Shown here: in pieces, positions 1-64,000 of the stretch | How positions within the stretch are numbered: the stretch's first letter is position 1 | Layout: every line of letters starts with the position of its first letter | Assembly (NCBI GenBank): GCA_017302435.1 | Contig: JAFLDL010000014.1 | Location: 31,264-95,263 of the forward strand | Direction of reading: 5' to 3' | Source: Candidatus Accumulibacter necessarius | GTDB taxonomy: Bacteria > Pseudomonadota > Gammaproteobacteria > Burkholderiales > Rhodocyclaceae | DNA: 64,000 nt | Translations under genes and position numbers: made by a program | The notes under the pieces: generated by a model | Told to the model about the DNA's origin: nothing | The model's database searches: none | The model's input: the letters and a program-made list of their open reading frames with translations, nothing else

Positions 1-580
1 CGCCTGAATCGACGTAGGCGCGCGCGGTCTCCGGATCGGGCTTCTCGACAAAGCGGTCGAGGGCATAGCCGCCAGCCAGCGGATCGCCGCGGCGAATATA
101 GCCGTAGCCGGTCTCCGGGCGATCAGGCAGGACGCCGAAGGTGACCAGAGCCCCTGCCAGCGCGTGCGGAACGGCCGCCCTGACCGCGTCCTGGAAAGCC
201 GCCACGTCGGCGATCACGTGATCGGAGGGAAGCACCAGAAGCAGGGGAACGGCTTGCTCACGCTGATCGCCAATCGCCTGCAGCGCTGCCGCGGCCACTG
301 CCGGCGCCGTGTTGCGCGCCGCCGGCTCGAGCAGGATATCGGCCTGCAGGCCGATCTCGAGGAACTGTTCGGCAACCAGGAAGCGGTGGTTTTCGTTCGC
401 CACGGCGATGGTCTTGCCGAGTCCGACCAGCCCATCGAGCCTTTTCAGCGTATTCTGGAGCAGCGAGAAATCATCGACCAGGCGGAGAAACTGCTTCGGG
501 TAATGCGTTCTCGACAGCGGCCACAAACGGGTCCCGGACCCTCCACAGAGGATGACCGGACGAATCACAGGGGAGTCCAT
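1..580 (-). CDS. manC: Mannose-1-phosphate guanylyltransferase (GDP-mannose pyrophosphorylase), 3' end missing
   Basis: The protein makes GDP-mannose from mannose-1-phosphate and GTP in the cytoplasm, for polysaccharide or LPS synthesis. Only the N-terminal 193 residues are inside the window. They hold the nucleotidyltransferase signature near residues 11-30 (LCGGSGTRLWPLSR followed by YPKQF), LVLPSDHVI and the FVEKPD motif typical of the ManC/AlgA/CpsB family. A GGAG lies 9 nt before the ATG at 580; an in-frame ATG at 589 is less well placed. It is divergent from waaC. Whether a C-terminal phosphomannose isomerase domain is present cannot be seen, so manC and algA are both possible names. 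Confidence 0.85.
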   Translation of the reverse strand, partial: MDSPVIRPVILCGGSGTRLWPLSRTHYPKQFLRLVDDFSLLQNTLKRLDGLVGLGKTIAVANENHRFLVAEQFLEIGLQADILLEPAARNTAPAVAAAALQAIGDQREQAVPLLLVLPSDHVIADVAAFQDAVRAAVPHALAGALVTFGVLPDRPETGYGYIRRGDPLAGGYALDRFVEKPDPETARAYVDSG

Positions 581-698
581 TTTGCGCATCTCCAGACAGG
601 GCCCAGGGTCAACTCGCCGCGAGGGGATTTGGGAGGCGGCATTATAATGCGCACTTCCCGGGCTACGGCAGCCCGTCTTTCTCGCCCCTGACCCACCG

Positions 699-1652
699 AT
701 GCGCATCCTACTGGTAAAAACCTCGTCGCTCGGTGACGTAATTCACAACCTGCCGGTGGTCAGCGATCTGCACCTGAGCCTTCCCGAAGCGCAGATCGAC
801 TGGTGTGTCGAAGAAGCGTTTGCCGATATCCCGCGTCTCCATCCGGCCGTTGATCACGTGCTTCCGGTCGCCATCCGGCGTTGGCGCAAGCAGCTCGGCA
901 GCCCTGCCACCTGGCGCGAACTGGGCGAATTCCGCCGCCGGTTGGGCGCCACAACCTATGACTTCGTTCTCGACACGCAGGGCCTGCTGAAGAGTGCCCT
1001 GATCGCCCGCCTGGCGACGGGCAAGCGCCTCGGTTACGCGGCCGAGGCGGCGCGCGAACCGCTTGCGGCTCGTTTCTACGACGCCACCTTTGTCATTCCG
1101 CGCAATGCACACGCGGTTGAGCGCAACCGCTGGCTGGCGGCCGCCGCTTTCGACTATCCAGTGGACTTGCCGCTCGATTACGGGATATCGGCGCCGGCGA
1201 TCGACAGCCCTTGGCTCGCGGGCGAACGTCTGGTCATCCTGCTGACGGCCACCAGTCGCGACGACAAGCTGTGGGATGAAAGGAACTGGTGCACGCTTGC
1301 CCAGGCGCTGCTCGAGCGTGGACTGACACCGGTTCTCCCGGCCGGCAATGCGCTCGAACGCGAACGAGCGGAACGGATCGCCGCCGCCGTCGAGGGAGTC
1401 ATTGTCGCGCCGCCACTGACTTTGCTCCAGGTGGCTGCCCTGCTTGCCGGGGCCAGCCTGGCGATCGGGGTTGACACGGGGCTGGCACACCTCGCCGCCG
1501 CCCTGCGGGTGCCGGTCATCGCCCTGTACATCGCCACCGATCCGGCGCTGACCGGCGTCTACGGGACCGGCTTCATCCGCAACCTCGGCGCCACCGGTGC
1601 ACCGCCGTCGGTGGCGGAGGTCCTGAGGGTCGCCGAACAGGCATTGCGCTGA
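699..1652 (+). CDS. waaC: ADP-heptose:LPS heptosyltransferase I
   Basis: This glycosyltransferase family 9 enzyme adds the first L-glycero-D-manno-heptose to Kdo2-lipid A on the cytoplasmic side of the inner membrane. The 317-residue length is normal for WaaC. The N-terminus MRILLVKTSSLGDVIHNLP is the family hallmark, and the sugar-nucleotide site GVDTGLAHLAAAL lies near residue 258. Its stop overlaps the waaA start (TGATG), so the two inner-core LPS genes are translationally coupled. Confidence 0.93.
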   Translation: MRILLVKTSSLGDVIHNLPVVSDLHLSLPEAQIDWCVEEAFADIPRLHPAVDHVLPVAIRRWRKQLGSPATWRELGEFRRRLGATTYDFVLDTQGLLKSALIARLATGKRLGYAAEAAREPLAARFYDATFVIPRNAHAVERNRWLAAAAFDYPVDLPLDYGISAPAIDSPWLAGERLVILLTATSRDDKLWDERNWCTLAQALLERGLTPVLPAGNALERERAERIAAAVEGVIVAPPLTLLQVAALLAGASLAIGVDTGLAHLAAALRVPVIALYIATDPALTGVYGTGFIRNLGATGAPPSVAEVLRVAEQALR

Positions 1653-2926
1653 TGGCGCGCCTGCTCTACTCGCTGCTCTTTTACCTGGCCATGCCGCTGG
1701 TCTGGCTGCGGCTGTTATGGCGGGCACGCCGACAGCCCGAGTACCTGCAGCAACTGGGCGAGCGGCACGGCTTCTACGCCGCGCGCCCGACAATGCCACT
1801 GATCTGGCTGCACGCGGTTTCCGTTGGCGAAACGCGTGCCGCAGAGCCGCTGATCGAATCACTGCTGCGACAATACCCGACGCACTCCCTGCTGTTGACG
1901 CACATGACGCCGACCGGCCGGGCGACCGGTCGCGAGTTGGTGACCCGGCATCCCGGCCGGCTGACGCAGGCTTACCTGCCCTACGACCTGCCTGATGCCG
2001 CTGGGCGTTTTCTCGATCACTTCCAGCCGCAGATCGGGCTCCTGATGGAAACCGAGCTGTGGCCAAACCTGATCGAAGCGGCCCGACGACGTCGTCTGCC
2101 CATGGCACTGATCAACGCCCGCCTGTCGGCCCGCTCGCAGCGGGGCTATCGCCGGCTGCAGCCTCTGATCGGGCCAGCGCTGGCGGCGCTGGGCGCCGTT
2201 GGAGCGCAGACCGCGGCCGACGGCGAGCGTTTACAGCAGATCGGCGCCCGCCAGGTCAGTGTCTGCGGCAACCTCAAGTTCGACGTCACGCCGCCACCAG
2301 AAAAGCTGCAGCTGGGCGCGTCGTGGCGACAACTGCTCGGTAGCCGTCCGGTCTGGCTCGCCGCCAGCACTCGCGAAGGCGAGGAGGCACTGATCCTGGA
2401 CGCTTTCGCCGGGATGGACATTCCCGGCTTGCTGCTGCTTCTGGTGCCGCGCCACCCACAACGTTTCGGCGAGGTCGCCGAACTGATTGCCGAGCACCGG
2501 CTGACGGCCTGCCGAAGAAGCGAAGGGGGCCTGCCAACGAGGGACACACAGGTCTGGCTGGGCGACAGCATGGGCGAAATGGCTGCCTACTATGCGCTGG
2601 CCGACCTCTCGCTGATGGGCGGTACCCTGTTGCCGTTTGGTGGCCAGAATCTGATCGAGGCCGCCGCCTGCGGCTGCCCGGTCCTGCTCGGTCCGCATAG
2701 CTTCAACTTCGCCCTCGCGAGCGAAGATGCCATCGCCTGCGGTGCTGCGCGCCGCGTTCCCGACGCCCGCGCAGCGGCGGCCGTTGCAGCAACACTCTTC
2801 AGGCAGCCGCAGGAACTGTCGGCCATGCGTGTTGCCGCGAGCAATTTCAGTCAGGCGCACCGCGGCGCGACGGCACGCACCGTGGCGCTGATTGCGTGCC
2901 TTATGGCGCCTCGAAAAGCCTATTGA
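1652..2926 (+). CDS. waaA: 3-deoxy-D-manno-octulosonic acid (Kdo) transferase
   Basis: The enzyme transfers Kdo from CMP-Kdo to lipid IVA at the inner membrane. The 424-residue length is typical. A hydrophobic N-terminal anchor (about residues 3-20) is followed by the conserved WLHAVSVGETRAA motif near residue 52, LMETELWPNL near 131 and GGTLLPFGGQNLIEAAACG near 325. It starts within the waaC stop codon and its last 26 nt overlap the 3' end of the convergent tolC gene. Confidence 0.93.
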   Translation: MARLLYSLLFYLAMPLVWLRLLWRARRQPEYLQQLGERHGFYAARPTMPLIWLHAVSVGETRAAEPLIESLLRQYPTHSLLLTHMTPTGRATGRELVTRHPGRLTQAYLPYDLPDAAGRFLDHFQPQIGLLMETELWPNLIEAARRRRLPMALINARLSARSQRGYRRLQPLIGPALAALGAVGAQTAADGERLQQIGARQVSVCGNLKFDVTPPPEKLQLGASWRQLLGSRPVWLAASTREGEEALILDAFAGMDIPGLLLLLVPRHPQRFGEVAELIAEHRLTACRRSEGGLPTRDTQVWLGDSMGEMAAYYALADLSLMGGTLLPFGGQNLIEAAACGCPVLLGPHSFNFALASEDAIACGAARRVPDARAAAAVAATLFRQPQELSAMRVAASNFSQAHRGATARTVALIACLMAPRKAY

Positions 2927-4256
2927 TCTGTTCGAGGTCGGTCTCGGCAAGCGAGCCGACCGCCGCCTTCAGCTTCAGCTGGGCGAGCAGGGTATTGAAG
3001 CGCGCCCGGGCCAGATCGCGCCGGGTGACGTAGACCTGGTTCTCGGCGTTGAGCACGTCGATGTTGATCCGCACCCCGACCTCGTAACCCAGCCGGTTCG
3101 ATTCCAGCGAGCTGAGACTCGATACCAGCGCCGCCTCGAGCGCCCGGATCTCGGCGAGGCCATTGACCACGCCAAGGTAGGACTGACGAGCGCCGAGCGC
3201 CGAGTTGCGCTTCTCCTTGGCGAGCGTCGCCAGCTCGGCGTCACGCCGGGCGATGGCTTCACGGGTCCTCGAGTTGACCGCGCCCCCCTGAAAGATCGGG
3301 ATATTGAGCTGCAGGCCGACCTGGCGCGTCGTCGTGTCGATTTCACCGAGTCCGGACTGGCCGGGGCCATTGTTCTGGCCGTAGTTGGCGACCACATCCA
3401 GCGTCGGGTAGTGTCCAGCACGGTTGATCTCGACCGCCTTGCCGGCTGCCTCGGCCGCCGCCTGTTGCGCCTGAACGACAAAACTATCGCGTTCGGCGGC
3501 CTCGACCCACGGATCCATGCTGGCCGGTTGCGGTGGCTCCATGACCGCCTTCGGCTTGAGGCGACTGAGTTCGCCAGGATCCCTGCCGATCAGGACACGC
3601 AACGCATAACGCCTCACTTCAAGCTCGTTATCGGCGGCAATCTCCTGCGCCGTCGCCAGGTCGAAGCGGGACTGGGACTCGTAGCTATCGGTGATGGTCG
3701 CCGTGCCGACCTCGAAGTTCTTCTTCGCCTGCTCAAGCTGCTGCGCGATCGCCGTCTTGTTGGCCTGCACGGCGCGCAGGTTCTCGATCGCGACGAGTAC
3801 GTCGAAGTAGGCCTGCGCGACGCGCAGAATCAGATCCTGCCCCGCCTGGGCAAAGGTCGCCTCGGTCTGCATCACCAACAGCTTGGACTGGCCGTACTGG
3901 GCGAAATTCTGCCAGCGGAACAGCGGTTGCGTCAGGTTGACGTTGTAGGCGTTGCTGTTGAAACGGTTTCGGGTGCTGGTGTTGGTGTTGATGCCGAGGC
4001 TATTGATTCGGGTGTCAAAGCTGGCGTCATTGGCGAAGGTGTTGCCGGTCGCAGCAATCGTCGGCAGCAACCCGGCGAGCGCCTGCGGCAGTTTCTCGCG
4101 CCCGGCTTCTGCATTCGCACGCGCCGCCGCGTACTGAGCGTCGTAGGACAACGCCTCGCGATAGACCTGCACCAGGTCGGCGGCACACGCGGGCACAGCA
4201 GAGAGGACTGCCGCCAGCACGAAGCTGAACCGGCCGGCGCTGAATCTCAGAGACAT
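2901..4256 (-). CDS. tolC: TolC family outer membrane channel protein
   Basis: This is the outer-membrane and periplasmic exit duct for type I secretion and RND or ABC efflux pumps. The 451-residue protein begins with a Sec signal peptide ending near ACA-ADLVQVYREAL. It has two outer-membrane efflux repeats (about residues 28-215 and 245-440) with the usual long, Ala- and Gln-rich coiled-coil helices, for example SRTREAIARRDAELATLAKE. The length matches the family. It lies 36 nt downstream of the Pcm-like gene on the same strand, so the two are probably one transcript. The 3' end overlaps waaA by 26 nt. Confidence 0.92.
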   Translation of the reverse strand: MSLRFSAGRFSFVLAAVLSAVPACAADLVQVYREALSYDAQYAAARANAEAGREKLPQALAGLLPTIAATGNTFANDASFDTRINSLGINTNTSTRNRFNSNAYNVNLTQPLFRWQNFAQYGQSKLLVMQTEATFAQAGQDLILRVAQAYFDVLVAIENLRAVQANKTAIAQQLEQAKKNFEVGTATITDSYESQSRFDLATAQEIAADNELEVRRYALRVLIGRDPGELSRLKPKAVMEPPQPASMDPWVEAAERDSFVVQAQQAAAEAAGKAVEINRAGHYPTLDVVANYGQNNGPGQSGLGEIDTTTRQVGLQLNIPIFQGGAVNSRTREAIARRDAELATLAKEKRNSALGARQSYLGVVNGLAEIRALEAALVSSLSSLESNRLGYEVGVRINIDVLNAENQVYVTRRDLARARFNTLLAQLKLKAAVGSLAETDLEQINRLFEAP

Positions 4257-4292
4257 GAGGCTAACTCACTTGCATCGAGAGCGGATCCGGCG

Positions 4293-4958
4293 TCAGAAGA
4301 CGAAGCTCTGACGCTTCCTGGTCGTCAGCGCCGCGACCACGGTTTCAAAGAGGTTGATCGTGTTGAACGCCTGCTCATCGGTGCGGATGATAAGCCGTGC
4401 GTCCATCACCGGTGGCTCGCCGATGAATGCTGCCAGGCGGCCGCCGATCTTCAACTGCTGCAGAAAGGCTTCGGGTAGTTCGGGCAGAGAGCCTGAGATG
4501 ACGATGACGTCGTAGGGTGAGTGGACAGGCCAGCCCTGTGACGCATCCCCCGTTTCCACGCTGACATTGGCGACGCCGGTCCGCTGCAGAGTGTGTCGGG
4601 CATTCTCGGCCAATTGCGGATCGATCTCGACGCTATACACATACTCGGCCTTCGAGGCCAGGAGAGCGGCCATGTAGCCGCTGCCAGTACCGACCTGAAG
4701 CACGATATCGGTGTTTCTGATTGTCACTTCCTGCAGAATCCGGGCCTCGATTTTCGGCTGCAGCATCGTCTGGCCGTTGCCGATCGGCAACTCAAGGTCA
4801 GCAAACGCCAGCGCCTTCAACGCGTCCGGAACGAAGTCTTCGCGCTTGACCACCGCCAGGATTCCCAGCACTTCGGAATCCAGCACTTCCCAGGGGCGTA
4901 TCTGTTGCTCGATCATGTTGAATCGGGCCTGTTCCATATCCATCTTCACCGCAGCCAT
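4293..4958 (-). CDS. Protein-L-isoaspartate O-methyltransferase-like SAM methyltransferase
   Basis: The 221-residue protein has the Pcm fold. The N-terminal FNMIEQQIRPWEVL segment is followed by the SAM-binding loop VLQVGTGSGYMAALLAS and an acidic SVEID strand end. It would methylate isoaspartyl residues or a related acceptor, but it is more divergent than the second Pcm in this window (22421-23095) and its substrate is uncertain. The ATG at 4958 has GAGGA 5 nt upstream and is preferred to an in-frame GTG at 4973. It precedes tolC on the same strand, and a perfect palindrome sits about 20 nt before its start. Confidence 0.82.
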   Translation of the reverse strand: MAAVKMDMEQARFNMIEQQIRPWEVLDSEVLGILAVVKREDFVPDALKALAFADLELPIGNGQTMLQPKIEARILQEVTIRNTDIVLQVGTGSGYMAALLASKAEYVYSVEIDPQLAENARHTLQRTGVANVSVETGDASQGWPVHSPYDVIVISGSLPELPEAFLQQLKIGGRLAAFIGEPPVMDARLIIRTDEQAFNTINLFETVVAALTTRKRQSFVF

Positions 4959-4978
4959 AGCATTCCTCGTCACAATTG

Positions 4979-5002
4979 TAATATTAGCACAATCTAATAT
5001 TA
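4979..5002. promoter_or_regulatory. Perfect 9-bp inverted repeat upstream of the pcm-like/tolC pair (candidate operator)
   Basis: TAATATTAG and CTAATATTA are separated by 6 nt (CACAAT), giving a 24-bp AT-rich dyad in a GC-rich genome. Its edge is 21 nt before the start codon at 4958. The size and symmetry suit a dimeric repressor of the TetR or MarR type, and these often control TolC-linked efflux. The regulator is not encoded in the window and its identity is unknown. Confidence 0.5.
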
Positions 5003-5055
5003 TTTCTCGATCGGCAGATTATACCTTGTAACGGGAGACGCTCGCTTACCGCAAG

Positions 5056-5065
5056 CCCGATCAGG
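5056..5065. repeat. Left 10-bp target duplication of the ISAs1-type element (CCCGATCAGG)
   Basis: The same 10 bases occur at 9358-9367, directly outside the opposite end of the element. Target duplications of 8-10 bp are usual for ISAs1-family elements. Confidence 0.82.
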
Positions 5066-6482
5066 CAGGGTGGATTTGTCCTTCTGGTCAATAGTTAAAG
5101 AATCCGTGGGTTAGGTGCCGGCTATGGACATCGGGTAAGGGTGTCTGTATAAAGGGCGGATGGAAGCGGAACTGGATGCGTTGCGCGTGCGCCCGATCGA
5201 GAAGAGCGAGGAGGGTCGCTATCGGGAGTTGATGGCGCAACACCACTATCTGGGCGATCTGGCGAAGATCGGCCACACGCTATGGTACGTCGCTACCAGC
5301 GGCGAGGACTGGGCAGCCCTGCTCAGTTTTTCGGCCGCGGCGTGGAAATGTGGGGTTCGGGATCACTGGATCGGGTGGGATTTCCGGCATCAGTATGATC
5401 GTCTGGGGTTGATCGCCAACAATAGCCGTTTTCTGATTCTGCCTGACTGGCACCGCCCGAATCTGGGTTCGAAAGTCCTTTCGCTGTGCCAGGAGAGGAT
5501 CGTCGCGGATTGGCAGGATCGTTTCGGCAAGCGGATCCTCCTGCTCGAGACCTTTGTCGATCCTTCGCGTTTTCAGGGAACGGTCTACCGGGCCGCGAAC
5601 TGGACGTGCCTGGGGCTGACCCAGGGGTTTCGTCGTACCCGTGCCGGGTACACGGCCCACTCGGAGTCCCCCAAGCTGGTTTTCGTCAGGCCGCTGCAGC
5701 GCGATGCGCCAGCCCAGCTTTCGCGCTCGTTTCTCCCCCCCGCCTATGCTCAAGGAGTGCCCCGAATGATGCTCAGCGCCGAACAGATGCGTCTGCTTCC
5801 CGACTTCTTTGCCGCCATCCCGGATCCGCGGCGCGCTCAAGGCAAGCGCCATCCTCTGCCGAGCGTGCTGGCTATGGCGACGGCCGCAACCCTGTGCGGG
5901 ATGCGCGGCTACAAAGCCATCGCCGGTTGGGCGAAAGACCTCAAACCGCGAGCGCGCGAACGCTTTCGCTGTCGTCGCGAGAAGGGGATCTACCGCGTGC
6001 CGAGTGAATTCATCTTTCGTGACGTCTTGATTCGTGTCGATCCGACTGCGCTGGATGAGGCCTGCCGGCAGTGGAACCAAGCGTACGCGCGCGACGACAA
6101 GAGTATGGCCGTGGATGGCAAGACAATGCGCAACGCCAAGGATGAACAGGGGGCGCAAACGCATATCATGAGCGTCGTTGGTCATGAGACTGGCACCTGT
6201 CACACCCAAAAAAAGTCGGCACATTGCCCGTAGAAGACCAGGAAGAAGCCAAGCAAACCAATGAGATCGGAATGTTCATCCCGCTGCTCGACGGCATCGA
6301 CATTCAGGGGAAGGACATCACCGCCGATGCGCTCCTCACGCAGCGCAAGCTGGCCGCGTATGTGGTGAGCCGGGAAGCCCACTACCACTTCACCGTCAAA
6401 GGCAATCAGCCCACCCTGCAGGCCGATATCGCGCTCCTTTTTCAGAATCGACAGGCGTCCGACCAGGTAGTCGTGTCACCCC

Positions 6483-6492
6483 CCTGATCATG
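6483..6492. repeat. Left 10-bp target duplication of the nested IS (CCTGATCATG)
   Basis: This direct repeat recurs at 8866-8875. In the reconstructed ISAs1 frame the sequence encodes the P-D-H of a PDHGRIE segment, which confirms it was target DNA before insertion. Confidence 0.85.
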
Positions 6493-6527
6493 CTGTGGTC
6501 CTTACCCTCACTTGACTCCGTCGCCAC

Positions 6528-8813
6528 TCAAGGCGCTTGGGGGGGCGACAGATAGCCTTCGGGGTAGGAGCGCCAGATTCGAGGCGGAGGTGAGCGGGTG
6601 AAGATGTTGTACATCTGGACGGCCACGTCGAGATGCTGCAGACCCCGCCAGAGCACCTGGGTGCCGGGCGGGCCATCGCGGCGACGTCCGAGGTGGCCAC
6701 CCATCTTCGCCAGCATGCGCACCGCTTGGGCCATGCTGGGGGGTTCATCGGGGGGTAGCGAGGTCTGGTAGTGATAGCAGTGCAGGGCCTTCCATTCCAC
6801 TTCTTCGAAGAAGACAGTGCATGGGTGATCGGGGACCTCGCGCCCGAGCATCGTCAAGTGGTAGATGCGCCACGCCACCACCATGTCGATCCCCAGGCAC
6901 GCCTGCAAACGCGTGGCGGTGCCGAGTTGGCGGTCCTTGATCCGACAGCCGCTCTTCAGGGTGCGGTGGAAGACCTCGATCCCCCAGCGTGCGGCGTACC
7001 ACTCGGCGCGTTCAACGGCATCGTCGAAGGTATGAACCGGCACGCTGGTCAGCAACATCCACTCGATTGGCTCGGGATCGTCAGTGTTCTCTTCGCGTAG
7101 ATGAACCGCCCACAGATCAACCGCCGGCAGGCGACTACCGCGCGGCGGCTGCAGCGTCACTTCGGCGAAGCGCACGGCTAGCACCACCGTACGCGCCGAG
7201 CGGTTGCCCCGCCGGGGAATGCGCAGTGTGATTTCGCCGACGGGCGACTGGCGGCTGATGACGTCCCACAGGGCTTCGTTCTCCACTCGCCGCTGGCGGG
7301 TACGCTCGGCCCGCACCAGCAACTTCGGTCCTGCCGGATCGCGCGCGGCCAGCGCAAACAGATCATGAATGTCCGACTCACGATCACCCATGCTCACCAA
7401 CAGGGTTTCCGGGCACAGCGCCTGGACTTCAGCCACCCGAGCGAAGCTGTTCAGCCACTTCATGCTCTCCTTTTCCTCGATCGGCAGATGCTTTCGCTCC
7501 TCGCTCTTGCCGTGCTCGTCGGGTTCGCGTGCCCAGCACTGGGCGTCGAGGATGCCGAGCGGAGTCCCCTCGACGCTGAACGCCACGGTGTCGTGCAGCA
7601 TCAAGCCGACGGCCTGGTCGCGCGTGGTGTTGACTGGGCCCAGTCCTTCGGTTGCGGGATGATGCGAATAGTTGAGCGTCGTCGTATCCTGCGGGACCAG
7701 GACGATTCGGTGCGCTCGAATGCGCTCGATGGTCGCTTCGATGTGCGGGGTGAGAATCGCTTGCAGGTTCACCTGGCGGTTACGGAGAAAGCGATAAGCG
7801 GCCAGCGTACCGGCGCGCGAAGCGCAGGCTTCGGGTACATTCGCCTGTGGGCGATGGCAGAAGTTGAGCGCAAGGGAAATCAAACGTCGTTTGAGGCGCT
7901 CATCGTACCAGCGAACGGTGGCAAACTCTCCTTCCGCCCAGTTGCTTGCCGGCACACGGGGCGGGGTGTTCAGGCCATCGCGGGGTTTGGCGGACAGCAA
8001 CTCGCGCCATTCGCTGTGCAACGGCAGGAGGAAGATCTGTTTGGCGACCCCATCACGGCGCCCCGAGGTGGTCCCGACGTCGATCCAGTTGGCCGCGCGG
8101 TAGCAGTGGCCGGAAAAGCGCGTCGGATCGACGAAGGTCTCCAGCAACAGCGGTCGCACGCCGTAGCGCGTTTCCCAGTCGGCCGGCAGTCGCCGGCTCG
8201 CGAGTCCAAGCACGTGCGAGGCGAGATTCGGCACCTGCACGCCCGGCCGGATCAGGAAGCGGGCATTCGCCACGACCCGCCGCAGGTTGTGCCGACGCGC
8301 GGCATCCTCCCAGCCAATCGCCTGGTCACGCGCCTTCATGGCCCAACTCGCCGAGGTGAAGGCGAGAGCGCCCAGCCAGCCGTAAGGCTCGCAGCGCACC
8401 AGGTAGCGCAACTGCGCACCACACAGCGGCTGCTCGCCCAGGTAGTGCTCGCGCGCTATCAGTGCGCGCCAGGTTTGTGCTTCCCGACTCCCCGCCTCGA
8501 CGGCAACCAACTCCACGGCACCCAGCGCTGCCAGCGGCCCACTGAGGCGGAGGTCTTCCACTGCCCGCGTGGTCGGTTGGCGTGGCGTGAATCGGGCCCG
8601 GACGGCGGGAAGCTCAATGACCTGGCGCCGCACGAGCTGTGCCAACGCTTTGCGGCAGCCGCCTTCCTGCCAGCCGCCCGTCGCGGTACGCCAATCGAGC
8701 CACTCGCAAACCCGGCGCGACAGCGCCCGACGCGATATCTCCGGCACCGACGTGACGACCTCCCGGATTCGATCCAGAAGGTCAACGGAGAATTCCTGGC
8801 CGCACAGACGCAT
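6528..8813 (-). CDS. IS4-family (Tn5-like) transposase with an N-terminal DUF4338 (DruA-like) domain
   Basis: The 761-residue protein has three parts. Residues 1-95 look like a helical DNA-binding extension. Residues 100-275 are a DUF4338 domain with EHYLG (122-126), ETFVDP (225-230) and YRAANW (238-243). From about 290 a complete Tn5-type transposase follows, beginning WAEGEFATVRWYDERLKRR. Its catalytic motifs are DTTTLNY (first Asp), SMGDRESD (second Asp) and WGIEVFHRTLKSGC (the Y(2)R(3)E(6)K glutamate region). It is intact, so the element may be active. Tn5 transposase alone is 476 residues; the extra 285 or so residues are the fused part. DUF4338 is known from the Druantia phage-defence protein DruA. 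Confidence 0.87.
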   Translation of the reverse strand: MRLCGQEFSVDLLDRIREVVTSVPEISRRALSRRVCEWLDWRTATGGWQEGGCRKALAQLVRRQVIELPAVRARFTPRQPTTRAVEDLRLSGPLAALGAVELVAVEAGSREAQTWRALIAREHYLGEQPLCGAQLRYLVRCEPYGWLGALAFTSASWAMKARDQAIGWEDAARRHNLRRVVANARFLIRPGVQVPNLASHVLGLASRRLPADWETRYGVRPLLLETFVDPTRFSGHCYRAANWIDVGTTSGRRDGVAKQIFLLPLHSEWRELLSAKPRDGLNTPPRVPASNWAEGEFATVRWYDERLKRRLISLALNFCHRPQANVPEACASRAGTLAAYRFLRNRQVNLQAILTPHIEATIERIRAHRIVLVPQDTTTLNYSHHPATEGLGPVNTTRDQAVGLMLHDTVAFSVEGTPLGILDAQCWAREPDEHGKSEERKHLPIEEKESMKWLNSFARVAEVQALCPETLLVSMGDRESDIHDLFALAARDPAGPKLLVRAERTRQRRVENEALWDVISRQSPVGEITLRIPRRGNRSARTVVLAVRFAEVTLQPPRGSRLPAVDLWAVHLREENTDDPEPIEWMLLTSVPVHTFDDAVERAEWYAARWGIEVFHRTLKSGCRIKDRQLGTATRLQACLGIDMVVAWRIYHLTMLGREVPDHPCTVFFEEVEWKALHCYHYQTSLPPDEPPSMAQAVRMLAKMGGHLGRRRDGPPGTQVLWRGLQHLDVAVQMYNIFTRSPPPRIWRSYPEGYLSPPQAP

Positions 8814-8819
8814 GCACAG

Positions 8820-8848
8820 AGCTTAGCGCTCACGGCTAACGGAGTCAA
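8820..8848 (-). promoter_or_regulatory. Promoter inside the right terminal repeat of the nested IS
   Basis: Read on the minus strand, TTGACT (8848-8843) is followed 17 nt later by TAAGCT (8825-8820). The expected start site is near 8813, which is the A of the transposase ATG, so the transcript would be nearly leaderless. The -35 box lies in the inverted repeat, so transposase binding to the end could repress its own gene. Confidence 0.5.
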
Positions 8849-8865
8849 GTGTGTCGGCGGTTCAG

Positions 8866-8875
8866 CCTGATCATG
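8866..8875. repeat. Right 10-bp target duplication of the nested IS (CCTGATCATG)
   Basis: Exact partner of 6483-6492. ISAs1 coding sequence resumes immediately after it (GRIETRRI). Confidence 0.85.
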
Positions 8876-9357
8876 GACGCATCGAAACCCGACGGATTTA
8901 GTGCAGTACCGCGCTAAATTCCTATGTCGATTTCCCGCACGTTGGCCAAGTCTTCCTGATTGAGCGCGAGGTCGTCCACAAGAAAAGCAGGAAGCGAACG
9001 CTCGAAACCGCACTCGGGGTCACGAGTCGCCCTCCCGAACAAGCCGGGCCAAAACGTCTTATCGAAATCAACCGCGGCCACTGGACCATCGAAAACCGTT
9101 GCCACTATGTCATCGACTGGAACTTCGACGAGGACCGGAGCCGCATCCGAACCGGCCACGGTCCCGCGAACCTCTCCCGCCTTCGCCGATTCGCCGTCGG
9201 TATCCTTCACCACTTCTCGGACGGCAAGACCAGCATCACGCAAAAAATGGCCCACCTGAACCGCAACATCCGCTTGGTCTTTGACTATCTGCGGATGACC
9301 ACAAACTCCGTCGGCAACACCAACGCATGAAATCAGCCGGAGAACAAATTTACCGTG

Positions 9358-9367
9358 CCCGATCAGG
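9358..9367. repeat. Right 10-bp target duplication of the ISAs1-type element (CCCGATCAGG)
   Basis: Exact partner of 5056-5065, directly outside the right inverted repeat. Confidence 0.82.
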
Positions 9368-9446
9368 GAGTGCGCTGTCGGCGCCAGAACCGCCAGTCAC
9401 GGGGATACGGGGTATGGGCTGGCGGGATGGCGCGAGCGCGCAGGCA

Positions 9447-9492
9447 CCGGTAACTGAAAGCGGCGCCCGCAGGCGCCGCTTTCAGTTACCGG
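9447..9492 (-). terminator. Long hairpin downstream of rpsT
   Basis: A perfect 21-bp stem (9447-9467 with 9472-9492) closes a 4-nt loop, 13 nt after the rpsT stop. No T-run follows on the rpsT strand, so it may stabilise or end the transcript by another route rather than act as a standard intrinsic terminator. Confidence 0.6.
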
Positions 9493-9504
9493 GCGGAACG
9501 TGAA

Positions 9505-9774
9505 CTAGGACGCGGCCAGGCCCTTGATCTGGGCCGATAGGCGGCTCTTGTGCCGCGCGGCCTTGTTCTTGTGGATGATCTTCTTGTCGGCAATACGGTC
9601 GATCACCGACACCGACTGCAGGTAAATACTCTGGGCCGCAGCCTGGTCGCCAGCCACAATGGCCTTCTGTACACGCTTGACCGCCGTGCGCAGGCTGGAG
9701 CGCAGGCTGGCGTTGTGGGCGCGCTGCTTGACGGCTTGGCGAGCCCGCTTGCGGGCTTGTGCGCTATTGGCCAT
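9505..9774 (-). CDS. rpsT: 30S ribosomal protein S20
   Basis: The 89-residue basic protein starts [18 protein letters not shown] and contains the S20 signature [18 protein letters not shown]20 binds 16S rRNA early in assembly of the small subunit. The length is standard. It stands alone as a single-gene unit between the mobile element and the first porin, as in many proteobacteria. Confidence 0.97.
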
Positions 9775-9934
9775 GGTTGATTATCCCTATGAAAACTGGT
9801 GGTGAGGTCGAAGGCTGAGCAGTATACAGAGTCACGTCGCCTGATGCAAGGCGGAGTGGCCGCCCCGATGGAATCGCGCGCAGGCTTTTCCCTCGGAAAA
9901 GAGCGTTCCGTCCCGTACGAACTCCAAGATACGA

Positions 9935-9961
9935 GGAAGAAAACGGGCGCCGAAGCGCCCG
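9935..9961 (-). terminator. Intrinsic terminator of the first porin gene
   Basis: On the minus strand CGGGCGC, loop TTCG, GCGCCCG is followed by TTTTCTTCC, 24 nt after the porin stop. The UUCG tetraloop and T-rich tail make a good intrinsic terminator. The same stem and loop follow the second porin. Confidence 0.85.
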
Positions 9962-9984
9962 CTAATTCGGACAGAGCGAGGGGA

Positions 9985-11145
9985 TCAGAAGCTGTGGCGA
10001 ATGCCGGTGCCGAAGGTGTAGTTATTCTCACCCAATGCACCGATACCCGAGGAGTCTGGCCCGCCGACAACCTGCGTTTGCACGGGGACAGAGTTTCTGT
10101 CGTTGTCAAAGTAGGTATAGGCAACGTACAAGGCAGTGCGCTTCGACAGATTGTGCGTGTACATTGCGCCCCAGCCCCAGCTATCGCCGTCCGCTGCATT
10201 TCTGTTGTCAACCGACAGCTTGCCATAGCTCAGGCCGACGACGCCATTGCTGAAAACCGGCGCGGATAGACCAACGGTCCAGATATCATTCTTCTTGCCA
10301 ATAACGTTACCATATCCGCCAAGAACGGCACCTTGGTTGTTGTTATCCAGAGCTTGGTAGCTAGCGTAGGCCTTGACAACCTTGAAGTCCCAGCTACCCC
10401 CGAGGTACCACTCGTTGATATCGTCGCCCGTGCCAGGAACACCGAAGGAGACGTTCTGACGGCTCTGATACACTGCGTCCAGATTGATCGGACCGTTCGC
10501 ATAATTTAGACCAAAACCTAACTTGCCATTATCGCTGGTCGATACGAAGTTGTCGTTGAAGCCACCGGCAGCGTCCTGGGTTTCGCCAAAACCGTAGATC
10601 GCGCTAACCGTAAAGCCAGACAGGTTGTTGCTGGTGTAGGCGATGGAATTGTTGTATCGCGCTGGGCTGTTCGGGGTAATCGAGTTGCCAGCATAGACGC
10701 TCAAGCTGGACTGGATGCCCATATTAGTGGCTTCAAGGGCGTCGTTGTTAGCTGTCGCGTTGAAACCGGGGGCATACTGGCGACCCAGTGACACGGTACC
10801 GAAATTGCTCGACAGCCCGACGAACTGCTGGCGGGCGTTAAGACCACCGTTATTGCCGCTGCCGAGGCCGGAGTTGTTGTCTAGATACAAGCCGTACTCA
10901 AGCGTAAAAACCGCCTTCAGGCCGTTACCCAGGGCTTCTTCGCCTTTGAAACCCAGACGGTTGCCGGCAGTCACACCGCCGCCCGCGATGCCGCTAAACT
11001 TGTTCTTGCCGCCGCCGATGCCAGCGTTGCCTTGACTGTACACATAGCCCAAGTCGGCCACGCCGTACACCGTTACGCTCGTCTGGGCGAGGGCAGCACT
11101 CGAAGCCAGGCCGGCAACGGCCATTGCGATCAGTTTCTTTTTCAT
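9985..11145 (-). CDS. Gram-negative porin (trimeric general porin), copy 1
   Basis: The 386-residue precursor starts MKKKLIAMAVAGLASSAALA-Q, a clear Sec signal peptide, and continues SVTVYGVADLGYVYSQG, the N-terminal strand of the betaproteobacterial porin family. The sequence ends in a C-terminal aromatic residue (GIRHSF), the BAM recognition signal. KGEEALGNGLKAVFTLEYGL and ARQQFVGLSSNFGTVSLGRQ are conserved barrel and constriction-loop segments. An AGGAG is 9 nt before the ATG at 11145; the longer frame to 11322 is rejected because it would bury the signal peptide. It is a tandem paralogue of the gene at 11644-12738. Confidence 0.92.
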   Translation of the reverse strand: MKKKLIAMAVAGLASSAALAQTSVTVYGVADLGYVYSQGNAGIGGGKNKFSGIAGGGVTAGNRLGFKGEEALGNGLKAVFTLEYGLYLDNNSGLGSGNNGGLNARQQFVGLSSNFGTVSLGRQYAPGFNATANNDALEATNMGIQSSLSVYAGNSITPNSPARYNNSIAYTSNNLSGFTVSAIYGFGETQDAAGGFNDNFVSTSDNGKLGFGLNYANGPINLDAVYQSRQNVSFGVPGTGDDINEWYLGGSWDFKVVKAYASYQALDNNNQGAVLGGYGNVIGKKNDIWTVGLSAPVFSNGVVGLSYGKLSVDNRNAADGDSWGWGAMYTHNLSKRTALYVAYTYFDNDRNSVPVQTQVVGGPDSSGIGALGENNYTFGTGIRHSF

Positions 11146-11590
11146 GCAGGTCAACTCCTGAAAGTTTAAGAAAGCCAAAAAAGTTCTCTCCCCAAGCTCA
11201 CCCGCTAATCTAGCGAAACCGTCGGGATGATTTGAGGCAAGTTTGGCAGCTAGCGAACGCTTAAGCAAGCCTGCTCCGCTTTGAAGGAGATGGGAGGGAG
11301 ATTTTTGTTGCACTTCTGCCACATCGGCGGCACAGCCTTGCCCACACCCGATGCGGACATTCGCTCTGTGGCTGGCAGCCGCTGAGTAGTTCCACGCGGC
11401 GGGTCTCTGGATGGAGGGGTCGCCAATCCCGCTTTGGAAGGAAAAATCGGCATTGCCGGCAGCTACTCTGGCGAGGCCCCTGCCATACCACCCGGCATGC
11501 CGGGCCGCTGGCCGTTCGCAAAGTTGAGCATAGCCCGATGTTCGCCCACAGGTGGCTTTCCACCTCCTGGGTCACGCCCATACTCGGTAC
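11146..11590. other. Porin intergenic region
   Basis: About 445 bp separate porin 1 from the terminator of porin 2. I see no supported gene. It must hold the promoter of porin 1 on the minus strand, but no -35/-10 pair is convincing. Confidence 0.5.
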
Positions 11591-11618
11591 AAAAAAACGG
11601 GCGCCGAAGCGCCCGTTT
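11591..11618 (-). terminator. Intrinsic terminator of the second porin gene
   Basis: On the minus strand AAACGGGCGC, loop TTCG, GCGCCCGTTT runs into seven T residues. It starts 25 nt after the porin stop and is nearly identical to the porin 1 terminator. Confidence 0.92.
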
Positions 11619-11643
11619 GCGGAACAGAACCGCGGAAGTTGTA

Positions 11644-12738
11644 TTAGAACGAGTGACGCACACCAGCCAGGAAGGTGTTGCTGTCTTCGCCGCGAGCGCC
11701 AGTGAGCGACAAGCCGGCAACCGGGCCAGTCGGCCTGGAATCGCGGTCGTTGCTACCCCAAACGTAGCCGGCATAGAGAGTGGTGCGCTTCGAGAAGTTG
11801 TAGGTATAGGCGAGGGCAAAGGAGTCGGACTTGCCGTCGATTACGCCGGCATCATAGTCGGTCTGCGCATAGCCCACATGGATATTGCTGTTACCGAACG
11901 GGATGACGGCACCAAGCGACCACGTACTATTGTCGTTATTCGTGACGTTCTTGTCATTCTGATCCTGGTAGCTGGCCATGAGCTTGACGAACTTGAGGTC
12001 GAAGCTACCGCCGACGTACCATTCGTTGATATCGTTGCCGCCGAAGGCCGTTACATTCTGGCGAACTTGATAAACACCGTCGACGTTGAAGGCACCAGCA
12101 GCAAAGTTGGCACCAAGACCCCAGCGGCCGTTATCGCTGGTCGATACAAAGTTGTCGTTGAAGCCACCGGCAGCGTCCTGGGTTTCGCCAAACGAATAGA
12201 TCGCCTTACCCGTGAAGCCACCCCAGTTCGGGGAGGTGTAGGTCATGGCGTTGTCCCAGCGGGCACCGCTGTTCGGGGTAATAGTATTCCCGGCCTGCTG
12301 GCTCAGGTACGATTGCGGGGCAAAAAGGGCACCGCCAAAGGCGTCATTGTTGGCCGTGGCCAAGTACGCCGGGGCATACTGCCGACCAAGGGCGGCGGTA
12401 CCGAAAGCGCCCGAAAGGCCGACGAACTGTTGACGAGCGAACAGGCCGCCCGAGCCGCTGCCGACACCGGTGTTGTTGTCGAGGTTGAGCGAGTATTCGA
12501 GGGTGAAGATGGCCTTCAGGCCATTGCCCAGCGCTTCTTCGCCTTTGAAGCCGAGGCGCGAACCGCTCAGCAGGCCCGACTGGACGCCGCTGAACTTGTT
12601 GGTGCCGCTACCGGCAGCGTCGCCCTGGCTATAGACATAGCCGGCGTCGGCGATACCGTACATGGTGACGTTGGTCTGGGCAAAAGCAGCGCCCGAGGCC
12701 AGGCTGGCGACTGCCAGTGCGATGAGTTTCTTTTGCAT
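11644..12738 (-). CDS. Gram-negative porin (trimeric general porin), copy 2
   Basis: The 364-residue precursor has a signal peptide MQKKLIALAVASLASGAAFA-Q, the start TNVTMYGIADAGYVYSQGD, and the C-terminal phenylalanine (GVRHSF) that directs barrel assembly. AGGAG precedes the ATG by 8 nt. It is clearly homologous along its length to copy 1, and a 62-bp internal stretch is almost identical in DNA. It would form passive channels for small hydrophilic solutes in the outer membrane. Substrate preference cannot be read from the sequence. Confidence 0.92.
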   Translation of the reverse strand: MQKKLIALAVASLASGAAFAQTNVTMYGIADAGYVYSQGDAAGSGTNKFSGVQSGLLSGSRLGFKGEEALGNGLKAIFTLEYSLNLDNNTGVGSGSGGLFARQQFVGLSGAFGTAALGRQYAPAYLATANNDAFGGALFAPQSYLSQQAGNTITPNSGARWDNAMTYTSPNWGGFTGKAIYSFGETQDAAGGFNDNFVSTSDNGRWGLGANFAAGAFNVDGVYQVRQNVTAFGGNDINEWYVGGSFDLKFVKLMASYQDQNDKNVTNNDNSTWSLGAVIPFGNSNIHVGYAQTDYDAGVIDGKSDSFALAYTYNFSKRTTLYAGYVWGSNDRDSRPTGPVAGLSLTGARGEDSNTFLAGVRHSF

Positions 12739-13026
12739 TGTGAATCTCCTCTAGGTTGAGATCGATGAAGCGGACCACTGCCTCACCAAACTGGACCTCT
12801 CGAAAAAGAAACGAGAAGTTGGAGCGATTTTGGCAAACGGCGATGGGCGTAGCAAGTTCCGTGAACGCTTTCAGTGGTGGCGCGCGGGCATTTGTTGGTT
12901 TTTCGCAACAGGCGTCGGAATTTTCACTCAGAGCCGCGCGGCAGGGGGAGGGGCTGAAGAACGAGCAAGCCAAGCCGCTCCGGTCAAGTCCCCACCTTGC
13001 CGGAGGAAGGGGCAGGAAGTAAAATT
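12739..13026. other. Intergenic region upstream of porin 2 and the toxin-antitoxin pair
   Basis: Nearly 300 bp between the divergent porin 2 and antitoxin genes. Short overlapping open frames on both strands have no recognisable protein features. It should contain both promoters, but I could not define either from the sequence. Confidence 0.45.
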
Positions 13027-13051
13027 CCGACTCGCATTCTTACTAGTCGGA
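13026..13051. promoter_or_regulatory. 7-bp inverted repeat before the antitoxin gene (candidate autoregulatory operator)
   Basis: TCCGACT (13026-13032) and AGTCGGA (13045-13051) are separated by 12 nt and end just before the antitoxin start; the right arm overlaps its GGAG ribosome binding site. Antitoxins with an AbrB/MazE fold commonly bind such dyads in their own promoters. Confidence 0.45.
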
Positions 13052-13059
13052 GTCCTCAG

Positions 13060-13308
13060 ATGCGCGTCACCAGCAAAGGTCAGGTCACCATCCCGCAAGC
13101 AATCCGCAACGCAGCCGGCCTGCTGCCGAATACGGAGGTCCAGGTGGTTTACGAAAACGATCAGGTCATACTTCGTGTGGCCAGCCATAACCGGCGGGCA
13201 AAATTGGAAGCGGCCTTAAAGAGTGCGCGTGCCGTGCCACTGACGCCGGCTTTCCGTGGTAAGTCTGCGGACGAGATCATGGCATTTCTGAGGGACTCGC
13301 TATCGTGA
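13060..13308 (+). CDS. AbrB/MazE-fold antitoxin
   Basis: The 82-residue protein starts MRVTSKGQVTIPQAIRNAAG, the swapped-hairpin SpoVT/AbrB DNA-binding motif, followed by VQVVYENDQVILRV. The C-terminal half (RGKSADEIMAFLRDSLS) is the expected toxin-binding tail. It would bind and neutralise the neighbouring PIN toxin and repress its own operon. GGAG lies 8 nt before the ATG at 13060; a longer in-frame start at 12997 lacks support. It overlaps the toxin start by 4 nt. Confidence 0.88.
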   Translation: MRVTSKGQVTIPQAIRNAAGLLPNTEVQVVYENDQVILRVASHNRRAKLEAALKSARAVPLTPAFRGKSADEIMAFLRDSLS

Positions 13309-13718
13309 CGACGGTACTGGTTGACTCGTGCGTCATCATCGATCTTCTGGCGGCCGAAAGCGACTGGTACGAATGGGCGATGGCGACGATATCGGCACTC
13401 TCCGAGTCCCGAGCTCTGGCGATCAACCAGATAATCTACGCTGAAATCGCCGCCGTATACGACACGCCGGCCGATCTGGAGCTGGCGCTGGCCCCGTTTG
13501 AGTTCATCCGCCTGTCGTTGCCTTGGGAGGCAGCCTTCCTATCCGGTACGGCCTATCGCATTTATCGGCAGCGGGGTGGTCATCGCCGCTCTCCTTTGCC
13601 GGACTTCTACATCGGGGCTCACGCCATGACCGCCGGCATGGCACTGCTGACGCGCGACGAGACGCGGTATCGCGGTTACTTCCCACGCCTGCGGCTGATC
13701 ACTCCGACGACAGAATGA
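13305..13718 (+). CDS. vapC: VapC-type PIN-domain ribonuclease toxin
   Basis: The 137-residue PIN protein has the acidic active-site set: Asp in LVDSCVIIDLL (residues 5-15), Glu in NQIIYAEIA (about 45), Asp in LPDFYIGAHA (about 99) and the C-terminal LLTRDETRY. PIN toxins cut specific RNAs, usually tRNA or rRNA, when the antitoxin is lost. It starts with GTG overlapping the antitoxin stop, so the two are translationally coupled. The pairing of an AbrB-type antitoxin with VapC is common. Confidence 0.88.
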   Translation: MTTVLVDSCVIIDLLAAESDWYEWAMATISALSESRALAINQIIYAEIAAVYDTPADLELALAPFEFIRLSLPWEAAFLSGTAYRIYRQRGGHRRSPLPDFYIGAHAMTAGMALLTRDETRYRGYFPRLRLITPTTE

Positions 13719-13858
13719 GCGCTGATCTCGTGCCTGACTGAACCACCAGAAGTGCTCAGCATGATCTCCATCCTTTGGTGTGCTGTCCTCCAACGGTCAA
13801 CAGCGCCTCCCCCGGGTGGGCAAGCGTTGAGGCGCCTGATGTCGCTCGTACGGGGAGA

Positions 13859-14647
13859 TCAGGAAAACAGCTCGGCCAGAGCCTCGCCCGGTTCCGCGGC
13901 GCGCATGAAGGCTTCTCCGACAAGGAAGGCATTGACGCCGTGGTCGCGCATCAACTGCACATCAGCGCTGGCGAGAATGCCGCTCTCGGTGACGACGAAG
14001 CGCTCGGCCGGGATGTAAGGCAAGAGGTCAACGGTCGTCTGCAGGCTGACTTCGAAACTACGCAGGTTGCGGTTGTTGATGCCGATCAGTGGGGTGGCGA
14101 GCTGCAGGGCCAGATCGAGTTCCGGGCGATTGTGCACTTCGACCAGCACGGCCATGCCATGACTCGCGGCGATCGCCTCAAAATCGCGCATCGACGGCAG
14201 GTCGAGCGCGGCGACGATCAGCAGGATGGCGTCGGCGCCCATCGCCCGAGCTTCATGGACCTGATACGCGTCCACCAGGAAATCCTTGCGCAAGGCTGGC
14301 AGGCTGCAGGCGGCGCGCGCCGCCTGCAGATACGTCGGCGCGCCCTGGAAAAACTGATGGTCGGTGAGTACCGACAGACAGGCGGCGCCATGTTGTTCAT
14401 AGCTGGCGGCGACCGCCGCCGGACGGAAGTCGGAGCGCAGGACACCGCGCGACGGGCTGGCTTTCTTGATTTCGGCGATCACCGCCGGTTGTCCGGCGGC
14501 GATGCGCTCACGGATGGCGCCAAGGAAATCGCGCGGCGCCGGCTGACCTTCGGCCTGCGCCCGCACTTCGGCCAGCGGTCTGATCGACTTTGCAGTGGCG
14601 ACTTCATCGCGCTTGACGGACAGAATCCGGTTGAGGATGTCGCTCAT
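13859..14647 (-). CDS. trpC: Indole-3-glycerol phosphate synthase
   Basis: The TIM-barrel enzyme closes the indole ring in tryptophan synthesis (CdRP to indole-3-glycerol phosphate). The 262-residue length is standard for monofunctional TrpC. Visible motifs are [11 protein letters not shown] (catalytic Lys region, near residue 60), [37 protein letters not shown] and VTESGI. It overlaps the Uma2 gene by 4 nt (ATGA) and is last in the trpG-trpD-uma2-trpC run. Confidence 0.96.
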
Positions 14648-15246
14648 GGCTGAGCGGTCGCCGTCGGGGTCTCTGCGGCAAAGTCCTCGCGGGTGTCTTC
14701 GAGCAACGCTTCCACCGGCAGGTGCAGACCCAGCGACGCCAGCTCGACCTGATCTTCCGGGCCGTAGTCGTAAAGGACCCAGCGCTTCTCGAGGTCGCGG
14801 CGAAAGACCTCAATCCGCTGCGCCGCCAGGTCGACCAGAACAAAGTCCTGCAGACCTTCCAGCTTGCGGTAGGCGGCGAACTTGCGGCCGCAATCGAAGG
14901 CGGCGGTCGACTCGGAAAGGACTTCGGCGACCAGCAGCGGGTGGCTGACGTAATCCGGCGTCAGACGGTCACGCGGATCGTAGGTGACGACGACGTCGGG
15001 ATAGAAGAAGCAATCGGCGGCTTCAATGCGCGTCTTGACGGCTTCGACGAAAACACGGCACGGACTGCCTTTGAGTTCACGGCGCAACAGCGTGGCGAGA
15101 TTGAGCGTCGCGAGATTGTGTGACTGTCGCACGCCAACCATGGCGAACACTTCGCCGGCGATGTATTCGTGACGTTCTTCCTGTGTCTCCTCCCACGCAA
15201 GGTAGGCGGCAGCGTCGAAGCGTCCGTCAAGCATTGGCAGAGCCAT
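14644..15246 (-). CDS. Uma2 family (DUF820) PD-(D/E)XK-type protein within the trp operon
   Basis: The 200-residue protein has the Uma2 restriction-endonuclease-like fold. E(E)[14 protein letters not shown] is near residue 24, the catalytic PDVVVTYD near 83, and [15 protein letters not shown] with [20 protein letters not shown] near 105-140. Uma2 proteins are presumed nucleases of unknown role, abundant in cyanobacteria and some mobile-element-rich genomes. It has a good GGAG site 7 nt before its ATG and is coupled to trpC by a 4-nt overlap, although it has no known link to tryptophan synthesis. Confidence 0.85.
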
Positions 15247-15273
15247 ACCGTATCTCCCAGGCGAGGCAGTCGC

Positions 15274-16299
15274 TCAAGCCGAAAAACGCTGCGTGAAAGC
15301 GACGAACTCGTCGAGCCTGGCGCGCGCCGCACCTGAAGCAATCGCTTCAAAGGCCTTATCCACTCCGTCGGCCAGCGTGTCAGCCAGACCGCTGACGTAG
15401 ATGCTGGCGCCGGCATTCAACGCGACGATGTCACGCGCGGCGCCACCGCGGTCTTCAAGCGCGGTCAGCAACATTGCTTTCGACTCCTCGACGTTGGCCA
15501 CGCGCAATACTCTCGGGTCGTGCACCGGCAGGTTGAACTGTTCCGGATGGACGGTGTACTCCTCGACGCGACCGTTCTTCAGTTCACCGACCAGCGTCTC
15601 ACCGGAAATCGAGATCTCGTCGAGACCTTCACGGCCGAAAACCGACAGTGCGTGCGAGCTACCGAGTCGTTGCAGGACACGCACCTGGATGCCCACCAGG
15701 TCGGGATGAAAGACGCCGAGGACCTGGTTGGCCGCACTCGCCGGGTTGGTCAGTGGACCAAGGATGTTGAACAGCGTCCGCACGCCAAGCTCGCGGCGTA
15801 CCGGCCCCGCATGCTTCATCGCGCTGTGGTGGTTGGGGGCGAACATGAAGCCGATGCCGACTTCATCAACGCTGCGGCCGACCTGCTCCGGCGTCAGGTT
15901 GATATTCGCCCCGAGCGCTTCGAGAACGTCGGCGCTGCCCGATTGCGAGGAGACCGAGCGTCCGCCATGCTTGGCGACGCGTGCCCCGGCCGCGGCGGCG
16001 ACAAACATCGCCGCCGTCGAGATGTTGAAGGTTTGCGCGCCGTCGCCGCCAGTGCCGCAGGTGTCGACCAGGTGCGAGCGGTCGCTGACCCGGACCTTGG
16101 TCGAAAGCTCGCGCATGACCTGTGCTGCGGCCGAGATTTCACCTATCGTCTCTTTCTTCACACGCAGGCCAATGATGATCGCCGCCATCATGACCGGTGT
16201 TACCTCGCCACCCATGATCTGGCGCATCAGGGAAACCATCTCGTCGTGAAAGATTTCGCGGTGTTCGATGACCCGCGCCAGGGCGTCCTGAGGCTTCAT
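15274..16299 (-). CDS. trpD: Anthranilate phosphoribosyltransferase
   Basis: The enzyme joins anthranilate to PRPP in tryptophan synthesis. The 341-residue protein shows the PRPP site [17 protein letters not shown] near residue 79, [21 protein letters not shown] and [22 protein letters not shown]. The start at 16299 ([17 protein letters not shown]) overlaps the trpG stop by 4 nt and fits the family; the frame upstream inside trpG is spurious. Confidence 0.96.
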
Positions 16300-16868
16300 T
16301 GGGCTCGCTCCTCCAGGAAGTTTCGCAACAAGTCGTGGCCACACTCGGTCAGGATCGACTCCGGGTGAAACTGGACACCTTCGACCGCCAGTGTCTTGTG
16401 GCGCAGGCCCATGATTTCGCCGTCGTCGGTCCAGGCGGTCACCTCCAGGCAGGCGGGCAAGGACTTACGTTCCACGGCCAGTGAATGGTAGCGCGTACAG
16501 GTCAGCGGATTCGGCAGCCCGCGGAAGACACCCTCCTCCCCGTGATGCACCGGCGAGACTTTGCCGTGCATCAGCTTCTGCGCGTGCACGACGCGGCCGC
16601 CGAACGCCTCACCGATCGCCTGATGCCCGAGGCACACCCCGAGCAAAGGAATTCTGCCGGCAAACTCGCGAATCGCCGCCAGCGAGATGCCGGCCTGGGT
16701 CGGCGCACACGGGCCAGGTGAGATCACCAGGAAAGCGGGCTGCAGGCGAGCGATCTCGTGAAGGGATATGGCATCGTTGCGAAATACCCGGACTTCCTGC
16801 CCCAGCTCGCCAAAGTACTGTACGAGGTTGTAGGTGAAGGAGTCGTAGTTGTCAATCATCAGCAGCAT
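16296..16868 (-). CDS. trpG: Anthranilate synthase component II (glutamine amidotransferase)
   Basis: This subunit supplies ammonia from glutamine to TrpE. The 190-residue class I amidotransferase starts [19 protein letters not shown]. It contains the catalytic Cys in [16 protein letters not shown] (about residue 79) and the His-Glu pair in [13 protein letters not shown] near 170. It is the first gene of the trpG-trpD-uma2-trpC group and must have its own promoter, because trpE lies more than 6 kb away beyond opposite-strand genes. Confidence 0.96.
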
Positions 16869-17353
16869 AAAGTGTCTATCCCGTCTTTCTTGTCACACGC
16901 TGCCGGCAAACTGGCGAAATTCTGTGCGCGTCCTGGTCCTGATTGCCTGCTGGCCAGAGAACCATGTAATGCCGGGCACCGGCAAGATTGGCCATTATCG
17001 CGCGTGATAGAAGTGGGCTCAAGTTTGACAGTGTTTCTCGTGCTGGCATCGACCTCGAGTGGCCCGGCGCAAGAGCAGAAATCCTGGCGCAATCTGCACC
17101 ATGCCGTTACGCAGACCGAACCCCCTACCCCTACCCCTACACAGATCCCGAGGGACCAGCTTGCAAGGTGTGATGCGCCTGCCGCCCTACTCTGGCTGAC
17201 CAGTGCCTCAGGGACGACCCGGCCCGGCTTCTCCAACCGAAGTCTGGGATGATCGGTGTGTGCGAGTGCGTCTTCTAAGGAATTCGCCGCGCAGCGCTAT
17301 ACTATCTTGCTGGCGCTTAGGCCAGCGCCGTTTGATGGCAAAGGATGCAGCCG
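16869..17353. other. Divergent intergenic region trpG / hsp20-like gene
   Basis: About 485 bp without a supported gene. It holds the promoters of trpG (minus) and the hsp20-lon genes (plus). A TATACT at 17298-17303 could be a -10 box, but no good -35 accompanies it and no heat-shock sigma-32 site is convincing. A 6-bp dyad (GCTGGC at 17309, GCCAGC at 17321) would form a small hairpin in the hsp20 leader. Three CCCCTA units occur near 17122-17140. Confidence 0.45.
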
Positions 17354-17758
17354 ATGAGACCTCGTGACCGGAGCTTCTGGATGTGGGCTGAGGCGCTGGA
17401 CCTTCTGCAGGGCGCAGAGCAAGTACAGCGTCGTTTTTTTTCCCTCGAAAGCGTGCACTCGGTGCCCTGCTGGGAGCCGGCGGTTGATCTGTATGAGAGT
17501 GGCGAGGAACTCAGGCTGCTGGTCGCGCTGCCGGGCGTCAGCTCGCGGCAATGCGAAGTCGTTCTCGATGATGCCGGTCTGGTGGTGCGTGGTCAGCGGC
17601 CGATGCCGTCGGTGCTCCAGCGTGCAGCCATCCACCGGCTCGAGATTCCTTATGGGCGATTCGAGCGCCGGATTCCGCTACCTCCGGGCAACTACCGCCT
17701 GCACGAGCAGTTCCTCGAGGACGGCTGCCTGATGCTCGTCCTGCGCCGCCTCCAGTGA
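17354..17758 (+). CDS. Hsp20/alpha-crystallin-type small heat shock protein
   Basis: The 134-residue protein has an alpha-crystallin domain at about residues 40-134: WEPAVDLYESGEELRLLVALPGV, then VVLDDAGLVVRGQR, and IPYGRFERRIPLPPGNYRL in place of the usual F-x-R-x-x-x-L-P. The C-terminal I-x-I tail is absent, so oligomer assembly may differ from classical small Hsps. AAGG lies 9 nt before the ATG at 17354; the ATG at 17345 is too close to it. The gene runs into lon with overlapping codons, suggesting a holdase and protease pair. Confidence 0.82.
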   Translation: MRPRDRSFWMWAEALDLLQGAEQVQRRFFSLESVHSVPCWEPAVDLYESGEELRLLVALPGVSSRQCEVVLDDAGLVVRGQRPMPSVLQRAAIHRLEIPYGRFERRIPLPPGNYRLHEQFLEDGCLMLVLRRLQ

Positions 17759-17769
17759 AGGACAAGAGC

Positions 17770-20115
17770 ATGCGCACTGACAAGAGCGACAGCGGCGTCT
17801 TCGTGATCCCTGACGACGCAATGATCATCGTGCCGATGCGCAACGTCGTTCTATTTCCGGGCATGATCCTGCCGCTGACCATCGGCCGCGAACAGTCGAT
17901 CCTGGCAGCCCAACAAGCCGTAAAGACGGAGCGTCCGGTGGGCATCCTCCTGCAGCGTGATGCCGAGATCGAGGTGCCGACTCCGGATGATCTTTGTCTG
18001 GTCGGTACGGTGGCCAACATTCTCCGCTACGTGACCCTGCCGGACAACACGCACGTCATTGTCTGCCAGGGGCTGCAGCGATTCCGGATCGCCGAGCACC
18101 TGCCCGGGTATCCTTTTCCAGTGGCACGCGTCGGGCGAATCGAGGAGCCCGAGGTGACAGACAGCCAGATTGAAGCCAGAATGATCCAGCTCCGCGAGCG
18201 CGCGCTCGAAGTCCTGCAGTATCTGCCGCAAGTCTCACAGGAGCTGCTCGGCGCCGTGAAGAGCATCGGCCAGCCAGCGGCACTGGCCGACCTGGTGGCG
18301 AGCGTCACGGAACTGAAGTTGAGCGATCGGCAGAGGGTCCTCGAAACGGTGGATCTGACGCAACGGCTCGATGTCGTACTGGACTGCCTGCTCGGTCGCC
18401 TCGAGGTGCTGCGGCTTTCACGTGAGCTCGACGAGCGCACCAAGGCCAGCATGGACCAGCGCCAGCGCGAATACCTGTTGCGCGAGCAGCTGAAGTCGAT
18501 CCAGAAGGAACTGGGCGAGGGGGAAACCGGCAACAGCATTGAGATGGAGGCGCTGCGCAAGGCCATCGCCGACGCCGAGATGCCCGAGGAGGTGGCGACG
18601 CAGGCAAACAAAGAGCTGAAGCGCCTGGAGCGCATGTCGGACGGTTCCGGGGAGTACTCGATGGTACGCGCGTATCTCGACTGGCTGGTCGAGTTGCCAT
18701 GGAAAGCGCCTGAGCCGGATCGCATCGAAATCGCTGAAGCGCGACGCATCCTCAATGCAGATCACTTCGGCCTCGATCAGGTCAAGAAGCGCATCATCGA
18801 GTTTCTTGCCGTGCGCAAGCTCAACCCGAGTGGTCACGGGCCCATTCTGTGCTTTGTCGGACCGCCGGGGGTCGGCAAGACGTCGCTTGGCCAGTCAATC
18901 GCGCGGGCTCTGGGGCGCAAGTTCGTACGCGCCTCGCTGGGCGGCGTCCACGATGAAGCCGAAATTCGTGGCCATCGACGGACCTATATCGGCGCCTTGC
19001 CCGGCAACATCATACAGGCGATTCGCAAGGCCGGATCGAGGGGCTGCGTGATGATGCTCGACGAGATCGACAAACTGGGGGCAAGCATCCAGGGTGACCC
19101 CTCGGCGGCACTGCTCGAAGTCCTTGATCCGGAGCAGAACGATACCTTCCGCGACAACTATCTCGCCTTGCCTTACGACCTGTCCCGTATGCTGTTCATC
19201 ACCACGGCCAATGTGCTGGACAACATCCCGGGGCCCCTGCGTGACCGCATGGAGATCATCCAGCTACCCGGCTACACGCAGGAGGAAAAACTGGAGATTG
19301 CGCGGCGCTATCTGGTCGGACGCCAGATCACCCAGAACGGCCTCAAGGAAGGGCAGATCGAGTTTTCGCAGGCAGCGTTGCAGGCGATCATTCGCGATTA
19401 CACGCGAGAAGCCGGTGTGCGCTCGCTCGAGCGCGAGATTGGCGCGGTGTGCCGACGTGCCGCCGTGGAGATTGCCGAGGGCGCGATAAAGTCGATGACC
19501 GTCGACGAGGGCGATCTGGCCCGGATACTTGGGCCGGGCAAGTACGATAACGAGGTCGCGCTGCGCACCGGCCTCGCCGGGGTCGCCACGGGACTCGCTT
19601 GGACGCCGGTCGGTGGTGACATCCTGTTCATCGAAGCGAGCCGCACAGCCGGTGACGGCAAGCTGATCCTGACCGGGCAACTCGGCGACGTGATGAAAGA
19701 GTCGGCACAGGCTGCGCTCACGCTGGTGAAAACCCGTGCGGCCAGCCTCGGCATCGATGCCGGCAGCTTCGACAGGAGCAATGTCCATGTGCACGTGCCG
19801 GCGGGGGCGATCCCGAAGGATGGTCCGAGTGCCGGCGTGGCGATGTTCATCGCGCTGGCATCGCTTTTCGTTGACCGCCCGGTCCGCAACGACACCGCGA
19901 TGACCGGCGAGATCAGCCTGCGCGGACTCGTCCTGCCGGTGGGTGGAATCAAGGACAAGGTGCTCGCCGCGATGCGCGCCGGCATTCAGCGGGTGCTGTT
20001 GCCGGCCAGGAACCGCCGGGACCTCGCGGAAGTACCGGCGGAGGCGAAGGACCGACTCGAGTTCGTCTTCCTGGAGAATGTGGACGATGCCGTGCGCCAT
20101 GCAATGCCACTATGA
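17770..20115 (+). CDS. lon: ATP-dependent Lon protease
   Basis: Lon unfolds and degrades damaged and regulatory proteins in the cytosol. Of about 781 residues, the N-terminal substrate-binding domain covers 10-205, the AAA+ module has Walker A GPPGVGKTS near 364 and the Walker B segment MMLDEIDKLG, and the protease domain has catalytic Ser in PKDGPSAGVAMF (about 687) and Lys in GGIKDKVLAA (about 730). All key residues are present. The ATG at 17770 has AAGGA 7 nt upstream; a GTG at 17755 overlapping the hsp20 stop is the alternative. Position beside hsp20 rather than clpX suggests an accessory Lon, but the rest of the genome is not visible. Confidence 0.94.
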   Translation: MRTDKSDSGVFVIPDDAMIIVPMRNVVLFPGMILPLTIGREQSILAAQQAVKTERPVGILLQRDAEIEVPTPDDLCLVGTVANILRYVTLPDNTHVIVCQGLQRFRIAEHLPGYPFPVARVGRIEEPEVTDSQIEARMIQLRERALEVLQYLPQVSQELLGAVKSIGQPAALADLVASVTELKLSDRQRVLETVDLTQRLDVVLDCLLGRLEVLRLSRELDERTKASMDQRQREYLLREQLKSIQKELGEGETGNSIEMEALRKAIADAEMPEEVATQANKELKRLERMSDGSGEYSMVRAYLDWLVELPWKAPEPDRIEIAEARRILNADHFGLDQVKKRIIEFLAVRKLNPSGHGPILCFVGPPGVGKTSLGQSIARALGRKFVRASLGGVHDEAEIRGHRRTYIGALPGNIIQAIRKAGSRGCVMMLDEIDKLGASIQGDPSAALLEVLDPEQNDTFRDNYLALPYDLSRMLFITTANVLDNIPGPLRDRMEIIQLPGYTQEEKLEIARRYLVGRQITQNGLKEGQIEFSQAALQAIIRDYTREAGVRSLEREIGAVCRRAAVEIAEGAIKSMTVDEGDLARILGPGKYDNEVALRTGLAGVATGLAWTPVGGDILFIEASRTAGDGKLILTGQLGDVMKESAQAALTLVKTRAASLGIDAGSFDRSNVHVHVPAGAIPKDGPSAGVAMFIALASLFVDRPVRNDTAMTGEISLRGLVLPVGGIKDKVLAAMRAGIQRVLLPARNRRDLAEVPAEAKDRLEFVFLENVDDAVRHAMPL

Positions 20116-20214
20116 CTCGGCCACAAGCTCCGGCCTGGACAGCGCCGCCGTGTGTCTGCCGATCAGGGAAAGCGCGGCGAGGAGGCGCGCACCTGGTTTC
20201 CCGGGCGATTGAAA

Positions 20215-21636
20215 ATGGCCGCGCATAGAGTTCATGTCGACTTGCCCCGGCGCCTGATCGTCATTGGCTTCGGCTGCGTTGGGCAGGGACTGCTGCCCCT
20301 GCTGCTGCGACATGTTGGCATGGCGCCGGGGGCAATCACGATCGTGTCCGCCGACGAGGCTGGCCGGCAAATTGCGGCCGAGTATGGCATCCGCTTCATC
20401 ACCAGGGCGTTGCTCCCCGACAACTATCGCCAGGTGCTCGATCCTCTGGTCGGCCGTGGCGACTTCGTGCTGAATGTCTCGGTCGACGTCGCCTCGGTGG
20501 CGTTGATCCGCTATGCCCGCGAAAAGGGCGCGCTCTACCTGGATACCAGCATCGAGCCATGGCCTGGCGGCTACAGCAATCCGGCCGTGCCGGCGGCGGC
20601 GCGGACGAACTACGCGCTGCGCGAGGAGGCGCTGGCGCTGCGCAAGGGCCAGTCCGCTTCACCGACCGCAGTGCTGACGCATGGCGCCAATCCGGGACTG
20701 GTGTCGCACTTCGTCAAACGTGCATTGTTGAATGTTGCCGCCGCCACAGGGCTGGCCGCCAGCCCGCGCGAGACGCGCGAGGGCTGGGCGGATCTGAGCG
20801 GCTCCCTGGACGTGCGAACGATTCACATCGCGGAGCGCGACACCCAGGTGTCGACGCTGCGCAAGCAGACGAACGAATTCGTCAATACCTGGTCTGTCGA
20901 TGGCTTCATCAGTGAGGCGCAGCAACCCTGCGAACTTGGCTGGGGTTCGCACGAGCGTCATTTCCCTTATGACGGGATGCGACATCAGACCGGTTCGCAG
21001 GCGGCGATCTACCTGATCCGGCCAGGGTGCGCCACGCGAGTGCGTACCTGGACGCCGCGTGCCGGGCCTTTCCACGGCTTTGCCATCACGCATGGCGAGT
21101 CGATTTCGATTGCCGACTACCTGACCCTTCGCCGAGGCGGCGAGGTGATCTATCGGCCAACGGTGCACTATGCCTATCACCCCTGCGACGATGCACTGCT
21201 GTCAGCGCATGAGTTCTGTGGCCGGAACTACGTCCGGCAAGAGAAGAAGCGCATCCTGATGGACGAAATCTCGCCTGGCGGCATCGATGAGTTGGGGGTG
21301 CTGCTGGCGGGCCACAGCAAGAACGCGTACTGGTATGGCTCGCAACTGAGCGTCGATGACGCCAGGCGGCTGGCGCCACACAACAGCGCGACCACCCTGC
21401 AGGTGACCTCGGCGGCGCTGGCCGGAATGATCTGGGCGATCGAGAATCCCAAGCGCGGGGTGATCGAGCCGGACGAGATGGATTTCGAACGTGTCCTCGA
21501 GATCTGCACGCCCTATCTCGGGCCCCTGGTCGGCGTCTACACCGACTGGACGCCACTCGCCGGCCGCGCGCGCCTGTTCCCGGAAGACATCGACCCATCC
21601 GATCCCTGGCAGTTCAGGAACGTCAGGGTTTCTTGA
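20215..21636 (+). CDS. hss: Homospermidine synthase
   Basis: The NAD-dependent enzyme makes homospermidine from two putrescines, or from putrescine and spermidine. The 473-residue length is close to the Blastochloris viridis enzyme. The Rossmann motif IVIGFGCVGQGLLPLLLRH is near residue 15, with the conserved YLDTSIEPWPGGYSN and LTHGANPGLVSHFVKRAL further on. The start at 20215 (MAAHRVHVDLPRR) places the Rossmann loop at the family position; a GTG at 20152 would add 21 residues. It follows lon on the same strand. Confidence 0.9.
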   Translation: MAAHRVHVDLPRRLIVIGFGCVGQGLLPLLLRHVGMAPGAITIVSADEAGRQIAAEYGIRFITRALLPDNYRQVLDPLVGRGDFVLNVSVDVASVALIRYAREKGALYLDTSIEPWPGGYSNPAVPAAARTNYALREEALALRKGQSASPTAVLTHGANPGLVSHFVKRALLNVAAATGLAASPRETREGWADLSGSLDVRTIHIAERDTQVSTLRKQTNEFVNTWSVDGFISEAQQPCELGWGSHERHFPYDGMRHQTGSQAAIYLIRPGCATRVRTWTPRAGPFHGFAITHGESISIADYLTLRRGGEVIYRPTVHYAYHPCDDALLSAHEFCGRNYVRQEKKRILMDEISPGGIDELGVLLAGHSKNAYWYGSQLSVDDARRLAPHNSATTLQVTSAALAGMIWAIENPKRGVIEPDEMDFERVLEICTPYLGPLVGVYTDWTPLAGRARLFPEDIDPSDPWQFRNVRVS

Positions 21637-21800
21637 TTTTCCCTGCACGAGTACTTTCGACGACCTATGATGGATCTGTGGTCCGCTCGCTGCCGGCCTC
21701 TGCTGGCGTTGCGCCCAGTCCGGGGAAGACGGGCAGCGAGACGGGATTGCTCGACAGTGCTTGCGCGTCGCTGATGCGACTTTTTTCAAGGGAGTTTGTC

Positions 21801-22304
21801 ATGAGTAGCAGATCAATCCCTCCCGGTTTTCATCCGGCTCGCCGTGATCGCCTTCTGCAGGAAGCAGAGCACGATAGCTACAAGACCCGGGGGAAGCTTC
21901 CCGACCCGACCATCTGTACGCATTGCGGTGCAGTCTTTCGCGATGGGCGTTGGCAATGGGGAGTCATGGCGCCAGCCGACGCGTATCAGGCCAGCTGCCC
22001 AGCCTGCCAGCGTGTGCAGGATCATTACCCGGCAGGGTTTGTTTTCCTTGAGGGAGATTTCCTGCTGGCTCACCGGGAGGAGATCGGGCATCTGGTCCGC
22101 AACGAGGCCGAGCGTCAGCGAGCGGAGCACCCTTTGAAGCGGGTGATGGCGATCGACGAATCCGAGACCGGCTTGCGGGTGAGCACCACCGACATCCACC
22201 TCGCACGGGCGATTGGCGAAGCCGTCCACCATGCCTATCAGGGCCAACTCGAATTCCACTACAACCCGGAAGGGGCCTTGTTGCGCGTTCATTGGTCACG
22301 GTAA
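21801..22304 (+). CDS. BCAM0308-like zinc-ribbon protein
   Basis: The 167-residue protein resembles the BCAM0308 family of unknown function. A CTHCG pair (about residues 40-44) and a CPAC pair (about 67-70) form a likely zinc ribbon, separated by FRDGRWQWG. The rest is a mixed alpha/beta domain ending YQGQLEFHYNPEGALLRVHW, similar in style to domains that pair with archease or NMD3-like RNA-binding proteins. AAGGGAG lies 7 nt before the ATG at 21801. It stands between hss and pcm. Confidence 0.75.
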   Translation: MSSRSIPPGFHPARRDRLLQEAEHDSYKTRGKLPDPTICTHCGAVFRDGRWQWGVMAPADAYQASCPACQRVQDHYPAGFVFLEGDFLLAHREEIGHLVRNEAERQRAEHPLKRVMAIDESETGLRVSTTDIHLARAIGEAVHHAYQGQLEFHYNPEGALLRVHWSR

Positions 22305-22420
22305 CGCGCAGTGAAGCGACGGGATCCGGCTGGCGACCACAGAGAGGTCCGCGACCGTCGCGCGCGTCCAAGGCGAAGCATTCTTGCCAGCGAGATCGGC
22401 CAGTGATCAAGGGGTAGGGC

Positions 22421-23095
22421 ATGCGCAGCGATGATCAGCAGGATTTGGATCGTTTGCTTGATGAAATCCGGAACGAGGTGCGTGCGACCGGTTACCTGAC
22501 CGGTCGCTCAGCGCTTCAACAGCGGGTGTTTGACGCCTTGCGCACGGTGCCGCGACACGTTTTTGTTCCGGATGAACTGCAGGAAAGCGCCTATGCCAAT
22601 CATCCGCTGCCAATCGGTTATGGGCAAACCATTTCGCAACCTTACATCGTCGCCTTGATGACCGACCTGATCCAGCCTGGACCGGAAGACGTCATTCTTG
22701 AAGTCGGCACCGGTTCCGGCTACCAGGCAGCCATTCTGTCCCGGCTAGTGAAGCAGGTCTACTCGCTGGAGATCATCGAGGCACTCGCCGAGCACGCGCG
22801 CCAGCATTTGCAGCGGCTAGGCTACGACAACGTCGAGGTACGTACGGGTAACGGTCGCTTCGGCTGGCCCGAGCATGCCCCTTACGACGCAATCGTCGTC
22901 ACCGCGGCAGCTCCCGAAGTTCCTCCGGCATTGATCGAGCAACTAAAGCCCGGGGGAACACTTGTGATTCCGGTTGGCAGGCAGCACTTTGGGCAGGATC
23001 TGTTGACGATCAGCAAGGACGCTCAAGGCCGGACTGAGGAACGGCGGATTCTGCCGGTCGCTTTCGTGCCTTTGACCGGCTCCGCGGACGAGTGA
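22421..23095 (+). CDS. pcm: Protein-L-isoaspartate O-methyltransferase
   Basis: The enzyme methylates isoaspartyl residues in aged proteins, starting their repair. The 224-residue protein has all canonical motifs: VPRHVFVPDEL, the substrate-binding PIGYGQTISQPYIVALM near residue 66, the SAM loop ILEVGTGSGYQAAILS and YDAIVVTAAAPEVPPALIEQL. It is a closer match to classical Pcm than the protein at 4293-4958. It ends the hsp20-lon-hss-BCAM0308 run. Confidence 0.93.
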   Translation: MRSDDQQDLDRLLDEIRNEVRATGYLTGRSALQQRVFDALRTVPRHVFVPDELQESAYANHPLPIGYGQTISQPYIVALMTDLIQPGPEDVILEVGTGSGYQAAILSRLVKQVYSLEIIEALAEHARQHLQRLGYDNVEVRTGNGRFGWPEHAPYDAIVVTAAAPEVPPALIEQLKPGGTLVIPVGRQHFGQDLLTISKDAQGRTEERRILPVAFVPLTGSADE

Positions 23096-23107
23096 TCGGC
23101 TACAGGC

Positions 23108-24580
23108 TCAAAAGCGTGTGTCGAGACCGTGCTCGGCCAGTTCGGCCGCACGCAGCACGGCAAGGGCCTTGTTCTGCGTTTCCTGCCACTCGGCGGCCGG
23201 GTCTGAATCGGCAACGATGCCGGCGCCGGCCTGTACATGCAGGTGGCCGTCCTTGACGATGGCCGTACGAATCGCGATCGCCAGGTCCATATCACCGTTG
23301 AAGCCGAGGTAACCGACCGCACCGGCGTAGATGCCGCGCTTGACCGGTTCAAGTTCGTCGATGATCTCCATCGCCCGCACCTTTGGCGCGCCGGAGACGG
23401 TTCCGGCAGGAAAAGTGGCCTTCAGCACATCGAGCGCGTCAAGCCCGGGCCGCAGCTTGGCCTCGACATTCGAAACGATGTGCATCACGTGCGAGTAGCG
23501 CTCGACGATCATGTTTTCGGTGAGCTTGATGGTACCAACGCGAGCGACGCGGCCGGCGTCGTTGCGACCGAGGTCGAGGAGCTGAACGTGCTCTGCACGT
23601 TCCTTCTCGTCGGCCAGCAACTCGGAAGCGAGGGCCTGATCCTCGTCAAAAGAGACCCCCCGCCGACGGGTGCCGGCGATCGGTCGCACGGTGACGGTGT
23701 CGCCTTCAAGACGGACAAGGATTTCCGGCGAAGCGCCAACGACGTGAAAGTCTTCGAAGTCGAAATAGAACATGTACGGCGACGGATTCAGCGAGCGCAA
23801 AGAGCGGTACAGCGCCATCGGGCTGGCCACGAGCGGCTTGCTCATGCGCTGTGACAGGACAACCTGCATGATGTCGCCCTCGGTGATGTAACGCTTGGCC
23901 TTGATCACCGCCTGTCGGAATTGTGCCTCACCAAACATCGACGTCGCCGGTTGCGAAGAATGCGGTGTCTCGGGCGGAATTGCGACCGATTCGCGCAGCC
24001 TGGCAAGCAGTTCCCGCAGTCGGGTCTGAGCCTTCTGGTAGGCGCCGGGAACCCCGGGCTCAGCATAGACGACCAGGGTCAGTTTTCCCGAGAGGTTGTC
24101 CACCACCGCAATTTCCTCGGAAAGCAGCAGCAGGATGTCGGGAATTCCGAGATCATCGGCTTTCTGCGAGCGCGTCAGCCGGGTTTCGATATAGCGGACG
24201 GTGTCATAGCCGAAACAGCCGACCAGCCCACCACAGAACCGCGGCAAGCCGGTGGTCGGAGCGGCACGAAAGCGCTTCATGTACTTGCCGATGAAGTCGA
24301 GCGGGTTGGTATCGTCTTCACGTTCGGCAATGCGATTGCCGTTCAGCACCAGTACCTGATGCGCATTGATGACAATCCGGGTCGGGCTGGCAAGGCCGAT
24401 GATCGAGTAACGACCAAAACGCTCGCCGCCCTGCACTGATTCCAGGAGATAGCTGTAGGGGTTGTTGGCCAGCTTCAGATAGATCGACAGCGGCGTGTCG
24501 AGATCAGCGAAGGTTTCGAGAATCACCGGGATACGATTGTAGCCTTCGGCGGCCAAACGATTGAAATAAGCTTCGGTCAT
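23108..24580 (-). CDS. trpE: Anthranilate synthase component I
   Basis: TrpE converts chorismate to anthranilate with ammonia from TrpG. The 490-residue protein has the chorismate-binding domain motifs [43 protein letters not shown] and the C-terminal [17 protein letters not shown]. An N-terminal SYLLES-type element ([18 protein letters not shown]) is the tryptophan feedback site. GGAG lies 6 nt before the ATG at 24580. It is third in rpe-gph-trpE; trpG does not follow it. Confidence 0.96.
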
Positions 24581-24738
24581 CGGAACTCCACAAGAAAGCA
24601 CTGCGAGAACGGATGTGCGCCCTGCCAATGCACACCCGGGGCGGGACTGCGACGAGGCAGCCTACGGGCGCAGGCGTCGCCAGCGCCCAGACTCGGCCCG
24701 GCAGGCGGGCGGCGAGGGCAGTGTGTGGTGGAGCAAGG

Positions 24739-25425
24739 TCATGCGTGAATCAGGCGTTGCGCCGCTTCGGCGAGGGTCGGGACTATACCATCACAAGCGA
24801 GATCACGAACATCACGGCCCTCGTTGTAACCGTATGGCACCAGAAAGACGTGGCAGCCGGCAGCCCGCCCGGCGTGAAAGTCGTGCACCGAATCGCCAAT
24901 CATCAGCACGTCGACCGGCGACACACCGAGGCGGCCGCTGGCCCAGAGCAGGGGCATCGGGTCAGGTTTCAGACGCGGCAACACGTCGCCGCTGACGATC
25001 ACGTCGAAATAGGGAAACAGACCGGTACGCTGCAGCAGCGGGAGGGTGAAAGCCTCCGCCTTGTTGGTGATGACGCCAAGTGGCAGGTCGAGAACCTTGA
25101 GTGCTTCAAGACCCTCGAGGACACCCGGGAAAAGGGCAGCATTGCGACCGTTCTCGGTGCTGTAGTGCCGCTTGAAGCTGGCCAGCGCCTCCGGAGGGGG
25201 GGGTGCAGCATCGTCGGCGGCTTCCATCGACCCAGCCAGCACCCGCTTGACCAGATTGGCAATGCCGCGCCCGACATAACTGCGAATCGATTCGACCGAG
25301 ACTTCGCGGCGCCCGAGGTCGCGCAGCATGGCGTTTGCAGCGGCGTGCAGATCGAGCACGGTATCCAGCAGCGTGCCGTCGAGATCGATCAGCACGGCGC
25401 GGACGGCGAGCGGTGTCGGCATCAC
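24739..25425 (-). CDS. gph: Phosphoglycolate phosphatase (HAD family)
   Basis: The protein hydrolyses 2-phosphoglycolate. The 228-residue HAD hydrolase has the nucleophile motif [15 protein letters not shown] near residue 11, the motif II/III region [11 protein letters not shown] and the metal site [16 protein letters not shown] near 170. It overlaps rpe by 4 nt. The 158 bp after it, before trpE, contains a 26-codon frame with one Trp but no clear attenuator. Confidence 0.92.
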
Positions 25426-26111
25426 GGCACCGCCAGCTGCGCGCGCAGCGCAGCGATGATGCTGTCGTAGCGGTTGGTGTCGGTGTCCCTGCCAGCGCCG
25501 TAGACCGCCGAACCGGCGACAAAAGCATCGGCACCGGCGCGTGCGATCTCGGCAATGTTATCGACCTTGACTCCGCCGTCGACCTGCAGTCGGATTCGCC
25601 GCCCGCTGGCACGCTCGTAGGCATCTATTCTGGCCCGTGCGGCCTTGAGCTTGGTCAGCGTTGACGAAATGAATTTTTGCCCGCCAAAACCGGGATTGAC
25701 ACTCATCAGCAGGATGATATCCAGCTTGTCCATCACGTAATCAAGGTACTCGAGCGGCGTCGCCGGGTTGAACACGAGACCGGCCTGACAGCCGTTCTCC
25801 CGGATCAGCGCGAGCGTGCGGTCGACGTGATCGGACGCTTCCGGGTGAAAGGTGATGATAGTTGCGCCGGCCTTCGCGAAATCCGGAACGATGCGATCGA
25901 CCGGCCGGACCATCAGATGCACGTCAATCGGCGCCCGCGTCAGCGGGCGGATTGCCTCACAGATCAGGGGGCCAATCGTCAGATTGGGCACGTAATGGTT
26001 GTCCATCACGTCGAAATGGATCCAGTCGGCACCGGCGGCAATGACATTCACTACCTCTTCGCCAAGCCGGGCAAAGTTGGCAGAAAGGATACTCGGTGCG
26101 ATCACGTACAT
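25422..26111 (-). CDS. rpe: Ribulose-phosphate 3-epimerase
   Basis: This pentose-phosphate TIM barrel interconverts ribulose-5-phosphate and xylulose-5-phosphate. The 229-residue protein shows [54 protein letters not shown] and the phosphate site VDGGVK, with all metal and catalytic residues in place. The ATG at 26111 is preferred to a GTG at 26123. It is first in rpe-gph-trpE. Confidence 0.95.
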
Positions 26112-26223
26112 AAGAGAAACCACTTTGACTGAACAAGATTCATTTTAATGTGAAAGCGCCGGCCTGCCGCAGCTCATCGACCGGTCAGGGTCGCGATTGC
26201 TGTCGGCGGCGCGCTTCGGCAGG

Positions 26224-28239
26224 TCATTCCCGACTGAGGATTTGCACGCTACGCGCCGCGACCGGAGTCGTCTTCTCGCGTCGACAGCTGGCGAAAGCGG
26301 GGTCCGCGCTGCTGTCGCAAACTTGCTCCCAGATACCGGCCGGAAGCAGAAAGGGCACCGGGATTTCGTCGCGGTTGATCAGGCAAAGCAAGGTTCCGCT
26401 GTCCCCTGCTTGGCCTGCGGCTGGCGTGTCCGGGGCGAGCTGCATGGCAAATGCACCCAGCTTTTTCGACTGCCAGTCGGCAACCCGCATCGGCCGTCCT
26501 GCGGGATGCCACCAGACCACATCGGGTTGACCGTCAGCGTTCCCCTCGCCAGTCAGCCAGCGGCGGCGCCGCAGTTGCCGAAAACGCTGTCGCAAGCCAA
26601 TCAGCCCGGCGACAAAAGCCGTCAGATCGGCGTCGGCACTCCGCCAGTCGAGCCAGGTCATGGCATTGTCCTGGCAATAGGCGTTGTTGTTGCCCGCCTG
26701 CGTTCGACCGATCTCATCGCCACTCTGTAGCATGGGCACGCCCTGGGCGATCATCAAGGTCGTCAGCAGCGCGCGCTGCAGGCGGCGCCGCCTTTCAAGT
26801 ACGACCGGATCGCGGCTCTCGCCCTCCTCCCCGCAGTTCCAGGAGAGGTTGTGGCTGTGCCCGTCGCGATTACCCTCGCCGTTGAGCTCGTTGTGCTTCT
26901 CCTGATAGCTGACCAAGTCGCGCAAGGTGAAGCCATCATGCGCGGTGATGAAGTTGACGCCCGCCTGCGGCGCCCGTCCAGCGAAACGGAACACTTCACT
27001 CGATCCGGCTAGCCGCTGCGCCAACGCCGCGACACCCACTCCGCCCGTCAGCCAGAAGGCGCGCACGTCATCGCGGAAGCGGTCATTCCATTCGCTCCAG
27101 CCAGGCAGAAAGCGGCCCAAATGATAACCATCGGGTCCAATGTCCCAGGGCTCGGCGATCAGCTTGACTCGCTGCAGCAAGGGATCCTGCCTCTTGGCGG
27201 CAAGAAAGGCGCTGTCGCGGGTCAGTGTGGCGGCTAGGTCGAAGCGGAAGCCGTCGACGTGCATGACGTCAACCCAGTAGCGCAGCGCATCCATCACCAT
27301 TTGCAGAACCCGCGGATTGGCGAGATTGAGCGTATTGCCGCAACCCGTGAAATTCTCGTAGCTGGCGAGATTGCCGGCCCGCAGTCGGTAGTAGCTCAGA
27401 TTGTCGATGCCGCGAAACGACAGGGTCGGGCCCGCTTCGTCCGTCTCCGCCGTGTGATTGAAGACGACATCGAGAATGACCTCGATGCCGGCAGCGTGCA
27501 GCGCACGCACCATCCTCTTGAACTCGACAATCACCGATTGCCCACCAATCCGGGCGGCGTAACGTGGTTCCGGCGCGAAGAAGGCGAGCGAGTTATAGCC
27601 CCAATAATTGACGCGGCCTTCATTCACAAGCCGTTGCTCGTCGAGGAAGTGGTGTACCGGCAGCAGGCTGAGAGCGGTCACCCCGAGCCGCCGGTAGTGC
27701 TCGATCATCGCCGGCGCGGCGAGACCGGCGTAGGTGCCGCGCAGGACTTCGGGAACCCCGGGGTGCTGGCAGCTGATTCCCTTGACATGAACTTCATAGA
27801 GTACCGTGTCCGCCCAGGGTATCGCCAACTGGGCATCGCCACCCCAGTCGAACGCTTCGTCAACGACAGCGGCCGTCAGACAGTGTACCGGGTCATCCGG
27901 TGCCGCCCAGGAAAAACGACCTGCCACCTCGCGCGCGTAGGGGTCGAGCAGCAGGCGCTGGCCATCGAAGCGGTGGCCCAGTTCCGGCGCATTCGGACCA
28001 TGCACCCGGTAGGCGTAGCGCAGGCCGGGCACTGCGCCGCCGAGGTAGCCGTGCCAGACCTGGTCGCTGCACTCGCGCAGGGGCAACACGCGCATCTGCC
28101 TGCCTTCGAGAATGCACAAATCGACGGCCTCGGCATGCGCCGAAAAAAGCGCGAAGTTCACTCCCCGGCCATCCCAGTGGGCGCCAAGCGGCCAGGGCCG
28201 CCCGGCTTCGAGACCCGCGCCGTCGATCACGGTATCCAT
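26224..28239 (-). CDS. glgX: Glycogen debranching enzyme
   Basis: GlgX hydrolyses alpha-1,6 branches of phosphorylase limit dextrin. The 671-residue GH13 protein has an N-terminal CBM48 ([23 protein letters not shown]) and the barrel motifs [23 protein letters not shown] (nucleophile Asp), LIAEPWDIG (acid/base Glu) and [15 protein letters not shown] (third Asp). The ATG at 28239 lies inside the last codons of glgB, so translation is coupled; a start at 28287 is possible. It is last in glk-glgP-glgB-glgX. Confidence 0.94.
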
Positions 28240-30410
28240 TCGAGATACAGCGCTGCGAGCGGCGGCAGCGTCAGAGCAAGTGACCATTCGCGCCCGTGCG
28301 CGGAAACCTGCTCCGCATGGATCGGCTCAAACCCGTTGCCGACGTTGCTGCCCCCGTAATGCTGCGAATCGGTATTGAGCCGCTCTTGGTAGATACCGGG
28401 CATCGGTACGCCGATCCGGTAGCCATGGCGAACCACGGGCGTAAAGTTGCCGACGTAGAGGATGGCGCGCGAGCGATCACGCGCCCAGCGCACGAAGGCG
28501 ACGACCGAACATTCCGCATCATCGGCGGCGATCCACTCGAAGCCGGCTGGCTCGAAATCGACCTGATGCAGCGCCGGATTGCTCCGGTAGATACGGTTGA
28601 GATCGCGGATCAGGTCGCGCACGCCAGCGTGCAGCGGGAAGTCAAGCAGCCCCCAGTCGAGCGAAGCATCGTGGTTCCACTCGTTCCATTGGCCGATTTC
28701 GCCGCCCATGAACAGCAGCTTCTTGCCTGGATGGGCCCACATGTAGCCATACAGCGCACGCAGGTTGGCGAACTTCTGCCAGTAGTCGCCGGCCATCTTG
28801 CTGATCAACGAGCCCTTGCCGTGAACCACCTCATCGTGCGACAGCGGCAGAATGAAGTTTTCTGTGTAGGCGTACATCATGCCGAAGCTGAGCTGGTTGT
28901 GGTGATACCTGCGATGCACCGGATCCTTGGCCATATAGTCGAGAACGTCGTGCATCCACCCCATGTTCCACTTGTAGTGGAAACCAAGGCCACCCATTTC
29001 CGGCGGACGACTGACCATCGGCCAGGCGGTCGACTCCTCGGCATAGGTGGCGGCGCTTGGATGCTCCTGGCCAAGGACCTCGTTCGTCCGGCGCAGGAAA
29101 GCGACGGCCTCCAGGTTCTCGCGACCGCCATGCACGTTCGGTAGCCATTGTCCTTCCTCGCGGCTATAGTCGCGGTAGAGCATCGAGGCGACGGCATCGA
29201 CCCGCAGGCCGTCGATGCCGTAACGTTCGATCCAGAAGAGGGCATTGCCGATCAGGTAGTTGCTGACTTCGCGACGGCCAAAGTTGTAGATCAGCGTACC
29301 CCAGTCCTGGTGCATGCCCTCCCGCGGATCGGCGTGCTCATAGAGGGCTGTGCCGTCGAAGCGGCCGAGGCCGTGTTCGTCCGTCGGGAAATGCGCTGGC
29401 ACCCAGTCGACCAGCACGCGCAGGCCAGCCGCGTGACAGGCGGCGACGAATTCGCGAAAACCGGTCGGGTTGCCATGACGCGCGGTGGGCGAGTAAAGGC
29501 CGAGCGGCTGATAGCCCCAGGATCCGTCGAAGGGGTGCTCCGAGATCGGCAACAGCTCCAGATGCGTGAAGCCCAGATCGACCACGTAAGGGATCAGCGT
29601 GTCGGCGATCCGCTGCCAGTCAGGAAAGCCGCCATCGTCGGCCCGCCGCCATGAGGCCAGATGCACCTCGTAGACCGATAGCGGCGCGCCCAGCTCGTCG
29701 CCAGCCGGCACAGCCACGGGTTCGACGGGTGGCGGCAAGGCGCAGACGATCGAGGCCGTCGATGGACGCATTTCGGCCTGGAAGCCATAGGGGTCGGCCT
29801 TGAGCGGCAGCAGATAACCATCGCGAGCCCGAATCTCGAACTTGTAGCGGGCGCCGGCGGTCACCCCCGGGAGAAAGATCTCCCATACACCGCACTCCCG
29901 GCGCAGGCGCATCGGGTGGCGACGACCGTCCCAGGTGTTGAAATCGCCGACGACGCTGACCCGCTGCGCGTCCGGCGCCCACACTGCGAAGGCTGTGCCT
30001 GGCACACCATCGATCTCGCACAGGTGCGCTCCGAGACGCTCGAAGGGCCGCAGGTGCGAGCCTTCGGCGAGCAGCCAGACGTCCATTTCGCCGAGCACGG
30101 TCGAGAAACGATACGGATCATCGGTCTCCTGTACTCCGTGTTCCCAGGTGATCCGCAGGCGATAGGGAAAACTGTTCCGACGGCGGGGCATGATCCCCTC
30201 GAAGAAGCCTTCCACTCCTTTGACCTCGACTTGCGCCAGCTCGGCAATCTGCTTCCCGGTCTTGGCCTCGAGGACGGCGACCGACCGCGCGCCCGGTTGC
30301 AGGCTGCGAACCCAAAGTCCTCCGTCGGGGTCGGTGTGCATTCCAAGAACGGCGTAGGGGTCACCGTGCTGTGCCCGGCAAAGGGCAATGATTTCTGAAT
30401 GGTCAAGCAT
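28227..30410 (-). CDS. glgB: 1,4-alpha-glucan branching enzyme
   Basis: GlgB forms alpha-1,6 branches in glycogen. The 727-residue protein has the full bacterial architecture: N-terminal N1 domain ([11 protein letters not shown]), CBM48 ([21 protein letters not shown]) and a GH13 barrel with [19 protein letters not shown] (nucleophile), YAEESTAWP (acid/base) and [18 protein letters not shown] lies 6 nt before the ATG at 30410, inside the 11-nt gap after glgP. Confidence 0.96.
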
Positions 30411-30421
30411 TTGAGACTTCC

Positions 30422-32875
30422 TCAGGTAGAGTGTGCACTTAGGTTCCAAGTGTCTTTGGCATAGTCACTGATGGTCCGGTCGGCGGAGAAAGGACCCATC
30501 CCGGCGACATTCAAAATGGCCTTGCGCTGCCATTCGTCGGGCGTCAGATAGAGGGCATCAACTCGCGCTTGAGCGGCAACGTAGTCCGCATAGTCGGCCA
30601 GCAAGAGGTAGTGGTCGCCGTAATGCAGCAGGCTGTTGAAGATGTCATGGTAACGCGGCCGTTCGCCGGGCGAGAAGAAACCACTGTCAATCCGGTCAAG
30701 CGCCTCCTTGAGGGCAGGATCGTTCTGGTACAGAGCCATCGGCTGATGGCCAGCCGCCCTGATCGCATTGACCTGAGCGGTGTTGTTGCCAAAGATGAAA
30801 ATATTCTCGGCGCCCACGTTATCCCGAATCTCGATGTTGGCACCATCCTCGGTGCCGATGGTCAGTGCGCCGTTGAGCGAGAGCTTCATGTTGCCGGTAC
30901 CCGAGGCTTCGGTGCCAGCGGTCGAAATCTGCTCTGACAGATTGGCCGCCGGCATGATCAGCTCGGCGACGGAAACGCCATAGTTGGGAATGAAGACGAC
31001 CTGCAACAGCTCGCGGGTCCGCGGATTGTTGTTCACGACTGCGGCGACGTCGTGAATCAGGCGGATCACCTGCTTGGCCATGTGATACGACGATGCCGCC
31101 TTGCCGGCGAAAATCACGCTGCGCGGCGCGTAATTCGTGGCTGAGCCGTCCAGCAGTGCGTTGTAGCGCGTGATGACGTGCAACACGTTGAGCAACTGCC
31201 GCTTGTACTCGTGGATCCGTTTGACCTGCACGTCGAACAGGCTGTCCGGGTTCAGGGTGATGCCCACTTCACGGGCAACGTAATTGGCCAGACGCACCTT
31301 GTTGCCACGTTTGGCCGCCGCAAACGCGGTACGGAAACCGGCGTCGTCAGCGCTGGCCCGCAGATCGTGCAAACGGTCCAGATGCAGACGCCAGTCCCTG
31401 CCGCCGAGGCGCTCGTCGAGTAGACCGGAGAGCGCAGGGTTGGATTGTGCCAACCAGCGTCGTGGGGTGACGCCGTTGGTCTTGTTGTGGAACCGCTCCG
31501 GGTAGAGGCTGGCAAAATCGGCAAAGATGGTCTGTACCATCAGGTCCGAATGCAGTTGCGAAACGCCGTTGACGCGGTGACTGCCGACGATGCACAGGTG
31601 CGCCATGCGCACGCGCTTGTCCTTGTCGTGGCCGCCGCCGTCGTCGATCAGCGACACTCGCCGCATCAGGTCGATATCTCCGGGGTAGAGCCGGATGACC
31701 TCGTCGAGAAACTCCTGGTTGATACGGTAGATGATCAGGATGTGGCGTGGCAGTACACGCTGGATCAGCGAAACCTTCCAGGTCTCAAGCGCCTCCGGCA
31801 TCAGTGTGTGATTGGTGTAGGAGAAAATCCGACGGCATTGGTCCCAGGCCGCTGCCCAGGTCATGCCGTGCTCGTCAACCAGCAGGCGCATCAACTCGGC
31901 AACGCCAATCGCCGGGTGGGTATCGTTGAGATGGATCGCCACCTGCTCGGCCAGATTGTCGAAGGTTCCGTGCTCCCCGTGGTGACGCTCCAGGATGTCC
32001 TGCATCGATGCCGAGACGAAGAAATACTCCTGGCGTAGACGCAGTTCGCGACCAGCAGCGGTGCTGTCGTTGGGGTAGAGGACCCAGGAGATGTTTTCGA
32101 AGCGGTTCTTGAACTCGGCGGCGCGCTGGTAGTCGCCGGTATTGAAGGCACCGAGGTCGATCTCCGATGGCGCCGCCGCCTTCCACAGCCGCAGGGTACT
32201 GACCCGATCGGTGCCATGACCGGGGATCACGTAGTCGAAAGCCTTGGCTTCCACCGAATCGGCGGCGTGCCATTCGGCCCACTCGCCATGGTGTTCGCAG
32301 GTACCACCGAAGCGCACGGTGTGATGCTTGTTGGCGCGCGGGAATTCCCATGGCGAACGATCCTGCAGCCAGGCTTCCGGCTTTTCAACCTGTTGTCCAT
32401 TGAGGATCGACTGTGCGAACATGCCGTACTCGTAGCGGACGCCATAACCCCAGGAGGGAAGCCCGAGCGTCGCCATAGAATCGAGGAAGCAGGCCGCCAG
32501 CCTGCCCAGACCGCCATTGCCGAGCGCCGCATCGGGTTCACATTCCATCACCTCGTCGACTGACGGCCCCGGTGCAGTGAACACAGCTGCCGCCTGGTCA
32601 CGAAGATCGAGTGCGGACAAGGCATTGTTCATCGCGCGACCGATCAGGAATTCCATCGACAGGTAATAGACACGCCGTGCCTTGCTGTCGCGATCCGCAT
32701 TCTGCGTGTTCACCCAGCGCTGTGCCAGCTGCTCGCGCGCCACCTGCGAAAGCGCCTGATAGAGATCCGCCCTGGTGGCTCTGGAAGGCTCGGCAGCGAC
32801 CGTGCCGAGAAGTTTGTGCTCGATTTCGGCGCGCAGTTGTTCGCTTTCGGGACAGGGTTGAGCGGCATCGGACAT
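30422..32875 (-). CDS. glgP: Glycogen/starch phosphorylase
   Basis: The PLP enzyme releases glucose-1-phosphate from glycogen chains. The 817-residue length is normal. The PLP lysine is in [20 protein letters not shown], near residue 660, and the N-terminal region has [17 protein letters not shown] and [19 protein letters not shown]. The chosen ATG at 32875 has GGAG 10 nt upstream and gives the expected N-terminus; longer frames run back into glk. Confidence 0.96.
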
Positions 32876-32897
32876 CAGGCTGATACTCCAGTAAAGT

Positions 32898-33863
32898 TCA
32901 TGGATAACCCTCGCTCTCGGCCAGGGCATGGGCAGCGCCAAGCAGGGCCGGCGTAGGAGAAAGCATTACATAGGTCGGAATTGCCGCCAAGTAGGATCCG
33001 AAACGCCCCTTGGCCTCGAAACGGACACGAAAAGGTGAGTGATCAAACAGTTCCCCCAGCCTTGGAATGATACCACCGCCAACATAGACGCCACCCTGGG
33101 CGCCGAGTGTCAGCGCAAGATTTCCTGCCATTGAGCCGAGCATCGCGCAGAATGTTTCGATCACTGCCTGGCACTGGACGTCCTGCCGGGACAGCGCACG
33201 GGAGACGATCTCGGCTGTCGACAACGGCTCCTCGCGGCGGCCGTCTACTGCGGCCACCAGACGATTCAGCAGCGGCAAGCCGCTGCCGGAAAGGAGGCGC
33301 TCGGCCGACACATGGCCAAGTTCGCGCCAGGCCAGGGCAAGGATTGCCGACTCTCGTGCATCGGTGGGGGCCAGCGAACAGTGACCGCCTTCGCCGCTCA
33401 GCGCCAGCCAGCAACCCCGATGAAACAGAACCCCGGAGACACCCAGGCCGGTTCCTGGCCCGAGTACCGCCTTCGCAGCCAGTTCGACCGAGGTGCCGGC
33501 GCCAACCTGACGCAGGTCTGCTGAGCCAAGGTGCGGTAGCGACAGGGCCAGGGCCGTGAAATCGTTGAGCAGCAGCACCCGGCGCAGCCCGAGCCTCGAC
33601 TTGAGCTGGTCGCGCGAGAAACTCCAGGCAGCATTGGTCAACCGCACCACCTCACCATGGATTGGTGCCGCGAGCGCAATAGCCGCTGCCTGCAAAGCCG
33701 GGGCGCCAACCTCGTCAAGGTAGGTTTGAATCGCCTCCACCGGCCCCGGAAAATCGCTCACGGCAAGAATGCGCACCAAGCCGGGAGAGCCAGTCCGGTC
33801 GAGCAAGGCAAAGCGGGCACGAGTGCCGCCGATGTCGGCAACCAGCCTCGCGTCTGGGCTCAT
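32898..33863 (-). CDS. glk: Glucokinase
   Basis: The ROK-unrelated bacterial glucokinase phosphorylates glucose, here probably the glucose freed by debranching. The 321-residue protein has the ATP/phosphate loop LVADIGGTRARFAL near residue 7, the catalytic Asp in LLNDFTALALSL, VLGPGTGLGVSG and the glucose-binding GEGGHCSLAP. GGAAA lies 5 nt before the ATG at 33863. It is first in the glycogen operon, 22 nt before glgP. Confidence 0.92.
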   Translation of the reverse strand: MSPDARLVADIGGTRARFALLDRTGSPGLVRILAVSDFPGPVEAIQTYLDEVGAPALQAAAIALAAPIHGEVVRLTNAAWSFSRDQLKSRLGLRRVLLLNDFTALALSLPHLGSADLRQVGAGTSVELAAKAVLGPGTGLGVSGVLFHRGCWLALSGEGGHCSLAPTDARESAILALAWRELGHVSAERLLSGSGLPLLNRLVAAVDGRREEPLSTAEIVSRALSRQDVQCQAVIETFCAMLGSMAGNLALTLGAQGGVYVGGGIIPRLGELFDHSPFRVRFEAKGRFGSYLAAIPTYVMLSPTPALLGAAHALAESEGYP

Positions 33864-34220
33864 GAGAGTTTCCGCTGGCACAGGATGACGATTTGCCAGG
33901 TCGAGCGGCCGCCGCAAGGTCGGCAGTGAACGGAGCGAAAGGTGCTTCTCATGACATTCAGCGGATGGGCATGTGTTCTAGTGTTCTGACCGCTGCCAAC
34001 GGGAATTGCAAGATCAAATGCCGGCAAGCCGGAAAGGCATTAAGATGCCCCGAATCTTCGCACCAAATGCGGCATTTATCAAAGACCCTGCGACCATGAA
34101 ACGTTCTCTCCCCCGGCAACCGGCCTCAGTGCCACGGCAGTCTCTCCGGTGCACGCTGGTTCTGTCAAGGCGAAAGCACGGCCATTGTGCCACGCACCCG
34201 CGCGGCGGGCATAGTCGCCC
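33864..34220. other. Divergent intergenic region glk / FAD-linked dehydrogenase
   Basis: About 357 bp. No supported gene is seen. It should carry the glycogen-operon promoter on the minus strand and that of the dehydrogenase on the plus strand; neither is clear by eye. Confidence 0.45.
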
Positions 34221-35630
34221 ATGAACAAGGCCGATCTGATCAGCACCCTTGGCCAACACGTTGGCGCGGACAACGTGTTGGCGACCGCCGAAGCCATGTC
34301 GTCCTACCTTGCCGACTGGCGCGGTCGATATCGCGGTGCCGCCATCTGCGTTGTGCGCCCGGCAACCACGGCAGCGGTCTCGGCAGTGGTCCACGCGTGC
34401 ACGCAGGCGGGCGTGGCGATAGTCCCGCAGGGCGGCAACACCAGCCTTTGTGGTGCGGCAACGCCAGGTCCCGAGGGACAGTCGGTGGTCATCAGCCTGT
34501 CCAGGCTGAAGCGCGTACGGGCAATTGATCCCGCCAATAATGCGATGACTGTCGAGGCCGGTTGCGTGCTGCAGACTATTCGGGATGCGGCCGCCGAGGC
34601 GCAGCGACTGTTTCCGTTGTCACTGGCTGCCGAGGGAAGCTGTCAGATTGGCGGCAATCTGTCCACCAACGCGGGCGGTGTGCAGGTTCTGCGTTATGGC
34701 AACGCGCGTGAACTGACCCTCGGTCTGGAAGTCGTGCTGCCCAGCGGCGAGATCTGGGATGGCCTGCGCGGCTTGCGCAAGGACAACACTGGCTACGACC
34801 TGAAGCACCTGTTCATCGGCGCCGAGGGGACTCTTGGCATCATTACCGCTGCCGTACTCAAGCTTTTCCCCCTGCCACGGGCAATGGCGACTGCCTGGCT
34901 GGCAATCGCGTCGCCAGCGGCAGCGGTGCATCTGCTGGCTGATCTACAGGCGCATTTCGGTCCGTCATTGACCGCCTGCGAACTGGTTTCCGACAGCGCT
35001 CTTGGCCTGGTTCGCAAGCACATTCCGGGGGCACACCCCGCCCTCTCGGCAAGCCCGTGGCACCTGTTGATCGAATTGTCCGGCAGCGGCGACGATGAGG
35101 CCTTGCATGAAGCGCTGACGGCATTTCTCAGCGCCGCGCTAGAAGACCTCGTGATCAGCGACGTGGTCCTGGCGCAAAGCGGCGAGCAGACCAAACGTCT
35201 GTGGGCTCTGCGGGAGAACATCGGCGAGGCACAGAAGATCGAAGGCCTGAGCATCAAGCACGATGTGTCATTGCCGATCTCGCGCATTCCGGAGTTCGTC
35301 GAGCGCGCCGACCGGGCGCTCTCGCAGGCTTTCCCGGAGATTCGGATTGTCACCTTCGGCCACGTCGGTGATGGCAATCTCCATTACAACCAATCGAAAT
35401 CGGCAGCCGGCGAGAACGCGGCTTTCCTGGCTGCACAGCCGGAAGTCAATCGCATCGTGCACGACCTGGTCGATGAAATGGGCGGCAGCATCAGTGCCGA
35501 ACACGGTATCGGACAGCTGAAGCGCGAGGAACTGCTACGCTACAAGAGCCCGGTGGAGATCGCGCTGATGCGAGCAATCAAGCGGACCCTTGATCCGCTG
35601 GGCCTGATGAATCCGGGCAAGGTGCTCTGA
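34221..35630 (+). CDS. FAD-linked 2-hydroxyacid dehydrogenase (GlcD / D2HGDH-like)
   Basis: The 469-residue flavoprotein has an N-terminal PCMH-type FAD domain (VPQGGNTSLCGAATP near residue 72, GNLSTNAGGVQVLRYG near 146) and a C-terminal FAD-oxidase domain with the metal/substrate motif VTFGHVGDGNLHYN and EHGIGQLKREEL. Such enzymes oxidise D-lactate, D-2-hydroxyglutarate or glycolate and pass electrons to a carrier. The exact substrate cannot be told. The lack of GlcE or GlcF partners argues for a D-2-hydroxyglutarate or D-lactate dehydrogenase. Confidence 0.87.
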   Translation: MNKADLISTLGQHVGADNVLATAEAMSSYLADWRGRYRGAAICVVRPATTAAVSAVVHACTQAGVAIVPQGGNTSLCGAATPGPEGQSVVISLSRLKRVRAIDPANNAMTVEAGCVLQTIRDAAAEAQRLFPLSLAAEGSCQIGGNLSTNAGGVQVLRYGNARELTLGLEVVLPSGEIWDGLRGLRKDNTGYDLKHLFIGAEGTLGIITAAVLKLFPLPRAMATAWLAIASPAAAVHLLADLQAHFGPSLTACELVSDSALGLVRKHIPGAHPALSASPWHLLIELSGSGDDEALHEALTAFLSAALEDLVISDVVLAQSGEQTKRLWALRENIGEAQKIEGLSIKHDVSLPISRIPEFVERADRALSQAFPEIRIVTFGHVGDGNLHYNQSKSAAGENAAFLAAQPEVNRIVHDLVDEMGGSISAEHGIGQLKREELLRYKSPVEIALMRAIKRTLDPLGLMNPGKVL

Positions 35631-35667
35631 CAGGATTCAAGTCGCCAACGTGGCTTACCTGCAACGA

Positions 35668-36537
35668 TCAATGAAGCGTCGGTGGATTAGCGGACACGAA
35701 ATCGCGAAAGAGTTCGTCTATGGCCTGCGCATCAAAACGGTAGTCACGATTGCACAGGTCATCCTTGATGACCACCTCGTCATGCTCCCGCAGCGCGGCA
35801 TAAACCTCGGCGGGGCCCAGCGAGCGCAGCATTGAGCGCACCTTTTCCCAGTCCTCAGGGCAATTGTGAATGACTGTCCTGGCCGGAAAAAGGCGAACGG
35901 CCTCCTCGTGAAAAAGCCGCAGCAACAAGTCTGCCGCTGGCAGGCTGAGAAGCTCCGAGGCCTTCACGGTCGCAGCCAGCGCTTCGACGCGTGCCCAGCC
36001 ATCCGGGTCGCACGGATCGGCGGCGGGAAGCTTCTGCAGAAGGAGGCCGGCAGCTGCCTCGGATGAAGCCGCCAGAAAGAAACGGGTTGGCAACTGATCC
36101 GACTGCCGAAGGTAGTGCTCAAAGACTTCGGCAACGTTCTCGCCGTCGAGTGGCACGATGCTCTGGTAGGGCTCACGCATCGACCGCATGTCAAGCGAGA
36201 GCTGCAGATGGCCGTGGCCAAGCAGTTCCCGCAGCGACTTGCTTTCAGGCTGCGCCTCACACCTGGCCATGCCGCGAATCTGCAGCTGTTCATTGCAGTC
36301 GATGACCATCAGCGATACCGGGCCGTTGCCGCGCAACTGGATCGTCAGTCGCCCAGGCTGTTTCAGGTTGCCGCCGAGGAGGAGCGTCGTCGCACTCATT
36401 TCCCCGAGGAGCCGGGCAACCGGCTCGGGGTAGGCGCGATTCTCGAGCATTTTGCGCCATACCGCCCCCAAGCTGACGACGGCGCCACAAATGTCGAGGT
36501 CGTCGAAGAGGAAGCGGCACACGCTATCCTGACTCAT
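35668..36537 (-). CDS. hslO: Hsp33 family chaperone with a reduced zinc-cysteine set
   Basis: Hsp33 is a cytosolic holdase switched on by oxidation of a four-cysteine zinc centre. The 289-residue protein fits along its length (SVCRFLFDDLDICGAVV at the start, ATTLLLGGNLKQPGRLTIQLRGNGP near 50-70). The C-terminal switch is altered: the usual C-x-C is HNC (in VIHNCPEDWEKV) and the usual C-x-x-C is DDLC (in DDLCNRDYRFD). Two of four cysteines are therefore replaced by His and Asp. It overlaps nadA by 4 nt. Confidence 0.88.
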   Translation of the reverse strand: MSQDSVCRFLFDDLDICGAVVSLGAVWRKMLENRAYPEPVARLLGEMSATTLLLGGNLKQPGRLTIQLRGNGPVSLMVIDCNEQLQIRGMARCEAQPESKSLRELLGHGHLQLSLDMRSMREPYQSIVPLDGENVAEVFEHYLRQSDQLPTRFFLAASSEAAAGLLLQKLPAADPCDPDGWARVEALAATVKASELLSLPAADLLLRLFHEEAVRLFPARTVIHNCPEDWEKVRSMLRSLGPAEVYAALREHDEVVIKDDLCNRDYRFDAQAIDELFRDFVSANPPTLH

Positions 36538-37631
36538 GATACGGCAAGCATTCTTTCCAGCGCCAGCTTGGCGAGATCCCGCTCGTGCTCGGGAACCCTG
36601 ATCTGGTTGACGACCGTACCATCAGCCAGATTCTCCAGCGTCCACGCCAGATGCTGCGGGTCGATCCGCTGCATCGTCGAGCACATGCAGACGGTCGGTG
36701 CCATGAACTGCACGATCTTGCCCTCGTGCCGGACTTCTTCGGCGAGACGGTTGACCAGGTTGAGCTCGGTACCGACCAGCCAGCGGGTGTTCGGCTTCGC
36801 CTCCTTGATCGTCCTCACGATATGTTCGGTCGAGCCAACGAAATCCGACTGCCGGCAGACTTCGAAGCTGCATTCGGGGTGGGAGATCACCAGGCCGTCG
36901 GGATGCTGATTGCGAAAACGCAGGATATGCGACGGCTGGAACATCTGATGAACCGAGCAATGACCCTTCCAGAGCAGCAATCTGGCCCGCCGGATTTGCT
37001 CGGCTGTGAGGCCGCCCATCTCGAGGTCGGGATCCCAGACCATCATCTCATCGAGCGGGATACCCATCTGGGCCCCGGTCCAGCGCCCCAGATGCTGATC
37101 AGGAAAGAAAAGGATCTTCTCGCGACGGGCAAAGGCCCAGGCAGCAATCGTTCCGGCATTCGACGAGGTGCAGACGATGCCGCCCCGGGCACCACAAAAG
37201 GCTTTGAGATCGGCTGCCGAGTTGATGTAGGTCACCGGCGTCACCTGCTGGTCCACGTCGATTGCCTCGCCGAGCTCGCGCCAACAGCGCTCAACCTTGG
37301 CCAGATTGGCCATGTCGGCCATCGAACAGCCGGCTGCCAAGTCGGGCAAGATCGCCATCTGCTCCGGCTTTGACATGATGTCGGCGACTTCGGCCATGAA
37401 ATGCACGCCGCAGAAGACGATATACCGCGAATCGGTTTGCGAGGCCAGGCGCGAAAGCTTCAGGGAGTCACCCGTAAGATCGGCATACTGATAGACATCC
37501 GCGCGTTGATAGTGGTGGCAGAGCAGCACGGCTTCCTTGCCGAGCCGCTCGCGAGCCGTGCGAATGCGCTGATGACAGGCGTCGTCCTGCAACTGGTTGA
37601 ACTTGTCGAAGCTGATGGTCGCAGTTTGCAT
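36534..37631 (-). CDS. nadA: Quinolinate synthase
   Basis: NadA condenses iminoaspartate and dihydroxyacetone phosphate to quinolinate, the NAD precursor, using a [4Fe-4S] cluster. The 365-residue protein has three candidate cluster cysteines, in VFCGVHFMAEVADI (about 95), ISHPECSFEV and the C-terminal MCSTMQRIDPQHL. The first triad domain carries LLCHHYQRADVYQYAD. It lies between a rhodanese gene and hslO on one strand. Confidence 0.95.
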   Translation of the reverse strand: MQTATISFDKFNQLQDDACHQRIRTARERLGKEAVLLCHHYQRADVYQYADLTGDSLKLSRLASQTDSRYIVFCGVHFMAEVADIMSKPEQMAILPDLAAGCSMADMANLAKVERCWRELGEAIDVDQQVTPVTYINSAADLKAFCGARGGIVCTSSNAGTIAAWAFARREKILFFPDQHLGRWTGAQMGIPLDEMMVWDPDLEMGGLTAEQIRRARLLLWKGHCSVHQMFQPSHILRFRNQHPDGLVISHPECSFEVCRQSDFVGSTEHIVRTIKEAKPNTRWLVGTELNLVNRLAEEVRHEGKIVQFMAPTVCMCSTMQRIDPQHLAWTLENLADGTVVNQIRVPEHERDLAKLALERMLAVS

Positions 37632-37683
37632 GTGGTGAGACTCGAATCGATGTCAAAGGAGCCCGGGCGGGCAACCAGAAGGT

Positions 37684-38133
37684 TCAGTTATGCCATGGCA
37701 AGCCGGCAAGACGCCAGCCACCAATCCTCCCGCGCTGGCCATTGGCATCCAGGTCACCTTCAAAACCTTCGAGCACGTTGTAGCATTCGCGTTGCACTGC
37801 CTCACGGGCCAGCGCGGCAGCGTGGTGCGAGCGCACGCCGCTGCGGCAGATGAACAGCAGCAGCGCTTCACGATCGACCTGTTGTTTCAGCTCGGTCAGA
37901 AAATAGGCATTGGGGACGCCATCAGGGTAGCTCATCCACTCGATCTCAATGGCACCGGGGATGCGCCCAACCCAATCCCGCTCGGCGTGCGTGCGTACGT
38001 CAACCAGCTTCGCGCCGGGCGCCAGCTGCCAGACCTCGTACGCCTCCTGCGGCGTCAGGGCTCCCGCATAGGGCAGGCCGAGTTCTTGCCCACGTTCCTG
38101 GGCGAGTTGCAGCAGGTCGGTCAATCTTCCCAT
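37684..38133 (-). CDS. Rhodanese-like domain protein
   Basis: The 149-residue single-domain rhodanese has the active-site loop FICRSGVRS (Cys near residue 101), and the CDC25-like segment KLVDVRTHAERDWVGRIPGAIEIEW. It may carry persulfide sulfur, perhaps for Fe-S repair of NadA 52 nt downstream, but the partner is inferred from position only. The start at 38133 (MGRLTDLLQLAQERG) gives the normal length; the frame upstream runs through the glnA control region. Confidence 0.87.
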   Translation of the reverse strand: MGRLTDLLQLAQERGQELGLPYAGALTPQEAYEVWQLAPGAKLVDVRTHAERDWVGRIPGAIEIEWMSYPDGVPNAYFLTELKQQVDREALLLFICRSGVRSHHAAALAREAVQRECYNVLEGFEGDLDANGQRGRIGGWRLAGLPWHN

Positions 38134-38233
38134 GGGTTCCGAGGGCCTGTCGAAGGATGTCTTGAGGAACTGAGAGTATAAATCACTTGTTTCGTTCGCA
38201 GCGCGTAGCAGCCCGACAACCAGCAGCCGGGAC

Positions 38234-38248
38234 GCACCCCCTTGGTGC
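38234..38248. promoter_or_regulatory. NtrC-type binding site 1 (GCACC-N5-GGTGC)
   Basis: GCACC at 38234-38238 and GGTGC at 38244-38248 form the NtrC enhancer dyad. It lies about 110 bp upstream of the sigma-54 promoter of glnA and exactly 30 bp, three helical turns, from site 2. Confidence 0.75.
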
Positions 38249-38263
38249 ACAGCGCCGCCGACC

Positions 38264-38278
38264 GCACCGCCGTGGTGC
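38264..38278. promoter_or_regulatory. NtrC-type binding site 2 (GCACC-N5-GGTGC)
   Basis: GCACC at 38264-38268 and GGTGC at 38274-38278, extended to a 7-bp arm CCGCACC/GGTGCGG. Same face of the helix as site 1, suiting cooperative NtrC binding. Confidence 0.78.
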
Positions 38279-38343
38279 GGCGTAAAATGCTGGAGAATGC
38301 TCCAGAGCCTTGTGGCACAATGAACAGCCAGCAGGGCATGGAT

Positions 38344-38359
38344 TGGCACGTTTTCTGCT
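38344..38359 (+). promoter_or_regulatory. Sigma-54 promoter of glnA
   Basis: TTGGCACGTTTTCTGCT matches the -24/-12 consensus, with GG at 38345-38346 and GC at 38357-38358 separated by the required 10 nt. It lies about 68 bp before the glnA ATG and downstream of two NtrC dyads. Confidence 0.85.
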
Positions 38360-38426
38360 AGTACCCCCCGCGCACCTATTTTCTACTGTCGCCGCTCGTA
38401 CCGGCACCTGTTCAGGAGACTCTGCA

Positions 38427-39842
38427 ATGGCAAGCCCGCAAGACGTAATCAAGATGGTCAAGGAAAACGAGGCGAAGTTCGTGGACTTCCGCTTCACCGA
38501 TACCCGCGGCAAGGAACAGCACGTGACGGTGCCGGTCAGCGCTTTCGACGAAGACAAGTTCGAGAATGGCCACGCTTTCGATGGTTCGTCGATCGCCGGC
38601 TGGAAAGGGATTCAAGCCTCGGACATGCAGTTGATGCCTGATCCGAGCACGGCCTACATTGACCCCTTCTTCGATGAGACGACGGTGGTCATCACCTGCG
38701 ACGTCGTCGACCCGGCTGACGGACGCGGCTACGACCGTGACCCGCGGTCGATTGCCAAGCGTGCCGAGGCTTACCTCAAGTCTTGCGGCATTGGCGATAC
38801 AGCCTACTTTGGACCGGAACCCGAGTTCTTCATTTTCGATTCGGTCTCGTGGAGCGTCGACATGTCGGGCTGCACGCTGAAGATCTATTCGCAGGAAGCC
38901 GCCTGGACGAGTGGTGAAAAGTCCGAGGGTGAGGGTGGAACCGGTCACCGTCCGGGAGTCAAGGGCGGCTACTTCCCCGTGCCACCGGTCGATAGCCTGC
39001 ACGACATCCGTTCAGCGATGGTTCTGACGCTGGAGGCTGCCGGGGTGCCGGTGGAAGTACATCACCACGAAGTGGCGACTGCGGGTCAGTGCGAGATCGG
39101 AACCCTGTTCAGCACGCTGGTCAAGCGTGCCGACTGGACGCAGATTCTCAAGTACGTGGTACACAACGTTGCGCACCAGTACGGCAAGACGGCGACCTTC
39201 ATGCCGAAGCCTATCGTCGGCGACAACGGTTCGGGCATGCACGTCCATCAGTCGATCTGGAAGGATGGCAAGAACCTCTTTGCCGGCAACGGCTACGCCG
39301 GTCTGTCGGAGATGGCGCTGTTCTACATTGGCGGGATCATCAAGCACGCCAAGGCGCTGAACGCAATTACCAACCCTGGTACCAACTCGTACAAGCGCCT
39401 GGTGCCGCACTACGAAGCGCCGGTCAAACTGGCCTACTCGGCAAAGAACCGTTCGGCCTCGATCCGCGTACCGCATGTGGCTTCCGACAAGGCAAGGCGC
39501 ATAGAAACGCGCTTTCCGGATCCGATCGCCAATCCCTATCTGTGCTTCTCGGCGCTGCTGATGGCCGGCCTCGATGGCATCCAGAACCGGATTCACCCGG
39601 GTGATCCGGCAGACAAGAACCTCTACGATCTGCCGCCGGAAGAGGATGCCAAGATTCCAACCGTTTGTGCCAGCCTCGAGGAAGCCCTTGCCTCGCTCGA
39701 CAAGGATCGTGACTTCCTGACCCGTGGCGGCGTTTTTTCCAACGACTGGATCGACGCCTTTCTCGAGTTGAAGATGGACGAGGTCAACAAGGTTCGCATG
39801 ACCACCCACCCGGTCGAGTTCGAACTGTATTACAGCTGCTGA
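38427..39842 (+). CDS. glnA: Glutamine synthetase type I
   Basis: GlnA assimilates ammonium into glutamine. The 471-residue GSI protein has [11 protein letters not shown], the GS signature [12 protein letters not shown] near residue 50, the ATP/metal region [30 protein letters not shown] and the adenylylation-site segment [10 protein letters not shown] (Tyr near 400). CAGGAG precedes the ATG at 38427; a longer frame from 38310 covers the promoter and is rejected. It is preceded by NtrC/sigma-54 control elements and ends at a strong terminator. Confidence 0.97.
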
Positions 39843-39860
39843 ACCCCCGGCGCAAACAAG

Positions 39861-39886
39861 AGGACGGGCCTGCCCGTCCTTTTTTT
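39861..39886 (+). terminator. Intrinsic terminator of glnA
   Basis: AGGACGGGC and GCCCGTCCT pair as a 9-bp stem followed by seven T residues, 18 nt after the glnA stop. It separates glnA from the DUF4124-ntrB-ntrC genes. Confidence 0.92.
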
Positions 39887-40017
39887 GTCTACCGATCGCC
39901 CTCCTCGCGCGTTAGTATTGGCTTCGGTCATCCGTTACAATCCTGCTGCATACCGATCCGGCAGGATTGTAGGCATCTGCAACCACGGACTGCTCGTGAC
40001 GAGGGAACACAACAGCA

Positions 40018-40503
40018 ATGAAAGCGCAAGACCTGTGTATTTCGATCGCCCTGGCATTGCTTGCTGCAGCCCCAGCAGACGCGCAGGACATCTACAAGTG
40101 CGCCGATGCCGACGGACGGGTCACCTATTCCAACGTGCCGACCAGGAGTTGCCGAAAACTCGTGCTGGATCCGGTTAACCTTGCGCCGGCCCCCAAGGCA
40201 CCGGCGAACAAGACGGCAACACCTGGCAGCTTTCCAAAGGTGGACGAGCAAACGCAGAAGTCGCGCGATGGCGATCGTCGCCGTATCCTCGAGAACGAGT
40301 TGGCGGCCGAAGAGAAGAACGCCGAGCAGGCGAAAAAGGATCTCAGCGAGCAGGAAGCGATCGTCCTGCCAAACGAGCGCATGCAAGGTGGCGCGATCAG
40401 TGGCGGCAAGGTTCAGGAGCGTCTGCAGCCCTACAAGGACAAAGTCGCGCTGCATCAGCGCAACGTCGAGGCAATCCGGAAAGAGATCGGCAATCTGCGC
40501 TGA
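40018..40503 (+). CDS. DUF4124 domain protein, exported
   Basis: The 161-residue protein has a signal peptide (cleavage after ADA, residue 21) and a DUF4124 domain at the mature N-terminus (DIYKCADADGRVTYSNVPT). The C-terminal half (about 80-160) is a charged coiled coil. Its role is unknown; DUF4124 proteins are periplasmic and common in betaproteobacteria. It stands between glnA and ntrB, 32 nt before ntrB. Confidence 0.82.
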   Translation: MKAQDLCISIALALLAAAPADAQDIYKCADADGRVTYSNVPTRSCRKLVLDPVNLAPAPKAPANKTATPGSFPKVDEQTQKSRDGDRRRILENELAAEEKNAEQAKKDLSEQEAIVLPNERMQGGAISGGKVQERLQPYKDKVALHQRNVEAIRKEIGNLR

Positions 40504-40535
40504 TCTTTGGGGCATGAGGCTACCCGCCCAAGCTG

Positions 40536-41609
40536 ATGCCTGAGAATTCGGGGAATCCATTCGGTGGTCTTGACCTGCTGTCGTCGGCGGTTGTTCTCCT
40601 CGACCAGAGCCTGGCAATCCGCTACCTGAATCCTGCCGCCGAGAACTTGCTGGAGATCAGCAACAAGGTCTTTGCCGGCTGCCCGCTGGAGGGCGTCATG
40701 GAGTGCCCGCCAAAGTTGCTCGCGGCCCTGAACAGCGTTCTGCATCACGGCTGGGGCTATACCGGGCAGAACATCGAGTTGCGGCTCGCTGGTGGCGACG
40801 TACTTCAACTGAATTGCACAGTGAACCCGGTAGATGCCCACGGGGCCTCTCTTCTTGTCGAGCTTTGGCCAATAGATCAACAGCTTAGGGCCACAAGGGA
40901 AGAGCGCCTTGTCGAGCAGCAACACGCCAACCGCGAGCTGATACGAAACCTGGTGCACGAAATCAAGAACCCTCTCGGCGGTATCCGAGGTGCAGCGCAG
41001 TTGCTTGAACGGGAACTCAACAATCCCGGCCTGCGCGAATACACTCAGGTGATCATCAAGGAGGCCGACCGTCTGCAGGATCTGATGCGACGCCTGCTGT
41101 CGCCTCACCGCCCGATGCAACCTGGCCCGGTGAACATCCACGAGATCCTCGAGCGCGTACGCAGCCTGCTCACCGCGGAGTTTCCGACCACGCTCCGGGT
41201 GTGCCGCGACTACGACACCAGCCTACCGGAACTGGTGGGTGATCGGGAACAACTGATTCAGGTCTTTCTGAACATTGCCAGAAACGCGGCGCAGGCGATC
41301 AGACGGCAACCTGACGGGAGTGTTTCCTCTGCGGGCACGATCACGCTACGCACGCGCGCGGCACGCCAGGTCACCTTGTTCAAGCGGCGCCACCGCCTGG
41401 CGCTCGAAGTTCAGGTGATCGACGATGGTCCGGGAATTCCGGAAGACATCCGCGAACGCATGTTCTATCCGCTGGTTTCCGGCCGCGCCGGTGGCAGCGG
41501 CCTCGGCCTGACGCTGGCGCAGAGTTTTGTCCAACAGCATCAGGGCACCATTGATTGCCACAGCCGGCCCGGCCATACCTGTTTCACGATTCGCTTGCCT
41601 CTGGCCTGA
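40536..41609 (+). CDS. glnL: Nitrogen regulation sensor kinase NtrB
   Basis: NtrB phosphorylates or dephosphorylates NtrC according to the PII signal. The 357-residue cytosolic protein has a PAS domain (about 10-110), the phospho-acceptor His in RNLVHEIKNPLGGIRGAAQLLE near residue 138, and the ATPase N box LNIARNAAQAI with G boxes DDGPGIPEDI and GGSGLGLTLAQSF. There are no membrane segments, as expected. It is followed by ntrC. Confidence 0.94.
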   Translation: MPENSGNPFGGLDLLSSAVVLLDQSLAIRYLNPAAENLLEISNKVFAGCPLEGVMECPPKLLAALNSVLHHGWGYTGQNIELRLAGGDVLQLNCTVNPVDAHGASLLVELWPIDQQLRATREERLVEQQHANRELIRNLVHEIKNPLGGIRGAAQLLERELNNPGLREYTQVIIKEADRLQDLMRRLLSPHRPMQPGPVNIHEILERVRSLLTAEFPTTLRVCRDYDTSLPELVGDREQLIQVFLNIARNAAQAIRRQPDGSVSSAGTITLRTRAARQVTLFKRRHRLALEVQVIDDGPGIPEDIRERMFYPLVSGRAGGSGLGLTLAQSFVQQHQGTIDCHSRPGHTCFTIRLPLA

Positions 41610-41679
41610 GAGGCTGGCAGGTTTCTTGCTATTACCTGATGATACTTCGATGACAATAGCCAAGCTTCCTGAGGAATCA

Positions 41680-43110
41680 ATGAAACCGGTCTGGATCGTT
41701 GACGACGACAAATCAATCCGTTGGGTACTTGAGAAGACCCTTGCCCGCGAAAAGATCCCTTTCCGCAGCTTTGCTTCGGCCACCGAAGCACTGGCACAAC
41801 TTGACCTGGGCGCGGAAACGCCCCAGGTGCTGGTTTCCGACATCCGCATGCCAGGTCAGTCCGGACTGGAATTGCTCCAGGTGTTCAAGGATCGCTTTCC
41901 CGCGCTACCGGTGATCATCATGACCGCCTACTCCGATCTGGAGAGCGCCGTGTCGGCGTTTCAAGGCGGAGCCTTCGAGTATCTGCCCAAGCCCTTCGAC
42001 GTCGATCAGGCTCTGGAACTGATTCGGCGGGCGATTGGCGAAAGCATGCACCGCAATGGTGCACCAAACGAAGTGGGCTTGACGCCGGAGATTCTCGGTC
42101 AGGCGCCGGCGATGCAGGAGGTGTTCCGAGCCATTGGTCGCCTGAGCCAGTCGAGTGCTACTGTCTTGATTACCGGCGAATCAGGATCCGGCAAGGAACT
42201 GGTCGCGCGCGCCGTACACCGCCACAGCCCACGTGCAGACAAACCGTTCATCGCCATCAACACCGCGGCCATCCCTCGCGACCTGCTGGAGTCCGAGTTG
42301 TTTGGCCACGAACGTGGCGCCTTTACAGGAGCTGCGACGCAGCGACAGGGACGGTTCGAACAGGCCGAAGGGGGGACACTGTTCCTCGATGAAATCGGTG
42401 ATATGCCGGCAGAGCTGCAGACGAGGCTACTGCGCGTGCTGTCGGACGGTCACTATTACCGGGTCGGTGGCCACTCACCCCTGCGGACCAAGGTTCGCAT
42501 CATTGCGGCGACGCACCAGGATCTTGAGGCGAGGGTCAGCCAGGGGCTCTTTCGAGAGGATCTCTTCCACCGCCTGAACGTGATCCGCGTGCGACTGCCA
42601 AGCCTGCGGGAAAGACGCGAGGATATTCCGATCCTGGCACGCCATTTTCTGCAGAAGAGCGCGCAGGAACTCGGGGTCGAAGGCAAGCGCTTCTCCGAAG
42701 CAGCCCTCAGGCATCTGTGCTCCCTTGATTTTTCGGGCAACGTCCGCCAGCTCGAAAATCTTTGCCACTGGCTGACCGTCATGGCGCCGGGGCAACTGGT
42801 CGAGCTGGGCGACCTCCCGCCGGAACTACGTGAAGCAACTGTCGCGGTGCAGGCCAACGACTGGGAAGGTGCGCTGGCGCAGGAGGTCGACCGACTGTTG
42901 CTGGGCGACCCTGGCAAGGTGCATGAGAAGTTGACACACGCCTTTGAGCGGGTGCTGATCAACCGTGCGCTGACTCATACGGGCGGGCGCAGAATCGAGG
43001 CAGCACAGGCACTGGGCATCGGTCGCAACACAATCACCCGCAAGATTCAGGAACTCGGGCTCGACAGCAACAGCGCGATCGAAGATCGGCAAGGTTCACT
43101 GCCGCGATAA
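41680..43110 (+). CDS. glnG: Nitrogen regulation response regulator NtrC
   Basis: NtrC is the sigma-54 activator for nitrogen-limited growth. The 476-residue protein has a receiver domain (VDDDKSIRWVL; phospho-Asp in VSDIRMPGQSGLELL near residue 54; TAYSDL; KPF), an AAA+ domain (Walker A GESGSGKELVARAVH; the sigma-54 contact loop GAFTGA; ATHQDLEARV) and a Fis-type HTH (RRIEAAQALGIGRNTITRK). GAGGAA lies just before the ATG at 41680. It probably acts on the dyads at 38234-38278. Confidence 0.96.
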   Translation: MKPVWIVDDDKSIRWVLEKTLAREKIPFRSFASATEALAQLDLGAETPQVLVSDIRMPGQSGLELLQVFKDRFPALPVIIMTAYSDLESAVSAFQGGAFEYLPKPFDVDQALELIRRAIGESMHRNGAPNEVGLTPEILGQAPAMQEVFRAIGRLSQSSATVLITGESGSGKELVARAVHRHSPRADKPFIAINTAAIPRDLLESELFGHERGAFTGAATQRQGRFEQAEGGTLFLDEIGDMPAELQTRLLRVLSDGHYYRVGGHSPLRTKVRIIAATHQDLEARVSQGLFREDLFHRLNVIRVRLPSLRERREDIPILARHFLQKSAQELGVEGKRFSEAALRHLCSLDFSGNVRQLENLCHWLTVMAPGQLVELGDLPPELREATVAVQANDWEGALAQEVDRLLLGDPGKVHEKLTHAFERVLINRALTHTGGRRIEAAQALGIGRNTITRKIQELGLDSNSAIEDRQGSLPR

Positions 43111-43148
43111 TCGGCGATAATGGGAGCGTTGTTTCTGCTGACGAACCC

Positions 43149-43955
43149 ATGAACCAGTCTCTCCGCCCTTGCCAGATCGATCCGCTGCGCATGGATTCCC
43201 TGCTCGGCCGCGCGCGCGGCCGCTTCACGCTCGAGGCCTTGGCCGAATGTGGCTCAACCAGCACCCTGCTGGCCGAACGCGCCCGACAGGGTGCTCCAAC
43301 CGGTTTGTTGCTGGTTGCCGACCAGCAGACAGCCGGACGCGGCCGACGCGGCCGCAGTTGGCTGTCCTCTCCGGAAACCGGTCTCACTTTTTCCGTGCTC
43401 TGGCGCTTCGCGGGGAAGGTTTCGCGACTCGCGGGACTATCGCTGGCTGTCGGCATCGCGGTCGCACGCGCTCTGGAGGGCAGCGGCGTGCGCGGCGTTG
43501 GCCTGAAGTGGCCGAATGACATCCTGCTCGAAGGCGACAAGCTCGGCGGCATACTGGTTGAACTGGAATCCGAGCCCGGCGTCATGCGGGCAGTGATCGG
43601 CATCGGTCTCAACCTGCAACTACCACCGGCGGGCGAGGAAGCGTTCCTGCACCGTCCGGCAGCCTTGGCGCAGGCGCTGTCACCCCTGCCAGATCGTCAT
43701 CAGATCCTGGCGCAGGTGCTGATTGATCTGACAGAGGTTCTCGACCGCTTTGCCGAGGGCGGCTTCAGAGTGCTGCGCAGCGAATGGCAGGCGCATCATT
43801 CCTGGCAGGATCGTCAGGTGCGCCTGGTCGATGGCAACCGCCTTGATCGCGAAGGCATCTGCCTCGGGGCTGATGAGGATGGCGCCCTGCTGCTGCGCAC
43901 CTCGGCCGGGATCGAACGCTGCCTGTCCGGCGACCTGTCGCTGCGGGTGGCATGA
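43149..43955 (+). CDS. birA: Biotin--[acetyl-CoA-carboxylase] ligase, monofunctional
   Basis: The enzyme makes biotinyl-AMP and biotinylates the carboxyl carrier protein. The 268-residue protein has the biotin loop QQTAGRGRRGRSW near residue 58, LKWPNDILLEGDKLGGILVE and IGIGLNLQLP. The N-terminal DNA-binding winged helix of E. coli BirA is missing, so it should not be a repressor. It overlaps coaX by 4 nt. Confidence 0.92.
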   Translation: MNQSLRPCQIDPLRMDSLLGRARGRFTLEALAECGSTSTLLAERARQGAPTGLLLVADQQTAGRGRRGRSWLSSPETGLTFSVLWRFAGKVSRLAGLSLAVGIAVARALEGSGVRGVGLKWPNDILLEGDKLGGILVELESEPGVMRAVIGIGLNLQLPPAGEEAFLHRPAALAQALSPLPDRHQILAQVLIDLTEVLDRFAEGGFRVLRSEWQAHHSWQDRQVRLVDGNRLDREGICLGADEDGALLLRTSAGIERCLSGDLSLRVA

Positions 43956-44671
43956 TCATCGCCATCGACGCGGGCAACAGCCGCATCAAGTGGGGTGTTC
44001 ATGACGGCCGCAAATGGCTCGACAGCGGGGTGCTCGCAACTGCCGACGTCGCCTGGCTGGGAGAGGCCGCTGACGAGTGGCCGCTGCCGGCACGCGTCGT
44101 GGTCTGCAACGTCGCGGGTAGCGACGTTTCGACGAGCATCTCGACGCTCCTCGCCAGGCGTCAGGTCAAGGTCTCGTTCCTGCACGCAAGTGCCGAAGCC
44201 TGTGGCGTTCGAAGTAGCTACGAACTGCCGGGGCAACTTGGTGCCGACCGCTGGGCGGCGCTGATCGGCGCTCGCACCCTCCTCGACAGCGCGTGCCTGG
44301 TAGTCTGCGCCGGAACCGCGACCACCGTGGATCTGCTCGATGCGACAGGGTTGTTTCGCGGTGGTCTGATCCTGCCCGGTTTCGACCTGATGCGTGCGGC
44401 GCTGGCGCGCAACACCGCACAGTTGCCGCTTGCCGACGGCGTTTTTCGTGCCGAGCCGCGCAACACGATGGATGCCATCGTCAGCGGCTGCCTGCAGGCC
44501 CAACTGGGGGCGGTCGACCGGATGTTTTCTTCCATCGCAGCCGAGCCAGGTGCCCGCTGCCTGCTCACCGGTGGAGCGGCCGAGCGACTTGCGGCGCACT
44601 TGAACATCCCCTTCCAGTTGGCGGACAATTTGATCCTAAGCGGCTTGGTACGCTATGCGGACTCGCTTTGA
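43952..44671 (+). CDS. coaX: Type III pantothenate kinase
   Basis: CoaX phosphorylates pantothenate, the first step to coenzyme A. The 239-residue ASKHA protein has MIIAIDAGNSRIKWGVHD, the pantothenate site GADRWAALIGAR near residue 95, CAGTATTVDLLD and GGLILPGFDLMRAAL. The start overlaps the birA stop (ATGA); birA-coaX pairs are common in betaproteobacteria. Confidence 0.94.
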   Translation: MIIAIDAGNSRIKWGVHDGRKWLDSGVLATADVAWLGEAADEWPLPARVVVCNVAGSDVSTSISTLLARRQVKVSFLHASAEACGVRSSYELPGQLGADRWAALIGARTLLDSACLVVCAGTATTVDLLDATGLFRGGLILPGFDLMRAALARNTAQLPLADGVFRAEPRNTMDAIVSGCLQAQLGAVDRMFSSIAAEPGARCLLTGGAAERLAAHLNIPFQLADNLILSGLVRYADSL

Positions 44672-44707
44672 ACCGCTGTCCAACCGCCGGCAAACAGGAG
44701 AATTCTC

Positions 44708-45112
44708 ATGCCCAGCCACCTGTTGACGATGCTACCCGCCTTTCTGGCCTATTTCGCCGTGGCGATCGTCCTGCTCGCGCTTTTCCTCCTGGTCTACCTC
44801 AATGTCACCCCCTATCATGAGGTAGCCCTGATACGGGCAGGCAACAGTGCTGCTGCAGTCAGCCTGTCAGGTGCGCTGCTGGGTTTCGCCATGCCGGTTG
44901 CCAATGTGATTGCCCATAGCGACACCCTGATCGATCTCGCTGCCTGGGGGGTGATCGCCGGCGTCATCCAGATTCTGGCTTACCTGGTGACCCGCTTCAC
45001 GTTGCCACAACTGACCCAGGATATCCCGTCGGGCCGGATTGCACCGGCGATCTTTCTGGCCGTCGTTTCGCTCACTGTCGGCCTGATCAACGCTGCCTGC
45101 ATGACTTACTGA
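44708..45112 (+). CDS. DUF350 membrane protein
   Basis: The 134-residue protein has four predicted membrane helices (about 9-30, 50-70, 78-98, 112-132) and the DUF350 pattern VALIRAGNSAAAVSLSGALLGFAMP. Function is unknown. An AGGAG lies upstream of the ATG. It opens a cluster with SPFH, DUF4178 and a 48-residue membrane peptide. Confidence 0.85.
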   Translation: MPSHLLTMLPAFLAYFAVAIVLLALFLLVYLNVTPYHEVALIRAGNSAAAVSLSGALLGFAMPVANVIAHSDTLIDLAAWGVIAGVIQILAYLVTRFTLPQLTQDIPSGRIAPAIFLAVVSLTVGLINAACMTY

Positions 45113-45178
45113 GTACCCATCCTCCGGCACCGGTCAGGTCCGGCGCCGGTCGCCAACGCTTGCTTTCAGGAGATCGCC

Positions 45179-46189
45179 ATGGCCCTAATGGACTTCATCA
45201 AGAAACAGTTTATCGATGTCATTCAGTGGACTGAAGAAGGCGACGGTATGCTTGCCATGCGCTATCCGATGCGGGACTTCGAGATCCAGTATGGTGCGCA
45301 GCTGACGGTGCGGGAATCGCAAATGGCGGTCTTCGTCGATGAAGGTCAGATCGCCGACGTCTTCGGTCCCGGACTGTACACGCTGACGACCCGGACACTG
45401 CCCCTGCTGACAAACCTCAAGAACTGGGACAAACTCTTCCAGTCCCCCTTCAAGTCGGACGTCTATTTCTTTTCGACCCGACTGCAGCTCGACTGCAAGT
45501 GGGGAACGCCAAATCCCATCACTATTCGCGACAAGGACTTCGGCATGGTCCGCATGCGGGCCTTCGGCATCTACTCGTACAAGCTCACCGATGCCCGCCG
45601 GTTCCACAGCGAGATTTCAGGTACGCGCGAGCAATACACGGTTGCCGACCTCGACGGCCAGCTGCGGAACCTGGTCATCAGCTCGATGACCGACCTCTTC
45701 GGTGAATCAGGCGTCCCGTTCATCGACATGGCCGCCAACCAGGACGAACTCGGCAAGGCACTCAAGGGCAAGCTGGAACCGGTGTTCGACCGCTATGGCC
45801 TGGCGCTCGACAGCTTCGTCGTGCAGAACGTCTCGCTGCCGGAAGAACTGCAGAAGATCCTCGACACCCGCATCGGCATGAACATGATCGGTGACCTTGG
45901 GCGCTACACGCAGTACCAGGTGGCCACCAGTATTCCGCTGGCAGCGCAGAATGAAGGCGGGATTGCCGGCATCGGTGCTGGCCTCGGCGCCGGCATGGGC
46001 ATCGGCCAGGCCATGACCGCGGCGATGGCGCAGACCACGCCGGCGGCGGCGGCACCGATGGCCGCGCCCGCCGCTGCCGATGAGGTCGTGGCGACGCTGG
46101 AGAAGCTGCACGCTCTCGTCGCCAAGGGCATCCTGTCGCAGGCCGAATTCGACGCCAAGAAAGCCGACTTGCTGGGCAAGCTGGTTTGA
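45179..46189 (+). CDS. SPFH domain / 'virion core protein'-like protein with a SHOCT tail
   Basis: The 336-residue protein starts MALMDFIKKQFIDVIQWTE and belongs to the bacterial family historically called virion core protein-like. An SPFH/band-7 type domain covers about residues 20-240 (GLYTLTTRTLPLLTNLKNW; FGIYSYKLTDARRF; IDMAANQDELGKAL). A Gly/Ala-rich linker (about 258-298) leads to a SHOCT-like hairpin (VATLEKLHALVAKGILSQAE, ending DLLGKLV). AGGAGATC precedes the ATG. Likely a cytoplasmic membrane-surface scaffold. No phage genes surround it. Confidence 0.85.
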   Translation: MALMDFIKKQFIDVIQWTEEGDGMLAMRYPMRDFEIQYGAQLTVRESQMAVFVDEGQIADVFGPGLYTLTTRTLPLLTNLKNWDKLFQSPFKSDVYFFSTRLQLDCKWGTPNPITIRDKDFGMVRMRAFGIYSYKLTDARRFHSEISGTREQYTVADLDGQLRNLVISSMTDLFGESGVPFIDMAANQDELGKALKGKLEPVFDRYGLALDSFVVQNVSLPEELQKILDTRIGMNMIGDLGRYTQYQVATSIPLAAQNEGGIAGIGAGLGAGMGIGQAMTAAMAQTTPAAAAPMAAPAAADEVVATLEKLHALVAKGILSQAEFDAKKADLLGKLV

Positions 46190-46227
46190 TCGCCCGCTAG
46201 CCCATCCTTTCAGCAAGCTTCCTCCAG

Positions 46228-48147
46228 GTGAAGCGAGCCAGTTGCCCATCCTGCGGTGCGCCGGTCACCTTCCGGTCGGTGACCTCGATCTATGTCGTCT
46301 GCGAATTCTGTCGGAGCACGCTGCTGCGCAGTGGCGAAGACCTGCAGAACCTCGGTCGCATGGCCGAACTGCTGGAAGACAGATCGCTGATCCAGATCGG
46401 TAGCGAGGGCTGCTACCGCAACCGGCACTTCCTGGTCATCGGCCGCATCCAGTTGAGATACGAAGCCGGCATCTGGAACGAGTGGCACATTCTGTTCGAC
46501 GATGCGCGGACCGCGTGGCTTGCCGAAGCGGGCGGCGAGCTAGTGGTCAGTGCGCAGGTGGCGGTCAGCGACCCGCTGCCAGCATTCGAGACACTGCAAC
46601 CCGAGATGTCGGTCAGCCTCGACGGCCGCGTTTTCACGGTCACCAATCTCGCAACGGCCCGCTGCATCTCTGGCCAGGGGGAGCTGCCGTTCAGGGTCGC
46701 CGCAGGCTACGACGTGAATACCGCCGACCTGCGCGGCAACGATCGCTTCCTGACGCTTGACTACAGTGAAACACCGCCTCTGGTCTTCGTCGGCCAGGCG
46801 GTCGCGTTTTCCGATCTGAAGCTGGAAAAGCTGAAGGAACTTGGTGAACCGGCTGCCGGCGGTGCGCCACAGGTCGGCGCGCGCGCCTTCAATTGTCCGC
46901 ATTGCGCGGCGCCGTTGAAGATTCATTCTGCCGCCATCGAGAGCGTCGCCTGCGATGGTTGCGGCTCGATCATCGGCGTCGAGAATGAGAATGTCAAACT
47001 GCTGGCCAGGGCAGCGCAGGCGCTGCGCGAAGTGCCGTGGCTACCCCTCGGCAGCCACGGCACGCTGCATGGCATCGACTGGGAAGTGATCGGCTTCATG
47101 CGCCGCAGCACCACTTCGGAGGGCACGCAGTACCCGTGGTCGGAATACCTGTTGTTCAACGTGCAGCAGGGTTTTGCCTGGCTGATTGAATATCAGGGAC
47201 ACTGGAACTTCGCGCGCACACTGTCCAGTCCACCGCCGGTCAGCCGCGGGCAGGCGAAGTTCAAACGCGACGGTCAAGAGTTCAAGCTCTTCAACACGGG
47301 CAAGGCGGAAGTGACTTACGTCGTCGGCGAGTTCTACTGGCGCGTGGTCGTCGGTGAGACTTGTGCGGTCGACGACTACGTCTGCCCGCCCCTGATGCTG
47401 TCACGCGAAGTAACCGACAAGGAAGCAGGCTGGTCGCAGGCCGAGTACCTTGAACCTGCGGAGCTTTGCGCCGCGTTCAGGATCCAGGCGCCGCCACCGA
47501 AGCGAATCGGGGTCTATGCCAACCAGCCCAATCCGCTGGCTGAGAGGCATCGCCGTGTCTGCCGCCTGTTCTGGCAGTTGGCATTGGCGGCGACCGTCGT
47601 GCAACTGGCCTTTGCCTTCCTTTTTGCGTCGCAACTGGTGCTCAGGCAGCGGCTCGTTCTCTCGCCACTGAATGATGAGGCCACTCTGACCAGTCAGGAG
47701 TTCGTCCTCAACAGCCGCGCGCGGGCGCTGCTGGTTCGCCATGGGACAAGTCTGGTCAATAACTGGGTGTCGCTCAGCACGACACTGGTCGAGAAAACCA
47801 CCGGTGAGTCCTACCTTGGCGTTCAGGAAATCAGCCATTACAAAGGCATCGACGAGGGCGAGAGCTGGTCGGAAGGATCGCCCTCTGAAGAGATGGTCTT
47901 CAAGGCGGTACCGCCAGGCAACTACTACCTCGTCATCGAGTACGAACTCGGGACGGACAATGCGGAAGCCGTTGTGGACACGCTTGAGGTGGTGCGCAAC
48001 CCGACGGGCTGGTCAAACTTCCTGCTGCTGTTGATTTTCCTGGCGGTCTTCCCGCTGGTCTCGCGTTGGCGGAGGAATGCCTTCGAAGCACGGCGCTGGA
48101 GCGAGAGCGATCTCGGCGGCGGCCAGGACGACGGAGAGGCGGACTGA
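46228..48147 (+). CDS. DUF4178 zinc-ribbon membrane protein
   Basis: The 639-residue protein starts with GTG and carries a zinc ribbon CPSCG (residues 6-10) with CEFC (about 29-32), a first DUF4178 domain (about 50-190), a second ribbon CPHC with CDGC (about 225-250), and a second DUF4178 domain (about 275-400; HGIDWEVIGFMRRST). Near 448-475 there is a membrane helix, then an extracytoplasmic domain, then a second helix near 595-612 (FLLLLIFLAVFPLV). Function unknown. It is encoded between the SPFH protein and a mini-protein gene. Confidence 0.83.
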   Translation: MKRASCPSCGAPVTFRSVTSIYVVCEFCRSTLLRSGEDLQNLGRMAELLEDRSLIQIGSEGCYRNRHFLVIGRIQLRYEAGIWNEWHILFDDARTAWLAEAGGELVVSAQVAVSDPLPAFETLQPEMSVSLDGRVFTVTNLATARCISGQGELPFRVAAGYDVNTADLRGNDRFLTLDYSETPPLVFVGQAVAFSDLKLEKLKELGEPAAGGAPQVGARAFNCPHCAAPLKIHSAAIESVACDGCGSIIGVENENVKLLARAAQALREVPWLPLGSHGTLHGIDWEVIGFMRRSTTSEGTQYPWSEYLLFNVQQGFAWLIEYQGHWNFARTLSSPPPVSRGQAKFKRDGQEFKLFNTGKAEVTYVVGEFYWRVVVGETCAVDDYVCPPLMLSREVTDKEAGWSQAEYLEPAELCAAFRIQAPPPKRIGVYANQPNPLAERHRRVCRLFWQLALAATVVQLAFAFLFASQLVLRQRLVLSPLNDEATLTSQEFVLNSRARALLVRHGTSLVNNWVSLSTTLVEKTTGESYLGVQEISHYKGIDEGESWSEGSPSEEMVFKAVPPGNYYLVIEYELGTDNAEAVVDTLEVVRNPTGWSNFLLLLIFLAVFPLVSRWRRNAFEARRWSESDLGGGQDDGEAD

Positions 48148-48148
48148 G

Positions 48149-48295
48149 ATGATCAAGGCGAACTGGATCGCCGGCCTGCTTGCGCTGGCGGTTTTCGTCA
48201 ACGCCCAGTATCAGGGCTGGAGTCTCTTTGAACACGCGGCCAGCGCCCAGGCCTCCCGCGTTGCCGGAAGTGGCGGTCGCACCTTCCACAAGTAG
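48149..48295 (+). CDS. 48-residue single-span membrane mini-protein
   Basis: It starts 1 nt after the DUF4178 stop, with GAG upstream, and encodes MIKANWIAGLLALAVFVNAQ followed by a short polar tail. One membrane helix covers about residues 6-19. Tight spacing and the neighbouring set suggest a real, co-translated component of the DUF350/SPFH/DUF4178 cluster. Confidence 0.68.
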   Translation: MIKANWIAGLLALAVFVNAQYQGWSLFEHAASAQASRVAGSGGRTFHK

Positions 48296-48422
48296 TGACA
48301 AGGCGTTCTCACGGTCATTGCGCTGAAAACGCAGCCGAAGGTGGTACGATCGTGGACACGCAGGGAGATGAACCCGCCGGTTGCGGCCATGCCGCGGAAA
48401 CATTGAACAAGGAGAATGACCC

Positions 48423-48836
48423 ATGTCCCTTTTGCTCAAGCGAATGTCAATCCTCGCCGCCATTGGCGGCCTGCTCGCAGTAAGCGGCTGCGACTCCAAC
48501 TCGTACTACGGTGACAATTCCTACGGCGATCGCTCCTACGATGGCTACCGTTCATCCAGTCGCGATTCGGCTTATGATCGGGGATATCGCGACGGCGAGC
48601 GCTCAAGCGTCAGCCAGCACGATAGATCGCGAGACTACGAAAATGGCTATGAGCGTGGCCAGCGTGAAGCCAGGCGGGAGGCGAGGGAACGTGAGCGAAA
48701 CCGCGATCGTGACCGCGACGAGTATCGCCAGTCCCGAGAGCAGCGGCCGCCGAGAGTGTACCCCTCGCCCGGTGATTACCGCCAACCGGGTGAGCCCAAG
48801 CCCGCCCCGGGAACATTTGGCATAAACGACGGGTGA
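48423..48836 (+). CDS. Putative lipoprotein, Tyr/Asp/Arg-rich
   Basis: The 137-residue protein has a lipobox (LLAVSGC, Cys near 23) and a mature region of low complexity: Ser/Tyr/Asp/Gly repeats (SYDGYRSSSRDSAYDRGYRDG), then an Arg/Glu-rich helix (about 75-110), then a Pro-rich tail. AAGGAG precedes the ATG by 8 nt. I do not recognise a family; it is likely envelope-associated. Confidence 0.7.
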   Translation: MSLLLKRMSILAAIGGLLAVSGCDSNSYYGDNSYGDRSYDGYRSSSRDSAYDRGYRDGERSSVSQHDRSRDYENGYERGQREARREARERERNRDRDRDEYRQSREQRPPRVYPSPGDYRQPGEPKPAPGTFGINDG

Positions 48837-48852
48837 GCGCAGCCAGCACCCA

Positions 48853-49980
48853 TCACGACGCCTTCCTGACGACCAGGCTGCCAATCGAATAGCCGGCACC
48901 AAAGGAACAGATCACGCCGAGATCACCGGCTGCGAGGTCTGCGCTGTGGCGATGGAAGGCGATGATCGAGCCGGCCGACGCCGTGTTGGCAAACTCATCT
49001 AGAATCACCGGCGCTTCATCGGCAGTGGCTTCACGGCCGAGCAGGCGACGACCGATCAGCTGGTTCATCGCCAGGTTGGCCTGATGCAGCCAGAAACGCC
49101 GGACCTGCACCGGGGTCAGATCGAGGCTGGCGAGATGTCTGGTGATATGCTCGGCAGCCATCGGACACACTTCCTTGAATACGCGACGGCCTTCCTGGAC
49201 AAACAACTGATCACGGTCAGTCGGGTCGCGGTCTTCACAGCGGGAGAGAAAGCCGGCGTTGTTGCGGATGTTGTTAGAAAAACTGGTTGCCAGCTTGCTC
49301 CCAAGCACTTCCCAGGCATTGTGTGAAAGTGCCGTTTCCAGCCTCTCGACGACGAGCGCCGTGCACACGTCGCCAAAAATGAAGTGGCAGTCGCGATCCT
49401 GCCAGGCGAGATGCGCCGAGCAGATTTCCGGGTTGACCACCAGCACCGTGCGCGCCGTATCGCAGCGCACCGCATTGACGGCCAGTTCGAGCGCAAAGGT
49501 GGCCGACGAGCAGGCGACATTCATGTCGAAACCATAGCCTTGGCTAATCCCCAGCGCTCGCTGGATCTCGATGGCCATCGCCGGGTAGGGGCGTTGCATG
49601 TTGGAAGCGGCACAGATCACCGCATCCACGTCACTCGCCGCCCTGCCGGCAGCGGCCAGCGCCTCGCCGCCTGCAGCAACCGCCATCTCGGCCTGTAGCG
49701 ACAGTTGCTCATTGGTCCGCGGCGTGAACTTCGGACGCAGGCGTTGCGGATCAATGACCCCGGCCTTGTCCATCACGTATCGGCGGGTGATGCCGGAAGC
49801 CTTTTCAATGAACTCGACACTCGATCCCTCGAGCGCGGCGATCTCGCCGGCTGCGATGCTTGTCGCGTTGGCTTCGTTGAACTGGCCGACGAAGGCATTG
49901 TAGGAGGCCACCAGTTCTTCGTTGCTGATGATGTGCGGGGCGGTGAAGAGGCCGCTGGCACTGATCACGACGCGATTCAT
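48853..49980 (-). CDS. Beta-ketoacyl-ACP synthase III (FabH-like)
   Basis: The 375-residue thiolase-fold enzyme has the Cys-His-Asn triad: MNVACSSATFALELA (Cys near 163), FWLHQANLAMNQLIGRRLLG (His near 300) and DEFANTASAGS (Asn near 333). It condenses an acyl-CoA with malonyl-ACP. It is longer than E. coli FabH (317) and resembles the DarB-like group rather than the housekeeping enzyme. It stands alone on the minus strand, away from fatty-acid genes. Product unknown. Confidence 0.85.
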   Translation of the reverse strand: MNRVVISASGLFTAPHIISNEELVASYNAFVGQFNEANATSIAAGEIAALEGSSVEFIEKASGITRRYVMDKAGVIDPQRLRPKFTPRTNEQLSLQAEMAVAAGGEALAAAGRAASDVDAVICAASNMQRPYPAMAIEIQRALGISQGYGFDMNVACSSATFALELAVNAVRCDTARTVLVVNPEICSAHLAWQDRDCHFIFGDVCTALVVERLETALSHNAWEVLGSKLATSFSNNIRNNAGFLSRCEDRDPTDRDQLFVQEGRRVFKEVCPMAAEHITRHLASLDLTPVQVRRFWLHQANLAMNQLIGRRLLGREATADEAPVILDEFANTASAGSIIAFHRHSADLAAGDLGVICSFGAGYSIGSLVVRKAS

Positions 49981-49999
49981 GCAGATTCTCCGGTAGTTT

Positions 50000-51532
50000 T
50001 CATAGATACTGGCTGGCCAGCAGTGCGGCGAGCAGCAGCGCGATGACCCCCAGCAAGCGCCGCTGCTGACGTTGCGTGCGCGCGAGCTCGGCCAGCAACG
50101 GCGCGAGATCCGGCGCTTTCGGTTGCGCCAGTGCCTGATAGACTAGTCGCGGCAGCTGCGGCAAGGTGCGCGCCCAGTAGGGCGCTTCCTGCTGCACACC
50201 GCGGTGGAAAGCACGGCGACCGAGTTGCTCACTCATCCAGCGCTCGAGGAAAGGTTTTGCCGTCTTCCACAGGTCGAGATTGGGGTCAAGCTGCCGACCA
50301 AGACCCTCGATGTTGAGCAGGGTCTTCTGCAGCATCACCAATTGCGGCTGGATCTCGACGTTGAACCGCCGCGACGTCTGGAACAGGCGCAGCAAGACAC
50401 GGCCGAAGGAGATTTCGTGCAGTGGTCGGTCGAAAATCGGTTCGCAGACGGCGCGGATGGCGGCCTCGAACTCATCGGCACGAGTGTCGGGCGGCGCCCA
50501 ACCAGCTTCGATGTGAGCCGTCGCCACCCGCTTGTAGTCGCGCTGGAAGAAGGCCAGGAAGTTCTGCGCCAGGTAGTTCTTGTCGTTGTCCGTCAATGTC
50601 CCGACGATGCCGAAGTCAAGCGCAATATAGCTGCCGTGATGGGCTGGATCAGTGGCGATGAAGATGTTGCCGGGGTGCATGTCGGCGTGGAAGAAACCAT
50701 CACGAAAGACCTGCGTGAAAAAGATCTCGACACCTGCCCGCGACAACGCCGGCAGATCGATGCCGGCCGCGACCAGCGCTTCCGTCTGACTGATCGGAAT
50801 GCCACGCATACGCTCCATGACCATGACCGTCGTCGTGCACTGATCCCAATACACTTCAGGTACCTGAAGCAGCGTCGAACCGCTGAAATTGCGTCGCAAC
50901 TGCGAGCAGTTGGCGGCTTCGCGCATCAGATCAAGTTCGTCGTAGAGATACTTGGCGAACTCGCCGACCACCTCGCGCGGCTTGAGCCGCTTGCCATCCG
51001 ACCAGACCTTCTCCAGCAGGCTGGCCAACGTATCAAGGAGGGCCAGATCGTTGGCGATCACGTCGTGCATTTCGGGGCGCAGCACCTTGACCGCCACTTC
51101 GTGGCCACCGTCTTCCGGCCGCAGGCGAGCGAAATGGACCTGAGCAATCGAGGCACTGGCAACCGGCGTCGCGTCGAACTCGGCAAACACTTCACTGGCG
51201 GGCCTGCCATAGGCCGTCTCGATCTGCCTCAGCGCGAGTTCGGATGAAAACGGCGGCACGCGATCCTGCAGCTTGGCCAACTCGTCCGCGATGTCGGTGC
51301 GCAGAAGATCACGCCGGGTGGACAGCACCTGGCCGAACTTGACGAAGATCGGTCCCAGCGATTCCAGTGCCTGGCGCAGGCGAACCGCCGACGGGGTGTC
51401 AAAGCGTCGCCAGAAGTGAAAAGCCCGCGACAACGCCGCCAGGCGACCGCTTGGCTCGTGCTCGAGAATCATTTCGTCGAGGCCGTAGCGGCTCGCAATA
51501 CTCAGGATTTTGGCGAGGCGAAAAAGTCGCAC
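50000..51532 (-). CDS. ubiB: UbiB protein kinase-like family protein
   Basis: UbiB is an atypical kinase-like ATPase needed for ubiquinone synthesis. The 510-residue protein has the KxGQ motif [18 protein letters not shown] near residue 60, the Ala-rich loop [24 protein letters not shown] and the DFG-type [10 protein letters not shown], with hydrophobic C-terminal helices ([16 protein letters not shown]). The GTG at 51532 gives the family-like start (V/M)[19 protein letters not shown]; a TTG at 51559 would add nine residues. Neither start has a strong ribosome site. Confidence 0.9.
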
Positions 51533-51671
51533 GGCGGATGGCAGGATGATGGTCGGCAAAGAAGCGAGTTTACACAGAAACGCCCTTCATCGCTCCGCAT
51601 CGTTCGCCCGACCTGTGATCGGGCATCGTATAATCGACCGCTTGACCCCATTCTCCAGCAGAAACATCGCG

Positions 51672-53444
51672 ATGAGTCCAGATCTCAAGCTCCACCTTGC
51701 CGAACTGATGCGTGCCGCACTGCTCAGTGTGGCGCCAACCGAGTCCGACAGCGCGATACACATCGAGCGACCGAAGCAGGCCTCGCACGGTGATTTCGCC
51801 TGTAACCTGGCCATGCAGCTGGCGCGATCGTTGAAGCGCAACCCGCGGCAACTGGCACAGTTGCTGATCTCGGAGCTGCCGTATTCGTCCCTGATCGACA
51901 AGGCAGAAGTCGCCGGCGCCGGATTCATCAACTTTTTCGTCTCACCTGCAGCCAAGCTCGAGGTACTGCACGGCATCCTCGCACAGGGCCGGGCGTTCGG
52001 CCGCTCGACGACCGGCGGCAAGCGCAAGGTCCTGGTCGAGTTCGTTTCGGCCAACCCAACTGGACCGCTACATGTCGGCCATGGTCGCGGGGCCGCCTAT
52101 GGCGACAGTCTGTGCAAGCTGCTCGCCTTCGCCGGCTGGGACGTGACCAGCGAATACTATGTCAACGACGCTGGCCGCCAGATGGATATCCTGGCCGTCT
52201 CGACCTGGTTGCGTTATCTGGAACTGCGCGGCCAGGCAGGCGAAGCCCTGACCTTCCCGCCGAACGCCTATCAGGGCGACTATGTACGCGAGATGGCGCG
52301 ACAGCTGCTGGCAGCCCATGCTGACCGATACCTGCGTCCGCTGGCCGGCGTCCTCGCGAACACCCCCGGCCTGCCCGACCCGGCACGCACGGACGCCGAG
52401 GCGGCGCAACAGCGCGAGGCCCACCTCGATGCGCTGATCGCCAACACCAGGCACCTGCTCGGTGAGGACTGGAAGTACGTGCACGATTTCGTGCTCACCG
52501 AGCAACTCGCGGACTGCCGCAGCGATCTTGAAGACTCCGGCGTACATTTCGACGTCTGGTTTTCCGAGCAATCGCTGTTTGCCACCGGCTTGGTGGCGCG
52601 TTGCGTCGAGCGACTGGAAAAAGCCGGTCACCTCTATGTTCAGGACGGTGCCCGCTGGTTCAGATCAACGGCTTTTGGCGACGAGAAGGATCGTGTCGTG
52701 CAGCGTGACAACGGTCTTTACACCTACTTCGCATCGGATATCGCCTATCACCTCAACAAGTACGAACGTGGCTTCCAGCGCATCATCAACGTCTGGGGCG
52801 CTGACCATCACGGCTATATTCCACGCGTCAAGGGTGCCATCAGCGCGCTGGGACTCGACCCCGAAGCGCTCGAGGTGGCGCTGGTACAGTTTGCCGTGCT
52901 CTATCGCTCCGGCTGGAAGGCCCAGATGTCGACGCGTTCGGGTGACTTCGTCACCCTGCGCACCCTGCGTGAGGATGTCGGCAACGACGCCTGCCGCTTC
53001 TTCTATGTCCTGCGCAAGTCCGATCAGCACCTCGATTTCGACCTGGATCTGGCCAAGAGCCAGTCGAACGACAACCCGGTCTACTACATTCAGTACGCGC
53101 ATGCCCGCATCTGCTCGCTACTGGCCCTATGGGGGGGTGAGCGCGAAATACTCGCCAGCTTGGACCTTGCCCGGCTCGATGGCCCCCACGAATTGGCGTT
53201 GGCGGCAAGGCTCGGCGAATTCCCGGAGGTCGTCGAAGCAGCCGCGGCCGAGTTGGCACCGCACCTGATTGCTTTCTATCTGCGGGATCTGGCCGCCGAA
53301 TTCCATACCTACTACAATGCCGAACGCATTCTGGTTGATGATCCGGCGCTCAAGGAGGCGCGCGTGGCGCTGGCGGCTGCCGTCAACCAGGTAATTCGTA
53401 ACGGAATGACGATCCTGGGCGTCGCTTGCCCGGAATCGATGTGA
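51672..53444 (+). CDS. argS: Arginyl-tRNA synthetase
   Basis: The class I synthetase charges tRNA-Arg. The 590-residue protein has the N-terminal Add1 domain (SHGDFACNLAMQLAR), the HIGH-type motif SANPTGPLHVGHGRGAAYGD near residue 125 and the KMSKS equivalent AQMSTRSGDFVTL near 420, with a DALR anticodon-binding domain at the C-terminus. The ATG at 51672 gives the usual start; the longer frame overlaps ubiB and is rejected. Confidence 0.96.
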   Translation: MSPDLKLHLAELMRAALLSVAPTESDSAIHIERPKQASHGDFACNLAMQLARSLKRNPRQLAQLLISELPYSSLIDKAEVAGAGFINFFVSPAAKLEVLHGILAQGRAFGRSTTGGKRKVLVEFVSANPTGPLHVGHGRGAAYGDSLCKLLAFAGWDVTSEYYVNDAGRQMDILAVSTWLRYLELRGQAGEALTFPPNAYQGDYVREMARQLLAAHADRYLRPLAGVLANTPGLPDPARTDAEAAQQREAHLDALIANTRHLLGEDWKYVHDFVLTEQLADCRSDLEDSGVHFDVWFSEQSLFATGLVARCVERLEKAGHLYVQDGARWFRSTAFGDEKDRVVQRDNGLYTYFASDIAYHLNKYERGFQRIINVWGADHHGYIPRVKGAISALGLDPEALEVALVQFAVLYRSGWKAQMSTRSGDFVTLRTLREDVGNDACRFFYVLRKSDQHLDFDLDLAKSQSNDNPVYYIQYAHARICSLLALWGGEREILASLDLARLDGPHELALAARLGEFPEVVEAAAAELAPHLIAFYLRDLAAEFHTYYNAERILVDDPALKEARVALAAAVNQVIRNGMTILGVACPESM

Positions 53445-53464
53445 CCAGAGAACAGAGAACTTCC

Positions 53465-54199
53465 ATGAGTCGTGACATGAAACCCCGCAAGACGCCGCCC
53501 GCCAGGAAGTCGGGTGGAGGCACGCTGCTCGGCCTGTTCATTGGCCTGGTGATCGGCGTCATCGCCGTGGCCGGTGTCGTGTGGTACATCAACAAGGCGC
53601 CGCTGCCGTTCACCACAACCGGACAACAGCCCAAGCTGTCACCGCCCATTGCCACCAAACCAGTTGCGCCGACCGCACCCGAAGTACCGCCGGTCGCTTC
53701 GGCGCCTGTAGCGCTACCCGGCAAGCCGGGTGACCCGGTTCCCGAAAAGCCGCGCTTCGACTTCTACAAGATCTTGCCAGGCAATGCCGAGGCGATTCCC
53801 GATCCCAAACCGGAGGAGGCCAAGCCCGTGGTCAGCAAACCCGGCGAGACGAAGGCAATCACAACGGCACCCGGCGAAGCGAAGCCGGCTGACGCCAAAC
53901 CGGTCGAGAGCAAGGCAGTGGCAAGCAAGCCCACTGAGGGCAAGGTCGACAAGGACAATACCCTCAAGGAACCGATCTATCTGCAGGCGGGCTCGTTCGC
54001 GAGTGCAAGTGAGGCTGACAACCAGAAAGCGCGGTTGGCGTTACTCGGCGCAGAGGCACGAATTCAGCAGGTGATGCTGCAAGACAAGGTCTGGTATCGC
54101 GTTCGGATCGGGCCCTACCACAAGATGGACGACGTCACTCACCTGCGTGCGGATCTCGCGCGACAGGGCATCGAGGCCAACGTGGTTCGTAAAGACTAA
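53465..54199 (+). CDS. SPOR domain protein (FtsN-like)
   Basis: The 244-residue bitopic protein has a short cytoplasmic Lys/Arg-rich start, one membrane helix (about 20-42), a long Pro/Lys/Ala linker with repeats such as PGEAKPADAKPVESKAVASK (about 50-165), and a C-terminal SPOR domain (YLQAGSFASASEADNQKARL to the end) that binds denuded septal glycan. The layout is that of FtsN. It lies between argS and dsbA, a common betaproteobacterial order. Confidence 0.88.
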   Translation: MSRDMKPRKTPPARKSGGGTLLGLFIGLVIGVIAVAGVVWYINKAPLPFTTTGQQPKLSPPIATKPVAPTAPEVPPVASAPVALPGKPGDPVPEKPRFDFYKILPGNAEAIPDPKPEEAKPVVSKPGETKAITTAPGEAKPADAKPVESKAVASKPTEGKVDKDNTLKEPIYLQAGSFASASEADNQKARLALLGAEARIQQVMLQDKVWYRVRIGPYHKMDDVTHLRADLARQGIEANVVRKD

Positions 54200-54214
54200 G
54201 AAAGGAAGAGACCA

Positions 54215-54862
54215 ATGCATGAACGTCTGACTGGATGGTTGTTCGCCATTGCCCTGGCCCTGCTGGCCACAGCGTTGCCCAGCCGAGCCGAACTCGTGGT
54301 TGGTCGCGACTATGTGCCGATCGTGCCGGCCCAGATGACTGACAATCCGGCCAAGATCGAAGTGATCGAATTCTTTTCCTATGGCTGCGGGCACTGCAAC
54401 GACTTCCACCCGATTGTCAGCAAGTGGTCCGCCGCCCTGCCCGGCGACGTCGCCTTCCAACGCATACCGGTCTCGTTCGGACGGCCCCAGTGGGCGAGTC
54501 TGGCCCGGCTTTTCTACGCGCTGGAAGCCACCGGTGACTTGGCCAAGCTGGATGGCGCGGTCTTCGATGCCTTGCACAAGGCGGGAAGCAGGCTTTACGA
54601 CGATCAGAGCATCCTCGAGTGGGTGAAGGCGCAAGGCGTGGACGGGAAGAAATTCACCGACGCCTACAACTCCTTCGGGGTCATCAGCAAGGTGAAGCGC
54701 GCCGACCAGATGGCCCAGGCTTACAAGATCCAGGGCGTTCCAGCCATGGCTGTCGACGGCAAATACCTGGTCACCGGCAAGGAAACCAAGGGCTTTCCCG
54801 ACTTGCTGCGACTGACGGACCAGGTCATCGACAAGGCACGCCGCGATCGGAGCAAGAAGTGA
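54215..54862 (+). CDS. dsbA: Thiol:disulfide interchange protein DsbA
   Basis: The periplasmic oxidase donates disulfides to folding proteins. The 215-residue precursor has a Sec signal peptide ending near PSRA-ELVVG, the thioredoxin-fold motif FFSYGCGHCNDFHP (CGHC) near residue 57 and the cis-proline in IQGVPAMAVDG. AAAGGAAG precedes the ATG. It follows the SPOR gene by 15 nt. Confidence 0.95.
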   Translation: MHERLTGWLFAIALALLATALPSRAELVVGRDYVPIVPAQMTDNPAKIEVIEFFSYGCGHCNDFHPIVSKWSAALPGDVAFQRIPVSFGRPQWASLARLFYALEATGDLAKLDGAVFDALHKAGSRLYDDQSILEWVKAQGVDGKKFTDAYNSFGVISKVKRADQMAQAYKIQGVPAMAVDGKYLVTGKETKGFPDLLRLTDQVIDKARRDRSKK

Positions 54863-54963
54863 GAGGACCGCAGCACGCCTGAAGCCCCCGCGCTGGCGTC
54901 GCCCAAAGTCGTCCACAGCCCGTCCCGGCTGACGACTGCGCGTTGGGGATAGTTGAGCTTCCC

Positions 54964-55731
54964 GTGCTCAAGGTCTTCATCACCGGCGCCTCATCCGGCA
55001 TTGGCTGGGCCCTGGCCGAGTACTATGCAGCACAGGGGGCGCAGCTCGGCCTGTCCGCGCGTCGCGCTGATTTGCTGCAGCGTCTCGCTGCAAGCTGGCC
55101 CGGGCAGGTCATCTGCTACCCGCTCGACGTCACCGACGCTGCGGCCTTGCGTGCGGCCGGCGACGACTTCATTGCGCGTCTTGGCGCGCCGGATATCGTG
55201 ATCGCCAACGCTGGCGTCTCTGTCGGCACGCTGACCGAATGCGCCGACGATCTCGAAGCCATCCGCCGGGTCATGGACGTCAATTTCTTCGGCATGGCAG
55301 CGACCTTCTCGCCCTTCATTGCTGCCATGCGTCAGGCGGGTGGTGGCCGGCTGGTCGGTATCGCCTCGCTCGCCGGCATCCGCGGCCTGCCGGGCGCTGA
55401 GGCTTACAGCGCCTCAAAAGCAGCGGCGATCAGTTATCTCGAAAGCCTGCGTCTCGAACTGCGTGCTTCGGCCATCAAGGTGGTCACCATCTGCCCTGGC
55501 TACATCCGAACGCCAATGACCGAGGGGAACCCTTTCCCGATGCCTTTCCTGATGCCGGCCGATGTGGCCGCGCGGCGCTTTGCGCGGGCCATTGCGCGCG
55601 GCAGCAGCTACAGCGTCATCCCCTGGCAAATGGGCGTCGTCGCCAAACTGTTGCGCCTGCTGCCCAACAGCCTCTACGATCGGCTCTTTGCCGCCGCGCC
55701 ACGCAAGCCGCGGCGTGCATTACCGCCGTAA
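54964..55731 (+). CDS. Short-chain dehydrogenase/reductase
   Basis: The roughly 255-residue Rossmann enzyme has the cofactor loop ITGASSGIGWALAEYYAAQG at its start, NAG at about 85 and the catalytic S-Y-K set (IASLAGIRG; AYSASKAAA). The C-terminal RFARAIARGSSYSVIPWQMG with a hydrophobic end is like the YqjQ/SDR-c group. Substrate unknown. GTG at 54964 or TTG at 54943 may start it; neither ribosome site is strong. Confidence 0.88.
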   Translation: MLKVFITGASSGIGWALAEYYAAQGAQLGLSARRADLLQRLAASWPGQVICYPLDVTDAAALRAAGDDFIARLGAPDIVIANAGVSVGTLTECADDLEAIRRVMDVNFFGMAATFSPFIAAMRQAGGGRLVGIASLAGIRGLPGAEAYSASKAAAISYLESLRLELRASAIKVVTICPGYIRTPMTEGNPFPMPFLMPADVAARRFARAIARGSSYSVIPWQMGVVAKLLRLLPNSLYDRLFAAAPRKPRRALPP

Positions 55732-55820
55732 GGTTCGGGGCAGACCGTGGGCAGGTCGGCATGCCCTTTGGCCGCGGCGGGGACAATCTGACCGGCTTCT
55801 GCCAATCGCGCGGCAGACGA

Positions 55821-56546
55821 TCACCAGTCGATTGGCTTGCCGTCGCGAAAGAAACCGCCACTCGGTCCATCATCGGGCAACAGCGCGGCCCAGACGATCC
55901 CTTGCGCGCCGTCCGCGGCACTGCGGACAGCATCATGACCGCCCATTTCAGTGCGGCACCAGCCGGGGCAGACCGAGTTGATCTTGATCGGACTGCCTTC
56001 CAGTTCCTTGGCCGTCAGGCGCGTCAGCGCGTTGAGTGCGGCTTTGGACATCCGGTATGCGGGCCAGAAGCCGCCCATGTCAGCCAGTTGCCCCATACTC
56101 GACGAAACATTGACGATGCGCCCCCAGCCATTTTCACGCATCAGCGGCACCAGCGCCTGAATCAGGCGCAGTGGCGCCAAGGCGTTGCAGGTGTAGGTCG
56201 TGGTCACCAGTTCCGGATCGACGACGAAAACGCTGGCTCCCTGCGGCGCGGCAAAATCCTTCGGCTCGAGCAGCACCCCGGCATTGTTGATCAAGATGTC
56301 CACGCGACGAAACTCGCGCCGCAAGCGGGCGGCCAGAGCGGCAACGGCACTGGCGTCGGTCACGTCGGCAACATGCGGGATAACCTGGTGGCCACTGTCG
56401 CACAACTCTCGGGCAGCGTTTTCGATTGCTTCGGCGCCGCGCCCAACCATCACTACCCTGCAGCCGCTAGCGGCAAGATCGCGCGCCACAGCCAGACCGA
56501 TACCACGCGCCGCACCCGTCACGACGGCAACTTTCTGAGCTAGCAT
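55821..56546 (-). CDS. Short-chain dehydrogenase (carbonyl reductase-like)
   Basis: The 241-residue SDR has VVTGAARGIGLAVARDLAASG, LINNAGVLLEPKDF and the catalytic Tyr/Lys in YRMSKAALNALTRL. The inserted VCPGWCRTEMGG and the overall layout resemble plant-type and CBR-like carbonyl reductases. AGGAGG lies 5 nt before the ATG at 56546. It is divergent from the BtuF-like gene. Substrate unknown. Confidence 0.88.
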   Translation of the reverse strand: MLAQKVAVVTGAARGIGLAVARDLAASGCRVVMVGRGAEAIENAARELCDSGHQVIPHVADVTDASAVAALAARLRREFRRVDILINNAGVLLEPKDFAAPQGASVFVVDPELVTTTYTCNALAPLRLIQALVPLMRENGWGRIVNVSSSMGQLADMGGFWPAYRMSKAALNALTRLTAKELEGSPIKINSVCPGWCRTEMGGHDAVRSAADGAQGIVWAALLPDDGPSGGFFRDGKPIDW

Positions 56547-56583
56547 CCATCCCTCCTGTTGTTTTTGGCCTGAGACTTTCATC

Positions 56584-57387
56584 ATGCAATGGTCCGACGC
56601 GCTCGGCAAGCCACACGGTCGCTATTCAGGCAGTCCGCGCATCGTCTCGCTGGTGCCCAGCCTGACCGAATTGCTGGTAGCCCTCGACCTCGCCAAGGCG
56701 CTGGTTGGCCGTACCGGCTTCTGCATTCATCCGCGACAGGTGGTCCGCCGGATCCCCAAGCTGGGCGGCACCAAAGGCTTCAACGTCGACAAACTGCGCG
56801 CGCTAAAGCCAACGCATGTGCTGGTCAACATCGACGAAAACCGTCGCGAGGAAGTCGAGGCACTGGCCGACTTCGTACCGCACCTGATCGTCACCCATCC
56901 GCTGACCGTCGGCGACAACCTAGATCTCTACCGCCTGCTCGGCGGCGTCTTCGCGCGCGAGCAGCGGGCCGAGGTCTTGTGCGACGCGTTCGACCGCGAG
57001 TGGGCGGCGCTCAACGTGCTCGCCGCGGGCCTGCCACGGCAGCAAGTGCTGTACCTGATCTGGCGCGAGCCATGGCTCAGTGTGGCTCGCGATACTTACA
57101 TCTCGCGCATGCTGGCCGCTGCCGGCTGGGATACGCTGCCGCACGAAAGCCCGGTCCGCTACCCGGAGATTGATCTGCCTGCGCTGGCTGGTGACGCGGA
57201 GATCGTCTTTCTTTCCAGTGAGCCCTACCCCTTTCGTGAACAGCACGTGCGTGAGTTGACAAAGCAACTGCCGGGCACGCGCAGCTCGCTGATCGACGGC
57301 GAAATGGTTTCCTGGTACGGTAGCCGGGCAATCCACGGGCTGAAGTATCTGCGCGAGTTGCGGACCCGCCTCGCCGATCCGTCATGA
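56584..57387 (+). CDS. Helical-backbone metal receptor (BtuF/cobalamin-binding-like), no signal peptide
   Basis: The 267-residue protein has the BtuF-type two-lobe pattern: RIVSLVPSLTELLVALDLAKALVGRTGFC, then GGTKGFNVDKLRALKPTHVLVN, a helical backbone, and ISRMLAAAGWDTLP. No signal peptide or lipobox precedes the domain. It may be a cytosolic cobalamin- or metal-binding protein, or the export signal may have been lost. No BtuC or BtuD genes are nearby. Confidence 0.82.
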   Translation: MQWSDALGKPHGRYSGSPRIVSLVPSLTELLVALDLAKALVGRTGFCIHPRQVVRRIPKLGGTKGFNVDKLRALKPTHVLVNIDENRREEVEALADFVPHLIVTHPLTVGDNLDLYRLLGGVFAREQRAEVLCDAFDREWAALNVLAAGLPRQQVLYLIWREPWLSVARDTYISRMLAAAGWDTLPHESPVRYPEIDLPALAGDAEIVFLSSEPYPFREQHVRELTKQLPGTRSSLIDGEMVSWYGSRAIHGLKYLRELRTRLADPS

Positions 57388-57474
57388 GACTTCCGGACGG
57401 TGCCCATGGAGGCCCGCCCTGGCCGATACTCATCGGGATCGCTACCGTCTTCAGCCGGCATGCAAGGCTTGGAC

Positions 57475-58125
57475 CTATCCGGCCCTGCTGCGTGAGCCCG
57501 TGAGTGCAGTGAACACCGCCAGACCGATGAACACGCCACCGCCGAGACGCCGACCCAGGCGACGGACGCTGGCGGCACGGGCCAGTGCAGGCGCGACCAT
57601 ACCGGCGGCCAGGGCGTAGCCACTGTCTGTCACCGTAGCGATTGCCACGAACAGCGAGCCCAGCGCCATGCCCTGCAACATGGGTGGCGCCTCGGGACTC
57701 AGGAACTGCGGCAGGAAAGCGGCGAAGAAAAGCGTCGTCTTGGGATTGAGCAAAGCGACGACGAAGCCATCCCGGAGGACGCGGCTCAACGGCACCGCCA
57801 GAGGTGCGGGAGCCGGACTCGCAGCCTGCGGCGAGCGGAACATCTGCACGCCGAGGTAGAAGAGGTACAGCGCGCCGGCGTACTTGACCACCCCAAAAGC
57901 CAGTGAGGAGGCGGCAAACAAGGCGGCCAGGCCGACCGACGCGGCCAGCGCGTTGCCCAGGTTGCCGAGCGCGACGCCGACCACCGACACCAGCCCGGAA
58001 CGACGCCCCTGGACGAGGCTGCGAGTAACGATGTAGAGCACCCCCGGGCCAGGCGTGATCGCAAGAACGAGACTGGCGAACAGGAAAGCCGAGAGGACAG
58101 GCCAGGGCGGAAGTAGATCAGTCAT
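57475..58125 (-). CDS. LysE/RhtB family amino-acid exporter
   Basis: The 216-residue membrane protein has six likely helices and the family signature LAITPGPGVLYIVTRSLVQGRRSG near residue 22, plus LNPKTTLFFAAFLPQF near 130. Such proteins export homoserine, threonine, lysine or similar compounds. The ATG at 58125 (MTDLLPPWPVLSAF) is preferred to a TTG at 58149. Confidence 0.9.
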   Translation of the reverse strand: MTDLLPPWPVLSAFLFASLVLAITPGPGVLYIVTRSLVQGRRSGLVSVVGVALGNLGNALAASVGLAALFAASSLAFGVVKYAGALYLFYLGVQMFRSPQAASPAPAPLAVPLSRVLRDGFVVALLNPKTTLFFAAFLPQFLSPEAPPMLQGMALGSLFVAIATVTDSGYALAAGMVAPALARAASVRRLGRRLGGGVFIGLAVFTALTGSRSRAG

Positions 58126-58207
58126 GGCAGCAAGCTGGAATAGGCTCAAGGTTTGAAAGCACCGCCCGACGCGGCCTTATCGCGTAGCGTCCGATGGACC
58201 CGCAGGG

Positions 58208-59134
58208 TTAGAGGCCAACTTCGCCCTCCTCAAAGTAGTCGGAATCGATGCGTTTGACGATGTATGAAGCAGAGACTGAAACCCCAACGTCGAAGTCCAT
58301 CATGAGGTTTGCAAGAAGCTTCCCGTCAATGAGCACGACCGTGGTGGCGATGCGGGACGCGTAGTCAATCGCCTCTGCTGTGTAAGACGAGGTGGTTATG
58401 AAAACACCCTTCTTCGCGCGCTGACCCTGTAGCGCGCCGACGAACTTCTGAATTTCCGGGCGACCAACAGAACCTTGCCATCTCTTCGCTTGAATGTAGA
58501 TAGTGTCCAACCCGAGACGGTCTTCCTTGATGATTCCGTCGATTCCACCGTCGCCACTTTGCCCGATGCGCTCGCCGGCGTCGCGGCGAGAGCCGCCATA
58601 GCCCATCTTGACTAAGAGCTCAACGACAAGGCGTTCGAAGAATGTAGGGGAACACGAGAGAATGCGGCCCAGGATGTCCTGGGCAAGACTGAGGCGAAGA
58701 CTCTGGTGGGCTAGTTCGAGCGCTTCCTCTGGGGTTTGCTCCGGTGCGACAACAACGGAAGCCGTTGTTGTCGCTTCTCTGTTGTTCCGTGAAGCGTCAC
58801 GGAATTCAATGAATGCTGGAAAGCGCTCAAGATACTTGACGTCAATTCTCGTGGGGTTGTCACCAAGTGTCTGTTTGCCTCTGGCCGTAATACGCAGCGC
58901 CCCTCTGCGTGGCGACTCCAAGAGCCCCGCTTTCTTGAGGAAGGAATTTGCCCACCCAACACGGTTGTTAAAAATTGCCTGCTGGCCGCTTGCCAAAAGC
59001 TCCTTACGTTCGGCCGGAGTGAGTTGAAACTCCGTGGCGAGACCTTCGACGGCTTCGCGTGTCGTGTGGTCGTTGCCGTCGGCAGCAAAACGAAGCAGCG
59101 GCAACATCAGCGTTTGATAGTCAGGAATGGGCAT
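58208..59134 (-). CDS. Mrr-type restriction endonuclease
   Basis: The 308-residue protein has an N-terminal Mrr winged helix (about 5-90; MLPLLRFAADGNDHTTREAVEGLA) and a C-terminal PD-(D/E)XK domain with GDGGIDGIIKED (catalytic Asp) followed by IYIQAKRW (QxK), near residues 205-230. Mrr proteins cut methylated or otherwise foreign DNA. No methyltransferase is nearby, as expected for type IV enzymes. GGGGAG lies close to the ATG at 59134. Confidence 0.88.
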   Translation of the reverse strand: MPIPDYQTLMLPLLRFAADGNDHTTREAVEGLATEFQLTPAERKELLASGQQAIFNNRVGWANSFLKKAGLLESPRRGALRITARGKQTLGDNPTRIDVKYLERFPAFIEFRDASRNNREATTTASVVVAPEQTPEEALELAHQSLRLSLAQDILGRILSCSPTFFERLVVELLVKMGYGGSRRDAGERIGQSGDGGIDGIIKEDRLGLDTIYIQAKRWQGSVGRPEIQKFVGALQGQRAKKGVFITTSSYTAEAIDYASRIATTVVLIDGKLLANLMMDFDVGVSVSASYIVKRIDSDYFEEGEVGL

Positions 59135-59924
59135 ACTCCCCCCATCGGTTATTGGTACCGAACGTTGGGGCTGAGGCGGAACCTGGCGGGCTCCCGTTGC
59201 GCCTCGCCTCGAACACGGCGTTGGACGAAGCCGCTGCGCGGAGGAAACGCAGGCCAAGTCAATGGTCTGGCCCTAAAGGTAGCATCTCCCCTGAACGACA
59301 CCCAAGTGAGAAGGCCATTGCGGCGCGCACTGTCCACTGGGACGCCGCCTGACCATGTGCGCGCTTGCCCCGTCCTCGACGACCGACCAGAGAGTGGTGT
59401 TCGCAAGCCAACGGAACGGTTTGCCTCAAACCCAAAAGGGACGCCGAGGGCCGCACGGGCATCGACGACGTCCGCGGCGCGGAAGTTTTCTCCCGCCAAG
59501 CTTCTTGCATTCGGGATATCAGAAAACAGACAACTGCGATGGGCTGGCCCATTGCTGCCCCTACCCGGCTCGTGCAACGGCGCCAATAGTCGCCCTACCT
59601 CGGCACACGGGATCGCGCGGAAAGACGCCGTCCGGAAGGCTTGGCGTCGTGCGATTGGTCTTTCCATACGGTATCCAACAGTCGTCAAACCAGCGCTTCA
59701 GGATGCAGGGCAAGAGCATACACCCAAGAGCACATTACCGCTTCTCGCTTGTCCAGTGACCATGGATAGCTGACGGCAGCTGCTGAGCGCGGGTTCCACG
59801 GATTTCGAGGACAGCATACGACATTTCTCGTCCCGACACCAAACTACGGAGAAAGGGCGCCCGGTGGCAATTAAACATGATGCCCTCAGAAGCTGCAGGA
59901 GGCATCTGACCACCAGCCTCGCGA
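59135..59924. other. Gene-poor stretch with an attC-like hairpin
   Basis: About 790 bp between mrr and the AraC gene. Frames on both strands give proteins with no recognisable motif; the longest, 59149-59688 on the minus strand (179 codons), is Arg-rich with no family resemblance. An imperfect inverted repeat at 59156-59226 resembles an integron attC site. The rest may be decayed accessory DNA. Confidence 0.5.
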
Positions 59925-60977
59925 TCAGACAACCGCCCCATGTTTGCGTCGCCAAACAGCGGGAGATGCCCCGGACCAGCGCCGGAAGGCTCGTGCAAAG
60001 GCAGTAACGTCTGCGTAGCCCAGCCGGTTGGCAACGTCCTCCAGCGATACGGCTGAGCCGCGAAGGAGCACCCGTGCCGCATCAAAGCGAACCGCGTCGA
60101 GAAGAGCCCTGAAAGTGGTTCCGCTTTCCTGCAAACGCCGGGCGAAAGTTCTCCTGTTCATACCGAAGGCCTGCGCCACCTCGTCCTGGCTGATGCAGCC
60201 CGTGGCCAGCAGTGTTCGCATCACCCGCTGAATTCGATCTCTGGCGACGCCCCCTTCCCCGATTCGCTCCTTATCGCGAAGTTGCGACGCGAGGAAATCA
60301 CGGAGAAGGGGGTTCGCGCCGGCAATCGGATGCTTAAGGAATGCGGCATCAAATACCACGGCGTTACGATCGGCGTCGAAGCGAACCGGGGCGGCAAAGT
60401 GCACGACAAATGCCGAAGTATCCGATGGCGCACGATATGCAAAACTCACTTCGCGCAGCGCGAAGCCAGCGCCGCAAATTTCACGCAACAGATTGGCTGC
60501 AATGGCGAGCGCGCCAAAAACGATTTGCTCGGCTCCCAGCAGCTCGGGTTCAAGCACATCATAACCCAGAACGGCGAGGCTGCCTTCTTGTTGGAAATAG
60601 GGAGCAGCACCCTCGTCGTGCAGGTGCAGATAGGACTGGAGGCAGGCCAATCCCGCCCCCACCGTTGCTGAGTTCGCCACGAGGTAGCCGACGGTGCCGA
60701 GCATGACCAGGCCAGTCTGCATGCAGGCCCGCAAACCGAGGTCTGAAAGCCCGGTACGCTCGGCGGCAAGATGTCCCAGTTCCCCCAATTTGGCGAAGGG
60801 GATCACGTTATCGGGATGGTCAAAGACCGCTGCCTGAAGACCGACTTCGGCGATCAGTGCATCAGGGTCGATGCCATGCTCGCGAACTATGGAAGGTAGC
60901 GCGATGGCGCCGCCCACACGGATGACCTGGTTGCTGATCGGCGGACGGCCGCGCCGGCTTGATGTCGAATTTCCCAT
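59925..60977 (-). CDS. AraC family transcriptional regulator (OruR/ArgR-like, arabinose-binding-type N-terminus)
   Basis: The 350-residue protein has an N-terminal ligand domain of the PF12625 type (about 25-210; AAERTGLSDLGLRACMQTGL) and a C-terminal double HTH (about 245-345; SQDEVAQAFGMNRRTFARRLQESGTTF and SLEDVANRLGYADVTAFARAFRRWSG). It is divergent from the DUF1254 lipoprotein gene and could regulate it; the 230-bp gap between them holds both promoters. The inducer is unknown. Confidence 0.88.
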   Translation of the reverse strand: MGNSTSSRRGRPPISNQVIRVGGAIALPSIVREHGIDPDALIAEVGLQAAVFDHPDNVIPFAKLGELGHLAAERTGLSDLGLRACMQTGLVMLGTVGYLVANSATVGAGLACLQSYLHLHDEGAAPYFQQEGSLAVLGYDVLEPELLGAEQIVFGALAIAANLLREICGAGFALREVSFAYRAPSDTSAFVVHFAAPVRFDADRNAVVFDAAFLKHPIAGANPLLRDFLASQLRDKERIGEGGVARDRIQRVMRTLLATGCISQDEVAQAFGMNRRTFARRLQESGTTFRALLDAVRFDAARVLLRGSAVSLEDVANRLGYADVTAFARAFRRWSGASPAVWRRKHGAVV

Positions 60978-61208
60978 GGCTGACCCTGATAAGGATTTCC
61001 GAGAAATTTTGGCATGAAATGTCAGAAAATTGAAAAATCTGCCGCGCAGCCGTGCATTCTTGTTATCTATACTGAATACGCTTTGAGTTCAGTTCTTGTG
61101 GTTTGTCAAACAGGTTACCAAGGCTCGGTACAAGGACGCCTTTCGGCCCGGATTACACCTTCCGGAAGCGAATTTGCTCCGAGCCCCAGCAATCGATAGG
61201 AGAAAGCT

Positions 61209-62708
61209 ATGAAACGAAAGAATCTTTCCCGGGTGGCCATGGTGGTCCTGTGCGCGCTGACCCTGACTGCCTGCGACAAGCCGGCGGAAACCACCCAGGT
61301 CGACCGGGTGGCTATGGAAGCCAAGGCGAAGGCGGAAGCAGAAGCAAAGGCGGTTGAGGCAGCGGCGAAGGAAGCCGAGGCACGTGCGATCGCCATCGAG
61401 AGCTACGTCTACGCCTACCCGCTGGTCACCATGGAGATGACGCGTCGCATCATGACCAATGTGGAGGCACCGCAAGGATCACATGCCCCGATGGGACACT
61501 TCGTCAGGATGCGCAGTTACCCCGACGCCTCGTACCGGGATGTCACGGCGCCTAACGCCGACACCCTTTATACGACGACGTGGATCGACGTGTCCAAGGA
61601 ACCCTGGATCCTGAGCCTTCCGGACATGAAGGACCGCTACGCCCTGTTTCCGATGCTCGATGGCTTTACCAATGTATTCCAGGTGCCGGGCAAACGGACG
61701 ACCGGAACGAAGGCGCAAACCTATGCCATCAGCGGGCCGGGTTGGTCTGGCGAACTGCCTCCCGGCGTGACCGAGTACAAGTCCCCGACAGGGCTGGTCT
61801 GGATTCTCGGGCGCATCTACTGCACCGGCACCCCCGAGGACTACAAGGCGGTACACGCTTTGCAGGACAAGATCTCGGTTGTGCCGCTATCCGCCTACGG
61901 GAAACCCTACACTCCGGCGCCTGGAACGGTCGATCCGGCCATTGACATGAAGACCGCCGTACGCGAGCAGGTCAATGCGCTCGACGCCGGGGCCTACTTC
62001 AAGCTTTTCGCCGAACTGCTCAAGACCAATCCGGCAACCGCCGAGGATGCCCCGATGTTGGCCAAGCTCGCCAAAATCGGTGTCGTTCCCGGGCAGGATT
62101 TCGACGTGGCCAGACTCGACCCCGCCGTGGCCAAGGGCCTTGCCGGGGCGCCCAAGCCAGCCCAGGAATTAATCATGGACTGGATGAAGGCTGGCATCGT
62201 TGCCGGCGACTTCAAGCTTGAGCACGGCTGGCTGTTCACGACGAAGACGGGCCTGTACGGCACGAGCTACCTGCAGCGTGCGCTCGTCACTGCCATCGGC
62301 TTGGGCGCCAACCGGCCGCAGGATGCGGTGTATCCGACCTCGCAAGGGCCGGATGTCGCGGCGAAGTACAGCGGTGAAAAGAAATACGTCATCCGTTTCG
62401 AGAAGGGACAACTGCCACCCGTCAATGGCTTCTGGTCGCTGACCATGTACGACGCGGACTACTTCTTCGTCGACAACAAGCTGAACCGTTACAACCTGAG
62501 CCAGCGCAACAGGTTCAAGACGAATCCGGACGGCTCGGTCGACCTCTACATCCAGCACGAGTCTCCTGGCAAGGACAAGGAGTCAAACTGGCTGCCGGCG
62601 CCGGCGGGAGACTTTGTCCTGATGATGCGTCTGTACTGGCCGAAGGAGGAGGCTCCCTCGATTCTGGATGGCAGCTGGAAGGTGCCGGGCGTCAGAGAGG
62701 CCAGCTGA
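61209..62708 (+). CDS. DUF1254/DUF1214 domain lipoprotein
   Basis: The 499-residue protein has a lipoprotein signal (MKRKNLSRVAMVVLCALTLTAC, Cys at 22), an Ala/Glu/Lys-rich helix (about 35-60), a DUF1254 domain (about 65-200; YVYAYPLVTMEMTRRIMTN, ADTLYTTTWIDVSKEPWIL) and a C-terminal DUF1214 domain (LPPVNGFWSLTMYDADYFFVDN to the end). Function is unknown. AGGAG lies 8 nt before the ATG. It is divergent from the AraC regulator. Confidence 0.9.
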   Translation: MKRKNLSRVAMVVLCALTLTACDKPAETTQVDRVAMEAKAKAEAEAKAVEAAAKEAEARAIAIESYVYAYPLVTMEMTRRIMTNVEAPQGSHAPMGHFVRMRSYPDASYRDVTAPNADTLYTTTWIDVSKEPWILSLPDMKDRYALFPMLDGFTNVFQVPGKRTTGTKAQTYAISGPGWSGELPPGVTEYKSPTGLVWILGRIYCTGTPEDYKAVHALQDKISVVPLSAYGKPYTPAPGTVDPAIDMKTAVREQVNALDAGAYFKLFAELLKTNPATAEDAPMLAKLAKIGVVPGQDFDVARLDPAVAKGLAGAPKPAQELIMDWMKAGIVAGDFKLEHGWLFTTKTGLYGTSYLQRALVTAIGLGANRPQDAVYPTSQGPDVAAKYSGEKKYVIRFEKGQLPPVNGFWSLTMYDADYFFVDNKLNRYNLSQRNRFKTNPDGSVDLYIQHESPGKDKESNWLPAPAGDFVLMMRLYWPKEEAPSILDGSWKVPGVREAS

Positions 62709-63009
62709 ACCCATCACGTAGTCATAGACGATAGCCTGAGCAAGACCAAATTCCGGGGGGTTTTGGTGTCGACCGCAACACTGTAAAGCGCCCCGGGATC
62801 TATAGACACTTGGCGACCACCCCGGCCGCTACACTTCAGATGGCCATAAGGCTGGTTCCGGATGTAGCGGCCTCCTCGCCCGGCCGGGAGTTTCGGTAGA
62901 GTCGAGATGTGGCGCGGTGGCGATAGGTTCGGCTTGTCTGTTTCCGTCCCTTTCGTCTGACGGTGCCCAAGTAGCCTGGCCATAACCCCGTTTCCACATC
63001 CCGCTCATC
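62709..63009. other. Intergenic sequence with probable intron 3' flank
   Basis: About 300 bp after the DUF1254 stop. No supported gene is present. Read on the minus strand it continues from the group II intron domain V and probably includes domain VI and the 3' exon junction, though the exact end cannot be fixed. Confidence 0.45.
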
Positions 63010-63042
63010 GAACCGGACAGGCGCTTCTCGCGCATCCGGCTC
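63010..63042 (-). ncRNA. Group II intron domain V
   Basis: On the minus strand the 33-nt sequence begins GAGCCGGATGCGCGAGAAG and ends TCCGGTTC. The outer arms GAGCCGGA/TCCGGTTC pair with one G-U, an inner GCGC pair closes a GAGAA loop, and the AGC triad is present near the base, as in canonical domain V. It lies 12 nt after the maturase stop codon, the normal position. Confidence 0.72.
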
Positions 63043-63054
63043 TCGGACAAGACC

Positions 63055-63180
63055 TCATGCTTTCGCCCACGGAAGATCGCGGATTCTCGCCCGCAGATTG
63101 ACCAGTCCCATCTGCTGATGGAGGTACTGGTTGGGGTAGCGCACCGCGTTCGCATGGCACTCGGAGGGCAAAAAGAGGCC
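63055..63180 (-). pseudogene. C-terminal fragment of a group II intron reverse transcriptase/maturase
   Basis: The minus strand encodes a tail that reads [20 protein letters not shown] and then IRDLPWAKA before TGA at 63055-63057, matching the end of intron-encoded maturases (the ...PWAKA terminus). Upstream coding similarity fades near 63180 and gives way to the next gene, so most of the maturase and the intron 5' part are missing. Confidence 0.65.
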
Positions 63181-63219
63181 GCCGCCGGCTACGGTTGACG
63201 GCCCATTCTCATCAAATTC

Positions 63220-63732
63220 TCAGTAAGGCGGGTTGATCACCACGTACTGCGAACCCTGCGGCTGGTACCAGGTGTTGCCGCACTGCTGGTAAATCATGCC
63301 GCCATAATTCACGGCGATGCAGTTGGCGGGAACGGTACGCACCATCGAGCCGACAACCGCGGCGGTGACCGCAACCGTCGCAGTCACCGCCGCGGCCGTT
63401 GCGACCGGGTGATAGTCGTTGTCCCAACCGCCACCACAGCAACCGCCGCGGTTGCGATCGACATTGACATTGACGTTCTTGTTGGCGTTGATGTTGGTGT
63501 TCCGATTGTTGACGTTGTTCACGCTGGTGCTGCGCACATTGTTGGCCCGCACGTCGCGATTGGCGTTATTGACCTGTTTGGCGCCACCACCACCACCGCC
63601 ACCTCCCCCGGCACGCGCACCGGCATGGCCACCGCCACCACCGCGTGCCTCAGCGATCGGCGCCAGGGCAAAGCTAGCCAAGACGAGCACTGCCAGGGGG
63701 GTCGCGAACAACTTGGTGAATGATTTTTTCAT
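63220..63732 (-). CDS. Exported glycine/asparagine-rich protein
   Basis: The 170-residue protein has a signal peptide (MKKSFTKLFATPLAVLVLAS..., cleavage near AEA), a Gly-rich tract (about 32-52), an Asn/Val repeat region (NVNNRNTNINANKNVNVNVD, about 72-92), a short hydrophobic helix (about 110-128) and a C-terminal YGGMIYQQCGNTWYQPQ motif ending VINPPY. The tail is shared by a family of small envelope proteins of unknown function. AAAGGAG precedes the ATG, which overlaps the stop of the upstream DUF2092 gene. Confidence 0.8.
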   Translation of the reverse strand: MKKSFTKLFATPLAVLVLASFALAPIAEARGGGGGHAGARAGGGGGGGGGAKQVNNANRDVRANNVRSTSVNNVNNRNTNINANKNVNVNVDRNRGGCCGGGWDNDYHPVATAAAVTATVAVTAAVVGSMVRTVPANCIAVNYGGMIYQQCGNTWYQPQGSQYVVINPPY

Positions 63733-64000
63733 TTTGGCGCTCCTTTACTTTTTTCCAGCGAACGAAGTTCAACTGCGGTCGCGCCCTTGGGCGGCGTGAA
63801 TTTGAAGATACTGTCCTTGAAGGTCGGCTTCAGGTTCCAGTCGAAATACTGGACCGACTGCGGACGTGCCTCGTCGGATCGATCGGTGATCACGAGCTTG
63901 CGTGGCAGCGGCTTGGCCCCGGTGGTGATCCAGATCTGCCAGTCGGTGTTGCCCTGGCGAAAGGCGTAATGGTCACAAAGGTCGTCCTGATTAGCAATGA
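63729..64000 (-). CDS. DUF2092 domain protein, 5' end beyond the window
   Basis: The C-terminal 90 residues are visible: CHYAFRQGNTDWQIWITTG, then KPLPRKLVITDRSD, FDWNLKPTFKDSIFKFTPP and KGATAVELRSLEK. These match the DUF2092 family, predicted periplasmic proteins with a LolA/LppX-like fold. The stop codon overlaps the start of the Gly-rich gene by 4 nt (ATGA), so the two are co-translated. The N-terminus is outside the window. Confidence 0.8.
   Translation of the reverse strand, partial: IANQDDLCDHYAFRQGNTDWQIWITTGAKPLPRKLVITDRSDEARPQSVQYFDWNLKPTFKDSIFKFTPPKGATAVELRSLEKSKGAPK

Follow-up and report, generated by a model that had tools for sequence, protein, structure and literature searches.

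Two nested insertion sequences in the window (the whole 64,000-nucleotide stretch of DNA that was analysed) encode transposases that both begin with a DruA domain (DUF4338, PF14236). This shared domain may well be a Mom-like enzyme module of GNAT fold, taken up time and again by insertion sequences. Because its modelled fold is that of GNAT enzymes and its profile matches phage Mom, an enzymatic role is a better guess than the role in target recognition proposed in a first-pass annotation of this DNA.

Results

Two nested elements share an N-terminal domain

The IS4/Tn5-type element sits within the ISAs1 element (5066–9357), and 10 bp target duplications are found on both sides of each (Table 1). 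The nesting described in the first-pass annotation is borne out by the two element boundaries and the two pairs of duplications. Termini resembling the outer-element ends were read in a relative (L106), and the window holds the only full copy of the inner element found in this genome. GATCA, present in both window duplications, is too weak to be used as a signal, being absent from the duplications of the G249 ISAs1 and ACC003 IS66 elements. The claim that homologous domains open both transposases also stands: PF14236 matches both N-terminal segments above its gathering score of 27 (85.2 and 125.4 bits), and the two domains are 42% identical (pairwise E 1e-35). An assembly artefact or chance similarity was ruled out, since fusions of both kinds (IS4 and ISAs1) recur in other genomes, and in many of them.

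Table 1. Coordinates of the two nested elements and their parts in the window.
Feature	Position	Strand
Left target duplication of outer ISAs1 element, CCCGATCAGG	5056..5065	.
Outer ISAs1-type element, split by inner element; termini CAGGGTGGATTTGTCC... / ...CAAATTTACCGTG	5066..9357	+
0-frame ORF: DruA/GNAT domain and N-terminal half of ISAs1 transposase	5160..6233	+
DruA (PF14236) domain of outer transposase, aa 13–157, E 5.9e-24	5196..5630	+
A_AAA_AAG heptamer, in phase for -1 ribosomal frameshift	6209..6215	+
ISAs1 transposase continued in -1 frame (model positions 115–188), severed by inner element	6224..6484	+
Left target duplication of inner IS4 element, CCTGATCATG	6483..6492	.
Inner IS4/Tn5-type element, 2373 bp; CTG starts both ends, CACTTGACTCCGT common to both	6493..8865	-
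Intact 761-aa fusion: helical (HTH-like) domain, DruA/GNAT domain, Tn5-type transposase	6528..8813	-
Tn5 dimerisation domain (PF02281), aa 645–733	6615..6881	-
Tnp_DNA_bind (PF14706), aa 291–348	7770..7943	-
DruA/GNAT domain, aa 100–264; H123, Y124, E225, D229, Y238, N242	8022..8516	-
N-terminal three-helix domain, aa 1–72, putatively HTH-like	8598..8813	-
Right target duplication of inner IS4 element, CCTGATCATG	8866..8875	.
ISAs1 transposase 3' remnant; in-frame stop near start, copy dead	8876..9330	+
Right target duplication of outer ISAs1 element, CCCGATCAGG	9358..9367	.

The inner element belongs to IS4 (Tn5 type) by its family profile, its catalytic residues, its ends and its target duplication. 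NCBIfam assigns its ORF to IS4_3 (NF033590; 411.8 bits, cut-off 160), Tn5 transposase is the best structural match of its transposase part, and PF14236 covers aa 100–252 (E 3.3e-36). D376, D477, E613, Y606, R609 and K620 are invariant across 21 aligned IS4 fusions (alignment A7, which includes the window's protein and some cut by contig ends); these residues match the DDE and YREK motifs. The N-terminal helical part (aa 1–72), which is missing from the ISAs1 form, would be a likelier DNA binder than the DruA domain.

The frame break in the outer transposase gene

The ORF at 5160–6233(+) matches PF13808 at aa 215–305. Because the gene is split, its pieces stay under the cut-off of 70 of the ISAs1 profile NF033564 (49.4 and 55.5), whereas relatives exceed it: the downstream frame of L106 scores 137.4 and the DruA–ISAs1 fusion of L214, a single 595-aa ORF, 229.8. 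The stop at 6233 comes after the heptamer A_AAA_AAG at 6209–6215, which is kept in the sublineage of the outer element; of 10 distinct copies there, 8 have it in phase. The -1 frame is open to its end in six of these eight; in the window it is severed by the inner element, and in L021 it breaks later. The heptamer is absent from two other lineages (L196 and L214). Since it recurs in other copies, the break cannot be put down to simple decay; the gene probably has a programmed -1 frameshift site here, conserved in the sublineage. The window copy of the gene is nevertheless dead, for reasons other than the frame break. RNA folds predicted 3' of the heptamer differ among the seven copies folded, evidence too weak for a conserved stimulatory fold to be used. 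According to an excerpt of a 2012 paper (PMC3281130), transframe products had by then been reported for IS1 and IS3 only.

The domain in other transposons

All 81 rows of our DruA alignment (A3) match PF14236 at E ≤ 0.01. Among 101 labelled DruA frames, 75 are fused to, or lie ≤ 1.2 kb from, a same-strand transposase of the IS4, IS66, ISAs1 or ISKra4 family, and one more DruA element has an unclassified PF13808-type transposase. The two transposase lineages named in the first-pass annotation are both real, but more than two families are involved. Direct fusion was seen in 26 IS4 and 8 ISAs1 frames and once with IS66, counts per family that rest on a sample with sampling bias. Elsewhere (IS66, IS4, ISKra4 and others) DruA is a separate, closely spaced gene. 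Many such separate-gene relatives exist, as would be expected had misassembly created the fusions, but intact fusions are also common and are not assembly errors. Of 38 listed separate-frame pairs, 28 are spaced within -4 to +3 nt and 18 show 4-nt overlaps, against 13.3% and 1.6%, respectively, in a chance control.

Genomes hold many copies of the domain. It travels inside the elements, since multi-copy units carry target duplications: those of IS66 plus DruA in Accumulibacter ACC003 show 8 bp duplications at 17 of 18 copies. In the DruA tree, 11 ISAs1 rows and two unassigned rows form one clade (support 100), separate from the IS4 fusions, and the partner labels fit the tree with 26 changes, where shuffled labels need 59.6 on average (none of 200 shuffles was as low). 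Both results agree with the earlier proposal of a portable module gained independently. That ISAs1 and IS4 transposases normally lack the domain is mostly so: the 11 canonical ISAs1 matches whose frame is uninterrupted span 377–407 aa, and none of 719 partly matching plasmid records holds 80% of the IS4 fusion. For one G249 copy the open-frame value is given as 606. A search of viral contigs with the full fusion found none, and none of the open-access papers searched contains 'DruA' together with 'transposase'.

Relation to Druantia

Each of the two window DruA genes is part of an insertion sequence that has its own ends and duplications, and neither protein matches the defence-system DruA profile along its whole length: the inner one matches at E 0.0048 over 50 of 407 positions, the outer one not at all. 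The PADLOC DruA profile is matched at E ≤ 0.01 by 59 of the 81 A3 rows, the best reaching only 1e-9, and by 6 of 6 Druantia-type proteins (a label given on a full-length profile match and not on gene neighbours), the best at 1e-196. Four Druantia-type rows form a separate clade (support 100) on a long branch, in a tree that gives no direction to the first-pass suggestion that DruA may derive from a transposon domain. Judged by sequence, Druantia DruA is a distant relative that lacks the Mom-invariant residues.

Fold and similarity to phage Mu Mom

The AlphaFold2 model of the DruA domain (pLDDT 94.3) matches solved GNATs. In a Foldseek search of the PDB, the best 50 of 536 matches are SpeG-like and other GNATs at probability 1.00; the fold match has E 5e-6 and TM 0.63 by target length. 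Among the solved folds listed, the nearest are acetyltransferases of small molecules, proteins and RNA. Mom (8bv8, present in the PDB) is not among these best 50 of 536, and the DruA profile gave one match only to PDB sequences (E 0.38). From the model we are confident that the domain has a GNAT fold; where the first-pass annotation had suggested looking for a DNA-binding surface, structure prediction returned an enzyme fold.

Mom, the DNA adenine-modifying enzyme of phage Mu, itself has a GNAT fold. Profile homology and shared invariant residues place the DruA domain with the Mom family (PF25680). Alignment of the two profiles with hhalign gave a probability of 95.7 (E 9e-9), or 91.8 (E 7e-7) under other match-column settings, against 0.2 for reversed Mom, 1.5 for the best of 40 column-shuffled Moms and 0.3 for generic GNATs, the last a small and poor control alignment of six sequences. 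At E ≤ 0.01 the curated Pfam Mom model matches 24 of the 81 DruA rows, with 8e-5 as the best value, and not the other 57; the only Mom bit score seen, for the outer domain, is 15.9, under the cut-off of 27.1. None of 11 Mom sequences matches the DruA model. H48, Y49, D139, Y149 and N153 are invariant in all 11 Moms and presumably catalytic. At these positions the DruA rows have H (79/81), Y (70/81), D or E (77/81; 45 D, 32 E), Y (80/81) and N (78/81). Conservation of the Mom site is thus not strict: Y124 is replaced by P in nine of 81 rows and D229 by E in 32.

Discussion

As a Mom-like module, the domain would have been recruited either by fusion to a transposase (IS4/Tn5-type, ISAs1 and, once, IS66) or as a tightly spaced separate gene. 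It would be catalytically active and modify nucleic acid, most likely adenines, either of the element itself or of DNA that the transposase complex holds. The benefit might be that DNA in transit is protected against restriction or another host defence, or that end recognition is controlled; adenine methylation controls Tn5. A more specific proposal is possible though doubtful: that at least five transposase types carry a Mom-like enzyme that acts in cis, at the transposition complex, to put an N6-adenine adduct on transposon or target DNA, and that Druantia DruA is a degenerate offshoot of that family.

The domain might instead be a catalytically idle GNAT-fold scaffold for recognition of DNA or target sites. 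In favour are the transposases as partners, the position beside the Tn5-type end-binding domain in IS4 fusions, and the D/E swap at 229 and Y/P at 124. However, retention of H123, E225, Y238 and N242 in 78–81 of 81 rows exceeds a mere scaffold's needs, and the inner protein has a separate N-terminal helical part that could bind DNA; we consider this reading unlikely. It also seems improbable that the domain works like ordinary GNATs and tunes transposition by acylating a protein, whether transposase, nucleoid protein or host factor. The fold, the acetyltransferases among its closest listed matches and the tight spacing to the transposase would suit such an activity, but the profile resembles Mom and not the generic GNAT control, albeit a weak control.

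The abundance of copies per genome, together with use of the domain in Druantia and, as described in an excerpt of PMC10853773, as a variable N-terminus in DndF defence proteins, could point to a host-acting toxin or anti-defence factor whose target is not element DNA and which is retained for aiding transposon persistence. Direct fusion in the 26 IS4 and 8 ISAs1 frames suggests action at the transposition complex instead, and we regard such a factor as very unlikely.

If the Mom-like reading is true, a family so far named only after a defence system would gain a function, simple insertion sequences in many phyla would supply their transposase with a dedicated enzyme as partner, and some genes annotated as DruA would be transposon parts. 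Phage Mu DNA modification, transposons and anti-phage defence would then be joined in one protein family.

Comparison with known systems

The inner protein resembles IS4/IS50 (Tn5) transposases in its PF14706 and PF02281 domains, its NF033590 score above cut-off and its 10 bp duplication, and differs by ∼285 additional N-terminal residues (HTH-like plus DruA/GNAT). The outer element shares PF13808 and NF033564 matches and 10 bp duplications (in the window and, by eye, at two G249 copies) with ISAs1, to whose transposase ∼200 N-terminal residues are added here; unlike canonical ISAs1, one DruA-carrying sublineage has its gene divided at A_AAA_AAG. As in IS1 and IS3 -1 frameshifting, this heptamer lies between two overlapping frames and is conserved across copies, but here it belongs to an ISAs1 element. 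Druantia DruA shares PF14236, and the N-terminal half of its GNAT region matches at 96.2%, whereas the protein is ∼400 aa long, lacks the HY and ETFVD motifs by eye and has no Mom match (0.1%, with only six sequences). Compared with Mom (PF25680; PDB 8bv8), the curated-model score is below cut-off where seen, an N-terminal helical domain is added, the domain is fused to or closely paired with IS transposases, and its activity is putative. It nevertheless shares with Mom a 92–96% profile probability, the HY pair, acidic residue, Y and N at equivalent positions, the GNAT fold and carriage by a transposing element.

Two nested DruA transposons in the window

The outer ISAs1-type element, flanked by a target duplication, is interrupted by an IS4/Tn5-type element that is bordered by its own target duplication and was found as a single full copy in this genome (see table). 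The outer gene begins with PF14236 (DUF4338, the DruA domain), followed by PF13808, and the window copy is dead, because it is interrupted and carries an in-frame stop in its 3' remnant. The inner gene is intact and encodes 761 aa with the domains PF14236, PF14706 and PF02281 (all Pfam). The first-pass annotation had described homologous DUF4338 domains on both transposases; PF14236 is indeed found in each, and the two domains are 42% identical. Both occur at 100% identity in the genome of Accumulibacter sp. UW9-POB (locus L031). A whole-chain AlphaFold2 model of the inner protein (pLDDT 84.6, pTM 0.62) has Tn5 transposase as its top structural match and is of low confidence at residues 73-82 and 279-286, the junctions between N-terminal helices, DruA domain and transposase. 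The sequence GATCA is present in both target duplications, probably by coincidence.

Positions of elements, repeats and DruA loci (window positions unless a locus, L, or a genome, G, with contig, C, is named; G000 is the window's own genome)
Feature	Position	Remark
Outer ISAs1-type element	5066-9357	Interrupted by inner element
10-bp target duplication of outer element, CCCGATCAGG	5056-5065 and 9358-9367	
Inner IS4/Tn5-type element	6493-8865	Within outer element
Target duplication of inner element, CCTGATCATG	6483-6492	
Heptamer A_AAA_AAG	6209-6215	Phase for a -1 shift
Perfect 21-bp inverted repeat, 4-nt loop	9447-9492	Between outer element and small reverse-strand ORF
Small ORF, reverse strand	9505-9774	
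DruA remnants	G000:C29:1809-2222 (L002); G000:C52:11488-11673 (L004)	No transposase neighbour found
In-phase heptamer copies	Window; G249 L013, L021, L026; G247 L016, L023; ACC003 L075, L106	
Thiodictyon plasmid ISAs1-DruA	L196 2447-4208; L197 2447-4208	Break elsewhere, further downstream
IS66+DruA element, ACC003	L074 3850-6577	
2816-bp multi-copy unit	L085 9215-12030	
Large frames with two split PF14236 matches	G068:C66 (L017/L024); G303:C50 (L132/L138); G275:C34 (L125/L135); G335:C1 (L126/L134)	702-1297 aa

DruA genes travel with several transposase families

Genomes with PF14236 numbered 16 of 274 in the class and 16 of 249 in the phylum; both counts include the genome of the window. Scanning species genomes with a DruA alignment yielded at least 563 relatives, the best 80 of which were fetched as loci. 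The labelled set comprises 101 DruA frames (L031 and duplicate rows of ACC003, a Candidatus Accumulibacter genome, excluded) and is skewed to transposon forms because the query was built from these. Transposase families were named from NCBIfam and Pfam matches of representatives, and a transposase within 1.2 kb counts as 'beside'. Partners were IS4 (26 fused, 7 beside), IS66 (22 beside, one fused, L079), ISAs1 (8 fused, 3 beside a separate ISAs1 frame), ISKra4 (6 beside, two rows being one locus) and another IS4 subgroup (2 beside). The best-scoring partner lies on the same strand as DruA in 75/75 frames. No transposase was found for 26 of the 101 frames, 13 of them within 1300 bases of the locus end; L076 (minus strand), which belongs to these 26, is a copy of a gene that ACC003 carries in a multi-copy unit of 2816 bp; the unit pairs DruA with a PF13808-type transposase of uncertain family, for which NCBIfam has no well-fitting model. 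Among 33 PF14236 matches of one genome scan, a transposase was assigned in 12 and later in one more, and five were full-length Druantia-type. In two viral contigs (L111, L113) DruA precedes an IS66-type transposase, the two frames overlapping, and some large DruA-containing proteins have two split PF14236 matches each.

DruA and transposase gene pairs are real units. Where the two occupy separate frames, 31 of the 38 listed pairs are spaced within -4 to +29 nt, 28 within -4 to +3 nt, and 18 share an exact 4-nt start/stop overlap. The start codon nearest to the stop was chosen, which biases towards short distances; a chance control with the same choice gave 13.3% (-4 to +3 nt) and 1.6% (4-nt overlap). 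The seven outliers are three broken ISAs1 copies, a broken IS4 fusion (L042), two rows of the same ISKra4 locus, and L078. Gene order varies, IS66 preceding DruA in 17 rows and following it in five. An IS66+DruA element is present in ACC003 in at least 18 copies (the L074 copy and 17 loci ∼ 93-98% identical to it), and 8-bp duplications flank 17 of the 18 examined. By eye, clean 10-bp duplications flank two of three ISAs1-DruA copies in genome G249, and 9-bp duplications three copies of the 2816-bp unit.

A DruA tree of 97 domains was built by a quick method without bootstrap. Four Druantia-type rows are set apart (starred 100), as is an ISAs1 clade (starred 100), and four IS4 units with a downstream DruA gene form their own clade (starred 99). 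The separate captures proposed in the first-pass annotation are in keeping with this ISAs1 clade and with the 26 changes needed by all partner labels, against a shuffled mean of 59.6 (0/200 shuffles as low). Assigned transposase labels alone need 10 changes, IS4-fused and IS4-beside being separate states, and IS4 fusions need four, three of them forced by starred branches. IS66 labels are scattered and 35/92 inner branches are open. From the tree, the domain appears to have been captured repeatedly by transposases.

A likely frameshift in one ISAs1 sublineage

The 0-frame ORF of the outer gene ends directly after CAA AAA AAG, which contains the heptamer. Comparison within the sublineage gave 11 rows, L003 and L031 both being the window's copy, hence 10 distinct copies. 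A programmed -1 frameshift is likely in this sublineage, because 8/10 copies share the heptamer at one codon position and in phase, canonical ISAs1 lies in single open frames, and the heptamer is absent from other DruA-ISAs1 lineages (Thiodictyon L196; L214, a single 595-aa ORF). The two remaining copies, L028 and L074, are one A short; L074 and L075 are partial ISAs1 copies with no ISAs1-type DruA match in the fetched stretch. The -1 frame continues to the ISAs1 end in 6/8 heptamer copies; in the window the inner element interrupts it, and L021 is broken again further on. Within the same class, the 11 matches to canonical ISAs1 each lie in a single open frame of 377-407 aa. Six of these (L201, L203, L206, L207, L208, L210), in which a script located the motif, read through in frame at the heptamer place; the script did not find the motif in L202, L204, L205 and L209. 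The comparison excludes L122, which ends before the site, and L123, L124, L127 and L130, which yielded no row. No common downstream RNA fold was found among the seven copies folded. In the Thiodictyon plasmid copies the break gives an ORF of 444 aa and a 'hypothetical protein' of 131 aa, as read from the frames of L196.

The DruA domain has a predicted GNAT fold and resembles Mom by profile

A structure model of the inner DruA domain with 80 relatives (pLDDT 94.3) matches GNAT enzymes in a PDB structure search (SpeG, E 5e-6); Mom is absent among the 50 matches listed. Profile comparison with Mom, annotated as the Mu adenine modification enzyme, gave a probability of 95.7 (E 9e-9, 179 columns), 92.6 with a small alignment and 91.8 under other settings; controls scored 0.2 (reversed Mom), ≤ 1.5 (40 shuffled Moms) and 0.3 (generic GNATs). 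The Pfam Mom model matches 24/81 DruA domains at E ≤ 0.01 and leaves 57/81 without a match; the outer domain scores under the Pfam cut-off, and no Mom matches the DruA model. Across 11 Moms, H48, Y49, D139, Y149 and N153 do not vary and are presumably catalytic. The equivalent DruA positions (n = 81) hold H in 79, Y in 70, D/E in 77, Y in 80 and N in 78, the Y and D positions being variable. The Mom PDB entry is named methylcarbamoylase, and a passage of PMC8072286 counts methylcarbamoyl transfer among GNAT chemistries. A passage of PMC10853773 calls DUF4338 a GNAT where it is fused to DndF.

Proposed role and comparison with Druantia DruA

Fold, transposase association and mobility of the domain are well supported; Mom-like chemistry is put forward as a hypothesis, because of the negative Mom matches and the variable Y and D positions. 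The starting points, established above, are homology, predicted fold, residue conservation, co-mobility and tight gene spacing. From these we infer catalysis, a substrate and a benefit. The domain moves with the transposase and, in the proposed mechanism, is produced together with it. The simplest reading using all the evidence is that it may be an enzyme that acts at the transposition complex, or close to it, with nucleic acid as its substrate. Its most likely activity would be Mom-like adenine modification, shielding the element or setting end usage. An earlier description of the DruA-transposase link elsewhere is possible: in the open-access literature searched, no paper with both DruA and transposase was found, and searches on Mom/GNAT/DruA, passenger genes and ISAs1 frameshifting gave, among the entries listed, no title or abstract linking Mom-like DruA to transposons. 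In that literature DUF4338 occurs in three papers, PMC10853773 and PMC6174562 among them, and DruA together with Druantia in four.

Druantia-type DruA matches the transposon form by profile (96.2%) but not Mom (0.1%, six sequences only). In six sequences, judged by eye, it carries W-S-x-P and TTS or TTTG in place of the HYLG and ETFVD of the transposon form.
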